Notes under the pieces: generated by a model
The model's database searches: none
Told to the model about the DNA's origin: nothing
What the model saw: only the letters and a program-made list of their open reading frames with translations
Assembly (NCBI GenBank): GCA_028277445.1
Contig: JANQGG010000054.1
Location: 62,001-126,000, forward strand
Length of the DNA stretch: 64,000 nt
Origin: Chloroherpetonaceae bacterium
GTDB lineage: Bacteria > Bacteroidota > Chlorobiia > Chlorobiales > Chloroherpetonaceae
Direction of reading: 5' to 3'
Part shown: positions 1 to 64,000 of the stretch, in pieces
Position numbering within the stretch: the stretch's first letter is position 1
How the letters are laid out: each line of letters opens with the position of its first letter
Made by a program: the position numbers and the translations under genes

Positions 1-1731
1 GAAGAAGGGCTTGCCATCGGGGATTTGTCAGCGTTGAATATACTGGCGCCTAATGCCTGGAGAATGGTTTTATCCGATTCAATTGACCATCCCCAAACAA
101 TAACGCGTTTTAAAGACGCCATTTTGATTGGCGCGCAGAATGGCTTGTTTCACCTGGAAGAGGAGCAATTTAAGCAAGTGCCAACCTTTCATTTACACTC
201 TGTTGTGGATATGCTTGCAACTCAGGACTCTCTTTTCATATTAACAGAAAATGCCTTAGTTGCCGGTGATACAACATTAACATTTAATGCAATTGAGAGC
301 AATGTGCCAAATGCTCGTCAAATTGCCTATGGAAATAAAGAAAACCGTTTATGGATTGCTTCCGACTCAATATCGTTAATTAGCTATAGTAATGGCGGAT
401 TTGATGCCATTTCGCCAAAGATGCCAAAATTCAACGCAATGGCGGTATTGGGTAAAGATCATCTGAACCGCATGTGGATCAGTTCTTCTGCCACAAAAGA
501 AAATGCTATTGGGCTGTGTTATTACCATAACAATCAGTGGATAAGCATGGATAGCATCCAACCGCAAGGCACGAATCGCACAATCCGGCAATTTACCGAT
601 TTAGAAACCGGGCAAGGCGTTACCTATTTCGGAACATGGGGGCAAGGGCTCATGAAACTTTCGGGCGAAACGTTTTTCGGATTTGATCAGAACAATTCTA
701 CATTAATTGGGACAAAAAGCGACAGCTCGGTAATTATTATTCCCTCCCTTGCCGGTAATACTACAAACGATGTTTGGATGACCAATTATTTAACCCAAAA
801 TGGCCCATTGCAACACATCAACGCTGATGATTCGTTTGAGATGTACGGTTCCGAAGGCAATGTGGGCAAACGCTTTCCCGATGGCATGGCAGCTTACAGA
901 CTGGCTATTGATGAGCTAAACCAAAAATGGATTGTAGCAAAATCCGAAAGTGACGGCAAAGGACTGGGCTCGGTGGTATTTTTGGATAACGACACCCCGG
1001 ATGAGCTTTCGGATGATGTTTGGATTACCATTAATCAAAATACCGGTTCAGGATCGCTTCCCGATAAAACCATTAACGATATTGCTGTGGATCGTGAAGG
1101 CTCTATTTGGTTGGCAACCAATCGAGGGTTGGCTTATTTTTTTGATGCCAACTCCGTATCGCCTGGTTTTATTGAAGACGTGATTGTCTCCCCCTTTTTA
1201 GAATCCGAAGCTTTAATGTGCTTGGCCATTGATGGTTTAAACAGAAAATGGGTGGGTTCTTCAAATGGGGTTTGGCTCTTAAATCCCGACGCATCTCAGA
1301 TACTTACGCATTATACCCAAGAAAATTCACCGCTTCTTTCCAATACTATTCTGGATATTTATGCCGATCAAACATCAGGTATGATCTATTTCGGTACCGA
1401 TAACGGGCTTTCTGTTCTGCAAACTCAGGCGATAGAAGAAAAAGAATCACTTTCGGGAAAGTTGAACGTGTTCCCAAATCCCTTTACTCCCGGAAGTTCA
1501 ACCAATCTGACAATTGATGGATTAGGCGCGCAGGCGTCGGTTAAAATTTTAACTGTTTCGGGCAAATTGGTAAAAACATTAACAGGCATTGGTTCCAGGC
1601 AGCTTTCCTGGGATGGTAAAACGGATTCGGGAGATAATCTCCCCACGGGAATTTATTTGGTTGTGGCGATAAGTGAGGATGGCTCTCAGTCGGCAATCGG
1701 AAAACTGGCCATAATAAACAAACGCCGGTGA
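1..1731 (+). CDS. PorZ-like T9SS surface protein, 5' truncated by window edge
   Basis: The reading frame is open from base 1, so the N-terminus lies outside the window; a TTG at 25 is only the first possible start codon inside it. The visible 570-odd residues carry repeated beta-propeller blades of the two-component-regulator propeller type (for example IWLATNRGLAYF, KWVGSSNGVWLL and IYFGTDNGLSVL). The last 80 or so residues form a T9SS sorting domain (motif VFPNPFTPG, ending in GIYLV followed by a basic tail). Propellers plus a C-terminal sorting domain is the layout of PorZ, which helps attach A-type LPS to T9SS cargo at the cell surface. Generic Reg_prop proteins share part of this layout, so PorZ itself is an inference. 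Confidence 0.75.
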   Translation, partial: EEGLAIGDLSALNILAPNAWRMVLSDSIDHPQTITRFKDAILIGAQNGLFHLEEEQFKQVPTFHLHSVVDMLATQDSLFILTENALVAGDTTLTFNAIESNVPNARQIAYGNKENRLWIASDSISLISYSNGGFDAISPKMPKFNAMAVLGKDHLNRMWISSSATKENAIGLCYYHNNQWISMDSIQPQGTNRTIRQFTDLETGQGVTYFGTWGQGLMKLSGETFFGFDQNNSTLIGTKSDSSVIIIPSLAGNTTNDVWMTNYLTQNGPLQHINADDSFEMYGSEGNVGKRFPDGMAAYRLAIDELNQKWIVAKSESDGKGLGSVVFLDNDTPDELSDDVWITINQNTGSGSLPDKTINDIAVDREGSIWLATNRGLAYFFDANSVSPGFIEDVIVSPFLESEALMCLAIDGLNRKWVGSSNGVWLLNPDASQILTHYTQENSPLLSNTILDIYADQTSGMIYFGTDNGLSVLQTQAIEEKESLSGKLNVFPNPFTPGSSTNLTIDGLGAQASVKILTVSGKLVKTLTGIGSRQLSWDGKTDSGDNLPTGIYLVVAISEDGSQSAIGKLAIINKRR

Positions 1732-1807
1732 ATTATTGCATGAAAGCAATTCTTCCACCGACGCTTAAATAATGTAAAGATGGTTTTGCTAACCAAATTC
1801 AATGTGA

Positions 1808-2659
1808 TTAATCATCAATAACAACGATCAGAACTTTGGATTTTACCCAGAATTGGTCAGCATTTTTAATCGTTAAATGAGATTTTTTATCGCCGCTTTT
1901 AATCTCAAAGGAATTTGAGGCGTGGGTGGTTAATATTTCAAAGTCGCCATCGGAACGAGGGATTTCAAGACTATTGAATTTTGAAATATCTACCGTTTTA
2001 AACTTTTCTAAAGTAAAATCTTTTTTAAGAATTAATTTGCGGCCAATTCCGATAAAACCGCCACGACGATGCGCAATGCCGTAGCTGTATAACGAGTCTT
2101 CGGTAGCAATAATATAATGAGCGGTGTTGAGTTTTTGGGTCTGCTTTTCAATTTTGACCGTTTGCTCAGCAACCTGAACTTCCAATCCTTCAATGGTTAT
2201 GTTCAAGCTCGATATAACAGTTCTTAACGAGTCAATTTCCTGTTCGCGTATAACGATTGTTTCCTTGAGTTGTTTAACAAGTTTGTTAAGCCCTTTATTG
2301 TTGATCCGGTATGAGCGCAAGCGTTTTTCAAGTTCTTCAATCTTTTTTTGGTTTTGATCCAATACGGTATTTATTTGAGTAAACCCATCATTAATGCTGT
2401 TAATTATGGTTTTCGGGTCTTTGGTAACCTGACCGGTTTCAACATCATGTGAAACTTTGCTAAGAATACCTTGTTTTTGGCGAATGGTTTCCAGATTATC
2501 ATACACATCGCCAATCATCAATGTAATATCTTCAACGTACTGCGATTGGGAGGCGTTCAGAGAGTCCAATTCCGATACCTGCTTTTCCAATTTTTGGATT
2601 TTCTCAGTATTACAACCCAAAAACAGAATCAGGACAAAAAATGTTAGTATTCGTTTCAT
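1808..2659 (-). CDS. Coiled-coil lipoprotein, function unknown
   Basis: This is a 283-residue protein with a lipoprotein signal peptide: a hydrophobic N-terminus ending in LFLGC, so Cys16 should be lipidated. Residues about 17-175 are almost entirely heptad-like, rich in Glu, Lys, Leu and Gln, and predict a long coiled coil. The last 90 residues look like a small beta-rich domain. It resembles uncharacterised lipoproteins common in Bacteroidetes and Chlorobi; I cannot name a function. It is divergent from the CRP-family gene at 2938 and shares a 278-bp intergenic region with it, including the CRP-type palindrome at 2795-2810, so it may be a target of that regulator. Confidence 0.8.
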   Translation of the reverse strand: MKRILTFFVLILFLGCNTEKIQKLEKQVSELDSLNASQSQYVEDITLMIGDVYDNLETIRQKQGILSKVSHDVETGQVTKDPKTIINSINDGFTQINTVLDQNQKKIEELEKRLRSYRINNKGLNKLVKQLKETIVIREQEIDSLRTVISSLNITIEGLEVQVAEQTVKIEKQTQKLNTAHYIIATEDSLYSYGIAHRRGGFIGIGRKLILKKDFTLEKFKTVDISKFNSLEIPRSDGDFEILTTHASNSFEIKSGDKKSHLTIKNADQFWVKSKVLIVVIDD

Positions 2660-2764
2660 GGTTAGTTAATTTAAGGGTGAAAAAGAGTTTTATTAAAGGT
2701 GATTTAATGTAAATTTGCTTTATTATGCATTTAAGTTAAAGATAACTGATTTACAACGAAAAGC

Positions 2765-2770
2765 TGTGAT
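2765..2770. promoter_or_regulatory. Possible CRP half-site
   Basis: An isolated TGTGAT lies 25 bp from the full palindrome at 2795-2810 in the divergent region between the lipoprotein gene and the CRP-family gene. It is only a half-site, and six bases can occur by chance. Confidence 0.25.
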
Positions 2771-2794
2771 ACTGATTGTGCCCTTACCTGAAAC

Positions 2795-2810
2795 TATGAT
2801 CAAGATCACA
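2795..2810. promoter_or_regulatory. CRP-type palindrome upstream of the CRP-family gene
   Basis: The 16-mer TATGATCAAGATCACA matches TGTGAT-N4-ATCACA at 11 of 12 arm positions. It lies 128 bp before the ATG of the CRP-family gene at 2938 and about 135 bp before the divergent lipoprotein gene. The regulator's recognition helix keeps the Arg-Glu...Arg residues that read TGTGA in E. coli CRP, so autoregulation is plausible but unproven. Confidence 0.5.
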
Positions 2811-2937
2811 AGCTAAATTGAGTGGTTTAAATGTTCAAAAAAAACATGTTGATCGTATTTTTTTTTAGATTCAAGCTTTAAATTATCAATATACTTGTGA
2901 AACCACTAGCTTAGGAAAAACTAAGACATTCACATAT

Positions 2938-3633
2938 ATGGAACAGAGAGAGGAAATACTTGAAATGCTAAGTGAAGTTAGCATTTTTGAAAGTTTAACA
3001 GCCAAAACTTTAGCTGAGATTTATGACCGCAGTCAAATTTTGATATTTAAAAAAGATGATGTCATTTTATTTGAAAGCGATGCTGGTAATGCCGTTTATG
3101 TCATTTTGGATGGTTTTGTGAAAATTTCACGAACCAACGAGGATTTTAAAGAAGTGATACTGGCAATTTTAGGCGAGCACGACTTTTTTGGCGAAATGTC
3201 AGTTCTGGATGGCGCTCTCCGATCGGCTGATGCTACGGCGATTTCGAAAGTTAAAGTGTTGAAAATCCCGGATAAGGAATTTATTGATCTTCTGGAAAAT
3301 GAACCCAAGCTATCCTTGGCCATGCTCAGGGAAATGGTTACCAGGCTTAGAAAAACCGATCATCAAATTAAAAGCATTTCGCTTTCGGATGCTATTGGAA
3401 AAGTGGCTTCGGTAATTATTCGCTTGGCCAATGATGTGGGTCGCCAGAAACGAGGCCGGGTTCAAATTGATAGTTTCGCCAGCCAACAAGAAATGGCCAA
3501 CTACGCCGCCACATCCCGTGAAACCATATCCAGGGTTCTTTCAATGTTCGAACGCGAAGGATTAATAGAAAGAGAATTAAACAAAATAATTATTACGGAC
3601 TTCGAAGCATTTAAGAAAAAATTTGAGTATTAA
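2938..3633 (+). CDS. CRP/FNR-family transcriptional regulator
   Basis: This 231-residue protein has an N-terminal cyclic-nucleotide-binding beta-roll (about residues 18-115, with the phosphate-binding-cassette-like stretch GEMSVLDGALRSADATA), a long dimerisation helix, and a C-terminal winged helix-turn-helix (about 175-225). The recognition helix reads SRETISRVL, with Arg, Glu and Arg spaced as in E. coli CRP Arg180, Glu181 and Arg185, so TGTGA-type sites are expected. It has no cysteine at all, which rules out an FNR-type iron-sulfur sensor. The effector could be cAMP or another nucleotide. A CRP-type palindrome lies upstream at 2795-2810 and a perfect one at 30855-30870. A hairpin terminator follows at 3683. 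Confidence 0.93.
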   Translation: MEQREEILEMLSEVSIFESLTAKTLAEIYDRSQILIFKKDDVILFESDAGNAVYVILDGFVKISRTNEDFKEVILAILGEHDFFGEMSVLDGALRSADATAISKVKVLKIPDKEFIDLLENEPKLSLAMLREMVTRLRKTDHQIKSISLSDAIGKVASVIIRLANDVGRQKRGRVQIDSFASQQEMANYAATSRETISRVLSMFEREGLIERELNKIIITDFEAFKKKFEY

Positions 3634-3682
3634 AGAGCATTGTTAAAAAAAATGCGTTTTAGGACGGCATTGGTTGATTAAA

Positions 3683-3734
3683 AAACACCAAAAAGAAAAC
3701 ACGGTTCAATCGTTTTTCTTTCGGTGTTTTTTTT
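3683..3734 (+). terminator. Rho-independent terminator after the CRP-family gene
   Basis: The left arm AACACCAAAAAGAAAA pairs with the right arm TTTTCTTTCGGTGTT around a short loop, and is followed by eight T residues. It closes the CRP-family gene as a single-gene unit. Confidence 0.8.
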
Positions 3735-3873
3735 ATGGCTTTTTAATAAAGCGCGCCATGTTTTCTTCTCCAGATAAGTTTATTGTTCAAAACAAAAGGG
3801 TTTGGCTTCAAGTAACTCATGATGTATATTCTGAGCTCAATTAAATGATAAGGTTTATAGTCAGAAGTTTTAA

Positions 3874-4689
3874 ATGCCCAAGAAAAAGAAGCCCGACACA
3901 ACATATTCGATTTCTATCATTCCTGATGATGGATCAGAAACCAAAGGATTTGTAGGTGTAAGTAAAAAGCGTGTGATCGTATTGTTCTCTGCATTAGGGG
4001 TGATGATTTTAGTATTGGGAATGCTGCTTGTATTTTTTACGCCGATCAAACGATTAATGCCTGATTATCAAACCAAACTCCGGTTTCAAAAAAATATCCT
4101 GCAAAATCAGTGGATGCTTGATAGTTTGAACCGTGAGATTGAAAATTTAGATCTATACAATACCCGCTTAAAATCAGCACTTGGAATAACGCCAACCATC
4201 ATAGACTCAACAAAGCTGGCGCCTGAGCAAATAGCATCAGCAACGCCGCGTCATCATTACAATTTTGCCGTCGAAAAACTTACGGTGGATGCCATTCGAA
4301 AATTAAAACATAAAAAAAAACCAAATGCAGCCAATGCGTTTGTAAGTGGAACGCTTTCGCAAGCATTTTCACCTCAAACCAGTCATTACGGTATTGATAT
4401 AGCTACAGCTTCCAACGAAACGGTTGGGGCAATTGCCGATGGTACGGTTTTATTCGCGGATTGGACAAATGACTACGGCTACACTGTGATTATTGATCAT
4501 AGTTATTTTATCAGTTTTTACAAGCATTGCAACACTGCGCTTGTGCGTGAAGGCGAACGGGTTAAAAAGGGCGAAGTATTAGCATTAACAGGAAATAGAG
4601 GAAATGAGTCATCAGGGCCTCATTTGCATTTAGAAGTATGGAAAGATGGAGTTCCGGTAAATCCAAGTCAATACATAAATATTAATTAA
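3874..4689 (+). CDS. M23 (LytM) peptidoglycan endopeptidase, membrane anchored
   Basis: This 271-residue protein has a short cytoplasmic N-terminus, one transmembrane helix (about 30-55), a coiled linker, and a C-terminal LytM/M23 zinc peptidase domain (about 155-270). The zinc and catalytic motifs are present: HYGID (His and Asp ligands, near residue 169) and HLHLEVW (near 250). Enzymes of this family cut peptide cross-links in the cell wall from the periplasmic side. The bactofilin gene starts four bases after the stop codon. This pairing is known from bacteria where a bactofilin scaffold positions an M23 enzyme to shape the cell. Confidence 0.92.
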   Translation: MPKKKKPDTTYSISIIPDDGSETKGFVGVSKKRVIVLFSALGVMILVLGMLLVFFTPIKRLMPDYQTKLRFQKNILQNQWMLDSLNREIENLDLYNTRLKSALGITPTIIDSTKLAPEQIASATPRHHYNFAVEKLTVDAIRKLKHKKKPNAANAFVSGTLSQAFSPQTSHYGIDIATASNETVGAIADGTVLFADWTNDYGYTVIIDHSYFISFYKHCNTALVREGERVKKGEVLALTGNRGNESSGPHLHLEVWKDGVPVNPSQYININ

Positions 4690-4692
4690 GCT

Positions 4693-5106
4693 ATGTTGGG
4701 AAAAAAATCCAGTACAGATAATGCCAGTTTCTCCGATAAACTAAGTATTATTTCCTCAGGTGCGGTATTAGAAGGGGATTTAAATACTGAGGGCAATTTA
4801 AGAGTTGATGGTAAAATTATCGGACATGTTAAAGTTCAGGGCAACACGGCTATTGGAAAAAAAGGTGCTATTGAGGGTGATATTGCATCAACGTTTTTGA
4901 AAGTTTCCGGTTTTGTGAAAGGCAATGTTTTGGTTACGGGTAAACTAACGTTGGATGCAACGGCATCTATTGAAGGCGATGTGAAGTCAAAGGTTTTGAT
5001 TGTGGAAGATGGCGCAAAAGTAAATGGTAAAATTGAAATGGAGTCTACAGAAAAACCGGATAAAAATTCACGTGAAAAGCCGGTTAGTATGCTAGCTTCG
5101 AAATAA
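4693..5106 (+). CDS. Bactofilin (polymer-forming cytoskeletal protein)
   Basis: This 137-residue protein has the bactofilin core (DUF583) at about residues 18-115: regularly spaced beta-helix rungs such as GAVLEGDLNTEGNLRVDGKI and GAKVNGKIEM, with a disordered polar N-terminus and a lysine-rich C-terminus. Bactofilins self-assemble without nucleotide into filaments on the inner face of the membrane. The gene directly follows the M23 peptidase (gap of three bases) and precedes atpZ by 24 bp, so the peptidase-bactofilin pair is probably cotranscribed with the ATP synthase genes. Confidence 0.93.
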   Translation: MLGKKSSTDNASFSDKLSIISSGAVLEGDLNTEGNLRVDGKIIGHVKVQGNTAIGKKGAIEGDIASTFLKVSGFVKGNVLVTGKLTLDATASIEGDVKSKVLIVEDGAKVNGKIEMESTEKPDKNSREKPVSMLASK

Positions 5107-5130
5107 CACCGATCAGCGGAGGCTTTTGTA

Positions 5131-5376
5131 ATGACGGATGAAGATCAAAGCCAAGATCGAAAATCATTGCATGGCGATGTTTCCAAAGCGTACCGAAGCC
5201 TTGGGAAATATATGGGTTTGGGGGTGCAAATTGCCGCCAGCATTGCTTTTTTTATGTTTATCGGATACTGGGTTGACGAGCAACTCAACACCAGCCCGAT
5301 TTTTTTAATTGTTGGTTTTATTATGGGGATGATCGGTATGTTTATGTTGCTTCTTAAAATTTCCGATAAGAAGTGA
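5131..5376 (+). CDS. atpZ: AtpZ/AtpI-family ATP synthase accessory protein
   Basis: This 81-residue protein has two transmembrane helices (about 29-48 and 56-76) with the family's GYWVDE element in between. AtpZ/AtpI proteins sit at the start of F-type ATP synthase operons and are linked to c-ring assembly and divalent-ion handling. The start is ATG at 5131, with a purine-rich stretch (CGGAGG) about ten bases upstream. It is followed by a second small membrane gene and then atpB, the usual order in this lineage. Confidence 0.85.
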   Translation: MTDEDQSQDRKSLHGDVSKAYRSLGKYMGLGVQIAASIAFFMFIGYWVDEQLNTSPIFLIVGFIMGMIGMFMLLLKISDKK

Positions 5377-5435
5377 TCTTCATAAAACTACAATAACGTC
5401 TGAAATATTTTAGTAATCTTAAAATTTTCCTGAAA

Positions 5436-5852
5436 TTGAAGCCACTCTTTGATTTTCTCATAAAGATGCTTATTTTCAGCCTCACTTTATGGTCAGCCAT
5501 TTATTTTTTGATCGGATTTGAATCCGAGGAGGTGATCAAGGCTGTTTTTTATGCATGGTTGATTATGGCGGTCAATACATTGATGGGGTACCTGGTTTTT
5601 GAAAAAGCCTATGGGAGCGATAACACCACATTTAACTTGTTCGTTTTAGGCGGCTTAGGCCTGCGCTTAATGTTAATTATGGTGCTTGTAGCCTTTATTG
5701 TGTTGATGGAATGGCTCCTGATGAAAGAGTTTTTGCTATCGATGTTTGTTTTTTATGTGGTGTATGTCATTCTTGAAATTTTAGGATATCAGAAAAAAAA
5801 CCAATTTGAAAAAAAGATTTTCCAAACAAATGAACAGATTTCATCCGACTAA
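5436..5852 (+). CDS. Small membrane protein in the ATP synthase operon (AtpI-like position)
   Basis: This 138-residue protein is almost entirely hydrophobic and has four predicted transmembrane helices (about 5-25, 33-52, 66-90 and 94-113), with a lysine-rich C-terminus. It lies between atpZ and atpB, the position of the i-subunit gene, and its size and topology fit an AtpI-like role, but I see no decisive motif. The start given is TTG at 5436; an in-frame ATG occurs at residue 11. Its last codons overlap the atpB start. Confidence 0.7.
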
Positions 5853-6771
5853 AATTCAGAGCGCAAGCTCATTATTTGTTGTTTTCTTACTATCATTTTT
5901 TATGGCAATGCCGTCAGGTTTTGCGGCTGCAGAAGGATCGGAAGACGCCCATCACGATTCCGAGAAGTTAGACGCCATCCATCACGTGATCGATGGCCAA
6001 TACTTTGATTTTTCACCATTTGGAAAACTTAAATTACCAACAGGCTGGATAGTCGCCGGTTTTGATATATCTCCTACCAGACATGTGGTCATGCTTTGGA
6101 TTGCAGCGTTAATTCTGATTCTTGTGTTTTCGATGGTAAGCAATCACTATAAAAAGCTGTCCAAAAAAGATGCGCCAAAAGGTATCTCAAACTTAATGGA
6201 AGTTCTGGTTGATTTTGTTAAAGAAGATATTGCTAAACAAAATATTGGCCACGGTTACCAGCGACACATGCCTTATCTGTTAACCATATTTTTCTTTATC
6301 CTGATTTGTAATTTACTTGGTTTGGTGCCGTTTAGCGCTACGGCAACCAGCAATATTAATGTAACGGCAACCCTCGCTATTTTCACGTTTTTCATCACGC
6401 AGATTTCAGCCATCCGGGCTCACGGCATTGGAGGCTTTTTAGCGCATTTAACCGGCGGCACTCATCCATTAATGTGGGTTATTATGATACCGGTTGAATT
6501 TATCGGCTTATTTACAAAGCCCTTTGCACTCACCGTTCGTTTATTTGCAAACATGACTGCCGGACACATTGTTATTATTAGCTTATTAGGATTGATTTTT
6601 GTGTTCAAATCTTACATGATTGCCCCGGTGTCGGTAGCATTTGCATTGTTTATTTATTTGCTGGAAATTTTAGTGTCTTTCTTACAAGCTTATATCTTTA
6701 CGCTGCTTTCGGCGCTATTTATTGGAATGGCCCAGGCGCATGAAGGGCACGAAGAGGCCTCGGCTCACTAA
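5830..6771 (+). CDS. atpB: ATP synthase F0 subunit a
   Basis: Subunit a forms the proton half-channels beside the c-ring. The protein begins with a signal-like hydrophobic stretch and a His-rich segment, then has five to six membrane helices. The essential arginine lies in the conserved stretch [18 protein letters not shown] prefer the ATG at 5830; a TTG at 5806 would add eight residues. Either start overlaps the preceding gene (stop at 5852), suggesting coupled translation. A 98-bp gap separates it from atpE. Confidence 0.95.
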
Positions 6772-6869
6772 TTATTTGTATTTATTGGTTTAGTTTCATT
6801 TATCAACAACAAGTCTCTTTATTGAGATTATAACAAGAACAAAAAATACTCACGGAGGATTAAAAAAAC

Positions 6870-7103
6870 ATGGGTAACGAAGCAATGGCATTTTTAGGCG
6901 CAGGTTTAGGCGCAGGAATCGCAGCAGTTGGTGCAGGGTATGGTATCGGTAATATTGCCGGAAAAGCAGTTGAAGGTACAGCTCGTCAGCCACAAGCTAC
7001 TGGTGATATCCGTACAACAATGATTATCGCAGCAGCGCTTATTGAAGGTGTTGCACTCTTTGCAGAGGTTATTTGCGTGTTGCTTGCAACAAAAGGTGCA
7101 TAA
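6870..7103 (+). CDS. atpE: ATP synthase F0 subunit c
   Basis: This 77-residue, two-helix proteolipid forms the rotating c-ring. Helix 1 is glycine-rich (GAGLGAGIAAVGAGYGIG), the polar loop contains the conserved ARQP, and helix 2 has the ion-carrying glutamate Glu59 in ALIEGVALFAE. A second acidic residue, Glu66, lies seven residues later on the same helix, where relatives usually have a hydrophobic residue. The ATG at 6870 has one of the best ribosome-binding sites in the window (CGGAGG, 6854-6859), fitting the high copy number of subunit c. A strong hairpin separates it from atpF. Confidence 0.96.
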   Translation: MGNEAMAFLGAGLGAGIAAVGAGYGIGNIAGKAVEGTARQPQATGDIRTTMIIAAALIEGVALFAEVICVLLATKGA

Positions 7104-7128
7104 TTCAGATTATATAAAAGTATTTTAA

Positions 7129-7162
7129 GATTTTGGTGGCTCAGTTGTGAGCTACCAAAATC
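7129..7162 (+). promoter_or_regulatory. Strong hairpin between atpE and atpF
   Basis: GATTTTGGTGGCTCA (7129-7143) pairs with TGAGCTACCAAAATC (7148-7162) around a GTTG loop: 15 base pairs including one G-U. A T-rich but not continuous run (TTCATTTT) follows. It could stabilise the atpE transcript, be a processing site, or terminate part of the transcripts, each of which would raise atpE expression relative to atpF and atpH. Confidence 0.75.
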
Positions 7163-7195
7163 TTCATTTTAAAACCGGAAACTTATTTAAGCTCT

Positions 7196-7726
7196 ATGCC
7201 AATATCAGGGTTCGTATTTCTATTGGAAGGATCACTTTTAAGTCCAAATCCAGGTTTGATTTTTTGGACAGCTATTACGTTTTTACTTTTACTTGTTCTT
7301 CTTAAAAAATTAGCATGGCAGCCAATTTTAACGGCTCTCGACGAGCGCGAAAAAAACATTAAATCAGCTATTGAACGCGCTGAAAATGCAAAGGAAGAAG
7401 CAGAAAAAACATTGGAAGAAAATAAAAAAGCATTACAAAATGCCGAGGTAGAGTCGGATAGGATCATCAAAGAAGGTAAAGAATACGCTCAAAAAATGAA
7501 GGATGAAATTGTTGAAAAGGCTCATCTTGAAGCAAAGAAAATGACCGAAAACGCCAAAAATGAAATTGAGCAGGAAAAACAGCGTGCATTAATGGCGCTT
7601 CGCGATGAAGTCGCTGAGCTAGCTGTAAAAGGCGCGGAAAAGATTATCAGAACCAATTTGGATGCCGAAAAGCAAAAGGCTGTTATTGAAGGCATGCTTG
7701 AAGATATTACCAGTATCAAGAATTAA
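7196..7726 (+). CDS. atpF: ATP synthase F0 subunit b
   Basis: Subunit b is the peripheral stalk that links the membrane sector to F1. The 176-residue protein has one N-terminal transmembrane helix (about 15-40) ending at the family-typical [14 protein letters not shown], then a long charged helix up to the C-terminus, which is the dimerising stalk. Length and layout are standard. The gene starts at ATG 7196, 34 bp after the intercistronic hairpin, and is followed by atpH after an 18-bp gap. Confidence 0.95.
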
Positions 7727-7744
7727 ATTAACTATTGCTTAACT

Positions 7745-8290
7745 ATGCGATCAATTGTTGGACGTAGATACGCACTCGCTTTGCTCGAAGTGGCTGAAGA
7801 AAAAAAAATTGTAGATACATTTCTCAGTGATTTTAAACTCATAGAACAGACGTTAAACGAATCAAAAGAGCTTGATTTGGCCATTTCAAGTCCGTTGATT
7901 CAGGTTGAAAAAAAGGCTGGATTTTTAAAAGCGATTTTTGAAGGCAAGGTATCGAAAGATATTTCGGTTTTTCTGGATCTGATTGCCAGAAAAGGTCGTG
8001 CAAATCATCTCAGACAAATCATTGTTGCATTTAAAGGATTGCTTGATGAGAAAAATGGGATTATTGAAGTTGAAGTAAAAAGCGCTGTCGAGCTCGATAA
8101 AATCCAATCCAACGAGCTTAAGCAAAAGTTGGATAAATTTACTTCAAAAAACACTCGAATCAGATTGTCAACGGATAAAGAGTTGATTGGCGGCTTAACG
8201 GTAAAAATTGGCGATACTGTTCTGGATAGTAGCATACGCCATCAACTCAGTCAATTAAGCGAAAGTTTTAAGCAAGGGTCGTTTAACTGA
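7745..8290 (+). CDS. atpH: ATP synthase F1 subunit delta
   Basis: Delta (OSCP-like) joins the peripheral stalk to the F1 head. The 181-residue protein opens with VGRRYALALLEVAEE, typical of the family, and has the C-terminal signature LIGGLTVKIGDTVLDSSIRHQL. It is the last gene of the unit: a terminator follows at 8342, so atpA, atpG, atpD and atpC must be elsewhere in the genome. Confidence 0.95.
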   Translation: MRSIVGRRYALALLEVAEEKKIVDTFLSDFKLIEQTLNESKELDLAISSPLIQVEKKAGFLKAIFEGKVSKDISVFLDLIARKGRANHLRQIIVAFKGLLDEKNGIIEVEVKSAVELDKIQSNELKQKLDKFTSKNTRIRLSTDKELIGGLTVKIGDTVLDSSIRHQLSQLSESFKQGSFN

Positions 8291-8341
8291 TTGGGCTTTT
8301 GTAGTTAGCGCACAGACTATCAGAAATAAGTTTACGGTTTT

Positions 8342-8366
8342 AAAGGAGCATTGAGCTCCTTTTTTA
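8342..8366 (+). terminator. Rho-independent terminator after atpH
   Basis: AAAGGAGC and GCTCCTTT form an eight-bp stem around ATTGA, followed by a T run. It ends the ATP synthase gene set. Confidence 0.85.
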
Positions 8367-8474
8367 TTTTGTGCCTTTTGAAAGCAAAAAATGGAATTGT
8401 TCTTTGCTTAGATGGTTTATATGAATACTTTTAAGTACGTAAGTATTAGGGGTTAATTTGTTTTTTTATGATTC

Positions 8475-9263
8475 ATGAGTAGACAAGGATCAACTTCGGC
8501 TAAATTCATTAACTATTACGAGTTATTGAGGGTTAGGCCCTACGACTCTCAAGCCGCCATTCAGGATGCATTTTATCTTGAAATTAAAAAATGGCACCCT
8601 GATAAAAACACCGGGGAAACCCCGGAAGATAAGCACATTGCCTTACATCGAACCAAACTGCTCATAGAAGCCCGATCAATCCTTACCGATTTACACAAAA
8701 AATCTCAATACGACGCCGATTTTGAACGTCTTTACCCACGTCGGTTTCAAAAGTTAAACACACCCAGAGACGAGCCAGTCAACCTGAAAGCCATTCAGGA
8801 AAAGCAGCAACAAAACAGGTTGCAATCGTTAAATTCAAACAAGGTTTGCTGGTACGATTTTTCGTCTAAAATCAATCGGGAAAACAATCAGGTGACATAT
8901 AATCTCCAGCGTTTTATAGATCGCAATCCCATATTCGAAGCACGAATGCGATTTAATATCAACAGTGAGTGGACTGAATTCAGCCGTCGAAAACATTATA
9001 GGTTCAGTTATCCGAATTTAAATGTGGCGCTGCCAGAAATGCAGATTCGCTATAAAGACAAAAAGGGTAAATATCATTATTACAAACCCATCATGAAAGT
9101 CATTATTTTGTCTAAAGACCCCTTCATAGCCATTCAAGACAAATACACATTACTTGAACGATTAGAAACGCAGCGGCGAAGAATGGCTTATAAAGTTATA
9201 GTGGCCCTGGTGAGCAGTGGCTTTTTGGCGGTTCAGGCGTTTTTGCACCACTCTTGGGTATAA
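8475..9263 (+). CDS. J-domain (DnaJ-like) protein with C-terminal membrane anchor
   Basis: The 262-residue protein starts with a J domain (about residues 12-80) containing the essential HPD tripeptide in KWHPDKN, so it can stimulate an Hsp70 (DnaK) ATPase. It lacks the Gly/Phe, zinc-finger and substrate-binding domains of true DnaJ. The middle is a basic beta-rich region of unknown type. The C-terminus is a single hydrophobic helix (about 239-260, VIVALVSSGFLAVQAF) with only a few residues after it, suggesting tail anchoring with the J domain in the cytoplasm. It stands alone between a terminator and the Wzi-like gene. Confidence 0.85.
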   Translation: MSRQGSTSAKFINYYELLRVRPYDSQAAIQDAFYLEIKKWHPDKNTGETPEDKHIALHRTKLLIEARSILTDLHKKSQYDADFERLYPRRFQKLNTPRDEPVNLKAIQEKQQQNRLQSLNSNKVCWYDFSSKINRENNQVTYNLQRFIDRNPIFEARMRFNINSEWTEFSRRKHYRFSYPNLNVALPEMQIRYKDKKGKYHYYKPIMKVIILSKDPFIAIQDKYTLLERLETQRRRMAYKVIVALVSSGFLAVQAFLHHSWV

Positions 9264-9333
9264 AATTGTTTTCGGAGTTTATTAAATTAACATTCACATT
9301 ACGCAGAACACGTACCATAAACCGGAGAATAAT

Positions 9334-10914
9334 TTGAAAAAACGCGCTCACTTAATTATAGCTTTTCTTGCTGTTCAAACATTCATTCTTTCAACCATAA
9401 CAATATCTCCCTTATTTGCCAGAGGTGAAACATTGCCAGCCGGGCATTGGGCGTATGATGCTATAGAAAAGTTAGTTGTAAGAGGTCACCTTTCTCATTT
9501 ATATGATGCCGTGAAACCTTATACTCGTTACGATGTTGCCAAAGCGATCTATGAATCCGATAAATCAGAAATTAAAGATATTACGGCATTATGGCTCTTT
9601 ATTAAGCTTGAAGATGAGCTGGATAGTGAATTAAGCTGGATTGAGCAAGAGAGCATGCCAAAAACAGCGTTAAGAGTTGGGTTGAGATTAGCAGAAATTG
9701 CCCGGAAAAATGAAGGGCGAAGTTTTTCGCCCAAGTTCAGAGGCCGGGCAAGGATGTCGCTGCATTACGGAGAGAATCTTGTGATTTATAATTCATCGGT
9801 GATTCAGCAAAGCGGCGCTTATGATATTGTTGCCAGAACCAGGCCATTTGGAAGAACCACCAGTTATACCGAGCAAGCGTATGTCGGTTTTGAAAAAGAT
9901 GCATTAAAAGTAAAAGTTGGCAGGGATTATATAGACTGGGGATATGGTCGCAACAGTTTATTAGCAAGCAATTCTGCCGGGAGCTTTGATCATGTGATGA
10001 TTCAATTGAAATCGAAAACTGTGCGATTCACGTATGCTACGGCAATTTTGGATCAAAAGACGTTTAATGAGCAAAATATTGAAGATATTGGTTTGATCAG
10101 CGACCATTTCGATCGCTACTACACAGCCGAACGCATTGATTTCAATGTGCTTGGCAGTAAGCTGCGGTTTGGATTCTGGCAGGCTATCATTTATGGCGGG
10201 AAAAACCAACCGTTGAATTTGCGTTATGCAAATCCCATTACCTTATATAAAGGCGAAGCAAATTCTCCCGATGAAAATACTAATGCGATACTCGGTTCCG
10301 ATTTAAGCGTGTATGTTTATGATGGCGTAAATGTCTATGGTAGTTTGATGTTTAATGACTGGTCGTCGCAAAGTCAGGATTCAATTGATATTGATTTAAA
10401 CAAGTGGGGTGGCATTTTAGGCGTTCGCGCCGCCGATGTTTTAAGAGGCTTTGATATATATGGTACAGACGCTTTTATAGAACTCAGTAAAGTCACCTTA
10501 GGTGTATATGATCAGCCGAATGCATTTGGAAATTATCGATTTTTATTTGTTGACAATCCGATTGCTCATACCAACGGTAGCGATTTTGAATATTTGGAAA
10601 TGGGCCTTTCACACTGGTTATATCGCCAGTTGCGGCTGGATTTGAGCTTATCAATGCTTTCAAAGGGCGAATCGTCCATAACAACAGGTTTGTTTAATCC
10701 AAATGATGCCTCTTCTCCTTCGGGCACGCCGGAGAAAACCACAATGTTAAAACTCGGTGCGTTTTACCAGCCGTTCAATGAATTCAACTCGGAACTTGCA
10801 ATTTCAAAAGTTTGGACAAGTAATCTTGGTCATGTAAGCGGTGCATCGGATTCTGATGTTCAGGTGTTTTTAAGGGTCATGTTGGAGCTTCAGCCATTGT
10901 TTAATATTAACTAA
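9334..10914 (+). CDS. Wzi-like outer-membrane protein with N-terminal SLH-like region
   Basis: The 526-residue exported protein has a signal peptide (about 1-30), then a short SLH-like segment (HWAYDAIEKLVVRG, about 40-75). The rest is an alternating beta-strand pattern with the Wzi-family element VKVGRDYIDWGYGRNSLL, which suggests a beta barrel. Wzi-family proteins help hold capsule polysaccharide at the cell surface. The start is TTG at 9334, supported by CCGGAG seven bases upstream. A surface-glycan cluster lies 13 kb downstream, which fits but does not prove a capsule role. Confidence 0.82.
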   Translation: MKKRAHLIIAFLAVQTFILSTITISPLFARGETLPAGHWAYDAIEKLVVRGHLSHLYDAVKPYTRYDVAKAIYESDKSEIKDITALWLFIKLEDELDSELSWIEQESMPKTALRVGLRLAEIARKNEGRSFSPKFRGRARMSLHYGENLVIYNSSVIQQSGAYDIVARTRPFGRTTSYTEQAYVGFEKDALKVKVGRDYIDWGYGRNSLLASNSAGSFDHVMIQLKSKTVRFTYATAILDQKTFNEQNIEDIGLISDHFDRYYTAERIDFNVLGSKLRFGFWQAIIYGGKNQPLNLRYANPITLYKGEANSPDENTNAILGSDLSVYVYDGVNVYGSLMFNDWSSQSQDSIDIDLNKWGGILGVRAADVLRGFDIYGTDAFIELSKVTLGVYDQPNAFGNYRFLFVDNPIAHTNGSDFEYLEMGLSHWLYRQLRLDLSLSMLSKGESSITTGLFNPNDASSPSGTPEKTTMLKLGAFYQPFNEFNSELAISKVWTSNLGHVSGASDSDVQVFLRVMLELQPLFNIN

Positions 10915-10980
10915 GCCAACCGTAAAATTTTTAGGTTGTTTGATGAAAGAAGGTTTCTTAAATTCACCCTTTGTATTTTT

Positions 10981-11000
10981 CCACCAAGGGTTATTGGTGG
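10981..11000 (+). promoter_or_regulatory. Hairpin in the leader of bamD
   Basis: CCACCAA and TTGGTGG form a perfect seven-bp stem around GGGTTA, 32 bp before the bamD start. It has no T run on its 3' side, so it is more likely a leader structure than a terminator. Confidence 0.4.
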
Positions 11001-11032
11001 TAATAATAGAGTTTTAAGGATTAAATGTTAAT

Positions 11033-11947
11033 ATGCGCAAATCAAAACCGCTTACTTTTTCGTTATACAACTTTCTTATCATCGCAGCGCTTTCGGCTGT
11101 GTTTTTAAATTGCAGTTCGGTAAAACCCGCCGCTTCCGAAGCATTAAAAGACATGTTGGATTACGCGATTCGTTTGTATGACGATGAAGATTATACCGAG
11201 GCTATTCTGGAGCTGGAAAAATTGACCTACAAAAGCAGGGCGACCGAATACGAAGACGATGTCCTGTACTATTTAGCGCAGTCTTATTTTAAAAACGAGC
11301 AATACCTTCTGGCCGGCGATAGCTATAAACGATTAGTGCAGAACTTGCCGAGCACGGTTTACAGGAAAGAGGCTTATTTCCAGTTAGGCTTATGTTATTA
11401 CAACATGTCGCCCAGGTATTCGTTGGATCAGCAATACACAAAATTAGCGATAGATCAATTCCAGTTTTTTATTGATGGGTTTCCGGTACCGGATTCGGCA
11501 ACCATCGCCGAGCAAATTGCCGAGTTGCAGTCCTATTCAAGCGAAGAAAAAAACAATCCGGAATATCAGAACATCTTTTCGCGTTTAAAGGCCAAATATG
11601 GCGTATTGGATACCGTTCTGAAAGCTGAAAAAATGATTCGTGAGTGCAGAAATAAGTTGGCGCGAAAAAACTATGAGGCGGCAAATCAGTACATTACGCT
11701 TCGGGCTTATAAAGCCGCAACGATTTATTACGACGAAGTCATTTTAAGTTACTCCGATAGCCCATATTATGAGCAGGCTCTCCTTGAAAAAATTGATGTG
11801 TTGGTGATTAGAAAACAGTGGGATGAAGCGCTTGAAACCATAGAAAAATATAAAGCGCGTTTCCCGGATAACGTTGATGAAGTTGAAGATGATCACCGGC
11901 AGATTTTAAGAGAAATGCGCAAACAAGAGCGCGTTGCCGTCAATTAA
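11033..11947 (+). CDS. bamD: Outer-membrane assembly lipoprotein BamD
   Basis: BamD is the TPR lipoprotein of the BAM complex that inserts beta-barrel proteins in the outer membrane. The 304-residue product has a lipoprotein signal ending in FLNC (lipidated Cys near residue 27) and tandem TPR-like repeats to the C-terminus (YAIRLYDDEDYTEAILELEK, then YYLAQSYFKNEQYLLAGDSY). The length is slightly above the family's usual 240-290. The next gene, nadD, begins nine bases after the stop codon. Confidence 0.92.
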   Translation: MRKSKPLTFSLYNFLIIAALSAVFLNCSSVKPAASEALKDMLDYAIRLYDDEDYTEAILELEKLTYKSRATEYEDDVLYYLAQSYFKNEQYLLAGDSYKRLVQNLPSTVYRKEAYFQLGLCYYNMSPRYSLDQQYTKLAIDQFQFFIDGFPVPDSATIAEQIAELQSYSSEEKNNPEYQNIFSRLKAKYGVLDTVLKAEKMIRECRNKLARKNYEAANQYITLRAYKAATIYYDEVILSYSDSPYYEQALLEKIDVLVIRKQWDEALETIEKYKARFPDNVDEVEDDHRQILREMRKQERVAVN

Positions 11948-11956
11948 CCCTATGCT

Positions 11957-12547
11957 ATGGACATTGCGTTTTTTGGGGGCACTTTTGATCCGCCGCATTA
12001 CGGCCACTTTGCGGTGTGTACATTAATCAGAGAAATACTGAGCCCAGATAAAATCATCCTTTCACCCTCCAAAAATCCGTTAAAACCCAATCAGGAATCT
12101 TCGGATAATCATTCACTGAAAATGCTCAGGATACTTTCGGATGATTTGAACCAAACCGGAAAATCGTTTGAAGTTAGTGATTGGGAGCTTTGCCAAAATG
12201 GCCCATCTTTCACTGTTGATACAATAAGGCATTTTCAAAAAATTTATCCCAATTCCCGAATATTTTTGTGCATCGGGCAGGATAATTATGCTATATTCCC
12301 AAAGTGGAAAGGCTATCAAACGATTTTGAACTTATGCCATATTGTGGTGTTTGCTCGCCCCGGTTCGCACACATCTTCTGTTGATGCGCCCTTTAATCCC
12401 AATAAATTTACTTGGATTGATTTAGATTTACCACTTTCGTCGACAGAGTGTCGGAATGCAATTGCATCAAAAGAACCGTCGTGTTTAAACCAATTACCAA
12501 CGAAAATTGCTGGTTATATTCGGCAGCATCGTTTGTATGGGTTTTAA
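11957..12547 (+). CDS. nadD: Nicotinate-nucleotide adenylyltransferase
   Basis: NadD adenylates nicotinate mononucleotide, a late step of NAD synthesis. The 196-residue protein opens with the nucleotidyltransferase signature GGTFDPPHYGH and has the C-terminal SSTECR (family SSTxxR), both ATP-contacting. The length is normal. It sits between bamD and an M23 peptidase on the same strand. The NAD kinase gene is on the other strand 6 kb away, so the pathway is dispersed. Confidence 0.95.
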   Translation: MDIAFFGGTFDPPHYGHFAVCTLIREILSPDKIILSPSKNPLKPNQESSDNHSLKMLRILSDDLNQTGKSFEVSDWELCQNGPSFTVDTIRHFQKIYPNSRIFLCIGQDNYAIFPKWKGYQTILNLCHIVVFARPGSHTSSVDAPFNPNKFTWIDLDLPLSSTECRNAIASKEPSCLNQLPTKIAGYIRQHRLYGF

Positions 12548-12575
12548 TTATGGATAAAATTTGCATATGGCAATC

Positions 12576-13832
12576 ATGAAAAAAACTGTTTTTGCAATAA
12601 TACTTGCGTCTTTAATGATCGCCTGCTCAGAGCAGAAATCGGGTGAGCAGAGCCAAACGTTACAGGCGCCAAAGATTGAGCCGCCTCCGCCAACCATTGA
12701 GTATGGATTTGTTGTGGATTCACTAGGAAAACAAAGCAGCCAAGTTAAACGCAATGAAACCCTGGCCGATATTCTAACGTCGTTTAACGTGCCTTACCCT
12801 GATATTGTTAAAATGGCCAATGTGCCTGTGGATGTTTTTGATGAACGATACATGAAACCCGGTGATAATTACACCATTTATCTGGCACAAGATTCCGCAC
12901 AAACGCCGCTTTACTTTGTTTATGAAAAAAATCCGATTGATTATGTGGTTTTTGGATTAAAAGATTCCGTTCAGGTAAGGGTTGGCGCAAAAGATGTGGT
13001 TACGAAACAGCGATTTTTTACCGGAAAAATTGAAACATCGCTTTACGAGACATTTATCCAGGATAGCATCAGCCCGATGTTAGCGCTAAAACTGGCCAAT
13101 GTGTTTGCTTGGCAAATTGATTTTTATCGGATTCAGAAGGATGATCATTTTAAAGTATTCTATGAAGAGCACTATGTAGATAATGAGTTGATAAGCATTG
13201 GTGAAGTAAAGGCTGCGTATTTTAATCATATTGGCGAGCCGTTTTACGGATTTGAATATGTGATTGATGATATTCAAGCCTATTTTGATGAAAATGGCAA
13301 CAGTTTGGAGAAAGAATTTTTGAAAGCCCCGTTAAAGTTTTCCAGGATCAGTTCGGGATATAGCAGAAGCCGGTTTCATCCTATTCTTAAAAGATATCGA
13401 CCTCACCGGGCTATTGATTATGCCGCCCCACGAGGTACACCCGTTCTGGCAGTGGCCGACGGTGTGGTATCAAAAAAAGATTATTCCAAAAGCGCCGGGT
13501 ATTATTTAAAAATCCGTCACAACAGCACCTACGTCAGCGGGTATTTGCACCTTATGAAATATGCCAAAAGCATTAGACCGGGCGTTGCTGTAAAACAAGG
13601 GCAAACCATCGCTTATGTGGGCAGCACCGGTCTTTCTACCGGGCCGCATTTGGATTTTAGATTCTGGAAAAATGGAAGCCTCGTCAATTACAGGATGCTT
13701 GAGTTTCCGCCTGCTCATCCTATTGAGGAAAAGTATCGAGAGGATTATCTTTCCAGGATTAAACCTCTCAAGCAAATGCTGGATGAAAAAAAGTTGCCGA
13801 TGCTTGCTACCAAAACGCCGGCGATCAAGTAA
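12576..13832 (+). CDS. M23 peptidase lipoprotein with N-terminal LysM/OapA-like region
   Basis: From the ATG at 12576 the product has 418 residues and begins MKKTVFAIILASLMIAC, a clean lipoprotein signal; TTG 12561 or ATG 12567 would only lengthen it by a few residues. After a proline-rich linker comes a LysM/OapA-like module (about 50-110), a central domain, and a C-terminal M23 domain (about 270-390). That domain has the zinc motifs HRAIDYAAP and HLDFRFW; the latter replaces the usual HLHxE with HLDFR. Family members are cell-wall endopeptidases or catalytically dead activators. The His-to-Asp change in HxH leaves the catalytic state uncertain. Confidence 0.9.
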   Translation: MKKTVFAIILASLMIACSEQKSGEQSQTLQAPKIEPPPPTIEYGFVVDSLGKQSSQVKRNETLADILTSFNVPYPDIVKMANVPVDVFDERYMKPGDNYTIYLAQDSAQTPLYFVYEKNPIDYVVFGLKDSVQVRVGAKDVVTKQRFFTGKIETSLYETFIQDSISPMLALKLANVFAWQIDFYRIQKDDHFKVFYEEHYVDNELISIGEVKAAYFNHIGEPFYGFEYVIDDIQAYFDENGNSLEKEFLKAPLKFSRISSGYSRSRFHPILKRYRPHRAIDYAAPRGTPVLAVADGVVSKKDYSKSAGYYLKIRHNSTYVSGYLHLMKYAKSIRPGVAVKQGQTIAYVGSTGLSTGPHLDFRFWKNGSLVNYRMLEFPPAHPIEEKYREDYLSRIKPLKQMLDEKKLPMLATKTPAIK

Positions 13833-13837
13833 CCCGC

Positions 13838-15493
13838 TTACATTTTTTCAGGCGCATCGATGCCCAAAATCCTGAAGCCATTTTGCAAAACCTGACGCGT
13901 TGCTAAGCAAAGGTACAACCGGGATTTGCGAATTTCTTCGGCTTGGCCTACAATTCGGCATTCGTGATAAAACTTGTGGAACGCTTCAGCTACTTTGTTG
14001 AGATAGCCAATCACTTTTTGGGGCTCCAAAGCCTTGGTTGAAAGCTCTAAGGCGGTTGGGTATTCCAATAAAATTTTCGCCAGATCCAATTCTTCCTTGG
14101 CCTGGATATGATCCAACATCGAGTATTCGGTTTCAGTTGGTTCGAATGGGGATTCTTCGGAAGCAACTCGTAACAAGCTGCATATTCGGGCATGGGCATA
14201 TTGGAGGTAAAAAACCGGGTTATCGGTGGATTCTTTTTTGGCCAGATCAACATCGAAATTTAAATGCGATTCTTTATTTCGCATGATAAAGAAAAAACGT
14301 GTGGCATCCGGGCCAACTTCATCAATCAAGTCATCCAACAGATCGGCATTACCCTTTCGGGTGGACATTTTCACAACCTCGCCATTAACCGTTGTTGTTA
14401 CAAACTGGTTGATAACCACATGAAGTTTGCAAGTGGAATATCCGAGCACATCCAGCGCACGAATAACATCGGGGTATTCATCAATATGATCGGCGCCAAA
14501 TACATTGACCATTTTAGAAAACCCACGCTCGTACTTGGTGATGTGGTAAGCGATATCAGGCAGGCGGTAACTGGGTTCACCCGTAGATTTAATGAGCACT
14601 TTATCTTTTTCAAGCCCAAACTTGGTCGTTAAAAACCACGTGGCGCCATCTTCTTGTTTGATGTAATCTTTTTCCCTGAGCTTTTTAATGACATCATCAT
14701 TTCGGCTTAAGCCATTTTTTTGAATTTCGTATAATGAAAGCTCATTAAAAAACGAATCGTGGATAATGCCTAAGCGGTTTAGGGTATGTTTGATGCTGGC
14801 AAATATTTCGGATTCGGCAAAGTTTTTGAAAAACGCAAGGTCTTCAGTTTCGGCAAGCTCGGTGTTTTTTTCGGCATAAATTTTTTGGGCGATGTCCCGA
14901 ATGTAGCCGCCCTGGTAGTAATCATCCGGAAACGAAATTTGTTTTCCACAAAGCTCCTGGTAGCGAAGACGTACCGAATCGGCAAGCAGGCGCATCTGGC
15001 GACCGGCATTGTTGAAATAATATTCGCGGGTGACGTCGTAGCCCTGAGCTTCAAGCATATTGGCGATACAATCGCCAAGCACGCCACCACGGCCCCGACC
15101 CACGGTTAAAGGACCGGTTGGGTTGGCGCTGACAAATTCAACAATGGCGGTTTTTCCTTTTCCAACTTCCGACGTTCCGTAAGTTTCACCGTCTTTAAGA
15201 ATACCTTGCACGGCAGTTGAAATCGCATTTTTGGAAAAGTAAAAATTGATGAACCCTGCGCCGGCGATTTCTATATTTTCAATGGCCTCGCCAAGCTCTA
15301 TGTTGGAAATAATATCCTGGGCGATTTGTCGCGGGTTCTTTTTGAGTTGCCTGGCCAGCGCCATGGCCACATTGGTTGAGGCGTCGCCAAATTTTTCTTC
15401 GGCCGGTTTTTCTATAATGATATCTTCGCGGTTAATCTTTACATCAAGTTTTTGCAACGCTTCCAGAAGGGCTGTGATTAAACGGTCTCTCAT
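13838..15493 (-). CDS. argS: Arginyl-tRNA synthetase
   Basis: ArgS charges tRNA-Arg. The 551-residue protein has the N-terminal Add1 domain, the class I catalytic domain and the C-terminal DALR anticodon-binding domain (about 435-551). The KMSKS-equivalent motif is KMSTRKG (about residue 380). The class I HIGH-type motif, usually HVGH in ArgRS, reads TVGR here (residues 130-133, in [14 protein letters not shown]), so both histidines are replaced. From memory, related Chlorobi enzymes also read LTxGRGRG. It is the last gene of the minus-strand run; its stop lies six bases from that of the convergent M23 gene. Confidence 0.95.
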
Positions 15494-15506
15494 GAAATCA
15501 ATAAAA

Positions 15507-16172
15507 TTAAAAGGTTGAAATCAATCGTTGGGGATCGAGTTCGGTAAAGTCTTTTACAATGTCGGTTAAGTTTCCAAATGTTTCTATTTCCATTTTCGAA
15601 TGCGATGTGGTTAAACCAACCACTTTCATATTGGCCGTTGTGGCAGCTTGTATGCCGAACTGAGAATCCTCAAACACCATGCAGTTTTCAGGGCTGACAT
15701 TGAGCTGGGAAGCCACCGTTAGAAAAATTTCAGGATCGGGTTTTCCTTTTTTTACTTGCGCTGCGCCAACTACTGATGAAAAACAATCCTTTAAGTTCAA
15801 TCCCGATAGAACAAAGGCAATATTGCCCGGACTGCTTCCGGTGCCAATGCCCATTGAAATCCCTAACGCAGTGGACTTTTCAATAAATTTTAATAAACCG
15901 TTTAACGGTTTTAAATGCGGGCGGTACATGTAACGGTAAAGGACGTCTTTTTGCTCAGCCAGGCAATTAATTTCATCCATTGTCAGCGACCGGTTCAAAT
16001 AATGCCTCACCACTTCTTCGGCTTTTCTTCCGGCTGCATACAAACAAAAATCATCCAAAGACACATGATGCCCTTTATCTCGAAATAGCTCTATCCACGA
16101 TTGGGCATGGTAAGACATATTATCGGCAATAACGCCATCCATATCAAAAATGAACGCATACTTCTCGGACAT
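15507..16172 (-). CDS. HAD-superfamily hydrolase, beta-phosphoglucomutase-like
   Basis: The 221-residue protein opens with the HAD nucleophile motif DMDGVIADN and has a helical cap typical of subfamily IA, a Ser/Thr motif ([10 protein letters not shown]), a conserved Lys, and the acidic motif [11 protein letters not shown]. Such enzymes act on sugar phosphates as phosphatases or phosphomutases; the actual substrate cannot be read from sequence. It lies 13 bp upstream of argS and seven bp downstream of the DUF3078 gene, so it is probably part of one transcript with both. Confidence 0.87.
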
Positions 16173-16178
16173 ATCGGT

Positions 16179-17138
16179 CTAAAAATTACTTAAGGTATAA
16201 TTAAAACTAAGTTCAAAGGTTTCTTGCAACTGCAGACGCTCTGATGCATTTTTCTGAAATAAAAGGTATAAACCAAGGTTGGTTTGCAAATAGTCATTGA
16301 GTTTTAAATATAATGTGCTTCGTGAATCCACATCCCAAACATCAAGGTGATCAAAGCCTGAAAACAATTGCAAGCGCGATTCCAGTGTGATATTTTCGGC
16401 CAAATCCACCTGGTAATTTGCCGATGCCCGAATGCCGGTTTTAAAATTCACGGTTTCAATCTCTTCGGTTTCGGGGTCGTCGCTAAACGCCGTGTATGTG
16501 CTGGTTACGATTTCACGGAATGCAATACCTAAAAAAAACGCGGCCTGTTTATGCTCCTGGTATGAAAGTCCGATGCTTTGAACCAGGTATGCCGGATCAA
16601 AAAAATCGGATAGTTGAGGCTCACCGAGGACATCGTAGTCATAGCCCGGCGCAAATTGAGTTTGCAATGTGGCAACAAATTCGGGTTTAAAAATACTTTT
16701 CCCGTAATTTAGTTTCGTTTCAAAATCAATAATATCGGTGATTTTACGCGTGGTTATCCCTTCGGATTTGGTTTGCCCGAATTTGATTTCCATGCGATTT
16801 TTCCAGGTGAAGTTTTCTAACACATGGATACTCTTTGCATCAAGGCCGGTAGTCCATGCCAATGAATTTATGCCGCCTTCAGCCCAATCTTTAAAAGAGG
16901 CTTGAACTAACGAGATAAACGGTTTGAGCGAATAGGTGAAATCAGGAACAGGTTCATGTTTAGTAACCAAACGAATGATGGTGGCCGTTTCAATAGAGCC
17001 ATCTTCAGACACCGAAAGCGTATCGATTTTTACAGTTTCTTTTTTAAGCTCGGTTTTTTTAAATGACTGAGCCTGGACGGTTGGATGGGCAAGCAGCAAA
17101 ATTAAACAAATCAAAAATGGTGTGGAACGGCAATACAT
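16179..17138 (-). CDS. DUF3078-family outer-membrane protein
   Basis: The 319-residue exported protein has an N-terminal signal peptide (about 1-23, ending VQAQ) and then the DUF3078 pattern: FKDWAEGGINSLAWTTGL, alternating strands with aromatic girdles, and a final beta-strand ending in Phe (ELSFNYTLSNF), as in outer-membrane barrels. Family members are common in Bacteroidetes and Chlorobi and have no established function. It is cotranscribed with the HAD hydrolase and trpS genes judging by the short gaps (6 and 18 bp). Confidence 0.85.
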   Translation of the reverse strand: MYCRSTPFLICLILLLAHPTVQAQSFKKTELKKETVKIDTLSVSEDGSIETATIIRLVTKHEPVPDFTYSLKPFISLVQASFKDWAEGGINSLAWTTGLDAKSIHVLENFTWKNRMEIKFGQTKSEGITTRKITDIIDFETKLNYGKSIFKPEFVATLQTQFAPGYDYDVLGEPQLSDFFDPAYLVQSIGLSYQEHKQAAFFLGIAFREIVTSTYTAFSDDPETEEIETVNFKTGIRASANYQVDLAENITLESRLQLFSGFDHLDVWDVDSRSTLYLKLNDYLQTNLGLYLLFQKNASERLQLQETFELSFNYTLSNF

Positions 17139-17156
17139 AGCATTAAGGGATTAGGG

Positions 17157-18161
17157 TTAGGTTGAGAGCGGCGTTGTCCCAATGGCTGATCTGATTTTAT
17201 TTAAACGTTCTCTGGCAATGGCCCTGGCTTTTTTAGCGCCTTCAAACAAAATGCGTTCAATTTCGGCTGGATTTTCGATGTATGAATTATACTTTTCGCG
17301 GTTTTGGCCAAATCGGTTTTCCAAGAGTTCATAAAGTTCTTGTTTGGCAGCGCCATAACCCATTCCACTCGATTCGTAGCGCGTTCTTAAATCTTGAATT
17401 TGTTGCGGCGGGGCAAACAGTTTATAAATCCCAAACACATTGCATTCGTCAGGATTTTTTGGTTCTTCAACCGTCTTGGAATCCGTCTGGATTTGCATCA
17501 CGCGCTTGCGAAGTTTTTTCGGCGGCAGAAACAAGGGCAGAGTGTTGTTGTAGTTTTTGCTCATCTTTCGCCCGTCTATGCCGGGAATTGTCATTAAATC
17601 TTCCTGGATAAGACCTTCGGGTACGGTTAATAAGTCACCATAAACGTTGTTGAACGTTTCGGCAATATCGCGGGTGATTTCTATATGCTGTTTTTGATCC
17701 AGGCCTACCGGAACAACGTTTGTGCCAAACATTAAAATATCGCTAGCCATTAAGACCGGGTAATTAAAAAGCCCGGCATTAATGCCATCATCGGAATCTT
17801 TCTGCGTGGCGATGTTTTGATCAACCGAAGCTTTATAAGCATGGGCGCGGTTTAAAAGTCCTTTTGGGGTAAAACATGAAAGAATCCATTGGAGCTCAAA
17901 AACTTCGGGCACATCGGACTGGCGGAAAAACGTCGCTTTTTCATAATCCAAACCCAAAGCCAGCCAGGTTGCGGCTACTTCATATGTTTGTGCTTGGAGC
18001 GCCTTGCCGTCTTTAACGGTGGTTAAGGCATGGTAGTCGGCAATAAAGTAAAACGCCGTATAACTTTTCGCGAGCTCTAGCGCTGGTAAAATGGCGCCAA
18101 AATAATTTCCAATATGAGGTGTTCCGGTAGGTTTGATCCCAGTAAGGGCAATTTTACTCAT
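17157..18161 (-). CDS. trpS: Tryptophanyl-tRNA synthetase
   Basis: TrpS charges tRNA-Trp. The 334-residue length is typical. The class I motifs are intact: PHIGN (HIGH type, residues 15-19) in TGIKPTGTPHIGNYFGA, and GRKMSKN (KMSKS type, about residue 196). The active-site-proximal sequence VGLDQKQHIEITRDIA is also standard. The gene is preceded by nadK, with an 80-bp gap that holds a 16-bp palindrome at 18181-18196. Confidence 0.96.
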   Translation of the reverse strand: MSKIALTGIKPTGTPHIGNYFGAILPALELAKSYTAFYFIADYHALTTVKDGKALQAQTYEVAATWLALGLDYEKATFFRQSDVPEVFELQWILSCFTPKGLLNRAHAYKASVDQNIATQKDSDDGINAGLFNYPVLMASDILMFGTNVVPVGLDQKQHIEITRDIAETFNNVYGDLLTVPEGLIQEDLMTIPGIDGRKMSKNYNNTLPLFLPPKKLRKRVMQIQTDSKTVEEPKNPDECNVFGIYKLFAPPQQIQDLRTRYESSGMGYGAAKQELYELLENRFGQNREKYNSYIENPAEIERILFEGAKKARAIARERLNKIRSAIGTTPLST

Positions 18162-18180
18162 GGTTTATCATTTCAATCCA

Positions 18181-18196
18181 AAGACTGACCAGTCTT
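18181..18196. promoter_or_regulatory. 16-bp palindrome between nadK and trpS
   Basis: AAGACTGACCAGTCTT is a near-perfect palindrome (AAGACTG-AC-CAGTCTT), 20 bp upstream of the trpS start. It could be an operator of the TetR or similar type, or a small hairpin in the nadK-trpS leader. It lacks a T run, so it is not a terminator. Confidence 0.4.
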
Positions 18197-18241
18197 GTAT
18201 TACAGTAAGTTTTAACGGAAGATACAAAGATTTTACGGGCT

Positions 18242-19093
18242 TTAAGAATCGTGATCCCTACTCCAATGAAATTTAGTTCTTAACACATCGTAATAATTGC
18301 GTTTTTCATTTCTGACTAAATTCACAGTATTTGGTGATTTGCAAACCGTGATTTGATCAGCCGGTGTGAGTTTGTGAACCAGCAACCCGTCGCAATTCAG
18401 GATGAACCTGTCGTCGGAAGTTTGCACGGCAACATCGATGGTTTTTTCATCACTGACAATGATCGGTCGAACCGTAAGTATATGCGGACAAATTGGGGTT
18501 ATGACAAAAACATGCGATTTAGGTAAAATGATCGGCCCGCCTGCCGACATAGAGTATGCCGTTGAACCGGTTGACGTGGCAATGATAATGCCATCCGAGC
18601 GATACGAGGTCACCAAATTCCCATCAATGCTTAAGGTAATATTGGGTATTCGAGGGTAACTGCCTTTTTCAATAACCACATCGTTAAGCGCCTTCATTTT
18701 TTTTAACTGCCCGCTTTGCAGAACGCTAACTTCTAATTGCGTTCGATTTTCAAGGGTGATATTGCCATCCATTAAGTTTTTAATGGCTTCATACATTTCA
18801 GCTTCACTGAACTCGGCTAAAAATCCAAGTGTTCCTAAATTTATACCGATTATTGGCTTTGAATTGGCATAATGTGTGACTCTAAGCAATGTGCCATCCC
18901 CACCCAAAGAAATAAAGGCATCACAAACTGAGCCCATATCATCAATATCGGCGCGGTCTTTTTCGTTAAGATGCCTTGCTGAGTCCATATCCAGTACAAA
19001 CGGGATTTGGTTAAACTTTAACCATTTGATAAGGTTTTTGGAAGCGGCAATGGCTTTTGGTCTGTTGGTATTGACAATCACACCAAATTTCAT
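18242..19093 (-). CDS. nadK: NAD kinase
   Basis: NadK phosphorylates NAD to NADP. The 283-residue protein carries the diagnostic GGDGT motif (ISLGGDGTLLRV, about residue 68), the NDVVIEKG segment and the glycine-rich SGSTAYSMSAGGPI that binds NAD. The length is normal. Its ATG overlaps the end of tyrA by four bases, indicating coupled translation. Confidence 0.96.
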   Translation of the reverse strand: MKFGVIVNTNRPKAIAASKNLIKWLKFNQIPFVLDMDSARHLNEKDRADIDDMGSVCDAFISLGGDGTLLRVTHYANSKPIIGINLGTLGFLAEFSEAEMYEAIKNLMDGNITLENRTQLEVSVLQSGQLKKMKALNDVVIEKGSYPRIPNITLSIDGNLVTSYRSDGIIIATSTGSTAYSMSAGGPIILPKSHVFVITPICPHILTVRPIIVSDEKTIDVAVQTSDDRFILNCDGLLVHKLTPADQITVCKSPNTVNLVRNEKRNYYDVLRTKFHWSRDHDS

Positions 19094-19938
19094 GTTGAAT
19101 GCATGGTTTGTAATTTTTGATAATTCTTGTTGGCCATTTCAAATTGGTTTTGGATCAACTCAAAATCGTCCGTTTCAATGGCTTGCGATAGCTTAGAAAT
19201 CGTTTGATTAAATTCTTGTAATGATTTAAGAATTTCCGGCTTATTTGTGCTTAGAATGTCTTTCCAAACATTCCAAGGGCTTCCGGCCAACCGGGTTAAA
19301 TCTGCAAATCCTTTACCGCTTAACTCTATCTCATTTTCACAATAATTAACCAGGAGCGTGGAAAGCAATTGCGGTAAATGGCTCAAGCGTGCAAAAGTTG
19401 CATCATGCTCTTCAGGCGTCATCATAATTGCTTTAGCGCCGATCTTTTTAATCAATTGAATCAAGCGCTCGGCTTGTTGCTGATGATCTTGCTGACAAAC
19501 GATAAACGGTTTGTCTTTGAATAAAAGCGGATCGCTGTATTGATATCCCGATAACTCTTTACCGGCAATCGGGTGCAGCCCGATAAATGCAATGCCTTCT
19601 TGGTAAGCATAATCGGTGATCATTTTTTTTGTGCTTGAGGTATCCACCACAAGCGTTTTAGCGCCAAGAAATCGCTTGATTTTGGTCAGTAGTTTTAAGT
19701 TTTCTTCTACGGGCGCGCAAAGAATGATTAAATCTGCCATGCACAGATATTTGAAATCAGTTTCAAATTCATCAATGCCATAGTTGAGAATTTCTTTTTT
19801 GTCTTTTTGCTTAAAGTTATTGTCGTAGCCTAAAATCGTGAGAGGTGATTTTTGATTCTCGCTAAGCTGTTTTAAGGCTCTTGCCAAAGATGTTCCGATT
19901 AATCCCAATCCAATGATTGATATTCGTTTAAAAAACAT
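19090..19938 (-). CDS. tyrA: Prephenate dehydrogenase
   Basis: TyrA oxidises prephenate in tyrosine synthesis. I choose the ATG at 19938, where the protein starts MFFKRISIIGLGLIGTSLA, directly at the NAD-binding GxGxxG fold; a longer frame from 19983 would overlap pyrE and add 15 unlike residues. The second diagnostic segment, GLHPIAGKE, is present. The length, about 282 residues, indicates a monofunctional enzyme without chorismate mutase or ACT domains. It overlaps nadK by four bases. Confidence 0.93.
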   Translation of the reverse strand: MFFKRISIIGLGLIGTSLARALKQLSENQKSPLTILGYDNNFKQKDKKEILNYGIDEFETDFKYLCMADLIILCAPVEENLKLLTKIKRFLGAKTLVVDTSSTKKMITDYAYQEGIAFIGLHPIAGKELSGYQYSDPLLFKDKPFIVCQQDHQQQAERLIQLIKKIGAKAIMMTPEEHDATFARLSHLPQLLSTLLVNYCENEIELSGKGFADLTRLAGSPWNVWKDILSTNKPEILKSLQEFNQTISKLSQAIETDDFELIQNQFEMANKNYQKLQTMHST

Positions 19939-19957
19939 AGTACTTAGTTGAAGTTTA

Positions 19958-20551
19958 TCAGGATGGGACTGCATTAGATGCACGGCTTCCGGGTTTTACC
20001 AAAGGGATATTTTGCCGGCATAAAGGACAGCTCTCAGGTTCGTACATCGTAACTTCCATCGGTAACAAGCAGCATTGATTTTCAGAGAGTTTAACCGCGC
20101 CATTGCTGCGATCAACAATTGAAGCTACACCGCAAACTTCAGCGCCTTCTGCTTTAACGATCTCGATAACTTCTTTTACGGATCCACCGGTTGTGATAAC
20201 ATCTTCAACAACCAGAACCCGCTCCCCTTTTTTCAAACTAAAGCCTCTGCGAAGCTGCATTTGCCCGTCTTTTCGTTCGGCAAAAATGGTTTTTACATTG
20301 AGCTGCCTGCCGACTTCGGTTCCAACAATTACGCCCCCTATCGCCGGTGATATGACCGTTTCAATGTTGCTGGTTTTGAACTGCTCGGAAAGTTCACGGC
20401 AAAGCGATGTAAGGTATTTGGGATACTGGAGAACTTTGGCACATTGGAAATAATTCGGGCTGTGCTTGCCGGAAGTAAGTAAAAAATGCCCTTGAAGCAA
20501 TGCCTCGGAATCTCGAAACATACTAAGGATATCGTCATGAGAAAGCGCCAT
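19958..20551 (-). CDS. pyrE: Orotate phosphoribosyltransferase
   Basis: PyrE joins orotate to PRPP in pyrimidine synthesis. The 197-residue protein has the type I PRTase PRPP-binding motif [14 protein letters not shown] (about residue 110) and the family segment [15 protein letters not shown]. The C-terminus has two CxxC-like cysteines (CPLCRQ), a small extension that also occurs in some relatives. The gene lies between uvrD (59-bp gap) and tyrA (19-bp gap). Confidence 0.94.
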
Positions 20552-20610
20552 AATTAAAACAACCCGGTTAAGTTTTTTTGACCCAAAAAGTACAAGCTAA
20601 AAATCTAAAG

Positions 20611-22716
20611 TTAAAAGGGCAAATCATCCGATGGGTTTTTTATCATTTCCGTTGGTTTTTTGTCCGACAACTGTTTCTTAGCGGTTGGGCCATCAATTCC
20701 CGGTTGCCGGGTATGTGAAGATTCCATGACGAGCCACAAGCGATCATACAAATGCTCGGGAAGATTAGAGATAAATCGCGACGGATTGCTCATGAAATTA
20801 TCGTCGCGATGATGCTTTGAAACTATGGGATATGTGATATATAATTCCATTTTAGCGCGCGTTAAAGCCACGTACATCAGGCGCAATTCTTCGTCGAGTT
20901 GCGAGGGTTCCAATACGGCATAACGGGAGGGTAAAATCCCATCGAGGGTATTGATTAAAAACACCGTATGCCATTCCAATCCTTTGGCCGAGTGAATGGT
21001 GGAAAGTACGACCGGGTCTTCATCTTTATGCATGCCAATGGTTTCCATGGCCGATAAATCCACGGGATCCAAGGCCATATCCGAGAGCAAGTCGGTGAGC
21101 GATGTGTAATTTTGAATCAGGGACAAGAAATTTTCCATGTCCTTTTCACGCTTTGGAAAATCATCGGGATAGGTGATTTTCATCAAAGGATGGTAATACT
21201 TGAAAAGCGAATCGGATATGGATGACAAGGGATAATCAGGTTGATTAAGCGCATCAAAAAGAGCGCTTAAAGCCTTTAATGACGAGAGATATTTTTGTGA
21301 AACATTTGCCTGATTGAGCTGATAAGGCGTAGGGCTTTGTTTGATCCATTCTATGAGCGCTCCGGCAGTTTTTGGTCCCACGCCGTCTAACAATTGCAAA
21401 ATTCGGTTCCAGCTAATAATATCGCTTGGATTGTTTAATACTCTCAGGTAAGCCACGAAATCTTTAATGTGCGCCGCTTCAACAATTTTTTGTCCGCCAT
21501 ACTTTACATAAGGAATGTTTGCTTTGCCGAGTTCAAGTTCCAAACCGAAAGAATCGCGGCTGTTACGCATAAGCACAGCAATATCTCGCAATGGCGTTCC
21601 TTCTTCCCGGCATTCCAGGATGCGTTGAACAATAAATTGGGATTGGAATTGTTCATTGGGCGCTGAAACAATAGCCGGCAATTCTGATCCAACAGGGCTG
21701 GCGCTAATGAGTTTTTTTGCGAATTTCTCTTTGGCTTGATTGATGAGCACATTGGTTAAATCCAAAATTTGCTGCGTGCTTCTGTAGTTTGTTTCAAGCT
21801 TAATGATTGTGCAGTCCGGATGCTGCGCGGGAAAATCCAGGATATTTTTGTAATTCGCGCCGCGAAACGAATAAATTGATTGCGCATCATCCCCCACAAC
21901 CATGAGGTTTTGATGCACTTTGGCCAGTTCGCCGACAATTCGCGCCTGAATGAGATTGGTATCCTGGTACTCATCAACCATAATGTAGCGAAGTTGAGAA
22001 GTGATTTGATGGCCTTGCTCAGGATATTGGGTTAAAAGACGATAGAGCTCAAAGAGTAAATCATCGAAATCAAGTAAATGATTTGCTCGTTTATAGGCAT
22101 CATAGCTTTTTTTAAGGGTGTCAATCTCTTGGGCATAGTCCAAGAAATGCGGGTAAGAGGCTTCTAAGATCAACTCAATGGGCAAGTCTTTATTTCGAGC
22201 GGCGCTTATAATTTGTAGAAGCGTTTTCTTTTTGGGAAAGCGTTTTTCTTTTTTATTGAAGCCCAATTCGGTTCGAACCAGATCAATCACATCGGCTGCA
22301 TCGGGCTGATCCAGCATGGTGAAATTTTCATTTAAACCAATGTGATGGGCATATTGCCGAAGAATTTTATGGGCGAATGCGTGAAAAGTGCCCCCTTGAA
22401 TATTAGCACAGCTTGCCTGGCCCAAAGCAGCGGCCCTTGTCATCATTTCCTGAGCTGCGCGGCGGGTAAAGGTCAGGAGTAAAATCTGCCAGGCCGGAAT
22501 GCCTAATTCGATGAGATAACTGACGCGATATGTCAGGGTTTTGGTTTTTCCGGTGCCGGCGCCCGCTATAACCAAAACATAGCCTTCCGTTGTAGAAACA
22601 GCGTTAAATTGTTCGGGATTTAATTCCGATGTGTACTTCTTTAAGTTAAGATGCTCCTGGTTTATTTCCGAAGTTGGGCAATCTTGTGTTTTTATAATAT
22701 ATTTTCGGGTACCCAT
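20611..22716 (-). CDS. uvrD: UvrD/PcrA/Rep-family DNA helicase
   Basis: This is a superfamily 1A 3'-5' helicase used in repair and replication restart. The 701-residue protein has all core motifs: Walker A AGAGTGKTKTLTYRV (about 52-66), DEYQDTN (motif II), GDDAQSIYSFRGA (motif III), ETNYRST (motif IV), SAKGLEW (motif V) and VALTRAK (motif VI). The N-terminal 28 residues precede the usual LNPEQ start, so translation may begin slightly later. The UvrD, PcrA and Rep subgroups cannot be separated with confidence. It is the first gene of the minus-strand housekeeping run. Confidence 0.93.
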   Translation of the reverse strand: MGTRKYIIKTQDCPTSEINQEHLNLKKYTSELNPEQFNAVSTTEGYVLVIAGAGTGKTKTLTYRVSYLIELGIPAWQILLLTFTRRAAQEMMTRAAALGQASCANIQGGTFHAFAHKILRQYAHHIGLNENFTMLDQPDAADVIDLVRTELGFNKKEKRFPKKKTLLQIISAARNKDLPIELILEASYPHFLDYAQEIDTLKKSYDAYKRANHLLDFDDLLFELYRLLTQYPEQGHQITSQLRYIMVDEYQDTNLIQARIVGELAKVHQNLMVVGDDAQSIYSFRGANYKNILDFPAQHPDCTIIKLETNYRSTQQILDLTNVLINQAKEKFAKKLISASPVGSELPAIVSAPNEQFQSQFIVQRILECREEGTPLRDIAVLMRNSRDSFGLELELGKANIPYVKYGGQKIVEAAHIKDFVAYLRVLNNPSDIISWNRILQLLDGVGPKTAGALIEWIKQSPTPYQLNQANVSQKYLSSLKALSALFDALNQPDYPLSSISDSLFKYYHPLMKITYPDDFPKREKDMENFLSLIQNYTSLTDLLSDMALDPVDLSAMETIGMHKDEDPVVLSTIHSAKGLEWHTVFLINTLDGILPSRYAVLEPSQLDEELRLMYVALTRAKMELYITYPIVSKHHRDDNFMSNPSRFISNLPEHLYDRLWLVMESSHTRQPGIDGPTAKKQLSDKKPTEMIKNPSDDLPF

Positions 22717-22773
22717 ATCTTAATGCCTTTTAATAACTTCCCCCGTGGTGATTAACGCGTGATCTAAGTAATA

Positions 22774-24057
22774 ATGAAAAATATTGGTTTATTTAAACGA
22801 TTTCATTTGAGCATAATCCTAAGTTTCTTAGTGGTTTTAATCCAGTTTGGCTTAGGTATGAAAAACGGATTTTCAAAAGAAATCGCAGTTTATGCCAGAC
22901 AAGTTAATCGATTGGAAGGTGAAAATTACACGTATAAATTTCCAATGTCGGAATCAGAAGCTAAACAGGTTCATTATTGCTACAAATTCCTGTTTGATGA
23001 AAACGATCAAAACCAACAAAGGCCTTTACAAATTTTATACCTCTATCAAGGTAAGCCTTCCGGGGATTTCAATGCCTTAAATGCGGCGGAACTTCATTTT
23101 CGCTATAATTCAAAAAATTATCGAATCGAAAAAAAATCGTTTAATCATCTCAAGAGATTACAATCAAAAAAAACCTACGCCTACAAAAATGATTTGCTGC
23201 GGCAAGAACGTGTGTATAACCATAAAAATAAGCTCAATGAAAAAATCACGTATCAATACAATAATGAAGGTAATTTAATTGAACGCGCGTTTAGAAATGC
23301 CAAAGGAACTTTAACCAACAATCGTTTGGGGTATGCACGCCGAACATTTAAATACAACAAAAAAAATCAGGTGGCAAACGAGGCGGTTTATACTGCCACG
23401 GGAAGCGTTATGCGAAAGATGGCGTATCGTTATGATCAACATAATCAAAAAATTGAAACCATAATCAGGGACAACACCGGGCAGGTAACCGAGCGAATTA
23501 AGTTCAAATTTTCAGCTAAAGGCAAGCTTCTGGAAAAACAGGTGTTAAACAATTTTAAATACATCAAGCAACGCGCGTTATATAAATATGATGAAATCGG
23601 CAACCGAATTGAAGAACGCACGTTGGATGCAAATAATGAGTTGCTGGGCGATATGTTTGATGTGGCGATTTTGAAACGAAAAATTGACCAAAAGCGAAGT
23701 ATCCGCGAAGAAAAGCGATACAACAGTCAAAATCAACTCAAAAGCCACGTTTGGTTTGATCGCTATGAGCAGCTTTTAAAGCGGGAGGAGTATAACCGCC
23801 AGCAACGACTTTCGCTGGTTATCGAGCGTAACTATGATGATTATGCCAATCTTTTAGAAGAAAAAACGTATAACATCACTAAAAAAAGCCAGAGAAAAAT
23901 AATCGCCGAAAAAAAACATTACAAACAAAGCAAGTTATCTAAGCAAATTGAATTTGATAAAGCCGGACAAAAGCAAATCGTCAAGACCTACGTTAATGGT
24001 CGATTGCATAAAACGAGCTACTTTAACAAAAATGGCGATCTGATTAAGGAAAAATGA
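22774..24057 (+). CDS. Secreted protein of degenerate YD/RHS-like repeats, function unknown
   Basis: This 427-residue, very basic protein has an N-terminal signal or anchor (about 10-35) followed by about twelve degenerate repeats of 20-30 residues built around Y-x-Y-(D/N)-x2-N/G-x2-I/L-E (for example AYRYDQHNQKIETIIR, LYKYDEIGNRIEERT). These resemble the beta-hairpin repeats of YD/RHS and YwqK-type proteins. There is no recognisable toxin tip or protease site, and the protein is far shorter than an RHS shell. It stands alone between divergent uvrD and the polysaccharide cluster, so a cell-surface role is possible; nothing in the sequence names one. Confidence 0.72.
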   Translation: MKNIGLFKRFHLSIILSFLVVLIQFGLGMKNGFSKEIAVYARQVNRLEGENYTYKFPMSESEAKQVHYCYKFLFDENDQNQQRPLQILYLYQGKPSGDFNALNAAELHFRYNSKNYRIEKKSFNHLKRLQSKKTYAYKNDLLRQERVYNHKNKLNEKITYQYNNEGNLIERAFRNAKGTLTNNRLGYARRTFKYNKKNQVANEAVYTATGSVMRKMAYRYDQHNQKIETIIRDNTGQVTERIKFKFSAKGKLLEKQVLNNFKYIKQRALYKYDEIGNRIEERTLDANNELLGDMFDVAILKRKIDQKRSIREEKRYNSQNQLKSHVWFDRYEQLLKREEYNRQQRLSLVIERNYDDYANLLEEKTYNITKKSQRKIIAEKKHYKQSKLSKQIEFDKAGQKQIVKTYVNGRLHKTSYFNKNGDLIKEK

Positions 24058-24137
24058 ATCCCAGAGCAAACGTATATTCCCACATGCTCCAGGCAGTTTA
24101 TTAACGTTATCCATTTTATTTAATTAAGATTATCGTA

Positions 24138-25463
24138 GTGTTCAGAACAAAAATTGAAAATCTTTTTTCACACCAAGGGTTTAAAAAGTATTTCAAGAAT
24201 ACCTCTTGGCTCATGGCTGAAAAGGTTTTTCGGATGCTTGTTGGGCTTTTCGTTGGCATATGGGTGGCTCGATATTTAGGGCCTGAGCAATTTGGACTTC
24301 TAAGTTATGCACAAAGTTTTGTTGGGTTGTTTATGGCGTTCTCTACATTAGGGCTTGATAGCATTGTGGTTAGAGAACTGGTGAAAAACGAGCAATCAAA
24401 AGATGTTCTTTTAGGAACAGCGTTTATTCTAAAGCTGATAGGAGGAGGAATAATATTTATTGTTCTTGCTATTGCCACAAAATTTACATCTAACGATTCT
24501 TACACGAATGCACTTGTATATATTATAGCCTCTGCGGTGATTTTTCAGAGTTTTAATGTGATAGATTTTTTTTTTCAGAGTCAGGTGTTGAGCAAGTATG
24601 TTGTTTTTGCTAATGTTATTACGCTTTTTATTTCATCCGGCATTAAAATTTATTTGATTTTAACAAATGCGCCTCTCATAGTATTTGCATGGATGGTTTT
24701 GTTTGATAGTATCATATTAGCTTTAGGGTTTATTTATTTTTTTTCAAATCATTCATCGCTTTTCAAGTGGAAATTTAATGTTTCAACAGCAATCAATTTT
24801 TTAAAAGATAGTTGGCCGATTTCATTAAGTGGCGTTGTTATAGCCATTTATATGAAAATAGATCAAGTGATGATTAAAGTACTCCTTGATCATGAAGCCG
24901 TTGGAATATATGCTGCAGCAGTTCGAATAAGTGAGTCCTGGTATTTTATTCCTACAGTAATTACAGCGTCCCTATTTCCAGCAATTATAAAAGCCAAAAA
25001 AACGAATGAAAGTACATATCTAAAAAGACTGAAATATTTGTATGTACTTGTAGGGTGGATATCAATTTTAATTGCATTGTTTTTTAGCTTTTTCTCTCAC
25101 GATGTGATGGTACTTTTATATGGGCATGCTTATGAACTTTCAGGAACAATACTAATTGTTCATATCTGGTCTGGTTTTAATGTGGCAATAGGATTAACAT
25201 GGAGTAAATGGATATTGTTAGAAAATCAACAACGTCTTGCATTATATGGACATATATTAGGAGCGATACTAAATGTGATATTTAACTGGTTTTTAATTCT
25301 TGAATTTAAAGCATTGGGTGCAGCCATAGCAACATTGGCAAGTTACTGGATATCTGCAATAGTTGTATATGCATTGTATAAACCTTCAGTTTCTTATAAT
25401 ATGATTATGAGTATTTTTAATCTAAAGCTACTACACAATGGTTTTAAGGAAAGGTTTGGCTAG
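24138..25463 (+). CDS. Polysaccharide flippase, Wzx-like (MOP superfamily)
   Basis: This 441-residue polytopic membrane protein has about twelve predicted helices and the polysaccharide-export N-terminal pattern (NTSWLMAEKVFRMLVGLFVG, VARYLGPEQFGLLSYAQS). Wzx proteins flip lipid-linked O-antigen or capsule repeat units across the inner membrane. The start is GTG at 24138. The gene opens a group of glycan-assembly genes, overlaps the following methyltransferase by 26 bp, and is visibly AT-richer than the housekeeping genes to its left. Confidence 0.9.
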   Translation: MFRTKIENLFSHQGFKKYFKNTSWLMAEKVFRMLVGLFVGIWVARYLGPEQFGLLSYAQSFVGLFMAFSTLGLDSIVVRELVKNEQSKDVLLGTAFILKLIGGGIIFIVLAIATKFTSNDSYTNALVYIIASAVIFQSFNVIDFFFQSQVLSKYVVFANVITLFISSGIKIYLILTNAPLIVFAWMVLFDSIILALGFIYFFSNHSSLFKWKFNVSTAINFLKDSWPISLSGVVIAIYMKIDQVMIKVLLDHEAVGIYAAAVRISESWYFIPTVITASLFPAIIKAKKTNESTYLKRLKYLYVLVGWISILIALFFSFFSHDVMVLLYGHAYELSGTILIVHIWSGFNVAIGLTWSKWILLENQQRLALYGHILGAILNVIFNWFLILEFKALGAAIATLASYWISAIVVYALYKPSVSYNMIMSIFNLKLLHNGFKERFG

Positions 25464-26127
25464 GGATAGAGATATTAATAAAGATTTATCATTATGGAAT
25501 CCATTATTTTTACAAATGTATTTTTCAATAAATGCGGTTAAACGTTTTTTTTTGAATTTACCTGAGTCAGAATTAGATATTTATGATTTTGGTTGCGGGC
25601 AGAAACCTTATGAAACCTTTTGTAAGAATAAAAATTATTATGGTATTGATATAGATAAGAGTAATTTTAGAGCTGATATTTTTGCTGATATTACAAATGT
25701 ACCGGTTGAATCCGAAGTAGCAGATGTTGCTGTAAGTTTCTTTGTTTTAGAGCATGTAAGTGAACCAAAACTTGTTTTAAAAGAAAAAAATAGAATCTTA
25801 AAAAAGGGTGGGATACTCTTCATGCTTGTACCTTTATACTGGGAAGAGCACGAATCTCCTAATGATTTTTTTAGATATACCAGATATGGCTTGGAAAAAA
25901 TGTTGAAAGAAACAGGTTTTGAAAACATTGAAATTAAAGAAATAAATTCAACATCCTCAATTATCGGTCTGCATTTAGCTCGTTTATTTAATAATAAGCT
26001 TACTAGATTCAGCGTTCCACTAATAAATATGTTGTTTTTATTTTTTCAAAAAAGGGAGTTTTTGATGCAAGAAAAGGGTAAAATGATTACAAATGTCATG
26101 ACGTACTCAGTTAAGTGTTATAAATAG
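25438..26127 (+). CDS. SAM-dependent methyltransferase (class I)
   Basis: This 229-residue protein has a Rossmann methyltransferase core: motif I YDFGCGQKPYETF (about 44-56), an acidic residue after strand 2 (YYGIDIDKS), and the post-motif region FFVLEHVSEPKLVLKE leading to KKGGILFMLVP. It probably methylates a sugar or lipid-linked intermediate of the surface glycan, judging by its position after the flippase, whose end it overlaps. The real acceptor is unknown. The gene is AT-rich. Confidence 0.85.
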   Translation: MVLRKGLARDRDINKDLSLWNPLFLQMYFSINAVKRFFLNLPESELDIYDFGCGQKPYETFCKNKNYYGIDIDKSNFRADIFADITNVPVESEVADVAVSFFVLEHVSEPKLVLKEKNRILKKGGILFMLVPLYWEEHESPNDFFRYTRYGLEKMLKETGFENIEIKEINSTSSIIGLHLARLFNNKLTRFSVPLINMLFLFFQKREFLMQEKGKMITNVMTYSVKCYK

Positions 26128-26135
26128 TGTTTGCG

Positions 26136-26720
26136 ATGATAAATAAAAATATAAAAGATATCCTGTTTAAAGATTTTGTTTTAGATGATTATAAAAAAGA
26201 TGATAATCTTAATTTGGGTTGTGGCAATAAGCCAATGAAGGGATATGTAAATGTTGATTTGTATAATGAAAAGTTTGCAGACCAAATTGTTGATTTAAAC
26301 AAAACGTTGCCTTGGGATGATGAAACATATGATCTTATTTATTCTGATAACGTGTTTGAGCATGTTCAGAATTTGATTCAGTTAATCAGGGAATGTTATC
26401 GGGTTTTAAAAAAAGATGGATATTTAGTTATTAAGACACCATATTTTAAATCCAAACATGCCTTTGTTGATCCCACGCATGTTCACTTTTTTACAATTCA
26501 AAGTATGGATTATTTTGTGAATGGAACATATTTTAATTCCACCTACCCTTTTTTTATGGAAAATTTCAAAACGGCCAAAATATATTTGGATCCAAATAAT
26601 AAAAGTGTGATAAAAAAAATATTATCAGTTTTTGCGATAAAAAAACCAAATGTTTACGAGAATTCTATTTTTTCAAATATGTTTGTGTTTCATAATATCG
26701 TTTTCGTTTTAAAAAAATAG
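26136..26720 (+). CDS. SAM-dependent methyltransferase (class I), second of a pair
   Basis: This 194-residue methyltransferase has motif I LNLGCGNKPMKGYVNVDLY, the DNVFEHV segment and the KKDGYLVIKTPYF strand. I use the ATG at 26136; a GTG at 26127, overlapping the stop of the previous gene, would add three residues. It differs from its neighbour in the C-terminal half, with many aromatic and basic residues that may bind the acceptor. The function in glycan modification is inferred from position. Confidence 0.83.
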   Translation: MINKNIKDILFKDFVLDDYKKDDNLNLGCGNKPMKGYVNVDLYNEKFADQIVDLNKTLPWDDETYDLIYSDNVFEHVQNLIQLIRECYRVLKKDGYLVIKTPYFKSKHAFVDPTHVHFFTIQSMDYFVNGTYFNSTYPFFMENFKTAKIYLDPNNKSVIKKILSVFAIKKPNVYENSIFSNMFVFHNIVFVLKK

Positions 26721-26734
26721 AAATAAATTGATAA

Positions 26735-27631
26735 ATGTTTAGTGGTATTAATGTTGTATTTACAATAGATGAAAACTATATTCAACACTTTACAGTTGCT
26801 TTAACATCATTGTTGGATAATAATAAATGTATTGATAGAGTTTTTTTGGTTAGTGAATTAACTGATAATGCTGATTTAGATATAAGTCTCAAGTATTTTA
26901 AAGAAAAGTATCATAAAAATATTGAGTTAAAATATTTGGATGGCAATGTTTGCGACTCCTTGAAAATAAGTCATCATATTACAAAGGCTACTTATTTTAG
27001 ATTATTGTTAGCTGATATTTTGCCAAATGATATTAATGAAGTTCTTTTTTTAGATTCGGATATTTTAGTGATTGGTGATATTAGTGAGATTGCTGATTTG
27101 AATTTTTGTCATTCAAATAATAGTGTTTTGAAAAATGATGAACTATATATTTATGCTGCTAGTCATAACTATAATAAAGATGATATGCAAAGATTAAGGA
27201 AGATAGGATATACAAGCGATGATTATTTTAATGCTGGTGTAATGTATATAAATTTAATGAGATGGAGAGAAGAGAAAATATCAGAAAGATTGATGCATAT
27301 AGCAAATAAATATAAAGATGATTTGCTGTTTTGGGATCAAGATGTTTTAAATATTGCATTTCAAGACTCATGGGAAAAGCTAGACTTTTCATTTAATGCA
27401 TTTAACCTCGAAGTAAAAACAACTACAGATCAATATAAAATAATTCATTATACGGGTTCATCAAAACCATGGCATTTTGTAAATAAACACCCTTATAAGA
27501 AAGAATATTTCAATTGTTTAAAGCTTACACCATTTTCAAACTACAAGCCTAATGATATTACATTAAAAAATGCAGTTATTAGGTTTCTAATTCCTGCTAA
27601 AGTATTTAAATTTATAAAATCAAGAAAATAG
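26735..27631 (+). CDS. Glycosyltransferase family 8
   Basis: The 298-residue protein follows the GT8 pattern: N-terminal VVFTIDENYIQHFTVALTSL, metal-binding DxD in VLFLDSDILVIGDI (about 100-113), FNAGVMYINLMRWRE, DQDVLNIAF, and the C-terminal HYTGSSKPWH. GT8 enzymes are retaining glucosyl- or galactosyltransferases of LPS and capsule assembly. It is among the AT-richest genes of the window, suggesting acquisition with the flippase and methyltransferases. Confidence 0.92.
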   Translation: MFSGINVVFTIDENYIQHFTVALTSLLDNNKCIDRVFLVSELTDNADLDISLKYFKEKYHKNIELKYLDGNVCDSLKISHHITKATYFRLLLADILPNDINEVLFLDSDILVIGDISEIADLNFCHSNNSVLKNDELYIYAASHNYNKDDMQRLRKIGYTSDDYFNAGVMYINLMRWREEKISERLMHIANKYKDDLLFWDQDVLNIAFQDSWEKLDFSFNAFNLEVKTTTDQYKIIHYTGSSKPWHFVNKHPYKKEYFNCLKLTPFSNYKPNDITLKNAVIRFLIPAKVFKFIKSRK

Positions 27632-27648
27632 TTAAATGTGTTTGGGTG

Positions 27649-28563
27649 ATGAATAACACTTTTTCGCCAATAGTTCTTTTTGTCTATAATCGCGCCTGGC
27701 ATACTCAACAGACAATTGAATCTTTACAAAAAAATGAACTCGCCACAAAAAGTCATCTGATTATTTATTCTGATGCACCAAAAGATTCCAGCCAACATGA
27801 ATTGGTCAATGAAGTACGAAAATATATTTATACTATTGATGGTTTTAAGGAAATTACCATTGTGGAGCGGGAAACCAATTTTGGATTAGCAAAATCTATT
27901 ATTGAAGGTGTTACTGAAGTTGTAAATAAATATGGAAAAATTATTGTTTTGGAAGATGATTTAGTAACCAGCCCTTTTTTCCTAAATTTTATGAATAATG
28001 CCCTAGATACTTATATAGATCAAAAGAAAGTATGGCACATCAGTGGTTGGAATTACCCCATTAATCCCGACGGATTAAGCGACACTTTTTTGTGGCGCAC
28101 GATGAATTGTTGGGGATGGGCCACATGGAGAGATCGATGGCAACATTATCAAAAAAACACGACCCAGTTGATATCCGAACTTACCAACAACGATATAAAA
28201 CGATTTAATCTTGATGGTAAAAACAATTTTTGGCGTCAGGTTTTGGATAACAAAAGCGGGAAGATCAACACTTGGGCAATTTTTTGGTATGCAACAATTT
28301 TTAAACAGGGAGGTCTTTGTTTAAATCCCACGGAAACTTATGTTCGTAATATCGGGCTCGATGATAGCGGAGAAAATTGTATCGATAATGATACTTTAAA
28401 TGCTAAAATGAGCCGAAAATCCAATGTATCCTTTGAAAACGAAGTCAATGAAAATCCTTTAGCAGTTCAAAGAATTAAAGCATTTTACACGAAAGAAAAT
28501 CAAAACCTATTTAAAAAAGGAATAAACAGGTTTAAACAATCGATAAAAAAGTACAAGAAGTGA
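27649..28563 (+). CDS. Glycosyltransferase (GT-A fold, GT2 or GNT-I-like)
   Basis: The 304-residue product from ATG 27649 (GTG 27646 is one codon earlier) has a GT-A fold: the N-terminal PIVLFVYNRAWHTQQTIESL, an acidic metal motif EDDL (in KIIVLEDDLVTSPFF, about 105-118), and aromatic MNCWGWATWRDRW. Similar proteins are annotated as glycosyltransferases in Bacteroidetes polysaccharide loci; donor and acceptor cannot be inferred. Its stop overlaps the next gene's GTG by four bases. Confidence 0.82.
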   Translation: MNNTFSPIVLFVYNRAWHTQQTIESLQKNELATKSHLIIYSDAPKDSSQHELVNEVRKYIYTIDGFKEITIVERETNFGLAKSIIEGVTEVVNKYGKIIVLEDDLVTSPFFLNFMNNALDTYIDQKKVWHISGWNYPINPDGLSDTFLWRTMNCWGWATWRDRWQHYQKNTTQLISELTNNDIKRFNLDGKNNFWRQVLDNKSGKINTWAIFWYATIFKQGGLCLNPTETYVRNIGLDDSGENCIDNDTLNAKMSRKSNVSFENEVNENPLAVQRIKAFYTKENQNLFKKGINRFKQSIKKYKK

Positions 28564-29801
28564 AAGTTCTTCATATTAACATTTCGGATGTGAAGGGCGG
28601 CGCTTCCAAAGCAGCTTACAGACTTCATCACGCATTATTAAATGAAGATATTCAAAGTAAGCTATTTGTTCAGCATCAAACAAAAAATGAGCCCGACATT
28701 TTTGGCTCAAACTCCAAAGCTTTGAAAGCTTTTGGTCAATTAAGACCCGTGTTAGATCAACTTCCAATTCATTTCTTCAACTACAAACCAAAAACATATT
28801 TTAACCTTTCGTGGTTACCTTTTGGTTTGGTTCCTCAAACAATTAAAGATATTAACCCCGACATTGTCCATTTCCACTGGGTTTGCGGTGGCATGATGAG
28901 CCTTAACGATTTTACAAAAATCGAAGCGCCAATGGTTTGGAGCATGCACGACAACTGGGCGTTTACAGGCGGATGCAATATTAAATGGGATTGTGAAGCA
29001 TATAAAACACAATGTGGTAATTGCCCGATTTTAAACTCAAAAAAAAACCAAGATTTAAGTACATGGGTATTTAAAAGGAAACAAAAGGTGTTTTCAAAAC
29101 TGGAAAACCTCAATATTGTTGGTGTAAGCCGATGGATGGAGGACTGTGTTAGAGAGAGTGCATTATTGAGGGATAAATTTGTTACGCTCCTACCAAACCC
29201 AATCAATACTTCAGTATTTAAATACCATTCAAAAGAAATGGCGAGAGAGCAATGGGGATTTCATCAACAAAAGAAATTAATTTTATTTGGTGCGGTAAGC
29301 GCAACAAGCGACCCTAATAAAGGCTACAAAGAGATTTTAGAAGCACTAACTGCTCTTCCAAAGGATGATGTTGAACTGATTGTTTTTGGAAGCAGCCAGC
29401 CTAAAAATGCAATAGATTTTGGCATTAACACGCATTATATGGGGCATATCAATGACGATAAAAGTTTAGTGAGTTTGTACAATGCTGCGGATGTAATGGT
29501 GGTTCCCTCATTGCAAGAAGCATTTGGCCAAACAGCATGTGAAGCAATGTCGTGTGCAACCCCTGTTGTTGCGTTTGCCACAACGGGTTTATTGGATATT
29601 GTTGATCACAAAGTCAATGGATACCTCGCAAAAGCTTTTGATACCAAAGATTTGGCTAATGGGATAGAGTGGGCACTAAACGCATCAAACTATGATGAGC
29701 TTTGCCAAAACGCAAGGGAAAAGGTAGTGAATAGCTTTGATAGCAAACTCGTTGCAAAAAAATATATTGCTTTGTATGAAAAAATTTTAAATGACGTTTA
29801 A
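28560..29801 (+). CDS. Glycosyltransferase family 4
   Basis: This 413-residue GT-B enzyme has an N-terminal acceptor domain (ISDVKGGASKAAYRLHHAL) and the C-terminal GT4 donor domain, with the E-x7-E element in EAFGQTACEAMSC (about 328-341) and LFGAVSATSDPNKGY. It transfers a nucleotide-sugar residue in surface-glycan synthesis. The start is GTG at 28560, overlapping the previous stop (GTGA). It ends the plus-strand arm of the cluster; its stop overlaps that of the convergent ruvX gene by four bases. Confidence 0.92.
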   Translation: MKVLHINISDVKGGASKAAYRLHHALLNEDIQSKLFVQHQTKNEPDIFGSNSKALKAFGQLRPVLDQLPIHFFNYKPKTYFNLSWLPFGLVPQTIKDINPDIVHFHWVCGGMMSLNDFTKIEAPMVWSMHDNWAFTGGCNIKWDCEAYKTQCGNCPILNSKKNQDLSTWVFKRKQKVFSKLENLNIVGVSRWMEDCVRESALLRDKFVTLLPNPINTSVFKYHSKEMAREQWGFHQQKKLILFGAVSATSDPNKGYKEILEALTALPKDDVELIVFGSSQPKNAIDFGINTHYMGHINDDKSLVSLYNAADVMVVPSLQEAFGQTACEAMSCATPVVAFATTGLLDIVDHKVNGYLAKAFDTKDLANGIEWALNASNYDELCQNAREKVVNSFDSKLVAKKYIALYEKILNDV

Positions 29802-30229
29802 GAACGATTTTGCAAATAATCTTCTAAAAGCATCGCCGCTACGGCTTTATCCAGCCTGCCTTTTTTGCCACGTTTTTTTTTAGATACACCTATCGTCTTT
29901 AATAATGACGATGCCGATTTTGAGCTTCCGAATTCATCAACAAATTCAATAGAAATATTGTCAACCTCATTTTTTAAACGTTGAGCAAATTGTTTGGTGA
30001 CGTCCGTCATACGATTGCTTGATCCGTCAGAATTGGTTGGGAGACCTAAAAGAATCTTTTCAATCTTATCCTGTTGTTGAATAGAATGTATTTGGTGAAC
30101 CAGTTCGGTTTCGTTAAATGTACCTATGGTTTGCGCAAAAAGACACAATGGATCGCTCATAGCGAGCCCAATGCGTTTTGTTCCATAATCAATAGCAAGA
30201 ATTCTGGGTTTGATATTGCCAGATGACAT
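29798..30229 (-). CDS. ruvX: RuvX/YqgF-family Holliday junction resolvase-like nuclease
   Basis: The preferred start is ATG 30229, giving about 143 residues beginning MSSGNIKPRILAIDYGTKRIG, where the RNase H-like catalytic Asp lies. A longer frame to 30370 would run into the HU gene. Further family elements are LLGLPTNSDGSSN and FVDEFGSS, and a basic C-terminus. Members are linked to Holliday-junction or rRNA processing. It is convergent with the GT4 gene and lies 10 bp downstream of the HU/IHF gene on the same strand. Confidence 0.9.
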   Translation of the reverse strand: MSSGNIKPRILAIDYGTKRIGLAMSDPLCLFAQTIGTFNETELVHQIHSIQQQDKIEKILLGLPTNSDGSSNRMTDVTKQFAQRLKNEVDNISIEFVDEFGSSKSASSLLKTIGVSKKKRGKKGRLDKAVAAMLLEDYLQNRS

Positions 30230-30239
30230 ACTAAGTGGT

Positions 30240-30593
30240 TTAGCTATCGATTTGTGTATCCTTATGCAACGCTCGTTTAATGAGTTTGCTCGGTCTAAAA
30301 TGCACTTTTCTGCGTCTGCCGTCGTATTTAATCGTTTCACCTGTTCTGGGATCACGAACAGTAGCTTCATTTTTCATAAATTTCACTTCAAATACACCAA
30401 GCCCTCTAAGTTCTAAACGAACTTCTTCTTCAGCTGAACGCAGCATTTTTGATAAAGAGTCGATTGTGATATCAACCATTTCGGATACAGCGGTTTCACT
30501 TTTTTGAGATCGTTTAGCAACCATTTTAATTAAATCCCTACGTGTTTGGGTATGGGCAATTTTACGCGAGTTGTGGGTTTTGTATAAAGTCAT
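30240..30593 (-). CDS. HU/IHF-family DNA-binding protein
   Basis: The 117-residue protein carries the HU/IHF fold: the helical dimerisation region (DLIKMVAKRSQKSETAVSEM) and the beta-arm segment RDPRTGETIKYDGRRRKVHF, where HU normally has RNPxTG. It has an extra basic N-terminal 20 residues and a short polar tail. These proteins bend and compact DNA. The upstream region holds the candidate small RNA at 30699-30839, which appears to terminate before this gene. Confidence 0.92.
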   Translation of the reverse strand: MTLYKTHNSRKIAHTQTRRDLIKMVAKRSQKSETAVSEMVDITIDSLSKMLRSAEEEVRLELRGLGVFEVKFMKNEATVRDPRTGETIKYDGRRRKVHFRPSKLIKRALHKDTQIDS

Positions 30594-30698
30594 AGGAGTG
30601 TTGGGAATTCATGTTAAATCTTAGGGTAAACTATAAATAAAAAAAGAACTGGCTTAAAAAGCAATCTCTTCAATTTAACATAACACTTTTTTTGATAT

Positions 30699-30839
30699 AA
30701 AAAAGGGCCACATGAATTTTCTCGGGAATCAAGGCTGCTGCACCCTCGACTCAACCTATCAAAACTCAGGTGGCCACAATTAAAAAACTAAACCTAAAAC
30801 TTTAGATCAATATACGCGACGCATCAAATAAAGGATGTT
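30699..30839 (-). ncRNA. Candidate structured small RNA
   Basis: On the minus strand GGCCAC (30775-30770) pairs with GTGGCC (30711-30706); the helix continues with TGAGTTTT (30768-30761) against AAAATTCA (30720-30713), giving 14 pairs around one C-U mismatch. The apical part can form AGGTTG/CAGCCT. The helix is followed directly by six T residues, a Rho-independent end. A promoter-like pair TTGTTG-N17-TATAAT (30874-30846) predicts a start near 30839 and a transcript of about 140 nt. There is no ORF. I could not match it to SRP, 6S, tmRNA or a known riboswitch. Confidence 0.5.
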
Positions 30840-30845
30840 TAAACC

Positions 30846-30874
30846 ATTATATGCTGTGATGTTTATCACAACAA
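30846..30874 (-). promoter_or_regulatory. Promoter-like sequence for the candidate small RNA
   Basis: Minus strand: TTGTTG (30874-30869), a 17-bp spacer, and a perfect TATAAT (30851-30846). The CRP-type palindrome at 30855-30870 sits inside this spacer and touches the -35 box, so a bound regulator would be expected to block it. Confidence 0.5.
30855..30870. promoter_or_regulatory. Perfect CRP-type palindrome in the bioY/small-RNA region
   Basis: TGTGATGTTTATCACA has perfect TGTGAT and ATCACA arms with four bases between, identical to the E. coli CRP core TGTGA-N6-TCACA. It is centred about 100 bp before the predicted bioY start point and inside the core promoter of the minus-strand RNA. The window's CRP-family protein (2938) has matching recognition residues. 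Confidence 0.6.
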
Positions 30875-30923
30875 GAGGTCATAGGGGGCAACTTCATCCC
30901 CGAAAATTCCATTACAGGATTCA

Positions 30924-30955
30924 TTTTGAATGAATATGCGCTTTGTTTATCTTTG
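30924..30955 (+). promoter_or_regulatory. Bacteroidetes-type promoter for bioY
   Basis: TTTTG (30924-30928), a 19-bp spacer and TATCTTTG (30948-30955) match the Bacteroidetes primary-sigma consensus TTTG-N19-21-TAnnTTTG. The predicted start point is about 33 bp before the bioY ATG. Confidence 0.5.
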
Positions 30956-30994
30956 ATCTCATTCAAGGATTTTTTTTAACTAGATTGAGTTACC

Positions 30995-31531
30995 ATGCAA
31001 TTAGCATTTTCAAAAATCAAATTCAATGCCAACGTACTACGTATAACCAAGCTTGCATTATTTGCAGGGTTAACCGCTGTTGGCGCTGCGATTGAAATTC
31101 CGTTTTGGCCGGTTCCGATCACAATGCAAACATTAGCTGTGATGCTTGCTGGTCTTTATTTGGGCGCAAAAGATGGCGCTTTGAGTCAAATTGTTTATTT
31201 GTCCGCAGGTTTGGTACTACCGGTTTTTTCCGGCGCGGGTTTTGGGCTGGCTTCACTTTTAGGCCCAACCGGAGGTTATCTATTGATGTTCCCGGTTTTG
31301 GCGTTTTCAACAGGATTGCTTTTCAGATCATACGCAAAGACAATAACAAAATTTATAGGGCTCAATCTTATTAATGCAGCGTTTCTTTTAATAGGAAGCC
31401 TGTGGTTGATTGTTGTTCTTCAGGCATCGTTTTATCAAGCAATTGTTCAAGGCGCTCTTTTATTTATGCTTGGCGATGCATTAAAAGTAGGGACAGTTGT
31501 TTTACTCGGTTCGCTAAAAACTATGAAATAA
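30995..31531 (+). CDS. bioY: Biotin transporter BioY (ECF S component)
   Basis: This 178-residue membrane protein has five to six helices and the BioY signatures FWPVPITMQTLAVMLAGLYLG and GPTGGYLLMFP. BioY binds biotin in the membrane and works alone or with the ECF module. The ATPase and EcfT genes are not in this window. The gene is monocistronic: it has its own Bacteroidetes-type promoter (30924-30955) and is closed by a terminator at 31558. No BirA operator was recognised; a CRP-type site lies upstream. Confidence 0.93.
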   Translation: MQLAFSKIKFNANVLRITKLALFAGLTAVGAAIEIPFWPVPITMQTLAVMLAGLYLGAKDGALSQIVYLSAGLVLPVFSGAGFGLASLLGPTGGYLLMFPVLAFSTGLLFRSYAKTITKFIGLNLINAAFLLIGSLWLIVVLQASFYQAIVQGALLFMLGDALKVGTVVLLGSLKTMK

Positions 31532-31557
31532 CCGCAAATATTGCATTTTCAGTTTCA

Positions 31558-31581
31558 GGGCACAATTTAGTGCCCTTTTTT
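31558..31581 (+). terminator. Terminator after bioY
   Basis: GGGCAC and GTGCCC form a six-bp stem around AATTTA, followed by TTTTTT. Its last base reaches the stop codon of the convergent aminotransferase gene. Confidence 0.88.
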
Positions 31582-32695
31582 ATGCCCTTCCAACACATTC
31601 TACAATTTTTTCAGAAACGTATTGAACTTGCGATTCGGTAAGTTCGGTATGCATTGGTAAAGATAGCACGCGTTTTGCTATTTGCTCTGCTATGGGTAGT
31701 GATCCTTCAGGGTAGTTTTTATCTTTAAATGCAGGTTGTAAATGCGTTGGAACGGGGTAATGCACGGCGCTTGGCACACCATGCTTTTTTAATGCTTCTT
31801 GCAGGTTGTCTCGCATACCATCTTCGGGAAGTACGATAGTGTATTGATGAAAAATATGTGTGCTATTTGGCTCACGATACGGTACTTTTACATTAGCGCT
31901 TGCTAAATACCGATCATACCAATTGGCCGCATTTAACCGAGCTTGATTAAATTCACTCAAATGTGGGAGTTTGGCTTTTAAAACTGCTGCCTGCAGTGCA
32001 TCCAGACGAGAGTTCAGACCTAAGAACTCGTGGTGATATCGCAATTTTGAGCCATGCTGCGAAATCATCCGAAGCTTATCTGCCAGGGCATCATCATCGG
32101 TAAAAATGCCACCTGCGTCACCGAAAGCTCCCAAGTTTTTGGCCGGAAAAAAACTTGTAGCGCTAACTTTACCAAATGTACCTAATGGCTTATCATTATA
32201 TGTAGCGCCAAACGCCTGAGCGTTATCCTCCAAAATATCAATGTTGTATTTTGAAGCGATCTCAACGATTTCAGGAAGTTTATACCCTTGGCCATAAAGA
32301 TGAACCGGTAAAATCACTTTTGTTTTTTCCGAAATAACATCAGTTAAAAAAGCGGGTTCCAGATTAAAGGTCTGGGGATCAATATCAACGTAACGAGGTT
32401 TTGCTCCAACAAATAAAATGGCTTCAATGGTTGCTGCAAATGTAAATGGCGAGGTGATCACCTCATCGCCAGGTTTAACACCTAATGCCATTAAACCAAC
32501 AATTAAGCCATCGGTTCCACTAGCGCATCCAATGGCATGCTTAACAGATAAAAATTCCGCTAGATTTTTTTCAAGTTCCTGAACGATTGGTCCGTTGATA
32601 AAGTATGATGTTGAAAGCACATGCTCCATTTCAGCATCAATTTCCGGTTTTAATTTTTTATGAAGGGAAACAAGATCAACTAATTGAATATTCAT
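31580..32695 (-). CDS. DegT/DnrJ/EryC1-family sugar aminotransferase
   Basis: This 371-residue PLP enzyme of the sugar-aminotransferase family has the pattern FINGPIVQELEKNLAEFL, the cofactor region GCASGTDGLI, DILEDNAQAFGA, and the PLP-binding lysine in FFPAKNLGAFGDAG. These enzymes put an amino group on nucleotide-linked keto-sugars for O-antigen or capsule. It starts the minus-strand arm of the glycan cluster when read in map order and follows the GT4 gene in transcription (24-bp gap). Confidence 0.92.
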   Translation of the reverse strand: MNIQLVDLVSLHKKLKPEIDAEMEHVLSTSYFINGPIVQELEKNLAEFLSVKHAIGCASGTDGLIVGLMALGVKPGDEVITSPFTFAATIEAILFVGAKPRYVDIDPQTFNLEPAFLTDVISEKTKVILPVHLYGQGYKLPEIVEIASKYNIDILEDNAQAFGATYNDKPLGTFGKVSATSFFPAKNLGAFGDAGGIFTDDDALADKLRMISQHGSKLRYHHEFLGLNSRLDALQAAVLKAKLPHLSEFNQARLNAANWYDRYLASANVKVPYREPNSTHIFHQYTIVLPEDGMRDNLQEALKKHGVPSAVHYPVPTHLQPAFKDKNYPEGSLPIAEQIAKRVLSLPMHTELTESQVQYVSEKIVECVGRA

Positions 32696-32719
32696 GAGAT
32701 AAGTTTTTACTGGTGATAA

Positions 32720-34009
32720 TTAATCCAGAGGTGAAAGCTCCTCAAATTCTTTAACCAATAGTCCAGTGAGTTTATATTTGTTGTGCGTTTCAACAAATGC
32801 ATCATCAGGAATTGGTAACTGATTATTTTTCCATAAGTCAAAAATGTAAAGAATTTTTTCGCCAATATCTTGGGTTCTATCTGGGTTTGCAACAATGCCA
32901 TTGGCATTTAAGATCAAATTTTTAGATGCCCCGTCAGGTACAATGCCAAAAATTGTTTTTTTGCAGCCCAGATACTCATAGAGTTTACCTAAAGATACAA
33001 GTTCATTGTTTTTTATATGACCTAAAATAGCCCAAAGGACATCGGCTTTTAAATTTTCCTGAACGGCTTCCTGATGGTTTTTATACCCTTTAATGACCAT
33101 GTAATCACGCAAGCCCATCTTCTCGGATAGCTTTTCAAAATCTTTTTGAAAAAGGCCAACAAAGCGCAGATCAATTTTGTCTTTTAATGATGGTTCTTTG
33201 TCGAACGCATATAGCAATCCCTTGAAAAAAGGTTTTGGTGAGCGATCATCACAAAATAGCCCCGAATAAACAAAACGAAGCTTTTTATCGCCCCGAGAAT
33301 CAGGAGCAGCTTTTTGCACATCTTCCTCATCAAATCCATGCGGAATAATGCTAATATCCTGATGGGTTAAGCGATCAAAATACTTGGTGATCAGGTGTTC
33401 TTTTAGCTCGCGATTTGCCGTAATGATTTTATCGGAGGCACGAATAACTTTTTCCTCATAAAATTTATGACGGCGCTTATGAACCATTGTTGGATAAAAG
33501 TGATTGGGATGTTGCACCCATGGGTCGCGAAAGTCCAATATCGTTGGCGTATGGTAAATCTCTCGTAATGCGGTAGCTAAAAGTAGTGAACTAAATGGCG
33601 GAGCTGTTGAAAAAATAACTTTTATATCGGGATGTTTTTGATAGATCTCTTTAGAAAGTGATAAGGCTTCTTTTAACCAGGTTATTTTGTTATCAGGGAT
33701 AAAAAAGGTTTGATTGAATTTATTGATGAGTTGCCTTAGCCATTCCGGACGAAGGGATGTTTTTTTTATGGATTGCTTTGAACCGGTCGCTGAACGATTT
33801 TTTTTTCCTGTTCGATAGATTGTGATATTGGGCTGCTTTAATTCTTCCAAAAGCAGCTCATCATAGGCGCTGTAAGTTTTTGGCGTGTGAGTAAGGATAA
33901 TCGGATGCCAGCCATATTGAGGTAAATATTTGACAAACTTAGCCGTTCGTTGAACACCCGAAATTCCCATGGGAGGGAAAAAGTATGCTATGATAAGGGC
34001 TTTATTCAA
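32720..34009 (-). CDS. Glycosyltransferase family 4 (GT-B)
   Basis: This 429-residue enzyme opens with IAYFFPPMGISGVQRTAKFV, the acceptor-domain glycine loop of this GT4 subgroup, followed by the FDEEDV linker and a C-terminal donor domain with KLYEYLGCKK (GT4 position of the conserved Glu). The start appears to be TTG at 34009, with AGGAA just upstream. It lies between the DegT aminotransferase and, after a 194-bp gap, a GT2 gene. Donor and acceptor sugars are not inferable. Confidence 0.88.
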   Translation of the reverse strand: MNKALIIAYFFPPMGISGVQRTAKFVKYLPQYGWHPIILTHTPKTYSAYDELLLEELKQPNITIYRTGKKNRSATGSKQSIKKTSLRPEWLRQLINKFNQTFFIPDNKITWLKEALSLSKEIYQKHPDIKVIFSTAPPFSSLLLATALREIYHTPTILDFRDPWVQHPNHFYPTMVHKRRHKFYEEKVIRASDKIITANRELKEHLITKYFDRLTHQDISIIPHGFDEEDVQKAAPDSRGDKKLRFVYSGLFCDDRSPKPFFKGLLYAFDKEPSLKDKIDLRFVGLFQKDFEKLSEKMGLRDYMVIKGYKNHQEAVQENLKADVLWAILGHIKNNELVSLGKLYEYLGCKKTIFGIVPDGASKNLILNANGIVANPDRTQDIGEKILYIFDLWKNNQLPIPDDAFVETHNKYKLTGLLVKEFEELSPLD

Positions 34010-34203
34010 GTTCCTGGTTTTTGTTTGAATCTGTTCGGTGTTAAAATCGTTCTATTTTTTTGCATCAACAAATGGCAACCTTAACGATTAAGAGTCTTTT
34101 TGCACCAATTGATTTTTTCACTAAAAAATACGCGGAAAATATAAAAAATTGATAAAATCAGTGATATAATCTTCAATCCTCCCGAATTTGATTGTGCTAA
34201 TCA

Positions 34204-34944
34204 TTAAACCCATCCATTTGTAAGTTTAAATTTGGCCATTCGAAATGCATTCCTGATATGCGTGGCAATGGTTTGGAGAAGGCCGTAGTTTTTTCTCATA
34301 ATTTTAAATCGTTCGATCAGACTTGCGCGTAAATGTTGTTTTGAAATACCCCCGTCCAAAAACTGTATTAATACTTGATGAGTGTTATGAATGGCGTTGG
34401 CGTTTTTTAAAATGTTAATGCACCAATCATAATCGCTGGTGAATTTATACGTTAAATTATACTCGGGGGTTAAGCGACGGGCAGGGATAAAGGCTTGGTG
34501 AGCAACCAACATTCCATGTTTAAACGATTGCCAGGTGAGCTCGTTAGGCGGTCTATGCCGTCGTTTGCCTTTTACATGACCATCATCATCCACGATAATC
34601 GTATCGCCATAGAGGACATCTACTGGATATTTAACACTCGAAAACATTTGCGTAACGGTGGCGCTATTCAAGAATATGTCACCGGAATTTAAGAAGCAGA
34701 TATAGTCGCCAGAGGCTTTTTTTAAGCCTTTGTTCATGGCATCATACAATCCTTTGTCGGGCTCGCTTACCCAGTAATCAATTTGGGTTTGATATCTCTT
34801 GATTGTTTCAACAGTTCCATCCGTAGATGCGCCATCGATGACGATATATTCAATCTTCTCATAGGTTTGACTTAAGACGGATTGAATTGTTTTTTCTATG
34901 TGGCTGGCGGCGTTTCTTACAACCGTGATTACCGAAAGTATCAT
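34204..34944 (-). CDS. Glycosyltransferase family 2
   Basis: The 246-residue protein is a GT-A inverting enzyme: SVITVVRNAASHIEKTIQSV, the nucleotide-binding VIDGASTDGTVE, and the metal site region CFLNSGDIF (about 85-95, with D in place of the usual DxD first residue, as in this subgroup). It ends with a basic region that may contact membrane. It lies 16 bp downstream of the GT4 gene at 34961-36109 and is probably transcribed with it. Confidence 0.92.
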   Translation of the reverse strand: MILSVITVVRNAASHIEKTIQSVLSQTYEKIEYIVIDGASTDGTVETIKRYQTQIDYWVSEPDKGLYDAMNKGLKKASGDYICFLNSGDIFLNSATVTQMFSSVKYPVDVLYGDTIIVDDDGHVKGKRRHRPPNELTWQSFKHGMLVAHQAFIPARRLTPEYNLTYKFTSDYDWCINILKNANAIHNTHQVLIQFLDGGISKQHLRASLIERFKIMRKNYGLLQTIATHIRNAFRMAKFKLTNGWV

Positions 34945-34960
34945 ATATCGAGTTTATGAA

Positions 34961-36109
34961 CTATCTGGTTAATTCGTCGAACAGTTCTTCAAGCGTTTCT
35001 GAAAAGTGCGACCAGGAATATTTTTTCTTTTCGTTTTCTATCTCAGTTCTACAAGCCATCGGATCAAAAGCAGTAAAGAATTTTACAACTGACTCCGAAA
35101 TGGCTTCCGGTGTGCAACCTTTAACCAAGTACCCTGTTTTTCCATGGATTATCATTTCCGATAAGCCACCCACTTCTGTTGCAATAACCGGTTTATTAAA
35201 GTGATAAGCAATTTGAACAATACCGGATTGTGTCGCTTGTTTATATGGGAGCAGAACACAGTCGGCAGCGCAAAAAAACTTAGCAACCTCTTGATTTGGA
35301 ATATAAGATGTGTGCATCATGAGATAAGGCTCAAGATTCAATGATGAAATTAACTCTGTATAGGTCTTTTCATTACTATAAAATTCACCGGCAATAACAA
35401 ACATTGTGTTTGGGCGTTCATCTACAATAGAAGGAATGGCTTTGAGTAAAATATCCAATCCTTTATAGTCTCGAATATATCCGAAAAACAATACTACATT
35501 GGCATCTTGGGTTAAGTCAAGTTTTTTCCTGGCTTCTTCTTTTGAAACAGGTTTTCCGAAAATGTTATAAACCGGATGAGGCGCCTTTTTTAGAACAGCG
35601 TTTGGGAGATAATGTTTAAGATCGGATTCAACGGTGGAAGACATGGTCATATACCCATCAACACGTCGTGTAGCAAGCCAAAGCAGAACTTTGTTGCCCG
35701 GTCGTTTTTCATGCGGATGGAAATTATCGACGATGTAGATAACTTTGGTTTTTCGAAACAAAGTGGCAATAAATGAAATGACAAAATATGCCGGCGCAAA
35801 AAAGCTAATCCAATAACGAAATAGAATGATCTCTGGGTTTGAAGCGCGGACTTTCAGAGCAGTTTTAATCCATGAAAATGGATTTATGGAATCCAAAACG
35901 CGTTTGGCATTAATATCATAGACATCATTGTAGGTTTTATCCTGCTCTTCCTGCGACTTTCCAGGGAAGAGTAACTTTGGGTATTGCCGGATAAAATTAA
36001 TGGCTTCAAGCTTGTGGCTGCGAGCTCTGAGCTCATTAAATAATAGCGCATTAAAATGGGCGATTCCGCCTCTGTAGGGATAAAATGTGCTGATGAAGGA
36101 GATCTTCAC
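34961..36109 (-). CDS. Glycosyltransferase family 4
   Basis: This 382-residue GT-B enzyme has N-terminal FISTFYPYRGGIAHFNALLF and a C-terminal donor domain with VLFFGYIRDYKGLDILLKA, LLPYKQATQSGIVQIAYHF and NKPVIATEVGGLSEMI, the GT4 nucleotide-sugar elements. A hydrophobic stretch near residues 105-125 may attach it to the membrane. The start is GTG at 36109. It is the first gene of the minus-strand glycosyltransferase set; a 113-bp gap separates it from ptsH upstream. Confidence 0.92.
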   Translation of the reverse strand: MKISFISTFYPYRGGIAHFNALLFNELRARSHKLEAINFIRQYPKLLFPGKSQEEQDKTYNDVYDINAKRVLDSINPFSWIKTALKVRASNPEIILFRYWISFFAPAYFVISFIATLFRKTKVIYIVDNFHPHEKRPGNKVLLWLATRRVDGYMTMSSTVESDLKHYLPNAVLKKAPHPVYNIFGKPVSKEEARKKLDLTQDANVVLFFGYIRDYKGLDILLKAIPSIVDERPNTMFVIAGEFYSNEKTYTELISSLNLEPYLMMHTSYIPNQEVAKFFCAADCVLLPYKQATQSGIVQIAYHFNKPVIATEVGGLSEMIIHGKTGYLVKGCTPEAISESVVKFFTAFDPMACRTEIENEKKKYSWSHFSETLEELFDELTR

Positions 36110-36222
36110 AAAATTGCAATGCTCAGTTTGTTGATGGACAATAAAATGATGCAGATCGTAAGGAAAACAGGACTTCTTGATTGAATATAAAATGAATAAA
36201 AGTAATGAAGCATAGCCTAATC

Positions 36223-37499
<1,277 letters not shown>

Positions 37500-37619
37500 T
37501 CACTTTTAAAATCCCAAATATAAGGAAATTTAGAAAAAGAGTCCTAAACTATAGGCGCTAAGCGGTTTATAATTCGTTTAGCGAGAAATTCACTTAAAAT
37601 TTTAGATCCATCAGGAACT

Positions 37620-37886
37620 GTGGCCAAGCGAAAAGTTAAAGAAACCGGGTTAACCTTAGAAGAATTGATATCGCGATTGGAAGAAATTTCGGCTCAAATT
37701 CAGGACAATCAAGTGGGTTTAGAGGAGTCCATGGTGATTTATGAGGAAGGAAAACGTATTGCCGAAGAATGTAAAAAACGACTGTTGAGCGCTCAAAAGA
37801 AACTCGAAGTTATCAAACCAAAATCAACACCCCCTTCCGATGATTCCCCACAGCAAGATTTGGAAGGCGACACCTTATTTGCCTAA
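37620..37886 (+). CDS. xseB: Exodeoxyribonuclease VII small subunit
   Basis: This 88-residue protein has the XseB helical hairpin (LTLEELISRLEEISAQIQ, then GLEESMVIYEEGKRIAEEC, about 10-60) and a disordered acidic tail. XseB associates with XseA to degrade single-stranded DNA. The start is GTG at 37620. No xseA gene is in the window. It is divergent from obgE (135-bp gap) and closed by a terminator at 37893. Confidence 0.92.
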   Translation: MAKRKVKETGLTLEELISRLEEISAQIQDNQVGLEESMVIYEEGKRIAEECKKRLLSAQKKLEVIKPKSTPPSDDSPQQDLEGDTLFA

Positions 37887-37892
37887 ATAAAA

Positions 37893-37919
37893 AAAGCCGC
37901 ATTGTAGCGGCTTTCTTTT
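37893..37919 (+). terminator. Terminator after xseB
   Basis: AAAGCCGC and GCGGCTTT form an eight-bp stem around ATTGTA, followed by CTTTT. It is symmetric enough to serve the opposite-strand gene ending at 37938 as well, since an A-run precedes the stem. Confidence 0.85.
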
Positions 37920-37937
37920 ACCAAAATCTTGCTGTGT

Positions 37938-38693
37938 TTAATATTTATCAACGATAGCAGCAGTTTGAACGAGCTGATCAATTTTCTTACTGCTTAATAC
38001 TTTTTGATAGTTTGAAAGGAAGTATTGCTCAAGTTTCTGCCCGATTTTATTACCCAATGAATCTTTTGGGCTCAATGTAAAGATCATACCACTGCTTAAG
38101 CGAGCTTTAACGCGGTCGTAAATGATGTTGCGAAGAAGCGCTTCAACCAACCCGTTGGCATTCGCTTCATTGACTAAAATTTGCTCCAGATCTACGCCAA
38201 AATCCGGTTTTTGAGATTTAAGGTTTTTCAATGGCGCTTTGTTTTTGCTTGTCCATTGAAGGTCGAAGATTTGTTTTTCAACCGAAGGACTTAATCTGCC
38301 ATCAAATGTACCCGATGCGGCGGAAAATTGTTTGATGTTAAACGCCATACCTTGAGAAAGATCAATAGCATTAGCCATCACTTCGTTTTTGTTGGAAACA
38401 ATAACGCCATTAATAATGGATTGAACAGAATCAGGGCTGTACTCTAATTTGGCATAATTTTTTTCAAACTCAATAATTTGAGTTTTTACACGCTGCAAGT
38501 AAATGCCAAAAAGAGTGGCTTCAGCGCCTTTTGTACGAATGTCAGCGTTAAACGCATCCAGATTTGTGATTTCACCTTTGTAAGTAATCGGTTTTTTGGA
38601 TTGAGCCAATACGTTAGCATTTAAGGAAACTAAACCCATAATTACTAAGCATAGAGTAGCGACAATTTTATTCACAGTTTTAGAGAGTCTCAT
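37938..38693 (-). CDS. Secreted protein of unknown function
   Basis: The 251-residue protein has a signal peptide (about 1-31, ending VLAQS) and no cysteine for lipidation near the cleavage site. The mature part is mostly helical, has no recognised catalytic motif and ends in a Lys-rich helix. It lies alone between convergent xseB and gatB (193-bp gap). I do not recognise a family; a periplasmic structural or chaperone-like role is only a guess. Confidence 0.75.
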   Translation of the reverse strand: MRLSKTVNKIVATLCLVIMGLVSLNANVLAQSKKPITYKGEITNLDAFNADIRTKGAEATLFGIYLQRVKTQIIEFEKNYAKLEYSPDSVQSIINGVIVSNKNEVMANAIDLSQGMAFNIKQFSAASGTFDGRLSPSVEKQIFDLQWTSKNKAPLKNLKSQKPDFGVDLEQILVNEANANGLVEALLRNIIYDRVKARLSSGMIFTLSPKDSLGNKIGQKLEQYFLSNYQKVLSSKKIDQLVQTAAIVDKY

Positions 38694-38886
38694 GATGTTT
38701 GGCTAGGTTTTTGTTAAAAAAAACGTTGTAAATAATTCCTATTAATACAATCACGCTGAATCTGAAGCTTGGATCATTGAATGATTGCCTAATTGTTTAG
38801 ATATAATTTGTTGGAAGTTATAAATTCCATTTGAATTGAAAAAAACTTTTGTGTTAAGCTAATCACTTTTTAATAAGATTTAATTA

Positions 38887-40314
38887 CTAGGCCTCCAGTT
38901 TTGCTTTTAAAATGTCATTAACAATTTTCGGGTTGGCTTTTCCTTTCATTTGTTTCATGGTTTGGCCGACGAAAAATCCAAATACATTGGTTTTCCCGGA
39001 TTTATACTTTTCAACTTGAGCGCTGCTCTGCGCCAGTATCTCATCAACAACTTGTTCAATCGCTGAAGTATCGGATACTTGGGCAAGGCCTTCTTTTTCA
39101 ACAATTGACTCCGGTGAATCTTCTGAATCGAGCATTTTTTCAAACACGCTTTTACCCATCGAGTTGCTGATGGCGCCCTTTCCAATTAAGTTCAGCAAAG
39201 CGCCCAAACGCTCCGGTTGAATGCTAAACTCATCAATATCAATAATTTTCTCTTTGAGGGTTCGTAATACTTCACCCATGACCCAGTTGGAAGCTACTTT
39301 GGAATCGTTTGAGATTTTAACGGTCTCTTCAAAATAATCCGCGATTTCTCGCTCAACCGTTAAAACGCCAGCATCGTACTCTGGAATTTGATACTCTTGA
39401 ATGAAACGTGTTTTTCGAGCTTCGGGAAATTCCGGCAAACGCTCCTGAATTCGTTGTTGCTGTTCTTTGGAAACCGTAATCGGCACTAAATCCGGCTCAG
39501 GGAAATAGCGATAATCATGTGCAAATTCTTTAGAGCGCATCGATCGGGTTTCTAATTTATCCGCATCCCACAGTCGGGTTTCCTGAACCACCTCACCACC
39601 AGATTTTAAGATGTCTTGCTGGCGATAAGCTTCAAACTCGATGGCTTTTTCAACACTTTTGAACGAATTCATATTTTTAACTTCGGTTCGCGTACCATAC
39701 TTCTCTGCGCCAAATTCCCGAAGCGAAATATTGGCATCGCAACGTAGGCTACCTTCTTCCATATTTCCATCGGAAATCCCTAAGTATTTAATGATTTGTC
39801 GTAATTTTTGAAGGTACTGCGACGCTTCTTTCGGACTGCGGATATCAGGATAGGAGACAATTTCAAGCAAAGGCACGCCGCACCGGTTGGCATCCATGTA
39901 GGTATCTTCACCGATATCATGAATGGACTTACCGGCATCCTCTTCAATATGGATCCGAATTAAGCGAGCCTGTTTGGGTGTATCACCGACAAAAAAATCA
40001 ACGTGGCCTTCGCTGCAAATCGGTTCTTCAAATTGAGATATCTGATACCCTTTAGGTAAATCCGGATAAAAGTAATTTTTTCTGGCCATGATTGAGTGAG
40101 GCGCAATCTGGCAATGCGTAGCCAAGCCTAATTTTATAGCAGATTCCAAAACTTGTTGATTCAGGGTCGGCAGCGTTCCGGGCATACCCAAACAAACCGG
40201 GCAAACATTGGTATTTGAAGGCAGCCCGAATTCCGTAGAACATCCACAAAACGCTTTGGTTTTGGTATTGAGCTGGCAGTGAACTTCAAGTCCAATGACG
40301 ATTTCGTAATCCAT
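38887..40314 (-). CDS. gatB: Asp/Glu-tRNA amidotransferase subunit B
   Basis: GatB binds mischarged Glu-tRNA-Gln or Asp-tRNA-Asn and activates the carboxylate for transamidation with GatA and GatC. The 475-residue length is normal. Signatures: [51 protein letters not shown] and a C-terminal YqeY-like helical domain ending [16 protein letters not shown]. GatA and GatC are not in this window. A 220-bp gap separates it from the first toxin-antitoxin module. Confidence 0.96.
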
Positions 40315-40535
40315 GACAATACTTTCAGGTTCTCAGGTTAAAACAACATTCAGAAGTTGAATAATATAAAAAACTTCAACAGCTTTTCAGATAGATTTTG
40401 AGCAAAACAACAATCCCGATGTTGAAGAGTAAAAAGGTGGTTTAATCTGTAGAAGTCTTACATTGGAACCAGATAAAAAAACGTGATGCAAATAAAACGC
40501 CAACCTTTGCAAGATGAAATGAAATTTTGGGAGTA

Positions 40536-40853
40536 TTATTCAATCTCTTTCATTTTCTCAGGATTTTGGCGGCAATCAAATACATTTGCAATATCGATCC
40601 TTTGATCTGCTTTATTAATCCAGTATATAATTTTGTACTTTTTAAATACAAGATACCTAAATTCTTGAGTCCGATTTTTAAGCAAAGGCTCTTTTTTTCC
40701 GATAAATGGATTCTCTTTTAATGCAGCAGTTTGTTCAACAATCCCCTGAACTAACTTTTTTGCAATCCTTGCACCAGCTTCTTTTTTATAGAAATTGTAA
40801 ATAGCAACAAGTTTATTTTCAGCAAACTTTGTCCAATATATTGCTAATCCCAC
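40536..40853 (-). CDS. RelE/ParE-type toxin
   Basis: This 105-residue basic protein has the ParE/RelE fold: YWTKFAENKLVAIYNFYKKE, ENPFIGKKE and FRYLVFKKYKIIYWINKADQ, followed by the typical VFDCRQNPEKM. Members inhibit gyrase (ParE) or cleave ribosome-bound mRNA (RelE); the ParE branch looks closer. The start is GTG at 40853, ten bases inside the upstream antitoxin gene, so the two are translationally coupled. Confidence 0.88.
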   Translation of the reverse strand: MGLAIYWTKFAENKLVAIYNFYKKEAGARIAKKLVQGIVEQTAALKENPFIGKKEPLLKNRTQEFRYLVFKKYKIIYWINKADQRIDIANVFDCRQNPEKMKEIE

Positions 40854-41086
40854 AGTCTTATTTTTTCCAGGAGTTCATTTACCGAAATGACGTCGCCTTT
40901 TTTAGAATCCTCCAGCGCTTGATCAATTTCCCGGTTAAATTGATCCAAAGTAAGCGGTTCTTTACGTTTCTGATAATACTCTCTTTGCTTTTCTTTCAAT
41001 AAATTTTCAAAAAGTAGAATGATTTCTTCATTTTCCAACCTGAGAAACTCCTGAATAAACGCAATTTTTCTGGTTTGAATATCCAT
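40844..41086 (-). CDS. Antitoxin of the ParE-type module
   Basis: The small helical protein (80 residues from ATG 41086; TTG 41092 would add two) is charged: an N-terminal helix MDIQTRKIAFIQEFLRLENE, then KEPLTLDQFNREIDQALEDSKKG. This C-terminal pattern is that of ParE-partner antitoxins of Bacteroidetes and Chlorobi. No classical DNA-binding motif is evident. It overlaps the toxin gene by ten bases; an inverted repeat upstream (41133-41156) may be its operator. Confidence 0.82.
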   Translation of the reverse strand: MDIQTRKIAFIQEFLRLENEEIILLFENLLKEKQREYYQKRKEPLTLDQFNREIDQALEDSKKGDVISVNELLEKIRLWD

Positions 41087-41132
41087 GTGCAAAAGAGTTA
41101 GAATTTTCTAAGCATCAAACGTTATTCGTAAT

Positions 41133-41156
41133 ATAACATATTCCAAAGCATGTTAT
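41133..41156. promoter_or_regulatory. Inverted repeat upstream of the ParE module (possible operator)
   Basis: ATAACAT and ATGTTAT are perfect seven-bp arms around ten bases, 47 bp before the antitoxin ATG. Nearby partial copies of GTTAT/ATAAC make an autoregulatory operator plausible. Confidence 0.4.
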
Positions 41157-41222
41157 GTTCATAACAGCTATACCCGTTTTTATGAAATAACAATTTTCAA
41201 GTCTGCGCAATTGGCTTATCGG

Positions 41223-41259
41223 TGCAAATCCGTGATTCAGACAAAAAAGGCTGCCTTTT
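41223..41259. repeat. Direct repeat, left copy, flanking the second toxin-antitoxin module
   Basis: This 37-bp segment (TGCAAATCCGTGATTCAGAC followed by an A-run and GGCTGCCTTTT) recurs at 41959-41996 with about four differences. It is the outer edge of the region containing the second toxin-antitoxin module. The rest of the 41087-41419 gene-free stretch holds only this repeat and the inverted repeat at 41133. Confidence 0.8.
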
Positions 41260-41419
41260 TCAAGATGCCCTTTTTTAGATGTATTGTCGAAATAAATACA
41301 AAGAGTTATTGAAGTTTTTTTTGTAGTTTTATTTTTCTAAAAAAAATTAGAAAATATCTAAACAGAGCATTTTAGGTATTTTCATTGTTTTAAAAATATT
41401 TAATTAAGACTCGTGAAGT

Positions 41420-41632
41420 ATGAAGGTTATTTTGGACATTAAAGAAAGCAGGGTTCCTTTTTTTATGGAACTTATCAAAAGCTTGGACTTCGTTCATGTT
41501 ATTAAAGAAACCAGTTCAAAAGAAAAAAGTGAGGCCATTGAGAGCTTAACTGAAGCATTTAACGATGTGAAACTCTATGAACAGGGAAAAAAAGAATTAA
41601 AGTCAGCAAAAGATTTGCTTAATGAGCTTTAA
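41420..41632 (+). CDS. Antitoxin of the second RelE-type module
   Basis: This 70-residue small protein (MKVILDIKESRVPFFMELIK, ending in GKKELKSAKDLLNEL) has the N-terminal beta-strand and helix and the C-terminal charged helix of small Bacteroidetes/Chlorobi antitoxins that accompany RelE-like toxins. No DNA-binding motif was recognised. It overlaps the next gene by 11 bp and is transcribed away from the first module. Confidence 0.82.
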   Translation: MKVILDIKESRVPFFMELIKSLDFVHVIKETSSKEKSEAIESLTEAFNDVKLYEQGKKELKSAKDLLNEL

Positions 41633-41954
41633 AGTTATTTCAACTGTTCCTTTTGAACGCAAACTCAAAAAGCTTTCAAAAAGATACCCATCCCTCAAAC
41701 AAGACCTTTTACCCATCCTTGAAGAATTATCAGAAAATCCAACAATGGGGGATTCACTTGGAAAGTCGTGTTATAAAATTCGTGTTCTTATTACATCAAA
41801 AGGTAAAGGAAAATCAGGTAGGGCAAGATTGATTACTTATGTCAGGATTGCAAAGGAAACTGTTTTTCTTCTTGAATTGTATGATAAATCAGAAAAAGCC
41901 TCAATTTCTGATCAGGAACTCAAACTACTTATTGAAATTCTGGCTGAAGATTAA
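41622..41954 (+). CDS. RelE-type toxin, second module
   Basis: This 110-residue basic protein has the RelE-family layout: STVPFERKLKKLSKRYPSLK, ENPTMGDSLGKSCYKIRVLI, and the strand ARLITYVRIAKETVFLLELYDK. Toxins of this type usually cleave mRNA on the ribosome. It starts 11 bases inside its antitoxin gene and ends five bases before the right copy of the direct repeat, which overlaps the clpB terminator. Confidence 0.85.
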   Translation: MSFKVISTVPFERKLKKLSKRYPSLKQDLLPILEELSENPTMGDSLGKSCYKIRVLITSKGKGKSGRARLITYVRIAKETVFLLELYDKSEKASISDQELKLLIEILAED

Positions 41955-41958
41955 ATAC

Positions 41959-41996
41959 TGCAAATCCACGATTCAGACAAAAAAAGGCCGCCTTTT
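41959..41996. repeat. Direct repeat, right copy, at the 3' end of clpB
   Basis: This 38-bp partner of 41223-41259 (TGCAAATCCACGATTCAGAC, A-run, GGCCGCCTTTT) lies between the RelE-type toxin gene and clpB. Its right part belongs to the clpB terminator, so the sequence appears native here and duplicated at the left. Confidence 0.8.
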
Positions 41997-42006
41997 ATGG
42001 CAGCCT
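41975..42006 (-). terminator. Terminator of clpB (minus strand)
   Basis: Read on the minus strand AGGCTGCC pairs with GGCGGCCT around ATAAAA (eight pairs with one G-U) and is followed by seven T residues. Confidence 0.8.
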
Positions 42007-42032
42007 CGCATAATTCTTTAACTTTTTAATTC

Positions 42033-43358
42033 CTACGATTTCGAAGCCTCCAGCTCTCGCCGGAGCGCTTCACGTTCGATTTCCAAACGCCGAATCTCAC
42101 GATTGATTTTATCAAGGTCTTCCGGAACGCTATCTATTTCAATACGCAAACGGGATGAGGCTTCATCAATTAAATCAATGGCTTTATCCGGTAAGAACCG
42201 ATCGGAAATATATCGGTTCGAAAGCTCAGCAGCCGCCACAATCGCTGAATCGGTAATACGAACGCCATGATGGATTTCGTATTTTTCTTTCAACCCCCTG
42301 AGAATGGAAATGGTGTTTTCAACACTGGGTTGATCAACCATCACAGTTTGAAAGCGTCGTTCAAGGGCTTTGTCTTTTTCAATGTGCTTGCGGTATTCAT
42401 CCAAAGTTGTAGCGCCGATGCATCGCAATTCGCCTCTTGCAAGCGCGGGTTTTAAAATATTGGCTGCATCCATACCGCCTTCAACGCTTCCTGCGCCCAC
42501 TAGTAAATGAATCTCATCAATAAACAAGATGTACTCGCCATCAGATTGTTGAACTTCATTAACGACAGCTTTTAAGCGTTCTTCAAACTCTCCCCTGAAT
42601 TTTGTGCCGGCAACCAATTGAGCAATATCCAATGCCGATATCTTTTTTGTTTTCAGGTTTTCGGGCACATCACCTGAGACGATTCGCTGGGCGATGCCTT
42701 CAACAATGGCTGTCTTACCAACGCCAGGTTCACCAATCAAGACCGGATTGTTTTTCGTTCGGCGACTTAAAATTTGAAGTACCCGGCGAACTTCTTCATC
42801 GCGGCCGATCACCGGATCGAGCTTTCCGCTACGGGCCAGTTCGTTGAGATCACGGGAGTATTTTTTCAGGGCGTTGTAAGTATCTTCGGCGTTTTGATTG
42901 GTAATGCGCTGCGAGCCTCGGATGCCGCTTAAGGCCTTCAAAATTGAATCTTTGGTTATGCCGGCATCTTTTAATATGGAAGCGACGCCAGATTGCGATT
43001 CGGCCATTCCAATAAACAAATGTTCGGAACTGATATACTCGTCTTTGAGTGTATCGGCAACTTGAGAAGAGAGATCAAAAATTTTAGCCAGGTTTTGAGA
43101 GATATACGGCGCACTGGCTGAAGCGCCGGTAACCTTAGGAAATCGTTCAACTTCCTTTTCGGCAACGGTTGCAAGAAACTCAGTTTGAGCGCCAAGTTTT
43201 TCACACAATTGATAAACAATGCTTTTTTTATCGTTTAAAAACGAAAGCAACAAATGCTCGGGTTCAACCTGCTGATGATGGTTGGATGAAGCAAGTTCAG
43301 CTGCTGCCTGAAGGCTTTCTTGTGCGCGTAATGTAAATTTATTCGGATCGAATTGCAT
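42033..43358 (-). CDS. clpB: Half-length ClpB: N domain and first AAA module only
   Basis: ClpB disaggregates proteins with DnaK. This product has only 441 residues (full ClpB is about 860): the Clp N-domain repeats (1-145), NBD1 (about 160-400) with Walker [14 protein letters not shown] and Walker [12 protein letters not shown], and the first residues of the middle coiled coil ([19 protein letters not shown]), then a stop. The sequence after the stop shows no second AAA module in any frame, and a terminator follows, so this is a real end and not a local frameshift. From memory, green sulfur bacteria carry ClpB as two half-length genes; a partner with NBD2 would then be elsewhere. Confidence 0.88.
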
Positions 43359-43447
43359 CGTAATGTTCGCTTAATGTTTAATGTAACGTGTTTAAAAACA
43401 GATATATCTTACGGCATAGGCGTAAAAAAAGTTAAAAGGAGCCCCAT

Positions 43448-43474
43448 AAAAAAAGGGCTCATGAACCGAGCCCT
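43448..43474 (-). terminator. Terminator of the class V aminotransferase gene
   Basis: AGGGCTC and GAGCCCT form a perfect seven-bp stem around seven bases, with seven T residues on the minus-strand side. The stem lies 31 bp past the gene's stop codon. Confidence 0.85.
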
Positions 43475-43504
43475 AGTTTTTAATCATCAAAGTGGTATGA
43501 AGAT

Positions 43505-44641
43505 TCAGGATTGTAAGAATGCTTTTTGAACGGCGGCAACGCCAACGCCCGGTTCAAAATCAAACCCGATTTTCTTGAGCGTGAACTCCAATGCCCCAAT
43601 CACAAGCAGCATATCAAGTTCATCATAGAATCCCAGATGCGAAATTCTGAAAATTTTACCTTTATACTCTTCCTGACCGGCTGCAACGGTAATGCCATTT
43701 TCAAACTTTAAGACCTTATTGAAGCTGCTCCAATCCACACCTTCGGGCAGCCAAACTGGCGTAACGGCGTAGGATGGCGAATTGCTAAACAGTTTCATAC
43801 CCAACGCATCACAGCCTTGGCGGCAAGCCGAAGCCAAACGTTCATGACGCTGCCAAACCTGTTCGATGCCTTCGTTTTTTATCATTTCCAAAGATTCATC
43901 AAGGCCGATAACCAAAGAAACCGCAGGCGTAAATGGCGTATCGTCTTTGGCATGGGATTTTAGCGCTTTTTTCAGGCTGAAATAAAAATTTGGCGTTGTT
44001 GAAGCTTCAATCGCTTTAATCGCGCGTTCCGAGAGCGCAATTAAAGCCAGTCCGGGAGGCATCATCAGTCCTTTTTGAGAACCGGTAATGCAAGCATCCA
44101 ATCCCCATTCATCGAATCGAACTTCATGGGCGCCAACAGCCGTAATGCCATCCACGCAAATCAAAGCATCGGAGTTTTCACGAATGAGGTTTGCAATGGT
44201 TTTGATATCGGTGGCCGTACCAGTTGAGGTTTCCGAATGGGTTAATAATACCCCTTTTGTATCCGGGTTTGCTTTTAAGGTGTCCAAGAGTTGATCGGGT
44301 TGAACGGCCGTTCCCCATTCTACTTTTATTTCTACACAATTTTGGGTATAAGTGTTGGCTAGCTGAGTCCAACGTTCGCCGAATTTACCGCCATTAACGC
44401 TAATCAGTTTATCGCCAGGGGAAAAAAGACTGCTGACTGTTGCTTCCATACCACCGGTGCCGGACGCCGACATGACAACAACCGGTTGCTCGGTTTGAAA
44501 CAAGTATTTCAAATTTTTATGAACACGAGCTAAAATTTCAACAAATTCAGGATTTCTATGGTGAATGATTGGTTCGGCCATGCGAAGCATGACATTTTCA
44601 GGAACAGGTGTTGGACCAGGCGTAAAAAGTCTTTTTTTCAT
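43505..44641 (-). CDS. Class V aminotransferase (alanine/serine-glyoxylate or phosphoserine type)
   Basis: From the ATG at 44641 the product has 378 residues and begins MKKRLFTPGPTPVPENVMLR, the standard opening of this family; a longer frame to 44728 would add 29 atypical residues. Other signatures are MSASGTGGMEATVSSL, VDGITAVGAHEVRFDEWG and the PLP-lysine segment TGSQKGLMMPPG. Such enzymes act on alanine, serine or glyoxylate. Substrate choice is not resolvable by eye. Confidence 0.9.
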   Translation of the reverse strand: MKKRLFTPGPTPVPENVMLRMAEPIIHHRNPEFVEILARVHKNLKYLFQTEQPVVVMSASGTGGMEATVSSLFSPGDKLISVNGGKFGERWTQLANTYTQNCVEIKVEWGTAVQPDQLLDTLKANPDTKGVLLTHSETSTGTATDIKTIANLIRENSDALICVDGITAVGAHEVRFDEWGLDACITGSQKGLMMPPGLALIALSERAIKAIEASTTPNFYFSLKKALKSHAKDDTPFTPAVSLVIGLDESLEMIKNEGIEQVWQRHERLASACRQGCDALGMKLFSNSPSYAVTPVWLPEGVDWSSFNKVLKFENGITVAAGQEEYKGKIFRISHLGFYDELDMLLVIGALEFTLKKIGFDFEPGVGVAAVQKAFLQS

Positions 44642-45023
44642 GGTGAAAATGTTTAAGTGAGAAATAGTTTTTATAACATCAGCGCTAAAAGGCTGAAAAT
44701 TCATAGAAAACAAAAAAAGTGAGTACAAGGTAAAAAGAAAAGGAATTTTTTTAAAGGCTTGATGGGCACAATATGCAAACCTTGTGTTTTGCTAATAGAA
44801 ATGAGATGAGACATGGTATAATTCGCGGGATGAAAAATTCAACCTTTTCAAACATCCATACACAAAAATTGAATTCATTGTCAATCCAGCAATAACATAT
44901 GCAAACAACCCCATGATGAAAGTATTAAGAAAAGAAAGAATTGGGACTGAAAATTATTATGTAAATAAAAACTACATTGCTGTAACAATGAATATCAGTA
45001 TGATTATTTTTTAACATACTCTA
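44642..45023. other. Gene-free stretch with only a minute ORF
   Basis: About 380 bp without a supportable gene, AT-rich. It holds an isolated TATAAT near 44815 without a convincing -35 box, and a 33-codon ORF (44911-45014, MMKVLRKERIG...) whose codons and neighbours give no support for expression. The cassette-like palindrome begins at 45024. Confidence 0.5.
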
Positions 45024-45096
45024 GCGTTTAGCTTTGGCTCAAGTTTGGCGTGTTTTGAAAGTAAAGCGCTCCAAAATCTGCCATTAGTACATACGC
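45024..45096. repeat. Imperfect palindromic element upstream of the acetyltransferase
   Basis: Outer arms GCGT (45024-45027) and ACGC (45093-45096) enclose GGC-GTG-TTTTG (45047-45057) and CAAAA-TCT-GCC (45072-45082), which pair with a symmetric three-base internal loop around a 14-base apical loop. The layout is reminiscent of folded recombination sites of gene cassettes, and I recall similar GCTTTGGC/AAAGCGCTCC-type repeats between genes in Bacteroidetes genomes. No integrase is in the window. Confidence 0.45.
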
Positions 45097-45123
45097 CTAT
45101 CTTCTACCACACATATAAAAATC

Positions 45124-45696
45124 ATGACTGAAAAGGAAAAAATGCTTAATGGTGATTTTTATAATTCAAGAGACCCTGAATTACTAAAATTGTATCACAG
45201 AGCAAGAAAACTGTTAAGGGAATACAATAATCTTGATTCAGAACTAACCAAAGAACGAGAACACATCTTATTGGAATTATTAGGAAGCAAAGGTTCTGGC
45301 GTTTGGATTGAAACTCCATTTTTCTGCGACTATGGGATAAATATTTCAATCGGACGAAATACATTTGTCAACACAAATTGTATGTTTCAAGACAACAACA
45401 AAATATCAATAGGTGAAAATGGGCTTATTGCGCCATACGTTCAAATCTACACTGCAACTCATCCACTAAAAGCGTCTGAACGGATTACAGAAAGTGGCGC
45501 CCGCGCCCGCTATATGACTGCCGCAAAACCTGTTGTAATTGGAGATAACGTATGGATTGGCGGAAATGCGATAATTTTTCCGGGAACGACAGTTGGAAAT
45601 AATGTGGTAATTGGGGCTGGAAGCGTTGTTACTAAAAGCATTCCGGATAACGTTGTTGCGTTTGGGAATCCGTGCGAAGTAAAAAAAGCAATATAA
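45124..45696 (+). CDS. Maltose/galactoside O-acetyltransferase-like enzyme (left-handed beta helix)
   Basis: The 190-residue protein has the Maa/LacA layout: an N-terminal helical MTEKEKMLNGDFYNSRDPEL segment and hexapeptide-repeat beta-helix rungs ending in NVWIGGNAIIFPGTTVGNNV. The catalytic His is in TATHPL. It acetylates sugars or related small molecules with acetyl-CoA. The gene stands alone between two unrelated minus-strand genes; its flanks hold the palindromic element upstream and the IR-rich 45701-45804 segment downstream, so it may be a mobile cassette. Confidence 0.92.
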   Translation: MTEKEKMLNGDFYNSRDPELLKLYHRARKLLREYNNLDSELTKEREHILLELLGSKGSGVWIETPFFCDYGINISIGRNTFVNTNCMFQDNNKISIGENGLIAPYVQIYTATHPLKASERITESGARARYMTAAKPVVIGDNVWIGGNAIIFPGTTVGNNVVIGAGSVVTKSIPDNVVAFGNPCEVKKAI

Positions 45697-45777
45697 AGGC
45701 GTGCGATAACATTTCTCAACGGTTGCACTAGGCATGTCCAGGGGCTCTACAGTAACCTTTTGGCGGAAAAAAATACA

Positions 45778-45804
45778 GGGATTCTTATCGGGAATAAGAA
45801 TCCC
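45778..45804. terminator. Perfect 11-bp hairpin downstream of the acetyltransferase
   Basis: GGGATTCTTAT and ATAAGAATCCC are exact inverted copies around CGGGA, followed by TTT on the plus strand and preceded by A-rich sequence (CAGGG) on the minus side. It could end the acetyltransferase transcript or mark a rearrangement. Confidence 0.55.
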
Positions 45805-45912
45805 TTTGACCAACCAAACACAGATGACGCAAACATCTATAAAGAACAACTTTCATGGTGTAAAGTTGCTCTTTATCTTTTAAGCTATGATTACTAAGGT
45901 ATTACCTTTTGA

Positions 45913-47040
45913 TTAACTCTCAACCTCACGTTTCGCGTCAGCCATTGCTTCAACAAACTGGTCAAACAGATAATGCGAATCGTGCGGCCCCGGCGAGGCT
46001 TCCGGGTGGTATTGAACGCAGAAAATCGGCAGGTTTTTGTGACGTACGCCGGCTACGGTATTGTCATACAAATTAATGTGGGTAAGCTCCAGGTAATTCG
46101 GCAAAGACTCCTGAGAAACCGCAAACCCATGATTTTGTGAAGTAATTTCAATATTACCGTTCATCAAATTCTTGACAGGATGATTCGCGCCATGATGACC
46201 GAATTTCATTTTAAATGTTTTCGCACCCAAGGCTAAACTCAGTAATTGATGACCCAGGCATATGCCAAACATCGGGATGGTTTTGCCGGATTTTTTTTCA
46301 TCAAGTAATTCTTGAATATGCGAAATGGCATACTTAACAGCATCGGGATCGCCAGGGCCATTCGAGTAGAAAATGCCATCAGGCTTTAAGGCAAGAACGC
46401 GATGCGGGGCGGTTTTTGCATTCACCACAGTAACCGTACAACCTACATTGGTAAGCATTCTCAAGATGTTCTCTTTAATGCCAAAATCGTAAGCCACCAC
46501 GTGAAACTTAGCATGCTCAACTTCGGCTGAGTAGCTTTCGGGCGTGGTTACTTTTTTAGCCAGATCCATTCCTTCCATTTTTGGAATAGATTGAGCTTTT
46601 TTTACCAGGGATTTATTGTCAAGATCTTCACAAGAAAGATAGCCGCGCATGGCGCCTTCGTTTCGGAGAATTCTTACAAGTTTACGAGTATCGATGCCTG
46701 AAATCCCCATTACACCTTGTGAGATTAAGAATTCATCCAAACTGAATTCGGCGGCGTAATTGCTGTAAATTTCCGAGAGCTCGCTGACAATGAGCCCGGA
46801 AGTCCAGATTTTTTGGGATTCAATATCGTATTCATTAGCGCCATAATTACCCATTAACGGGTAAGTCATAACAACCATTTGACCGGCATAGGAAGGATCG
46901 GTTAAGATTTCCTGATAACCGGTTTGAGCCGTATTAAAAACAACTTCTCCGGAAGTTTCGCCAAGATGGCCAAAAGCGGTTCCTTGAAAAATTACGCCAT
47001 TTTCGAGGGCTAATATTGCTTTTTTGGATTGAGTGCTCAT
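45913..47040 (-). CDS. carA: Carbamoyl-phosphate synthase small subunit
   Basis: CarA supplies ammonia from glutamine for carbamoyl phosphate used in pyrimidine and arginine synthesis. The 375-residue protein has the N-terminal CPSase domain ([26 protein letters not shown]) and a class I glutamine amidotransferase domain with nucleophile Cys in [15 protein letters not shown] (about 265) and the His-Glu pair in [10 protein letters not shown]. The carB partner is not in this window. It is preceded by yajC (39-bp gap). Confidence 0.95.
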
Positions 47041-47079
47041 TTGGAAACGGATACTTTTAATGATAGCGAAGCTAGAGCA

Positions 47080-47436
47080 TTAGTCGTTAGCTTGAAGCTT
47101 TTCGCCGGCTTCATTTTTTTCAACGGTAGAAACCGCAGATTTCTCAAATTTTAACTTTAAGGTATCGCTGACCTGAACCAGAACGGTTTTTTTCTCAGTA
47201 TCGATACCGACAATCGTGCCATGTATGCCGCCGATGGTAACGACTTTATCACCTTTTTTAATGGATTCAAGAACCTTTTCCCGGTCTTTTTGCTTTTTTT
47301 GCTGCGGTCGAATCAGGAAAAAGTAAAAGATTACAAAGATTAAAATCAGTGGAATTAATTGCACAAATGGATTTTGCTCTCCTCCACCGCTTGGCGGCGC
47401 CATAAGAAACAAAACATTCAGAAATGAAATGGACAT
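47080..47436 (-). CDS. yajC: Preprotein translocase auxiliary subunit YajC
   Basis: The 118-residue protein has one N-terminal membrane helix (FVQLIPLILIFVIFYFFLI, about 24-42) followed by the invariant RPQQKKQKDREKVLESIKKG and the GGIHGTIVGID beta segment. YajC associates with SecDF and SecYEG. An internal ATG at residue 12 (MAPPSGGGEQ) is also possible. It lies between tsaD (90-bp gap) and carA on the same strand. Confidence 0.93.
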   Translation of the reverse strand: MSISFLNVLFLMAPPSGGGEQNPFVQLIPLILIFVIFYFFLIRPQQKKQKDREKVLESIKKGDKVVTIGGIHGTIVGIDTEKKTVLVQVSDTLKLKFEKSAVSTVEKNEAGEKLQAND

Positions 47437-47526
47437 AGGATTGATAAAAGGTTTTTCAAAATATAATGCATTAAGGAAAGATACGCTATTTGACCCAGAC
47501 TATCAATTATAAAACATTCATTTGGC

Positions 47527-48561
47527 TTACAAGTAGCTTGAAAATGCATGGTAAGTGTAGGTGTGCGGTTCAAATTGGCCGCGATCTATTTTAAGCTTTG
47601 CCAGGTTAGCGATCATAGCGCCGTTATCGGTTGAGTAGATCGGTTTTGGAATACAAAGTTGAATGCCATGTGTTTTGGTTTGCTCCTGGAATTTTTTTCG
47701 AAGCATGGAATTTGCGCTCACGCCGCCTGAAACCGAAATGCAATTGATCCCGTAAGCCGAAGCAGCCTGAAGGGTTTTTTTGACCAGAACAGACGTAATG
47801 GCTTCCTGGATGGAGGCGCAAATATGATGAAGATTTTCCCGGATAAAATCCGTTGTTTGAAGACTTAAGTACCGATGCACGGAGGTTTTAAGCCCGGAAA
47901 AACTAAAATCAAAATTCCCGTCGTAGCTTTTGCTGGTTTGTGAATGCCGGGTTAAAGCTTGCGGAAACTGATGAAAGTATGGGTCGCCGGATTGGGCTAG
48001 CTTATCGATTTCCGGCCCGGCCGGGTAAGGCAACCCGATCATTTTACCAGTTTTATCAAAGGCTTCGCCGGCAGCGTCATCAAGTGTTTTGCCAATAGGG
48101 GTGATGGATAAATCTTCTTTGACTAAAGCTATTAAAGTGTGGCCGCCTGAAACCGTTAAGGAAATAAATGGAAAAGTGGGTGGCGAGGCATGGGTTTCGT
48201 CTTGTATAAAGCTTGAAAAAATGTGGGCTTCAATATGGTTGATCGGGATAAACGGGATGCCAAGTCCCATGGCAAAAGCCTGTCCGAAGCATAAGCCGAC
48301 AAGTACCGCGCCAATCAATCCTGGACCGGCAGTTGCGGCTATGAAATCCAATTGATTTTTATGTATATTTGAGGCTTGTAAAGCTTGATTGACTACATCA
48401 ACGATCAACCGATCATGCTCACGGGATGCAAGTTCCGGGACAACGCCGCCAAACTTGCGATGGCAATGTTGAGAGCTGATGATATTGGAACGAACAAGTT
48501 CGGATTGCAACACCGCAGCCGACGTTTCATCACAACTGGTTTCAAGGCCTAAAATGATCAT
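47527..48561 (-). CDS. tsaD: tRNA N6-adenosine threonylcarbamoyltransferase
   Basis: TsaD makes the universal t6A37 modification with TsaB, TsaC and TsaE. The 344-residue protein has the Kae1/Gcp signatures: N-terminal [16 protein letters not shown], metal-binding His motif [11 protein letters not shown] (about 112), SGGHTLIAL and [16 protein letters not shown]. Length is normal. It is divergent from the small membrane protein gene at 48599 (37-bp gap). Confidence 0.96.
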
Positions 48562-48598
48562 TTTAAAACAAAGAATTACTTTTTGACGACTTAGATAT

Positions 48599-48838
48599 AT
48601 GGCAAAAGCTTCTGAAAAATCAAATAAAAAACCAAAACCCCAAGTTCATGTTCGCTTTACTCGCGTGTTATTAATTATTGCCGGCGTTGATCTGCTTTTA
48701 CTTTTTGCACCGGGTTTGGGTTTTTTACATTCCTTTTATTATATCGGGGATTTTATTTCATTTGGGGCATCGATTTTAGGGCTGGTGCTTATTTATTATG
48801 CATTTAAATCTCTTTATTACAAGAATGAAAAGAAATAA
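48599..48838 (+). CDS. Small membrane protein, function unknown
   Basis: The 79-residue protein has a lysine-rich N-terminus (about 1-22) and two hydrophobic helices (about 23-47 and 50-72) with a short polar turn and a basic tail. No family was recognised. It lies 69 bp upstream of moxR on the same strand, so it may be the first gene of the Bat operon or a separate small unit. Confidence 0.7.
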
Positions 48839-48907
48839 GCCCTTAATCTTAATGTGTCTAGGGCCAAAAAAGTTATACCCACAAACTTAAGTGATTAATA
48901 TAATATT

Positions 48908-49906
48908 ATGGAAACAACACTCTCCATTGATGAATTAAATGCTAAGATTAAAGCCGAATCGATGTTTGTTGAAGACCTTCGGCAAGAAATGCGCAAAGTC
49001 ATCATCGGACAAGATTATGTGATCAATCGTTTATTGATTGGTCTTTTAACCAATGGCCATGTTTTGCTGGAAGGCGTACCCGGACTGGCCAAAACCTTAA
49101 CGGTTAGCTCGCTGGCCACAGCTATAAATTTGAAATTTCAACGCATGCAATTTACCCCCGATTTGCTTCCTGCCGATTTGATCGGGACATTGATCTACAA
49201 TCAAAAAGAAATGAAGTTTTATACCAAGAAAGGCCCGATTTTTGCCAACATTATCCTTGCCGATGAAATAAACAGATCGCCGGCCAAGGTTCAATCGGCG
49301 TTATTGGAAGCCATGCAGGAGCGTCAAGTGACAATCGGCGAAGAAACGTTCAAATTGGATGATCCTTTTTTGGTCCTATCCACCCAAAATCCTGTTGAGC
49401 AGGAGGGCACGTATCCTCTGCCGGAAGCACAGGTCGATCGGTTCATGATGAAACTCAAAGTGGATTATCCGAGCCGAACCGAGGAATTGGAAATTATGCG
49501 GCGGATGGCCAGCACCACAAAAACCCAATCCATTGAACCGTGCATTACGCGAGAGCAAATTTTAAATGCAAGAAAGGTTGTCAATGATGTTTATATGGAT
49601 CCGAAAGTTGAACAATACATTGTTGATATTGTGTTTGCAACACGCGAGCCTGAATCGGTTAATTTGAATGAGGTTAAATCGTTAATTGCCTATGGCGCAT
49701 CGCCTCGTGCAACCATCAATCTGAATCTGGCTGCAAAAGCGCATGCATTTTTAAGCCACAGAGGCTATACCACGCCCGAAGATGTTAAGACAATTGCCTA
49801 CGATGTATTGAGGCATAGAATTATACCGACATATGAAGCGGAAGCGCAGGAAATCCAAACCGAGGATTTGGTGCGGCAAATTTTAAATGCTGTGAATGTA
49901 CCGTGA
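48908..49906 (+). CDS. MoxR-family AAA ATPase, first gene of the Bat operon
   Basis: The 332-residue protein is a MoxR AAA+ ATPase with Walker A LEGVPGLAKTL (about 58-68), Walker B LADEINRSPAKVQSALLEAMQERQV and sensor STQNPVEQEGTYPLPEAQ. MoxR proteins act as chaperones for VWA-domain partners; here the partner genes (DUF58, batA, batB) follow. An AP2-domain gene is inserted after it, 59 bp downstream. Confidence 0.95.
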   Translation: METTLSIDELNAKIKAESMFVEDLRQEMRKVIIGQDYVINRLLIGLLTNGHVLLEGVPGLAKTLTVSSLATAINLKFQRMQFTPDLLPADLIGTLIYNQKEMKFYTKKGPIFANIILADEINRSPAKVQSALLEAMQERQVTIGEETFKLDDPFLVLSTQNPVEQEGTYPLPEAQVDRFMMKLKVDYPSRTEELEIMRRMASTTKTQSIEPCITREQILNARKVVNDVYMDPKVEQYIVDIVFATREPESVNLNEVKSLIAYGASPRATINLNLAAKAHAFLSHRGYTTPEDVKTIAYDVLRHRIIPTYEAEAQEIQTEDLVRQILNAVNVP

Positions 49907-49965
49907 TAAAAATGTGTTATACATACGTTGATGCATTTTTTTAATCCAGCTATAGTAGTATCCAT

Positions 49966-50580
49966 ATGAGTAGTAAAAACAGACATTCAACAGATCAAAA
50001 TAATCAACCAAGGCATGCGCATAAGTCCCGCTACAAAGGTATTAGCAGAATAGATAGTATCAATACACATGGATGGTTTGTAAGGATATATCGTAACGAT
50101 GTGATTTATTCAAAGCTGTTTAGCGATACTCGCTACGAAAGTAAAGATGAAGCGCTAAAAGCAGCTCAAAACTATCGTGATGAGTTTGAGTCGTTAATGG
50201 ATAAAAAAAACAAACAGCCTAGACGAAACAACCGGCTACCTGTTGTAACCCAAAATAAACGTAATAAAACTGGCGTGGTTGGGGTATGTTATAGAAAACG
50301 AAAACTTCCAAGCGGGCGAATAGCGGAGTGTTATTCGGTAACTTGGGCGCCGGAGCCGAATGTTCAGAAATGCACCTCGTTTTCAATTACCAAATACGGT
50401 AAGCGCGAAGCCTTTCGCCGTGCAAAAGAGCTAAGGGCGAAAATGGTAAAATCAATGATGGGCGATACAGCGCTCCCAAAAACGAAAAAACGACCTAAAC
50501 GCCGAAAATATCAGAAGGCTGAAAAAGTTATGAAAAAGTTAAAGAGGAGTATCGAACACAAAAAAACGCTTGCTGCCTAA
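49966..50580 (+). CDS. Tandem AP2-like DNA-binding protein inside the Bat operon
   Basis: The 204-residue basic protein has two AP2/ERF-like modules. Module 1 is about residues 20-78 (SRYKGISR, GWFVRIYRNDVIYSKLF, SKDEALKAAQNYRDEF). Module 2 is about 95-165 (TGVVGVCYRKRK, CYSVTWAPEP, SFSITKYGKREAFRRA). The last 40 residues are Lys/Arg rich. AP2 domains are three-stranded beta sheets with a helix that bind DNA; in bacteria they usually accompany homing HNH nucleases, but no nuclease domain is present here. Its 59- and 24-bp gaps to moxR and the DUF58 gene indicate cotranscription. Function unknown; an operon regulator is one idea. Confidence 0.82.
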   Translation: MSSKNRHSTDQNNQPRHAHKSRYKGISRIDSINTHGWFVRIYRNDVIYSKLFSDTRYESKDEALKAAQNYRDEFESLMDKKNKQPRRNNRLPVVTQNKRNKTGVVGVCYRKRKLPSGRIAECYSVTWAPEPNVQKCTSFSITKYGKREAFRRAKELRAKMVKSMMGDTALPKTKKRPKRRKYQKAEKVMKKLKRSIEHKKTLAA

Positions 50581-50604
50581 ACACGCTGTTAAAAAACCAT
50601 TACG

Positions 50605-51489
50605 ATGAACGAAAATGAAAACAAGTTGGTGTTTAATAAAATACGCCAGCTTGAAATCCGAACACGGGGAATTGTTAATAATATATTTGGCGGCGAATAC
50701 CATTCGGTTTTCAAGGGCAAAGGTATGGAGTTTGCCGAAGTTCGCGAGTATCAATACGGCGATGATGTTCGGGCCATTGATTGGAATGTTTCGGCGCGGC
50801 GCGATGATGTGTTCATCAAGGTCTTTGAAGAAGAGCGTGAGCAAACCCTCATGATCTTGTTTGACGGTTCGGGTTCGGGCGCATTTGGCTCTCAAAATCA
50901 ATTTAAGCGCGATCAGGCTGCCGAAATCTGTGCTACGCTTGCATTCAGCGCCATCAAGAACAACGACAAAGTTGGCTTGATGATCTTTACCGACCATGTG
51001 GAAAAATTTATCCCGCCACGCAAAGGCCGAAGTCATGTGCTGCGTATTCTTCGCGATATTTTTTATTTCAAGCCCAAAGGAAAGCGAACCAACATCAGTG
51101 CAGCCGTTGATATTGCAACGCGCGCATTAAAACGCCGGTCTATTGTATTTTTGGTGAGCGATTTGATGGATAAAAACTATGAAGATAAGCTGCAAATCAT
51201 CGCTAAAAAGCATGATTTTGTGGTGATCCATGTCACCGATCCGGGTGAGTATTCATTGCCCAAAGTCGGCTTGTTGCAATTGGAAGACGCCGAAACCGGC
51301 GAACCTTTGTTGGTGGATACGTTGGATGAAACATTTCAGCGCAGTTATAAAAAACGGATGGCTCAATATCATGCGTTCAAAGCCAATCAACTGCAAAAAA
51401 TGAAAATAGATATGGTGACGGTTTCTACCGCATCGTCATTTGTAAAACCTTTAACTAAGTTTTTTAAACAACGTGAAAAACGCTATTGA
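50605..51489 (+). CDS. DUF58 (VWA-like) protein of the Bat operon
   Basis: The 294-residue protein is a DUF58 member with signature FAEVREYQYGDDVRAIDWNVSARR and a VWA-like core with MIDAS-type DGSGSG (about 93). It is the usual gene after moxR in MoxR-VWA operons and likely a MoxR client. The next gene (GTG 51473) starts 17 bases inside it, indicating coupled translation. Confidence 0.92.
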   Translation: MNENENKLVFNKIRQLEIRTRGIVNNIFGGEYHSVFKGKGMEFAEVREYQYGDDVRAIDWNVSARRDDVFIKVFEEEREQTLMILFDGSGSGAFGSQNQFKRDQAAEICATLAFSAIKNNDKVGLMIFTDHVEKFIPPRKGRSHVLRILRDIFYFKPKGKRTNISAAVDIATRALKRRSIVFLVSDLMDKNYEDKLQIIAKKHDFVVIHVTDPGEYSLPKVGLLQLEDAETGEPLLVDTLDETFQRSYKKRMAQYHAFKANQLQKMKIDMVTVSTASSFVKPLTKFFKQREKRY

Positions 51490-52507
51490 GTTTTTGGATA
51501 TAAAACGCTTAAAACTTCTCTTTGGCGTGATGGTTGTGGCGCTTGGTTTAAACTGGAATATCAGCGCTGGTTGGGCCGAAGAGCCACGAGTTAGTGTTCG
51601 GATATCGCCGGATACCTGTACGATTGGAGATATTATTACGTACAAATTAAACGTGATTCGTCCTGCATCTTTTTCGGTAGCTTATCCAACCGAAAGCGAT
51701 ACCATTTTTTCGCCGTTTGAAATCACAGAAATCAAAAAACGTACGAAATCCAAAGATGACAATCTTGAAGTTGATGAGCTTGAATACAGCTTGATGGCCT
51801 TTCAAACCGGTGATTTACCGCTGCCGGCTATTGCATTAAATTACCTGGAAGATCGTCCCGATGCCGAAGCCAAGGTGGTTGAAGTGGGCGGAAAAATGAT
51901 CGTGGTTCAATCGGTTTTGGATTCGGCTTCGCAAGCCATGGAAGATATTAAACCCATAAAATCGGCGCCTTTTCCAATATGGCTGGCTTTGGCCGTTCTT
52001 GCCGGAATTGTGGTTATAGCGGGGTTGATCTATTGGGCCTATCACCGTCATAAAAATCGTCCCGAAATGCCTCAGCCGGTAGAGGAAAAAATTGTCCAAC
52101 CTTATGAGTGGGCGTTGGAAAAGCTTTCGTCCTTAAAAAGTTTTGAGTTAAACGATCAATTGTCTTATAAGACATATTATACTGAGCTTAGTGATATTTT
52201 ACGGGAGTTTATAGAGATTTATTATCGCACACCGGCCCATGAGCAATTGACGTTTGAAATTTTGCAGGCGTTACATCATAAAACCGGATCGGAACAGGTT
52301 GAAAAAATTAAGGGCGTTCTTCAAACATCCGATATGGTTAAATTTGCCAAGTATTTTCCGTCAAAAATTGAAGCCCAAAAAAGCTTGGAGCTAGCATTTG
52401 CTACCATAGAGATTGCAAAACCGATCTCAGAAGAACAAAATACGTCTAACGGTCAGGCCAAATCGGAACAAGGTGAGGCGGCTTTGCCAAACGAGAGTAA
52501 ACCATAG
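51473..52507 (+). CDS. Membrane protein of the Bat operon, BatD/DUF4381-like
   Basis: The 344-residue protein has an N-terminal signal anchor, a beta-rich extracytoplasmic part (about 35-165, RVSVRISPDTCTIGDIITYK), a transmembrane helix (about 167-187, FPIWLALAVLAGIVVIAGLI), and a cytoplasmic helical part rich in charged residues ending in a polar tail. Its position between DUF58 and batA is that of the accessory protein in Bacteroidetes Bat operons. The start is GTG at 51473. Confidence 0.8.
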   Translation: MKNAIEFLDIKRLKLLFGVMVVALGLNWNISAGWAEEPRVSVRISPDTCTIGDIITYKLNVIRPASFSVAYPTESDTIFSPFEITEIKKRTKSKDDNLEVDELEYSLMAFQTGDLPLPAIALNYLEDRPDAEAKVVEVGGKMIVVQSVLDSASQAMEDIKPIKSAPFPIWLALAVLAGIVVIAGLIYWAYHRHKNRPEMPQPVEEKIVQPYEWALEKLSSLKSFELNDQLSYKTYYTELSDILREFIEIYYRTPAHEQLTFEILQALHHKTGSEQVEKIKGVLQTSDMVKFAKYFPSKIEAQKSLELAFATIEIAKPISEEQNTSNGQAKSEQGEAALPNESKP

Positions 52508-52516
52508 ACCACTGCC

Positions 52517-53539
52517 ATGTACGAGGTTCTTATAGCGCCAAACTTTTCCTTTGAAAACCCGGAATACCTGTTTTTACTGGCTTTGATTCCAATACTTGCG
52601 ATTTATTATCTTTTTAAAGAACGTTTTGGAAAAACCGCACCCTATGTTTTTGCCAACATTTCGCATGTCAAAGAAACCCGAAAGCAAAAAGTCCATAAGT
52701 TTCGCCATAGCATTATAGTACTTCGTCTGCTGGCGATAACCTGCCTGATTTTAGCATTTGCCAGACCCCGCTTGGAAAATGAATATCAAAAGGTATTTGC
52801 CGATGGCATCGATATTGTGCTTGCCATCGACCTTTCCGGATCGATGCTTGCCGAGGATTTTGATCCAAAAAACCGCATTAATGCCGCAAAAACCGTGGCC
52901 AGAGATTTTATTGATCAACGCGTAAGCGATCGTATCGGGTTGGTGGTTTTTAGCGGAAAGTCATTTACGCAATGCCCATTAACGCTGGACTACCAGCTTT
53001 TGCATCGTTTGATTGAAGAGCTTGAAGCTGGAAATATTGAAGAAGAAGGCACTGCCATTGGAACGGCGATTGCCACGGCAACCAACCGATTGCGCGACTC
53101 GAATGCCAAAAGTAAAGTGGTGGTGCTTTTAACGGATGGGCAAAACAATGCCGGCGAAATAGAGCCGGTAACTGCCGCTGAACTTGCCTCCGCATTGGGC
53201 ATTAAAATCTACACGATAGGTGCAGGAACAAGGGGATACGCCCGTTATCCGATACAGGATCGGCTTTTCGGAAAACGCTATGTACAAATTAAAGTTGATG
53301 TGGATGATTCCACGCTGACAAAAATCGCCGACATTACCGGGGCGAAGTATTTTCGAGCGACCGATATGGAAAGCCTGAAAAAAACCTATCGTGAAATTGA
53401 TGAACTTGAAAAAACCAAGGTTGAAGTTGAAAAATACACCGATTACCAGGAAAAGTTTGCGGTCTTCTTAATGCCGGCGCTCATCCTTTTGGGGCTGGAA
53501 GTTTTGCTGGCGCACACCCGGTTTCGAAAAGTCCCATAA
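52517..53539 (+). CDS. batA: BatA, VWA-domain membrane protein
   Basis: The 340-residue protein has two N-terminal membrane helices (about 10-30 and 65-82), a VWA domain with the metal-ion site DLSGSM (about 103, AIDLSGSMLAEDFDP), TDGQ motif (LLTDGQNNAG), and a C-terminal membrane helix (about 315-335). BatA is part of the Bat complex, linked in Bacteroides fragilis to oxygen tolerance. It is separated from batB by a 108-bp gap with a short hairpin. Confidence 0.92.
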   Translation: MYEVLIAPNFSFENPEYLFLLALIPILAIYYLFKERFGKTAPYVFANISHVKETRKQKVHKFRHSIIVLRLLAITCLILAFARPRLENEYQKVFADGIDIVLAIDLSGSMLAEDFDPKNRINAAKTVARDFIDQRVSDRIGLVVFSGKSFTQCPLTLDYQLLHRLIEELEAGNIEEEGTAIGTAIATATNRLRDSNAKSKVVVLLTDGQNNAGEIEPVTAAELASALGIKIYTIGAGTRGYARYPIQDRLFGKRYVQIKVDVDDSTLTKIADITGAKYFRATDMESLKKTYREIDELEKTKVEVEKYTDYQEKFAVFLMPALILLGLEVLLAHTRFRKVP

Positions 53540-53566
53540 GCCTATGAAGCGATGATTTTTTTGCTT

Positions 53567-53584
53567 AAATGCTCTCTTGCATTT
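53567..53584 (+). other. Short hairpin between batA and batB
   Basis: AAATGC and GCATTT form a six-bp stem around TCTCTT in the 108-bp batA-batB gap. It is weak and has no long T run, so a terminator role is doubtful. Confidence 0.3.
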
Positions 53585-53647
53585 GTGTGGTTTTTCCTAT
53601 AACATTAGGCAAAATAGTTGAGTTATAACAATCCGAAACGCTAAACC

Positions 53648-54688
53648 ATGAAGTTTGGTTATCCCGATCATTTAATCTATCTCACGATTCTTTTGCCTCT
53701 GGCCATTCTTTTTGCCTTTGCATTGCATAGACGGTTTAAGGACATCAGGCAATTGGGAGATTTGGGGCTTGTGGGCAAGCTGATACCGACATTCAGTAAG
53801 GGTAAGGTGATGTGGAAATCGGTATTACTGTTTTTAGCATTTTCCTCGGTTTTGTTTGCGTATGCAGCGCCTCAAATTGGCTCACGGTTAAAAGAAGTGA
53901 AACGAAAAGGGATTGAAATTGTAATTGCCCTGGATATTTCCAACAGTATGCTTGCCGACGATATTAAACCCAGCCGGCTTCAAAAAGCAAAATACACAAT
54001 TTCAAAACTGGTCGATAATCTGGGTAACGATCGGGTAGGGTTGGTGGCTTTTGCCGGCCAGTCGTTTCTTCAATGCCCCATGACCTCCGATAAAAGCGCG
54101 TTAAAAATGTATCTGGATGTGATCAGCACAAAAGATATCGCCACACAAGGCACAAATTTTTCATCAGCCATAAATCAATCTTTGAAGGCGATTAAAAGCA
54201 TTGAAAAAGGCGCCAACGCCGAAGAAAAAAATCAAACCCGAAACAAAGTGATCGTAATTTTTAGCGATGGCGAAGATCATGAGGCGGGTATTGAAACAAT
54301 TCTCCAAAAAGCCTTGGAGCAACAGGTTCGGATTTATACGGTTGGCGTTGGTTCGGATAAGCCAACGCCAATTCCGATTCGCGATGAGTACGGGCGACAG
54401 ATTGATTTTAAACGTGATAAACAAAGTAGCATTGTAACAACAAAGTTTCAAGAACCCTTGTTGCGCAAAATTGCCGGTGAAACCAATGGGTTTTTTTATC
54501 GAATTACACCTCAAAGCAAAATTTACGACCAGATCGTAAATGACATTAATGACCTCGAAAAGAAGGAACTGGCAACAAAAGAGATCATGGATTACGACCA
54601 TCAATTTCAGTTTTTTCTGGCTCTGGCCCTTTGCTTTTTGGTTTTGGAAACGCTCTTAACCGATCGAAAGCGATTAAAGAATGACTGA
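53648..54688 (+). CDS. batB: BatB, VWA-domain membrane protein
   Basis: The 346-residue paralogue of BatA has an N-terminal helix pair, a VWA domain with MIDAS ALDISNSMLADD (about 94-107; Asn instead of Gly in DxSxS), SDGEDHEAG, and a C-terminal membrane helix (about 320-340). BatA and BatB are thought to form VWA scaffolds served by MoxR. It overlaps batC by eight bases. Confidence 0.93.
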   Translation: MKFGYPDHLIYLTILLPLAILFAFALHRRFKDIRQLGDLGLVGKLIPTFSKGKVMWKSVLLFLAFSSVLFAYAAPQIGSRLKEVKRKGIEIVIALDISNSMLADDIKPSRLQKAKYTISKLVDNLGNDRVGLVAFAGQSFLQCPMTSDKSALKMYLDVISTKDIATQGTNFSSAINQSLKAIKSIEKGANAEEKNQTRNKVIVIFSDGEDHEAGIETILQKALEQQVRIYTVGVGSDKPTPIPIRDEYGRQIDFKRDKQSSIVTTKFQEPLLRKIAGETNGFFYRITPQSKIYDQIVNDINDLEKKELATKEIMDYDHQFQFFLALALCFLVLETLLTDRKRLKND

Positions 54689-55457
54689 GCTAACGAACAT
54701 ATTCCGCTTGATGTTGATGGGGTGGCTGCTTCTGGTCACCGGCTTTATACAAAGCGCGCAAGCCCAATTTTTTGATATCAGGAGCGGCAACCAGGCTTAC
54801 GAAGAAGAAAAATTCTCGGAAGCCCAGGAGCATTACTCAAAAGTTCTAAATTCGGAAGAAAAAATTAAGGCTAAAAAGGAAGCGTTATTTAATAAAGGTA
54901 ATGCCGCTTATCGCCAGGAAAATTATAGCGAGGCCCAACAAGCCTTTGAGCAGTTAGCTGTAAATACGGATTTGGAAAACTCATTGCGATCTGAAGCGTT
55001 TTACAACACTGGAAATGCCATCGCTAAACAAGCTGAAAACATAACCAATCCCGGCGAAAAACTTCCAAAATTAGAGCAAGCGTTGGATCAATACAAGCAA
55101 GCGCTGAAATTAAATCCCGGCGATGTTCAGGCGAAACAAAATTTTGAACTTGTAAGCAACCAAATTAACGCGCTTAAAAAGCAGCAGCAAAATCAAGATC
55201 AAGAAAATAAGCAGGAAGAAAAGAAAGAAGAGAAAAAACAGGAGCAGAAAGAGGAACAAAAGCAGCAACAAGAGCAACAGCAGCAAGAACAAAAGCAGGA
55301 AAAGACAGAAGAAAATAAGCCACAACCCAAACCAAATAATTTTTCAAAAGAGCAAGCCGAGCGTATTTTGAATGCGCTTAAGCAGGATGAAAAACAAATG
55401 CTAAAAAAGTATCAACAAAAGCCGTCATCATCCGTGAAATTTGAAAAAGATTGGTAA
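54681..55457 (+). CDS. batC: BatC, TPR protein with Gln/Glu/Lys-rich segment
   Basis: The 258-residue protein has a signal peptide (about 1-30), two to three TPR motifs (about 35-160: QAYEEEKFSEAQEHYSKVLN, KGNAAYRQENYSEAQQAFEQ), then a strongly biased Gln/Glu/Lys segment (about 165-215) and a short C-terminal helix (EQAERILNALKQDEKQMLKK). BatC is the periplasmic TPR member of the Bat system. The low-complexity segment is purine-rich DNA and will produce spurious reverse-strand ORFs. Confidence 0.9.
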   Translation: MTELTNIFRLMLMGWLLLVTGFIQSAQAQFFDIRSGNQAYEEEKFSEAQEHYSKVLNSEEKIKAKKEALFNKGNAAYRQENYSEAQQAFEQLAVNTDLENSLRSEAFYNTGNAIAKQAENITNPGEKLPKLEQALDQYKQALKLNPGDVQAKQNFELVSNQINALKKQQQNQDQENKQEEKKEEKKQEQKEEQKQQQEQQQQEQKQEKTEENKPQPKPNNFSKEQAERILNALKQDEKQMLKKYQQKPSSSVKFEKDW

Positions 55458-55480
55458 CCCAAACAAGTGAGAAACAAACC

Positions 55481-56299
55481 ATGCTTGATATAAAGAAATT
55501 AGGCGTCATTGGATTAGGAAAAATGGGACAGGCCATTGTAGCCGGCATGCTTAAAAAGCAGGTGATTACGCCGAATCAGCTGATGGGTTGCGATGCTTCG
55601 GAAGACATCCGAAACCGGGTTTCGGAATCCCTTGGTATTCAAATGGTTTCGGATGCAAAAAAACTGGCTTCGGCTTGCGATGTGTTGCTGTTAGCCGTTA
55701 AACCGCATCATATCAAAATGGTTTGCGACGATATTTATGACTCCGTTCATCCGAATCAATTGGTTATCAGCGTTGCAGCAGCAATTTCCACCGCCTATAT
55801 GGAGAAGCGTTTGCCCAAGGATGTACCGGTAATACGTGTGATGCCCAATACACCGGCGTTGATCAATCAAGGAATGAGTGTGCTATGCCAGGGAAAATCA
55901 GTCCGAAAACATCATATGGCATTGGCAATGGAGATGTTTGAAGCGGTTGGAGAGACGGCTAGCGTTGACGAAAAAATGATGGATGCGGTAACGGCAATTT
56001 CGGGCAGTGGGCCGGCCTATATGTTTTTAATGTTGGAAGCTATGGCGGATGCAGGTCTGAAAATGGGCTTACCTAAACCGCTAGCCACTCAATTAGCCGC
56101 ACAAACCATGCTGGGTTCGGCAAAGCTTGTAATGGAAAGCGGCGAAATGCCGGTGAAATTAAAAGATGATGTTACAACGCCAGCTGGTACAACCATCGAA
56201 GGGTTGGTGGAATTTGAAAACAACGGATTTAGATCAACCGTTATCAATGCGGTTCTTAAAGCGAAAGAACGATCCGAACAATTATCACAAAACGATTAA
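55481..56299 (+). CDS. proC: Pyrroline-5-carboxylate reductase
   Basis: ProC makes proline from pyrroline-5-carboxylate with NAD(P)H. From the ATG at 55481 the product has 272 residues and begins MLDIKKLGVIGLGKMGQAI, the Rossmann dinucleotide fold, with the family segments RVMPNTPALINQGMSV and ISGSGPAYMFLMLEAMADAG. A TTG at 55451 would overlap batC but adds unlike residues. The gene is placed inside the Bat operon between batC and batD, five bases before batD; this is metabolic and not an expected Bat gene. Confidence 0.95.
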   Translation: MLDIKKLGVIGLGKMGQAIVAGMLKKQVITPNQLMGCDASEDIRNRVSESLGIQMVSDAKKLASACDVLLLAVKPHHIKMVCDDIYDSVHPNQLVISVAAAISTAYMEKRLPKDVPVIRVMPNTPALINQGMSVLCQGKSVRKHHMALAMEMFEAVGETASVDEKMMDAVTAISGSGPAYMFLMLEAMADAGLKMGLPKPLATQLAAQTMLGSAKLVMESGEMPVKLKDDVTTPAGTTIEGLVEFENNGFRSTVINAVLKAKERSEQLSQND

Positions 56300-56304
56300 A
56301 GGTT

Positions 56305-58161
56305 ATGTTGATTTTTCATCAAAATATGCGTCTGAATGTGCAGGCTGCTTTTATGATGATACTTGTTATACTGACTCTTTTCCCACAGTATAAGACTCTT
56401 TTTGCTCAGGATGTTACGGTAAAAGCCAGTCTCAGCACCCGGATGGTTTATGAAAACGAACCGTTTCGCTATACCATTACGGTTGAAGGCAAAGCCGATT
56501 TTGACCGCGCAAAAGTAAATACCGGTGAGGATTTTCAGCTCTTAAGCAATCGCACTTCAACTTCGGAAAACTTTAGCATCATTAATGGAAAAGTCTATCG
56601 GGCCAAGTCATTAACCTACACGCTTGTTCCGAAGAAATCCGGTAAATTAACCATACCGCCGGCTAAAGTAACCATGAAAAATGGGGAAACACACTTAACC
56701 AATGCGTTGCAAGTTTCAGTGATGAAAGGCTCGCAATCGCCCCAGGTTGGCAGCGGCGCTCCGCCATCTTCGAAGGATTTTTTGAAAGTGCCTAAAGATC
56801 AGATTTTTATCAAACCGGTTGTCAGCAAAAAAAATCTGTATGTTGGCCAGGGCGCTACGGTGACCTATAAATTATACTATCGTGTTAAAATCACACGCTA
56901 CGAGCAGGTTGAAGACATCAAGCCGGAAGGGTTTTGGAAAGAAGAGTTTGAAGTGGATCAGCAAATTGCCAGCCAGAACGAATACCTGAACGGGACGCTA
57001 TACCGCGTGGCTACTATCAAAAAATTCCAGGTATTTCCAACCCGCGCCGGGAAATTGGAAATTTCACCCTATCGTGCGCTTTGCGAAGTGCTAATGACCG
57101 ATGTGTTGCGCAATAAATGGGGGCTTTCCATGAATTTCAACCAATTTTTTAATTCCATGGGTAAAACCATGAAGGCTGAAGTTTATGCACCTGCGATTCA
57201 ATTTCGCGTAAAACCATTGCCTGATCCTAAGCCGGAAGGTTTTTTGGGCGCAGTTGGTAAGTTCAAATTGGCAGCTTCTTTGGATCGTGATAGCATCAAA
57301 ACCGGATCGCCCGTAACGTTTAAGTTTAACATTTCGGGTGAAGGGAATATTTCCACCTTGCCGGTTTTGGATATTGAACTCCCTTCGGAATTTGAAAAAT
57401 ACGATCCCAAGGTCAGTCAGGAAGTTTTAAATAAGGGGACAAAAATCAGAGGCAGCAAGTCAGTTGAAATTGTGGCCATACCCCGCGCATCTGGAAATTA
57501 CGAGTTGGGTCGTGTGTTGTTCAGTTACTTTGATCCGGCAAAGAAAACCTATAAAACGCTTAAATCCCCGGAGTTTGAAATATTTGTTGAACCCAGTCCT
57601 GAAGAGCGATCATCCGGTTTTGCCAATAAACAAGCCATTACCCGATTTGGCAGCGATATCCATTTTTTGAAAACGTCAGCCGGAACGCTAAGTCCGTTTT
57701 CCGTTCCGCTTTATAAATCCGTATGGTTTTACTCGTCGTTTTTAGTGCCTGCTTTGGCATTTTTCTTGTTTGTATTGCAAAAACAAAAAGAAGATAAAAT
57801 GCAAGGCGATAAAGCGTATGCCCGCCTTTATGTGGCAACGCCCGAAGCCCGCAAGCATCTCAAAAAAGCCAAAGCTTTATTAAAAGAACGAAAAGAAAAA
57901 GCATTTTTTGCTGAATTGGAATCGGCCTTGCTAAAGTATATCGGCAATAAATTTAATGTTGATGAGCAAGCCATGACAAAACCGGAGTTAAAAGACCTGC
58001 TTTTGAGCAAGAAGCTTTCCGAAGAAACCATCGGGCGTTTTATTAACGTGCTTGAAACGGCTGAAGCATACCGGTTTGCGCCAACAACGCATTCGCAGCA
58101 GAGTTTGGATGGCTATTACGACATGGCTGAAAAAACCATATCCGAGATTTCAAAATTATGA
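56305..58161 (+). CDS. batD: BatD, large membrane protein of the Bat operon
   Basis: The 618-residue protein has an N-terminal signal (about 12-35), several repeated Ig/beta-sandwich-like extracytoplasmic domains (about 36-465; VKASLSTRMVYENEPFRYTI, LTYTLVPKKSGKLTIPPAKV), a single membrane helix (about 475-492, FYSSFLVPALAFFLFVLQ), and a helical cytoplasmic tail. The layout is that of the BatD/oxygen-tolerance family. It starts five bases after proC and overlaps batE by four bases. Confidence 0.92.
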   Translation: MLIFHQNMRLNVQAAFMMILVILTLFPQYKTLFAQDVTVKASLSTRMVYENEPFRYTITVEGKADFDRAKVNTGEDFQLLSNRTSTSENFSIINGKVYRAKSLTYTLVPKKSGKLTIPPAKVTMKNGETHLTNALQVSVMKGSQSPQVGSGAPPSSKDFLKVPKDQIFIKPVVSKKNLYVGQGATVTYKLYYRVKITRYEQVEDIKPEGFWKEEFEVDQQIASQNEYLNGTLYRVATIKKFQVFPTRAGKLEISPYRALCEVLMTDVLRNKWGLSMNFNQFFNSMGKTMKAEVYAPAIQFRVKPLPDPKPEGFLGAVGKFKLAASLDRDSIKTGSPVTFKFNISGEGNISTLPVLDIELPSEFEKYDPKVSQEVLNKGTKIRGSKSVEIVAIPRASGNYELGRVLFSYFDPAKKTYKTLKSPEFEIFVEPSPEERSSGFANKQAITRFGSDIHFLKTSAGTLSPFSVPLYKSVWFYSSFLVPALAFFLFVLQKQKEDKMQGDKAYARLYVATPEARKHLKKAKALLKERKEKAFFAELESALLKYIGNKFNVDEQAMTKPELKDLLLSKKLSEETIGRFINVLETAEAYRFAPTTHSQQSLDGYYDMAEKTISEISKL

Positions 58162-58937
58162 TGCATTTCAACAGATATCGGTGGGCGATATCATTTTTAG
58201 GTTTTTGGCTAAGCATTTTGGCATCGGAGCAACTCCTGGCCGATAGCGTTCAGGAACAAGAGTTCAGGCAAGGCAGCCGCCTTTACACACGCGGTCAGTA
58301 TGACGAAGCCGTTGAAAAATGGCAATCTATTTTGCGCTCCGGCTACGAAAGCGGTCAGTTGTATTACAATTTGGGCAATGCCTATTATAAGATGAACGAT
58401 ATCGGCCGCGCAATTCAGCATTATGAAAAAGCACAGCGAATATTAAGAGACGATGATGATCTGCAAAACAACCTGGACATGGCCCGTCTAAAAACCAAAG
58501 ATAAAATTGCCAAAGTGCCGCAGTTTTTTCTGAGCCGCGTTTTAGAAGGATTTTTAGACCTGTTTACAACAAATGTTGCCGGTTACTTAACCCTGGCCAG
58601 CGTTTATCTGTTAACCCTGGCGGCAATTTTAAATCTTAAGCAATTACTTGCTCCCGGTCTCGGTAAATTGCTGGTTGTGGTGATGATTGTCTTCAGTTCG
58701 TTTTTTGCCTTGGTTTTTGCGTTAAAATCGTACCGGGAAGAAACCACTCAAACCGCGGTGGTTTTAGCCGAGGAGGTAAATGCCAAAAGCGAGCCTCAAT
58801 CCAGCGCTTCCACGTTATTTATTATCCACGAGGGATTGAAAGTAACCATTACCCGAAACGATGGCAGTTGGGTTGAAATCAAACTCCCCGATGGCAATAA
58901 AGGATGGGTTGAACTGGCCACACTGGGCAAGATTTGA
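58158..58937 (+). CDS. batE: BatE, TPR and SH3 membrane protein
   Basis: The 259-residue protein has an N-terminal signal, TPR motifs (about 34-110: GSRLYTRGQYDEAVEKWQSI, YYNLGNAYYKMNDIGRAIQH), two membrane helices (about 138-160 and 170-190), and a C-terminal bacterial SH3 domain (about 200-258, ending GWVELATLGKI). This is the last gene of the Bat run; three bases separate its stop from that of the convergent RlpA-like gene. Confidence 0.9.
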   Translation: MMHFNRYRWAISFLGFWLSILASEQLLADSVQEQEFRQGSRLYTRGQYDEAVEKWQSILRSGYESGQLYYNLGNAYYKMNDIGRAIQHYEKAQRILRDDDDLQNNLDMARLKTKDKIAKVPQFFLSRVLEGFLDLFTTNVAGYLTLASVYLLTLAAILNLKQLLAPGLGKLLVVVMIVFSSFFALVFALKSYREETTQTAVVLAEEVNAKSEPQSSASTLFIIHEGLKVTITRNDGSWVEIKLPDGNKGWVELATLGKI

Positions 58938-58940
58938 TCG

Positions 58941-59453
58941 TTAATTCAGGGTTTCAATTCGAACTTTAGCAATTCCCGGTCCAATCATCCCAAGCCGCTT
59001 AGCCGCTTCCAACGATACATCTATCAACCGATCTTTTTTAAACGGGCCACGATCATTGATTTTAACCACTACGCTTTTTTTGTTGGTGAGATTTGTCACT
59101 TTAACAAGCGTACCGAAAGGCAAGGTGCGGTGCGCGGCTGTCATCTCATGCATGTTGAAGATTTCTCCGCTTGAGGTTTTTCGTCCATGGAATTTATGAG
59201 CATAGTAAGATGCACGGCCTTCAGCTTCGTATCTGGGTGCATTTTTATGCGGTTTAATCTTAACGGGTTGTTGCTTGGCGCTTGCAGGTGCTTTTGGCTT
59301 GGGTTTTGTTTGCGCAGGTTTTAAAGGCGTGCTAGCCGGTTTTCGTTCACTCTCTTTTATGAGCGGTTTTTGCGCTTTCGGTTCAGGATGGTTGTATCGG
59401 GCAACCGATTGACAGGAAGAAAATAAAAAGAGAAAAATTGCTAGACGTATCAT
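58941..59453 (-). CDS. RlpA-like septal lytic-transglycosylase-type lipoprotein
   Basis: This 170-residue lipoprotein has signal [14 protein letters not shown] (Cys14), a Pro/Lys-rich linker (about 20-75), and the double-psi beta-barrel of RlpA (about 78-168: [45 protein letters not shown]). RlpA proteins act on or bind peptidoglycan that lacks peptide stems. It has no SPOR domain. It overlaps the end of the GDPD gene by four bases, so they form a unit. Confidence 0.9.
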
Positions 59454-60382
59454 AAGGTATTGGGTTGGATTAAAAATTGTGCCTGATCCGGGTAGTCGGT
59501 TATCAAGCCATCTACGCCAAGATTTTTAAGGTGTTTCATATCTTCGGGTGTATTAACAGTCCAGGGAATCAGTTTCATGTGTTTTTTATGGCAGGATTTC
59601 ACCAAATCTTCAGTAACGAGCTTATAGTAGGGGCTGTAAATTTCAGGTACAAATCCCAAGCGTTCTAGATTCTGTTCCAAGCCTTCTTTGTTTTCAACCA
59701 GAAGGGCCAGAGTTAGCGTGGTGTCTATTTTGCGCATAGCCTGAAGCGTGCGAACATCGAAGGATTGCACAATCGTACGCTCCAAAATACCCAATTTTTT
59801 GAGCTCTTCATAAAGTAAGCCGGAGAAGGTCTTGGGTTCAGGGTGAAACCGGCCATCCCCATCTGGAGTGGACTTGGTTTCGATGTTATAATAAACAGGA
59901 TCTAATGAATCGGTTTTGATTTTGGCTTCTACTGCTACAACCATTTCTTGAAGTGTGGGTTTATGAACCCGAAACTTTTTTTGTCCCGGAAATCTTGGGT
60001 GCAGTTTTGTGCCGCAATCGTAAGTGGCAATCTGTTTTGTCGTTAACTGGTACAGGTTATGTTCTTTTTCATTCGATTGTAAAATAGGGTTGCCATTTGG
60101 GTCTAAACATATTTCATGAGAAAACCACGGCTCATGCGATACAATGAGTTGAGAATCTTTACTGACGCATACATCCAGTTCCAGGGTGGTTACGCCTAAA
60201 TCCAATGCATGTAAAAACCCAGGTATGCTGTTTTCCGGGTAAAGTCCCCTTGTCCCACGGTGGCCTTGCAGGTCAAATGCTGTTTTATTGGTTTCTTGGT
60301 TTTCAGGCATCGGCTTTTTGGAAGAAGTTGTGCAGGCTAAGATCATAATTATGAGGAATATATAACAAAATGTTATGCGCAT
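59450..60382 (-). CDS. Glycerophosphodiester phosphodiesterase
   Basis: The 310-residue protein has a lipoprotein signal ([17 protein letters not shown]) and a GDPD TIM barrel with [20 protein letters not shown] and the acidic [19 protein letters not shown], containing the catalytic His pair and metal-binding Glu/Asp. It cleaves glycerophosphodiesters to glycerol-3-phosphate and an alcohol, here in the periplasm. It precedes the RlpA-like gene with overlap. Confidence 0.93.
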
Positions 60383-60633
60383 GTCAGAGCTAAGTGAGTT
60401 TTTGAATCCTAATTCGGTTTGATGAAATTACATTAAAATCACCAAGAATCTCATTTTCATGTTTGGAAATAGAGGCGCAAACTCATTTGAATTTCAATTC
60501 GAGACTAACGCCAAAAGCGGTAAGATTTTGGTAAAATGCGAGTTGCCCAAAATTATTATCGCTTGAAACTACTGGTTTAGGTTTATTCTTAGCGCGTTGT
60601 CTCTAATTTTTCTAATCCATCTTCAGGTATTCC

Positions 60634-61353
60634 TTAAGTATTTTCATAGTTAATTATTTCAGAAACAGTTTTAAACTCAAACCCTTTATTTTTTAACCCT
60701 TCAATAATGTCATTTAAAGATTCGAGAGATGTTGCCCGTCCCTTATACATAACATGCATTAATATGATTGAACCATTTTTTGAGTTCTCTATCACATGGT
60801 TTGCAAGCTTTTTAGAATCATTTGCAATTTCAGGTATCGATTCGGGTGCAACGTCCCACATAATGGTCTTTCGATCATTCCGCTTCATGTAGTAAGGAAG
60901 AACTAATAATTTCTTCCCATGAGGCGGTCTGAAATGGATCTCCTGAAGATACCCGGCTTTTCGTATTAGCGAATCTGTTTTCTCAATCTCTTCGCTTATT
61001 GATTGATATGATTTAAAAATTAATCGATTGTGAGAATAGGAGTGGTTTCCAATTTCATGCCCGGCCAATACGATTTTCTTGGTTTCTGATAATCTATTTT
61101 GAATTGAATTGCCTGTAAGAAAAAAAGTGGCTTTAATATTTTTAGCGTCAAGTATGGATAATACCGAATCTACTTTTTCTGTTGGCCCGTCGTCAAAAGT
61201 TAATGCCACAACTTTTTGTGTTGTATTTATTCGAGGATAGATTTCCCCAAAAAGTTGATATGATCTTGATTTACTTAAAAAATGCACGCCAACCGTCATT
61301 AAAATTATGGCTGTTATCGACAGCAGAATAGTTTGGGTTTTATTTCTAATCAT
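60634..61353 (-). CDS. Polysaccharide deacetylase (NodB/CE4)
   Basis: The 239-residue protein has an N-terminal membrane anchor (about 8-26) and a NodB domain: VVALTFDDGPTEKV (catalytic Asp and metal Asp, about 49-62), ATFFLTGNSI, the metal-His motif EIGNHSYSHNRL, and RPPHGKK. Such enzymes remove N-acetyl groups from cell-wall or capsule sugars. It is a single gene, with 250 bp to the GDPD gene and 387 bp to the Fic gene; the latter gap includes a modD fragment. Confidence 0.92.
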   Translation of the reverse strand: MIRNKTQTILLSITAIILMTVGVHFLSKSRSYQLFGEIYPRINTTQKVVALTFDDGPTEKVDSVLSILDAKNIKATFFLTGNSIQNRLSETKKIVLAGHEIGNHSYSHNRLIFKSYQSISEEIEKTDSLIRKAGYLQEIHFRPPHGKKLLVLPYYMKRNDRKTIMWDVAPESIPEIANDSKKLANHVIENSKNGSIILMHVMYKGRATSLESLNDIIEGLKNKGFEFKTVSEIINYENT

Positions 61354-61568
61354 TTAGTTTTTTTTCAGTCATAAAGAATTAGAAATCTCGCAAATGTATA
61401 GCCATGTCTTTTCTTATTCTATCAACAAGATACAATCGACCCTGAGCGAATCATTCAACGCCATAGAAACATCGCATTTTACCATAAGAAAATCATTGAA
61501 AACCGCTCCAGAATAGCAAAGCTTCATTACAAAATCATTTTCAACCGCCAAAACAAATTGCCAACCGC
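61354..61568. other. Gene-free stretch between the deacetylase gene and the modD fragment
   Basis: About 215 bp, AT-rich, with no ORF, hairpin or repeat that I can support. The modD 3' fragment begins at 61569. Confidence 0.5.
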
Positions 61569-61722
61569 TTATGACTCATAATTCACCATACTCACACCAA
61601 TATCGGCGGGTTTTCCGAAATACGGCCAGGTGGTAACAATGAGCTCAGCTCCGGCTTTGGCATACGCTCCGGCATTTTCAGCATGGATACCGCCTGCTGC
61701 TGCTATCTGCAAGTTTGGTTAT
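61569..61722 (-). pseudogene. Fragment: second copy of the modD 3' end
   Basis: The minus strand encodes the last 45 or so residues of ModD (starting NLQIAAAGGIHAENAGAYAK, ending DIGVSMV) with an altered tail NYES before a TAA. Compared with intact modD at 63001-63140, about 14 of 130 bases differ, all in synonymous positions, while the shared peptide is identical. It has no start codon and cannot be expressed as an enzyme. With modD on the other side it brackets the Fic gene. Confidence 0.88.
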
Positions 61723-61740
61723 ACGTGATTCTCAAAAAGC

Positions 61741-62883
61741 CTATTTGTAAAATTGCTTCAGGTAGCTTTCAAAAATAAATTCTCTATTTCTATTGTATCC
61801 GGTTATTTCGTTCAGAAAACCTGCTTCTTTAAAGTCCGAAATCAAAGCGTTTGCCGCGTTATAGCTTAAACCTGTAGCTTTCTTTGCTTGATTTACATTT
61901 ACAATGGGTTTTTTGAATAAATAATGAAGTAAAACAATGGCGCTTTGGCTTTTTCTCCCAAACTCTTTGTTGATCTTGAGTTCAGTTTTTTCTTTTAACT
62001 CGAGTATGTTAGCCAATGTTTGGGAAGCGATGTCTGCAGTTTCTGCAATACCAACTAAAAAATATTTAACCCATTGCTTCATGTCGTTTTTTGTTCGTAC
62101 GAAAGTTAAGTTGTCGTAGTATAATCCTTTGTTTTTTTCGAAAAATGCAGAGAGGTATAACAATGGCTTAGTTAAAATCTTTTTATCCATTAAAAAAAGA
62201 GTGATTAACAATCTACCAACTCTACCATTTCCATCTAAAAAAGGGTGTATTGTTTCGAATTGATAATGTGCAATGGCAATTTTTATTAGGTCAGGTACAT
62301 TTATATCGTCGTTATGAATAAAATTTTCCAGATCGCCCATTAATTCGCCAACATAATCTTGGTGTGGAGGGACAAATGTTGCATCGGCCAGACTATTTCC
62401 ACCAATCCAGTTTTGGCTTGATCGAAATTCTTCAGGTAGTTTATGTTCACCTCTTACACTATCTAATAAAATCCTATGAATATCCTTAAGAAGCCTAGAT
62501 GAAATGGGTAATTCATTTAATTTTTCAATAGCGGTATTTAAGGATTTGATATAATTATTAACTTCTTTCCAGTCATTTTTTCGTTCTGGAGAAATATCAG
62601 CCTCATCCATCAACGCTTCATCCATCTGTGTTTGGGTACCTTCGATTCTACTTGATATTACCGCTTCTTTTGTGACATGGAGCTGAATAAATAAATCGAT
62701 ATTTGGAACCAGTTTAGAAAATGAATTGAGCTCGCCAAGTTTAATCGCCGCCTTTTCAATCAACAGATTTAACTTTGAGTCTTCCCATACCCACCTATCA
62801 TTAATTTTGGTTGGCACAAAAAAATCATAACCAGTAAGGCTTTTTTGAAAATGACCGGATTGATATTTCTCAAGTTGTATCAT
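61741..62883 (-). CDS. Fic-family AMPylation protein
   Basis: The 380-residue protein has the Fic core motif HPFLDGNGRVGRLL (about 206-219), i.e. HxFx(D/E)GNGRxxR intact, the N-terminal inhibitory motif SSRIEGTQ (about 76-83, S-x3-EG, autoinhibited class), and a C-terminal winged-helix domain (about 300-380). Fic enzymes transfer AMP or related groups to proteins; this layout is common in standalone bacterial Fic proteins. It lies between modD and a modD 3' fragment; a triple repeat upstream (62924-62980) may be its operator. Confidence 0.94.
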   Translation of the reverse strand: MIQLEKYQSGHFQKSLTGYDFFVPTKINDRWVWEDSKLNLLIEKAAIKLGELNSFSKLVPNIDLFIQLHVTKEAVISSRIEGTQTQMDEALMDEADISPERKNDWKEVNNYIKSLNTAIEKLNELPISSRLLKDIHRILLDSVRGEHKLPEEFRSSQNWIGGNSLADATFVPPHQDYVGELMGDLENFIHNDDINVPDLIKIAIAHYQFETIHPFLDGNGRVGRLLITLFLMDKKILTKPLLYLSAFFEKNKGLYYDNLTFVRTKNDMKQWVKYFLVGIAETADIASQTLANILELKEKTELKINKEFGRKSQSAIVLLHYLFKKPIVNVNQAKKATGLSYNAANALISDFKEAGFLNEITGYNRNREFIFESYLKQFYK

Positions 62884-62923
62884 GCTATTTTAACATGTCT
62901 ATTAAAAGCACAATATAATATTT

Positions 62924-62980
62924 TATATCTCATGTAAACCGATTAATCTGAGATATAAATTTTTTTTATCTCAGGTTAAT
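62924..62980. promoter_or_regulatory. Inverted and direct repeats upstream of fic (probable operator)
   Basis: TATATCTCA (62924-62932) and TGAGATATA (62949-62957) are exact inverted copies; a third copy TATCTCAGGTTAAT (62967-62980) repeats the arm and its flank with one mismatch. They lie 41-97 bp before the Fic ATG, in a spot suited to autoregulation by its winged helix. Confidence 0.5.
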
Positions 62981-63000
62981 GAAAGAAATTATAATTTAAG

Positions 63001-63849
63001 TCACTTCTCCACCATACTCACCCCAATATCGGCAGGTTTGCCAAAATAAGGCCAAGTGGTGACAATGAGCTCAGCCCCTGCTTTGGCGTATGCGCCGGCA
63101 TTTTCAGCATGGATACCACCTGCTGCTGCTATCTGCAAGTTCGGGTACTCTGTCTTTAAATCCTTAATAATCGGGGCTAATTTTTCCGGGGTGAATTTAT
63201 CAAATTGTATAATATCAAAACCCAGTTTAGCCATTTGCATGGCTTCTTCTTCCGATTCGGCTTCAATCGCCAGTTTTTGCTCCATACACATTTGGCGAAG
63301 CTGAGGCATTTTTTCAGCGAGCGTTTCCAAGCCGCCGGAAAAGGTAAGATGATGCTTAAAAATAAGCACCGTTTCCGATAGCCCCAATCGATGAAGCATT
63401 CCGCCACCGGCAAGCACGCCTTTTACGGAAAGTTGTTTGGTGCCCGGAAACACTTTTCGTGTAGTCACTACGCTTGCTTTGGGATTAATGGCTTTTACCG
63501 CGCTAACCACGTGATGAGTTCGCGTGGCAATGCTGGAGGCGTACTCCAGAATGTTAAGCGAAACTTTCCACACCCGATGCAAGGCTTCGGCTGAACCTTC
63601 CACTTCTAAAAAGGTTTGATTTTTTTCCAAATGTGAACCGGATGGCAAGAAATCTATAACTCTGCAGCCGCATTTCTCAGCAATTTTTGCCGATTCTTCC
63701 GTGCCGCAAATAACGGTATCGTGACGTGTTTGGAAACGCATCATACCGGTTTTCTCTGAAATGCCAAGCGCCATTGTGGTAAGATCGTAATACGGAACAT
63801 CTTCCCGGATCAGATCATCTAACTGGCTATCTGTTAAAAAACATCTCAT
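63001..63849 (-). CDS. modD: ModD, molybdenum-associated nicotinate-nucleotide pyrophosphorylase homologue
   Basis: From the ATG at 63849 the product has 282 residues starting MRCFLTDSQLDDLIREDVPY, the usual ModD start; a longer frame to 63936 adds an unlike 29 residues. It belongs to the NadC/quinolinate phosphoribosyltransferase fold: DLTTMALG, RTHHVVSAVKAINPKASVVT, TRKVFPGTKQLSVKG, FDIIQFDKFTPEKL and IAAAGGIHAENAGAYAKAGA. ModD proteins occur with molybdate-transport genes in nitrogen fixers; the biochemical role is not settled. No mod transporter is visible, but the window ends 150 bp upstream. Confidence 0.92.
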   Translation of the reverse strand: MRCFLTDSQLDDLIREDVPYYDLTTMALGISEKTGMMRFQTRHDTVICGTEESAKIAEKCGCRVIDFLPSGSHLEKNQTFLEVEGSAEALHRVWKVSLNILEYASSIATRTHHVVSAVKAINPKASVVTTRKVFPGTKQLSVKGVLAGGGMLHRLGLSETVLIFKHHLTFSGGLETLAEKMPQLRQMCMEQKLAIEAESEEEAMQMAKLGFDIIQFDKFTPEKLAPIIKDLKTEYPNLQIAAAGGIHAENAGAYAKAGAELIVTTWPYFGKPADIGVSMVEK

Positions 63850-64000
63850 GGTATTCTGTAAAATTTGGTGGTTTTTAAAATGCAAAGCCGGTATAAAGGC
63901 GTCCGTATCGATGGCCTGTTGTTGAGATATAATCAATTTCTTTGGAGATCAATGTCAGCGTATAGCTTAATGATATGGAATTTAGTTGCCACATCACGCC

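Follow-up and report, generated by a model that had tools for sequence, protein, structure and literature searches.

The window, i.e., the whole stretch of 64,000 nucleotides that was analyzed, carries between a moxR gene and a DUF58 gene an open reading frame at positions 49966–50580 of the forward strand, which begins with ATG and encodes a tandem AP2 protein of 204 amino acids (hereafter AP2x2). The moxR gene ends at position 49906, 59 bp ahead of AP2x2, and another 24 bp lead from AP2x2 to the DUF58 start at position 50605; both spacings had been given exactly so in a preliminary description of this DNA. The features of the region are listed below, where the BatB-like and BatC-like genes are assigned from position and translation.

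48599–48838, forward strand: gene for a 79-aa hydrophobic (probable membrane) protein, upstream of moxR
48908–49906, forward strand: moxR (AAA_3 + AAA_lid_2), the constant partner of AP2x2 in six genomes
49966–50580, forward strand: tandem AP2 protein gene (AP2x2), 204 aa, pI 10.6
50029–50211, forward strand: predicted AP2 module 1, residues about 22–82, GISRID...THGWFVR...YSKLFSD type, placed by the structure model and invariant residues
50266–50463, forward strand: predicted AP2 module 2, residues about 101–166, NKTGVVGV...SFSITKYGKREAFRRA type, placed by Pfam, the structure model, and homology to phage HNH-AP2 proteins
50464–50577, forward strand: basic C-terminal tail, residues 167–204, with a helix predicted at moderate confidence for 185–203
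50605–51489, forward strand: DUF58 (VWA-like) gene
51473–52507, forward strand: BatD-like/DUF4381 protein gene
52517–53539, forward strand: BatA (VWA + BatA N-terminal)
53648–54688, forward strand: BatB-like VWA protein gene
54681–55457, forward strand: TPR protein (BatC-like) gene

The divergent tsaD gene is separated from the first gene of the operon by 37 bp in the window and, in several relatives, some of them lacking AP2x2, by about 17–27 bp; a dedicated operator upstream would have little space there. No 10-mer is common to the regions upstream of moxR in the window and in the related genome G001, a comparison that is uninformative for a shared operator, and scans for promoters and terminators returned no more than was found in shuffled sequences. 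The GC content of AP2x2 (40.5%) is close to that of its neighbors, with a lower GC3, and no integrase, transposase, or HNH gene was recognized among the flanking genes read; on these grounds, a recent foreign acquisition was rejected. A defense system was likewise ruled out, as PADLOC gave no match. The 79-aa protein has no Pfam match; small ORFs resembling it precede moxR in several Chlorobi relatives, some of which have no AP2x2 there.

AP2-type DNA-binding domains are best known from plants and malaria parasites. The Pfam AP2 profile (PF00847) matches the whole AP2x2 protein with an E-value of 1.9e-9 and 38.1 bits, against a curated cut-off of 33.3, and at a loose limit (E up to 1) it matches two stretches. 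Module 2 (Pfam residues 103–162) is the strong module and carries most of the score; module 1 alone falls below the threshold and is supported by the structure model, by a similar module fused to a deaminase, and by its profile similarity to phage AP2 domains. The two modules match one another weakly in hhalign. The Pfam scan of the protein found neither HNH nor any domain besides AP2. With a pI of 10.6 and a charge of about +36, the protein resembles nearly all of its homologues, which are basic as well; acidic relatives also exist (L088 and L113, pI 5.1).

An AlphaFold2 model built on a 15-sequence alignment shows the succession strand-strand-strand-helix twice (26–82 and 104–165), with block pLDDT mostly of 80–96. 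Module 1 is modeled with strands at 26–30, 35–43, and 46–53 and a helix at 60–82 (block pLDDT 80–95), and module 2 with strands at 104–113, 119–130, and 133–140 and a helix at 146–165; confidence is low at the N-terminus, in the first part of the linker (82–92), and for residues 168–180. With its pTM of 0.41, the model does not predict how the modules are placed relative to each other; the overall TM-scores of the PDB matches are low, which is what an unfixed placement would lead one to expect. In a Foldseek search against the PDB, the first match was the DNA complex of the tandem-AP2 protein PfSIP2 (6sy0; E 4.6e-4, probability 1.00), followed by mitoribosomal ApiAP2 proteins of Toxoplasma. 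A sequence-profile search likewise ranked PfSIP2 first with a weak E-value of 0.014, and both of its AP2 domains align weakly with module 2. The protein is therefore predicted to consist of two AP2-fold modules. The preliminary description had read two AP2-like modules, a basic tail, and no nuclease domain from the sequence and had proposed structure prediction as a check; these observations are borne out, and the AP2 fold is predicted in both modules. Across 10 Chlorobi members, residues R28, D30, H35, W37, R40, K50, F52, and D54 of module 1 are invariant. In strands 2 and 3, the invariant R40 and K50, which presumably match the known contact positions of plant AP2 domains, alternate with hydrophobic residues, as expected of a DNA-facing sheet.

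AP2x2 is a genuine gene, and purifying selection acts on it. Pairwise dN/dS is 0.13–0.15 among three genomes of g6 and 0.08–0.15 among three genomes of g3; between the window and G001, dS is saturated and pN is 0.27. The gene evolves faster than moxR, yet it is clearly constrained.

Comparison across Chlorobi showed that moxR and AP2x2 are adjacent in six genomes belonging to four genera and two families (G000, G001, G005, G007, G013, and G019), namely the window genome and G001 in one family and G005, G013, and G019 (g6) together with G007 (g7) in the second, with gaps of 18–206 bp. In G013 and G019, AP2x2 and DUF58 are 2 bp apart or overlap by 4 bp, which suggests a single transcript. The DUF58 gene has been relocated in G001, together with BatD, and in G005, and moxR and AP2x2 are still paired in both; the stable unit is thus moxR-AP2x2, and the tie is to moxR and not to the Bat genes. 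The earlier tie of the gene to the MoxR-VWA (Bat) operon is modified accordingly to a link with moxR. In G002, G009, G011, and the Chlorobiaceae-type genomes G004 and G008 (family f4), moxR is followed by DUF58 with no AP2x2 between them. Since Chlorobiaceae and some sister genera possess the moxR-Bat operon without it, AP2x2 is an accessory of the operon and not one of its invariable core components. None of the 87 genomes searched in families f3 and f4 has an AP2x2 match, and two other genera, g3 and g9, have a diverged copy away from moxR on long branches (1.35 and 1.49, respectively). Outside Chlorobi, no moxR was found near AP2x2 in 50 locus entries, a few of which were fetched twice, and batA/batB lie about 4 kb from AP2x2 in one of them, which rules out moxR linkage as a general rule. 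The linkage is lineage-specific. The stand-alone gene had been suspected to be non-randomly placed, with its occurrence elsewhere in relatives taken as a sign of chance; AP2x2 does lie elsewhere in other clades, but its position is conserved within the moxR-linked lineages, for which the adjacency in six genomes rules out chance.

We propose, with a confidence that is about evenly balanced, that AP2x2 is an inherited, stand-alone tandem-AP2 regulator that binds DNA sequence-specifically at two half-sites and is made together with MoxR. The three-stranded sheet of each module would face the major groove of double-stranded DNA, and the two modules, with a short flexible linker between them, would probably read a bipartite site in a PfSIP2-like manner, the very basic tail supplying additional non-specific affinity. 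Probably, moxR and AP2x2 are on one transcript in Chloroherpetonaceae and in part of the Thermochlorobacter family, and the level of the regulator would track that of MoxR. DNA rather than RNA as the ligand, regulation, co-transcription with moxR, and a functional link to MoxR are what we infer from this material; the data that bear on binding to double-stranded DNA are charge and conservation. The proposal is favored by the Pfam AP2 match, the confidently modeled modules, PfSIP2 as the top structure, the basic pI, the invariant polar residues of the sheet region (R28, D30, H35, R40, K50, and D54), dN/dS of about 0.1, and a moxR-AP2x2 pairing that is kept even where DUF58 has moved. Against it stand the weak sequence match to PfSIP2, the pTM value, the cramped tsaD-operon spacing, and the lack of a 10-mer common to the window and G001. 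A precedent is the phage-satellite repressor CapR, which evolved from the DNA-binding domain of a homing nuclease (PMC10448857). The operon does not reveal the targets of AP2x2, since the Bat genes are without a settled function; in Leptospira biflexa, no oxidative-stress phenotype followed when they were deleted (PMC3557215).

The persistence of AP2x2 beside moxR after the departure of DUF58, along with the long branches of the g3 and g9 copies located away from moxR, could also be explained if AP2x2 were a substrate or partner of MoxR, in which case MoxR and a VWA protein would remodel the AP2x2-DNA complex and couple the envelope or stress state to expression. The support for such a role is gene order; several moxR genes of the order have no AP2x2 neighbor, and AP2x2 outside Chlorobi has no moxR neighbor, so that we regard it as quite improbable.

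At the moxR-DUF58 junction of G017 (L144, 3776–4491, reverse strand) and G015 (L145, 7489–7788, reverse strand), other small genes occur, including one for a protein of about 100 aa; the G017 junction also encodes a 138-aa protein with an aspartyl-protease-like DTG motif, and neither gene of the G017 pair has a Pfam match. The junction thus seems open to insertion.

Regarding ancestry, viral contigs encode proteins with an N-terminal HNH_3 domain and a single AP2 domain, and in hhalign the viral HNH_3-AP2 domain matches module 2 with E 5e-19 and module 1 with 9e-8 (pairwise E-values). Judged by sequence, module 2 and the AP2 domain of the HNH homing nucleases of phages are homologous, and AP2x2 therefore likely descends from such elements, although anciently. 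The preliminary description had considered a domesticated homing-element remnant without its HNH domain; a decaying or domesticated remnant of a homing nuclease that entered at the moxR-DUF58 junction and had its HNH domain lost there is a different matter. The module 2 homology, the other small genes at the G015 and G017 junctions, and one Bacteroidota relative that combines AP2x2 with HNH are in keeping with it. However, among 47 members scanned, of which 39 match Pfam AP2, 46 are without HNH, which makes the loss family-wide and old, and dN/dS is about 0.1. Neither the 59-bp nor the 24-bp flank offers room for remains of an HNH domain, the phage nucleases have one AP2 after the HNH and not two, and the Bacteroidota fusion carries a C-terminal HNH that resembles type IV restriction enzymes. 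The remnant is thus the weakest of the rivals and very improbable: the ancient ancestry stands, nothing suggests HNH loss at this locus, and a recent loss is ruled out by the HNH-less relatives and the short flanks. Among the 47 members scanned, the suggested search for HNH-bearing relatives yielded this single fusion (L109, 5587–6534, reverse strand), a tandem AP2 protein that, from its sequence, may possibly be a restriction nuclease with AP2 modules as its DNA reader.

The family to which AP2x2 belongs is broad, mostly nuclease-free, and chromosomal, extending over Bacteroidota, SAR324, Verrucomicrobia, Proteobacteria, and Acidobacteria. A 10-sequence profile matched 43 of 393 genomes of the phylum-level group, and further matches were found in a SAR324 genome (10 copies), two Puniceicoccales, Propionivibrio, Filomicrobium, and an Acidobacteria genome; searches of phages and plasmids gave no match covering 80% of the protein. 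The tree is compatible with a single Chlorobi AP2x2 clade without proving one, and the AU test does not separate a clade of all moxR-linked copies from one of all Chlorobi copies or one of Chloroherpetonaceae with SAR324.

The gene is usually single-copy per genome in contexts that differ between clades, as would suit a general factor, and this change of context also fits a global role. Together with the small size, the charge of about +36, the pI of 10.6, and the lysine-rich tails of moxR-linked homologues, it raises the alternative of a nucleoid-associated protein that would use its tail and both AP2 modules to coat or bend DNA without much sequence specificity, the moxR linkage setting its dose only. 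Such a protein is hard to reconcile with the invariant polar residues of the sheet region, with a best structural match to a sequence-specific tandem AP2 protein, with the acidic relatives, or with ten divergent copies in one SAR324 genome, most of them beside a recurring gene set; we consider it unlikely, though worth keeping in view. In that genome (G414; L026 and L096–L103), a small HTH protein is encoded close by in six of the nine copies inspected and a ProX-like binding protein near six of the nine, often with a sensor-like protein and GNAT genes as well, forming a repeated gene set. By analogy, copies beside HTH and ProX-like genes are placed as local regulators often are.

The mitoribosomal matches that follow PfSIP2 raise the further alternative that AP2x2 binds rRNA or mRNA, for example in translation or RNA processing. 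A tandem-ApiAP2 subunit is described in the mitoribosome paper (PMC11742926), and several relatives lie, as read by eye, near a DEAD-box helicase, a pseudouridine synthase-like gene, or other RNA or translation genes. However, according to the same paper, it is chiefly extensions of the Toxoplasma proteins that touch rRNA, not the canonical AP2 surface (PMC11742926), and HNH-fused relatives presumably act on DNA. RNA binding is accordingly judged improbable.

The proposed regulator can be compared with several known systems. PfSIP2 (ApiAP2, 6sy0) shares the two tandem AP2 modules and is the best solved structure match, its profile aligning module 2 with both of its AP2 domains, whereas AP2x2 is bacterial, has 204 aa and no other domains, resembles it weakly in sequence, has a poorer-matching N-terminal module of the GISRID-THGW type, and is predicted, by comparison, to bind DNA. 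The HNH-AP2 homing endonucleases of phages, cyanobacteria, and protists (IPA-HNH type, PMC10448857) are related through the viral C-terminal AP2 domain, to which module 2 is homologous; in contrast to them, AP2x2 has no HNH in the same protein, carries two AP2 modules, and is under purifying selection between chromosomal housekeeping genes, with a position conserved within lineages instead of a mobile, phage- or plasmid-borne, patchy insertion. With plant AP2/ERF transcription factors, it has the AP2 fold and PF00847 in common, but it is a bacterial sequence subtype, akin at the level of the AP2 superfamily only. Also comparable are stand-alone bacterial proteins annotated as AP2 domain-containing (for example, Desulfocapsa and Rhizobium plasmid entries), which match both modules over about 60–70% of the query and, unlike AP2x2, have no moxR link as far as seen.

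Annotations of bacterial AP2 proteins in which no nuclease is noted already exist, and neither the fold nor the domain is new. What appears to be new is the conservation of the pairing with moxR, along with how broad the tandem nuclease-free family is. No functional study of stand-alone bacterial AP2 proteins was found in the open-licence papers searched. According to work cited in PMC10448857, the AP2 transcription factors of plants probably arose from homing-nuclease AP2 domains of bacteria or phages. A broad bacterial family with two AP2 modules and no nuclease, kept by purifying selection, would demonstrate that this same domain was put to cellular use by bacteria. That the uncharacterized tandem-AP2 family consists of bacterial sequence-specific transcription factors, with the Chlorobi member a dedicated regulator or client of the MoxR AAA+ machine, is a distinctly unlikely reading of greater reach; if true, a chaperone ATPase would control a DNA-binding protein encoded next door. 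The cellular clients of MoxR are, to our knowledge, poorly known, and the conserved moxR-AP2x2 pairing offers a concrete handle on it.

Two further architectures were observed. In G344 (L114, 4588–6651, reverse strand), a 687-aa protein with no Pfam match resembles AP2x2 in a stretch near its N-terminus and apparently contains further repeats. In both genomes of the window's family, a cytidine deaminase (L023, 5479–6135, reverse strand, on contig C55 of the window genome; L024, 5237–5920, reverse strand, in G001) carries an AP2 domain of the module 1 type at its N-terminus, the gene lying directly upstream of thymidine kinase and the active-site motifs CAE and CGAC looking intact. The fused module of the window genome is 44% identical to module 1 and matches Pfam AP2 at E 1.4e-4 without reaching the curated cut-off. 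It is unusual for a nucleoside-salvage enzyme to carry a module that binds nucleic acid.
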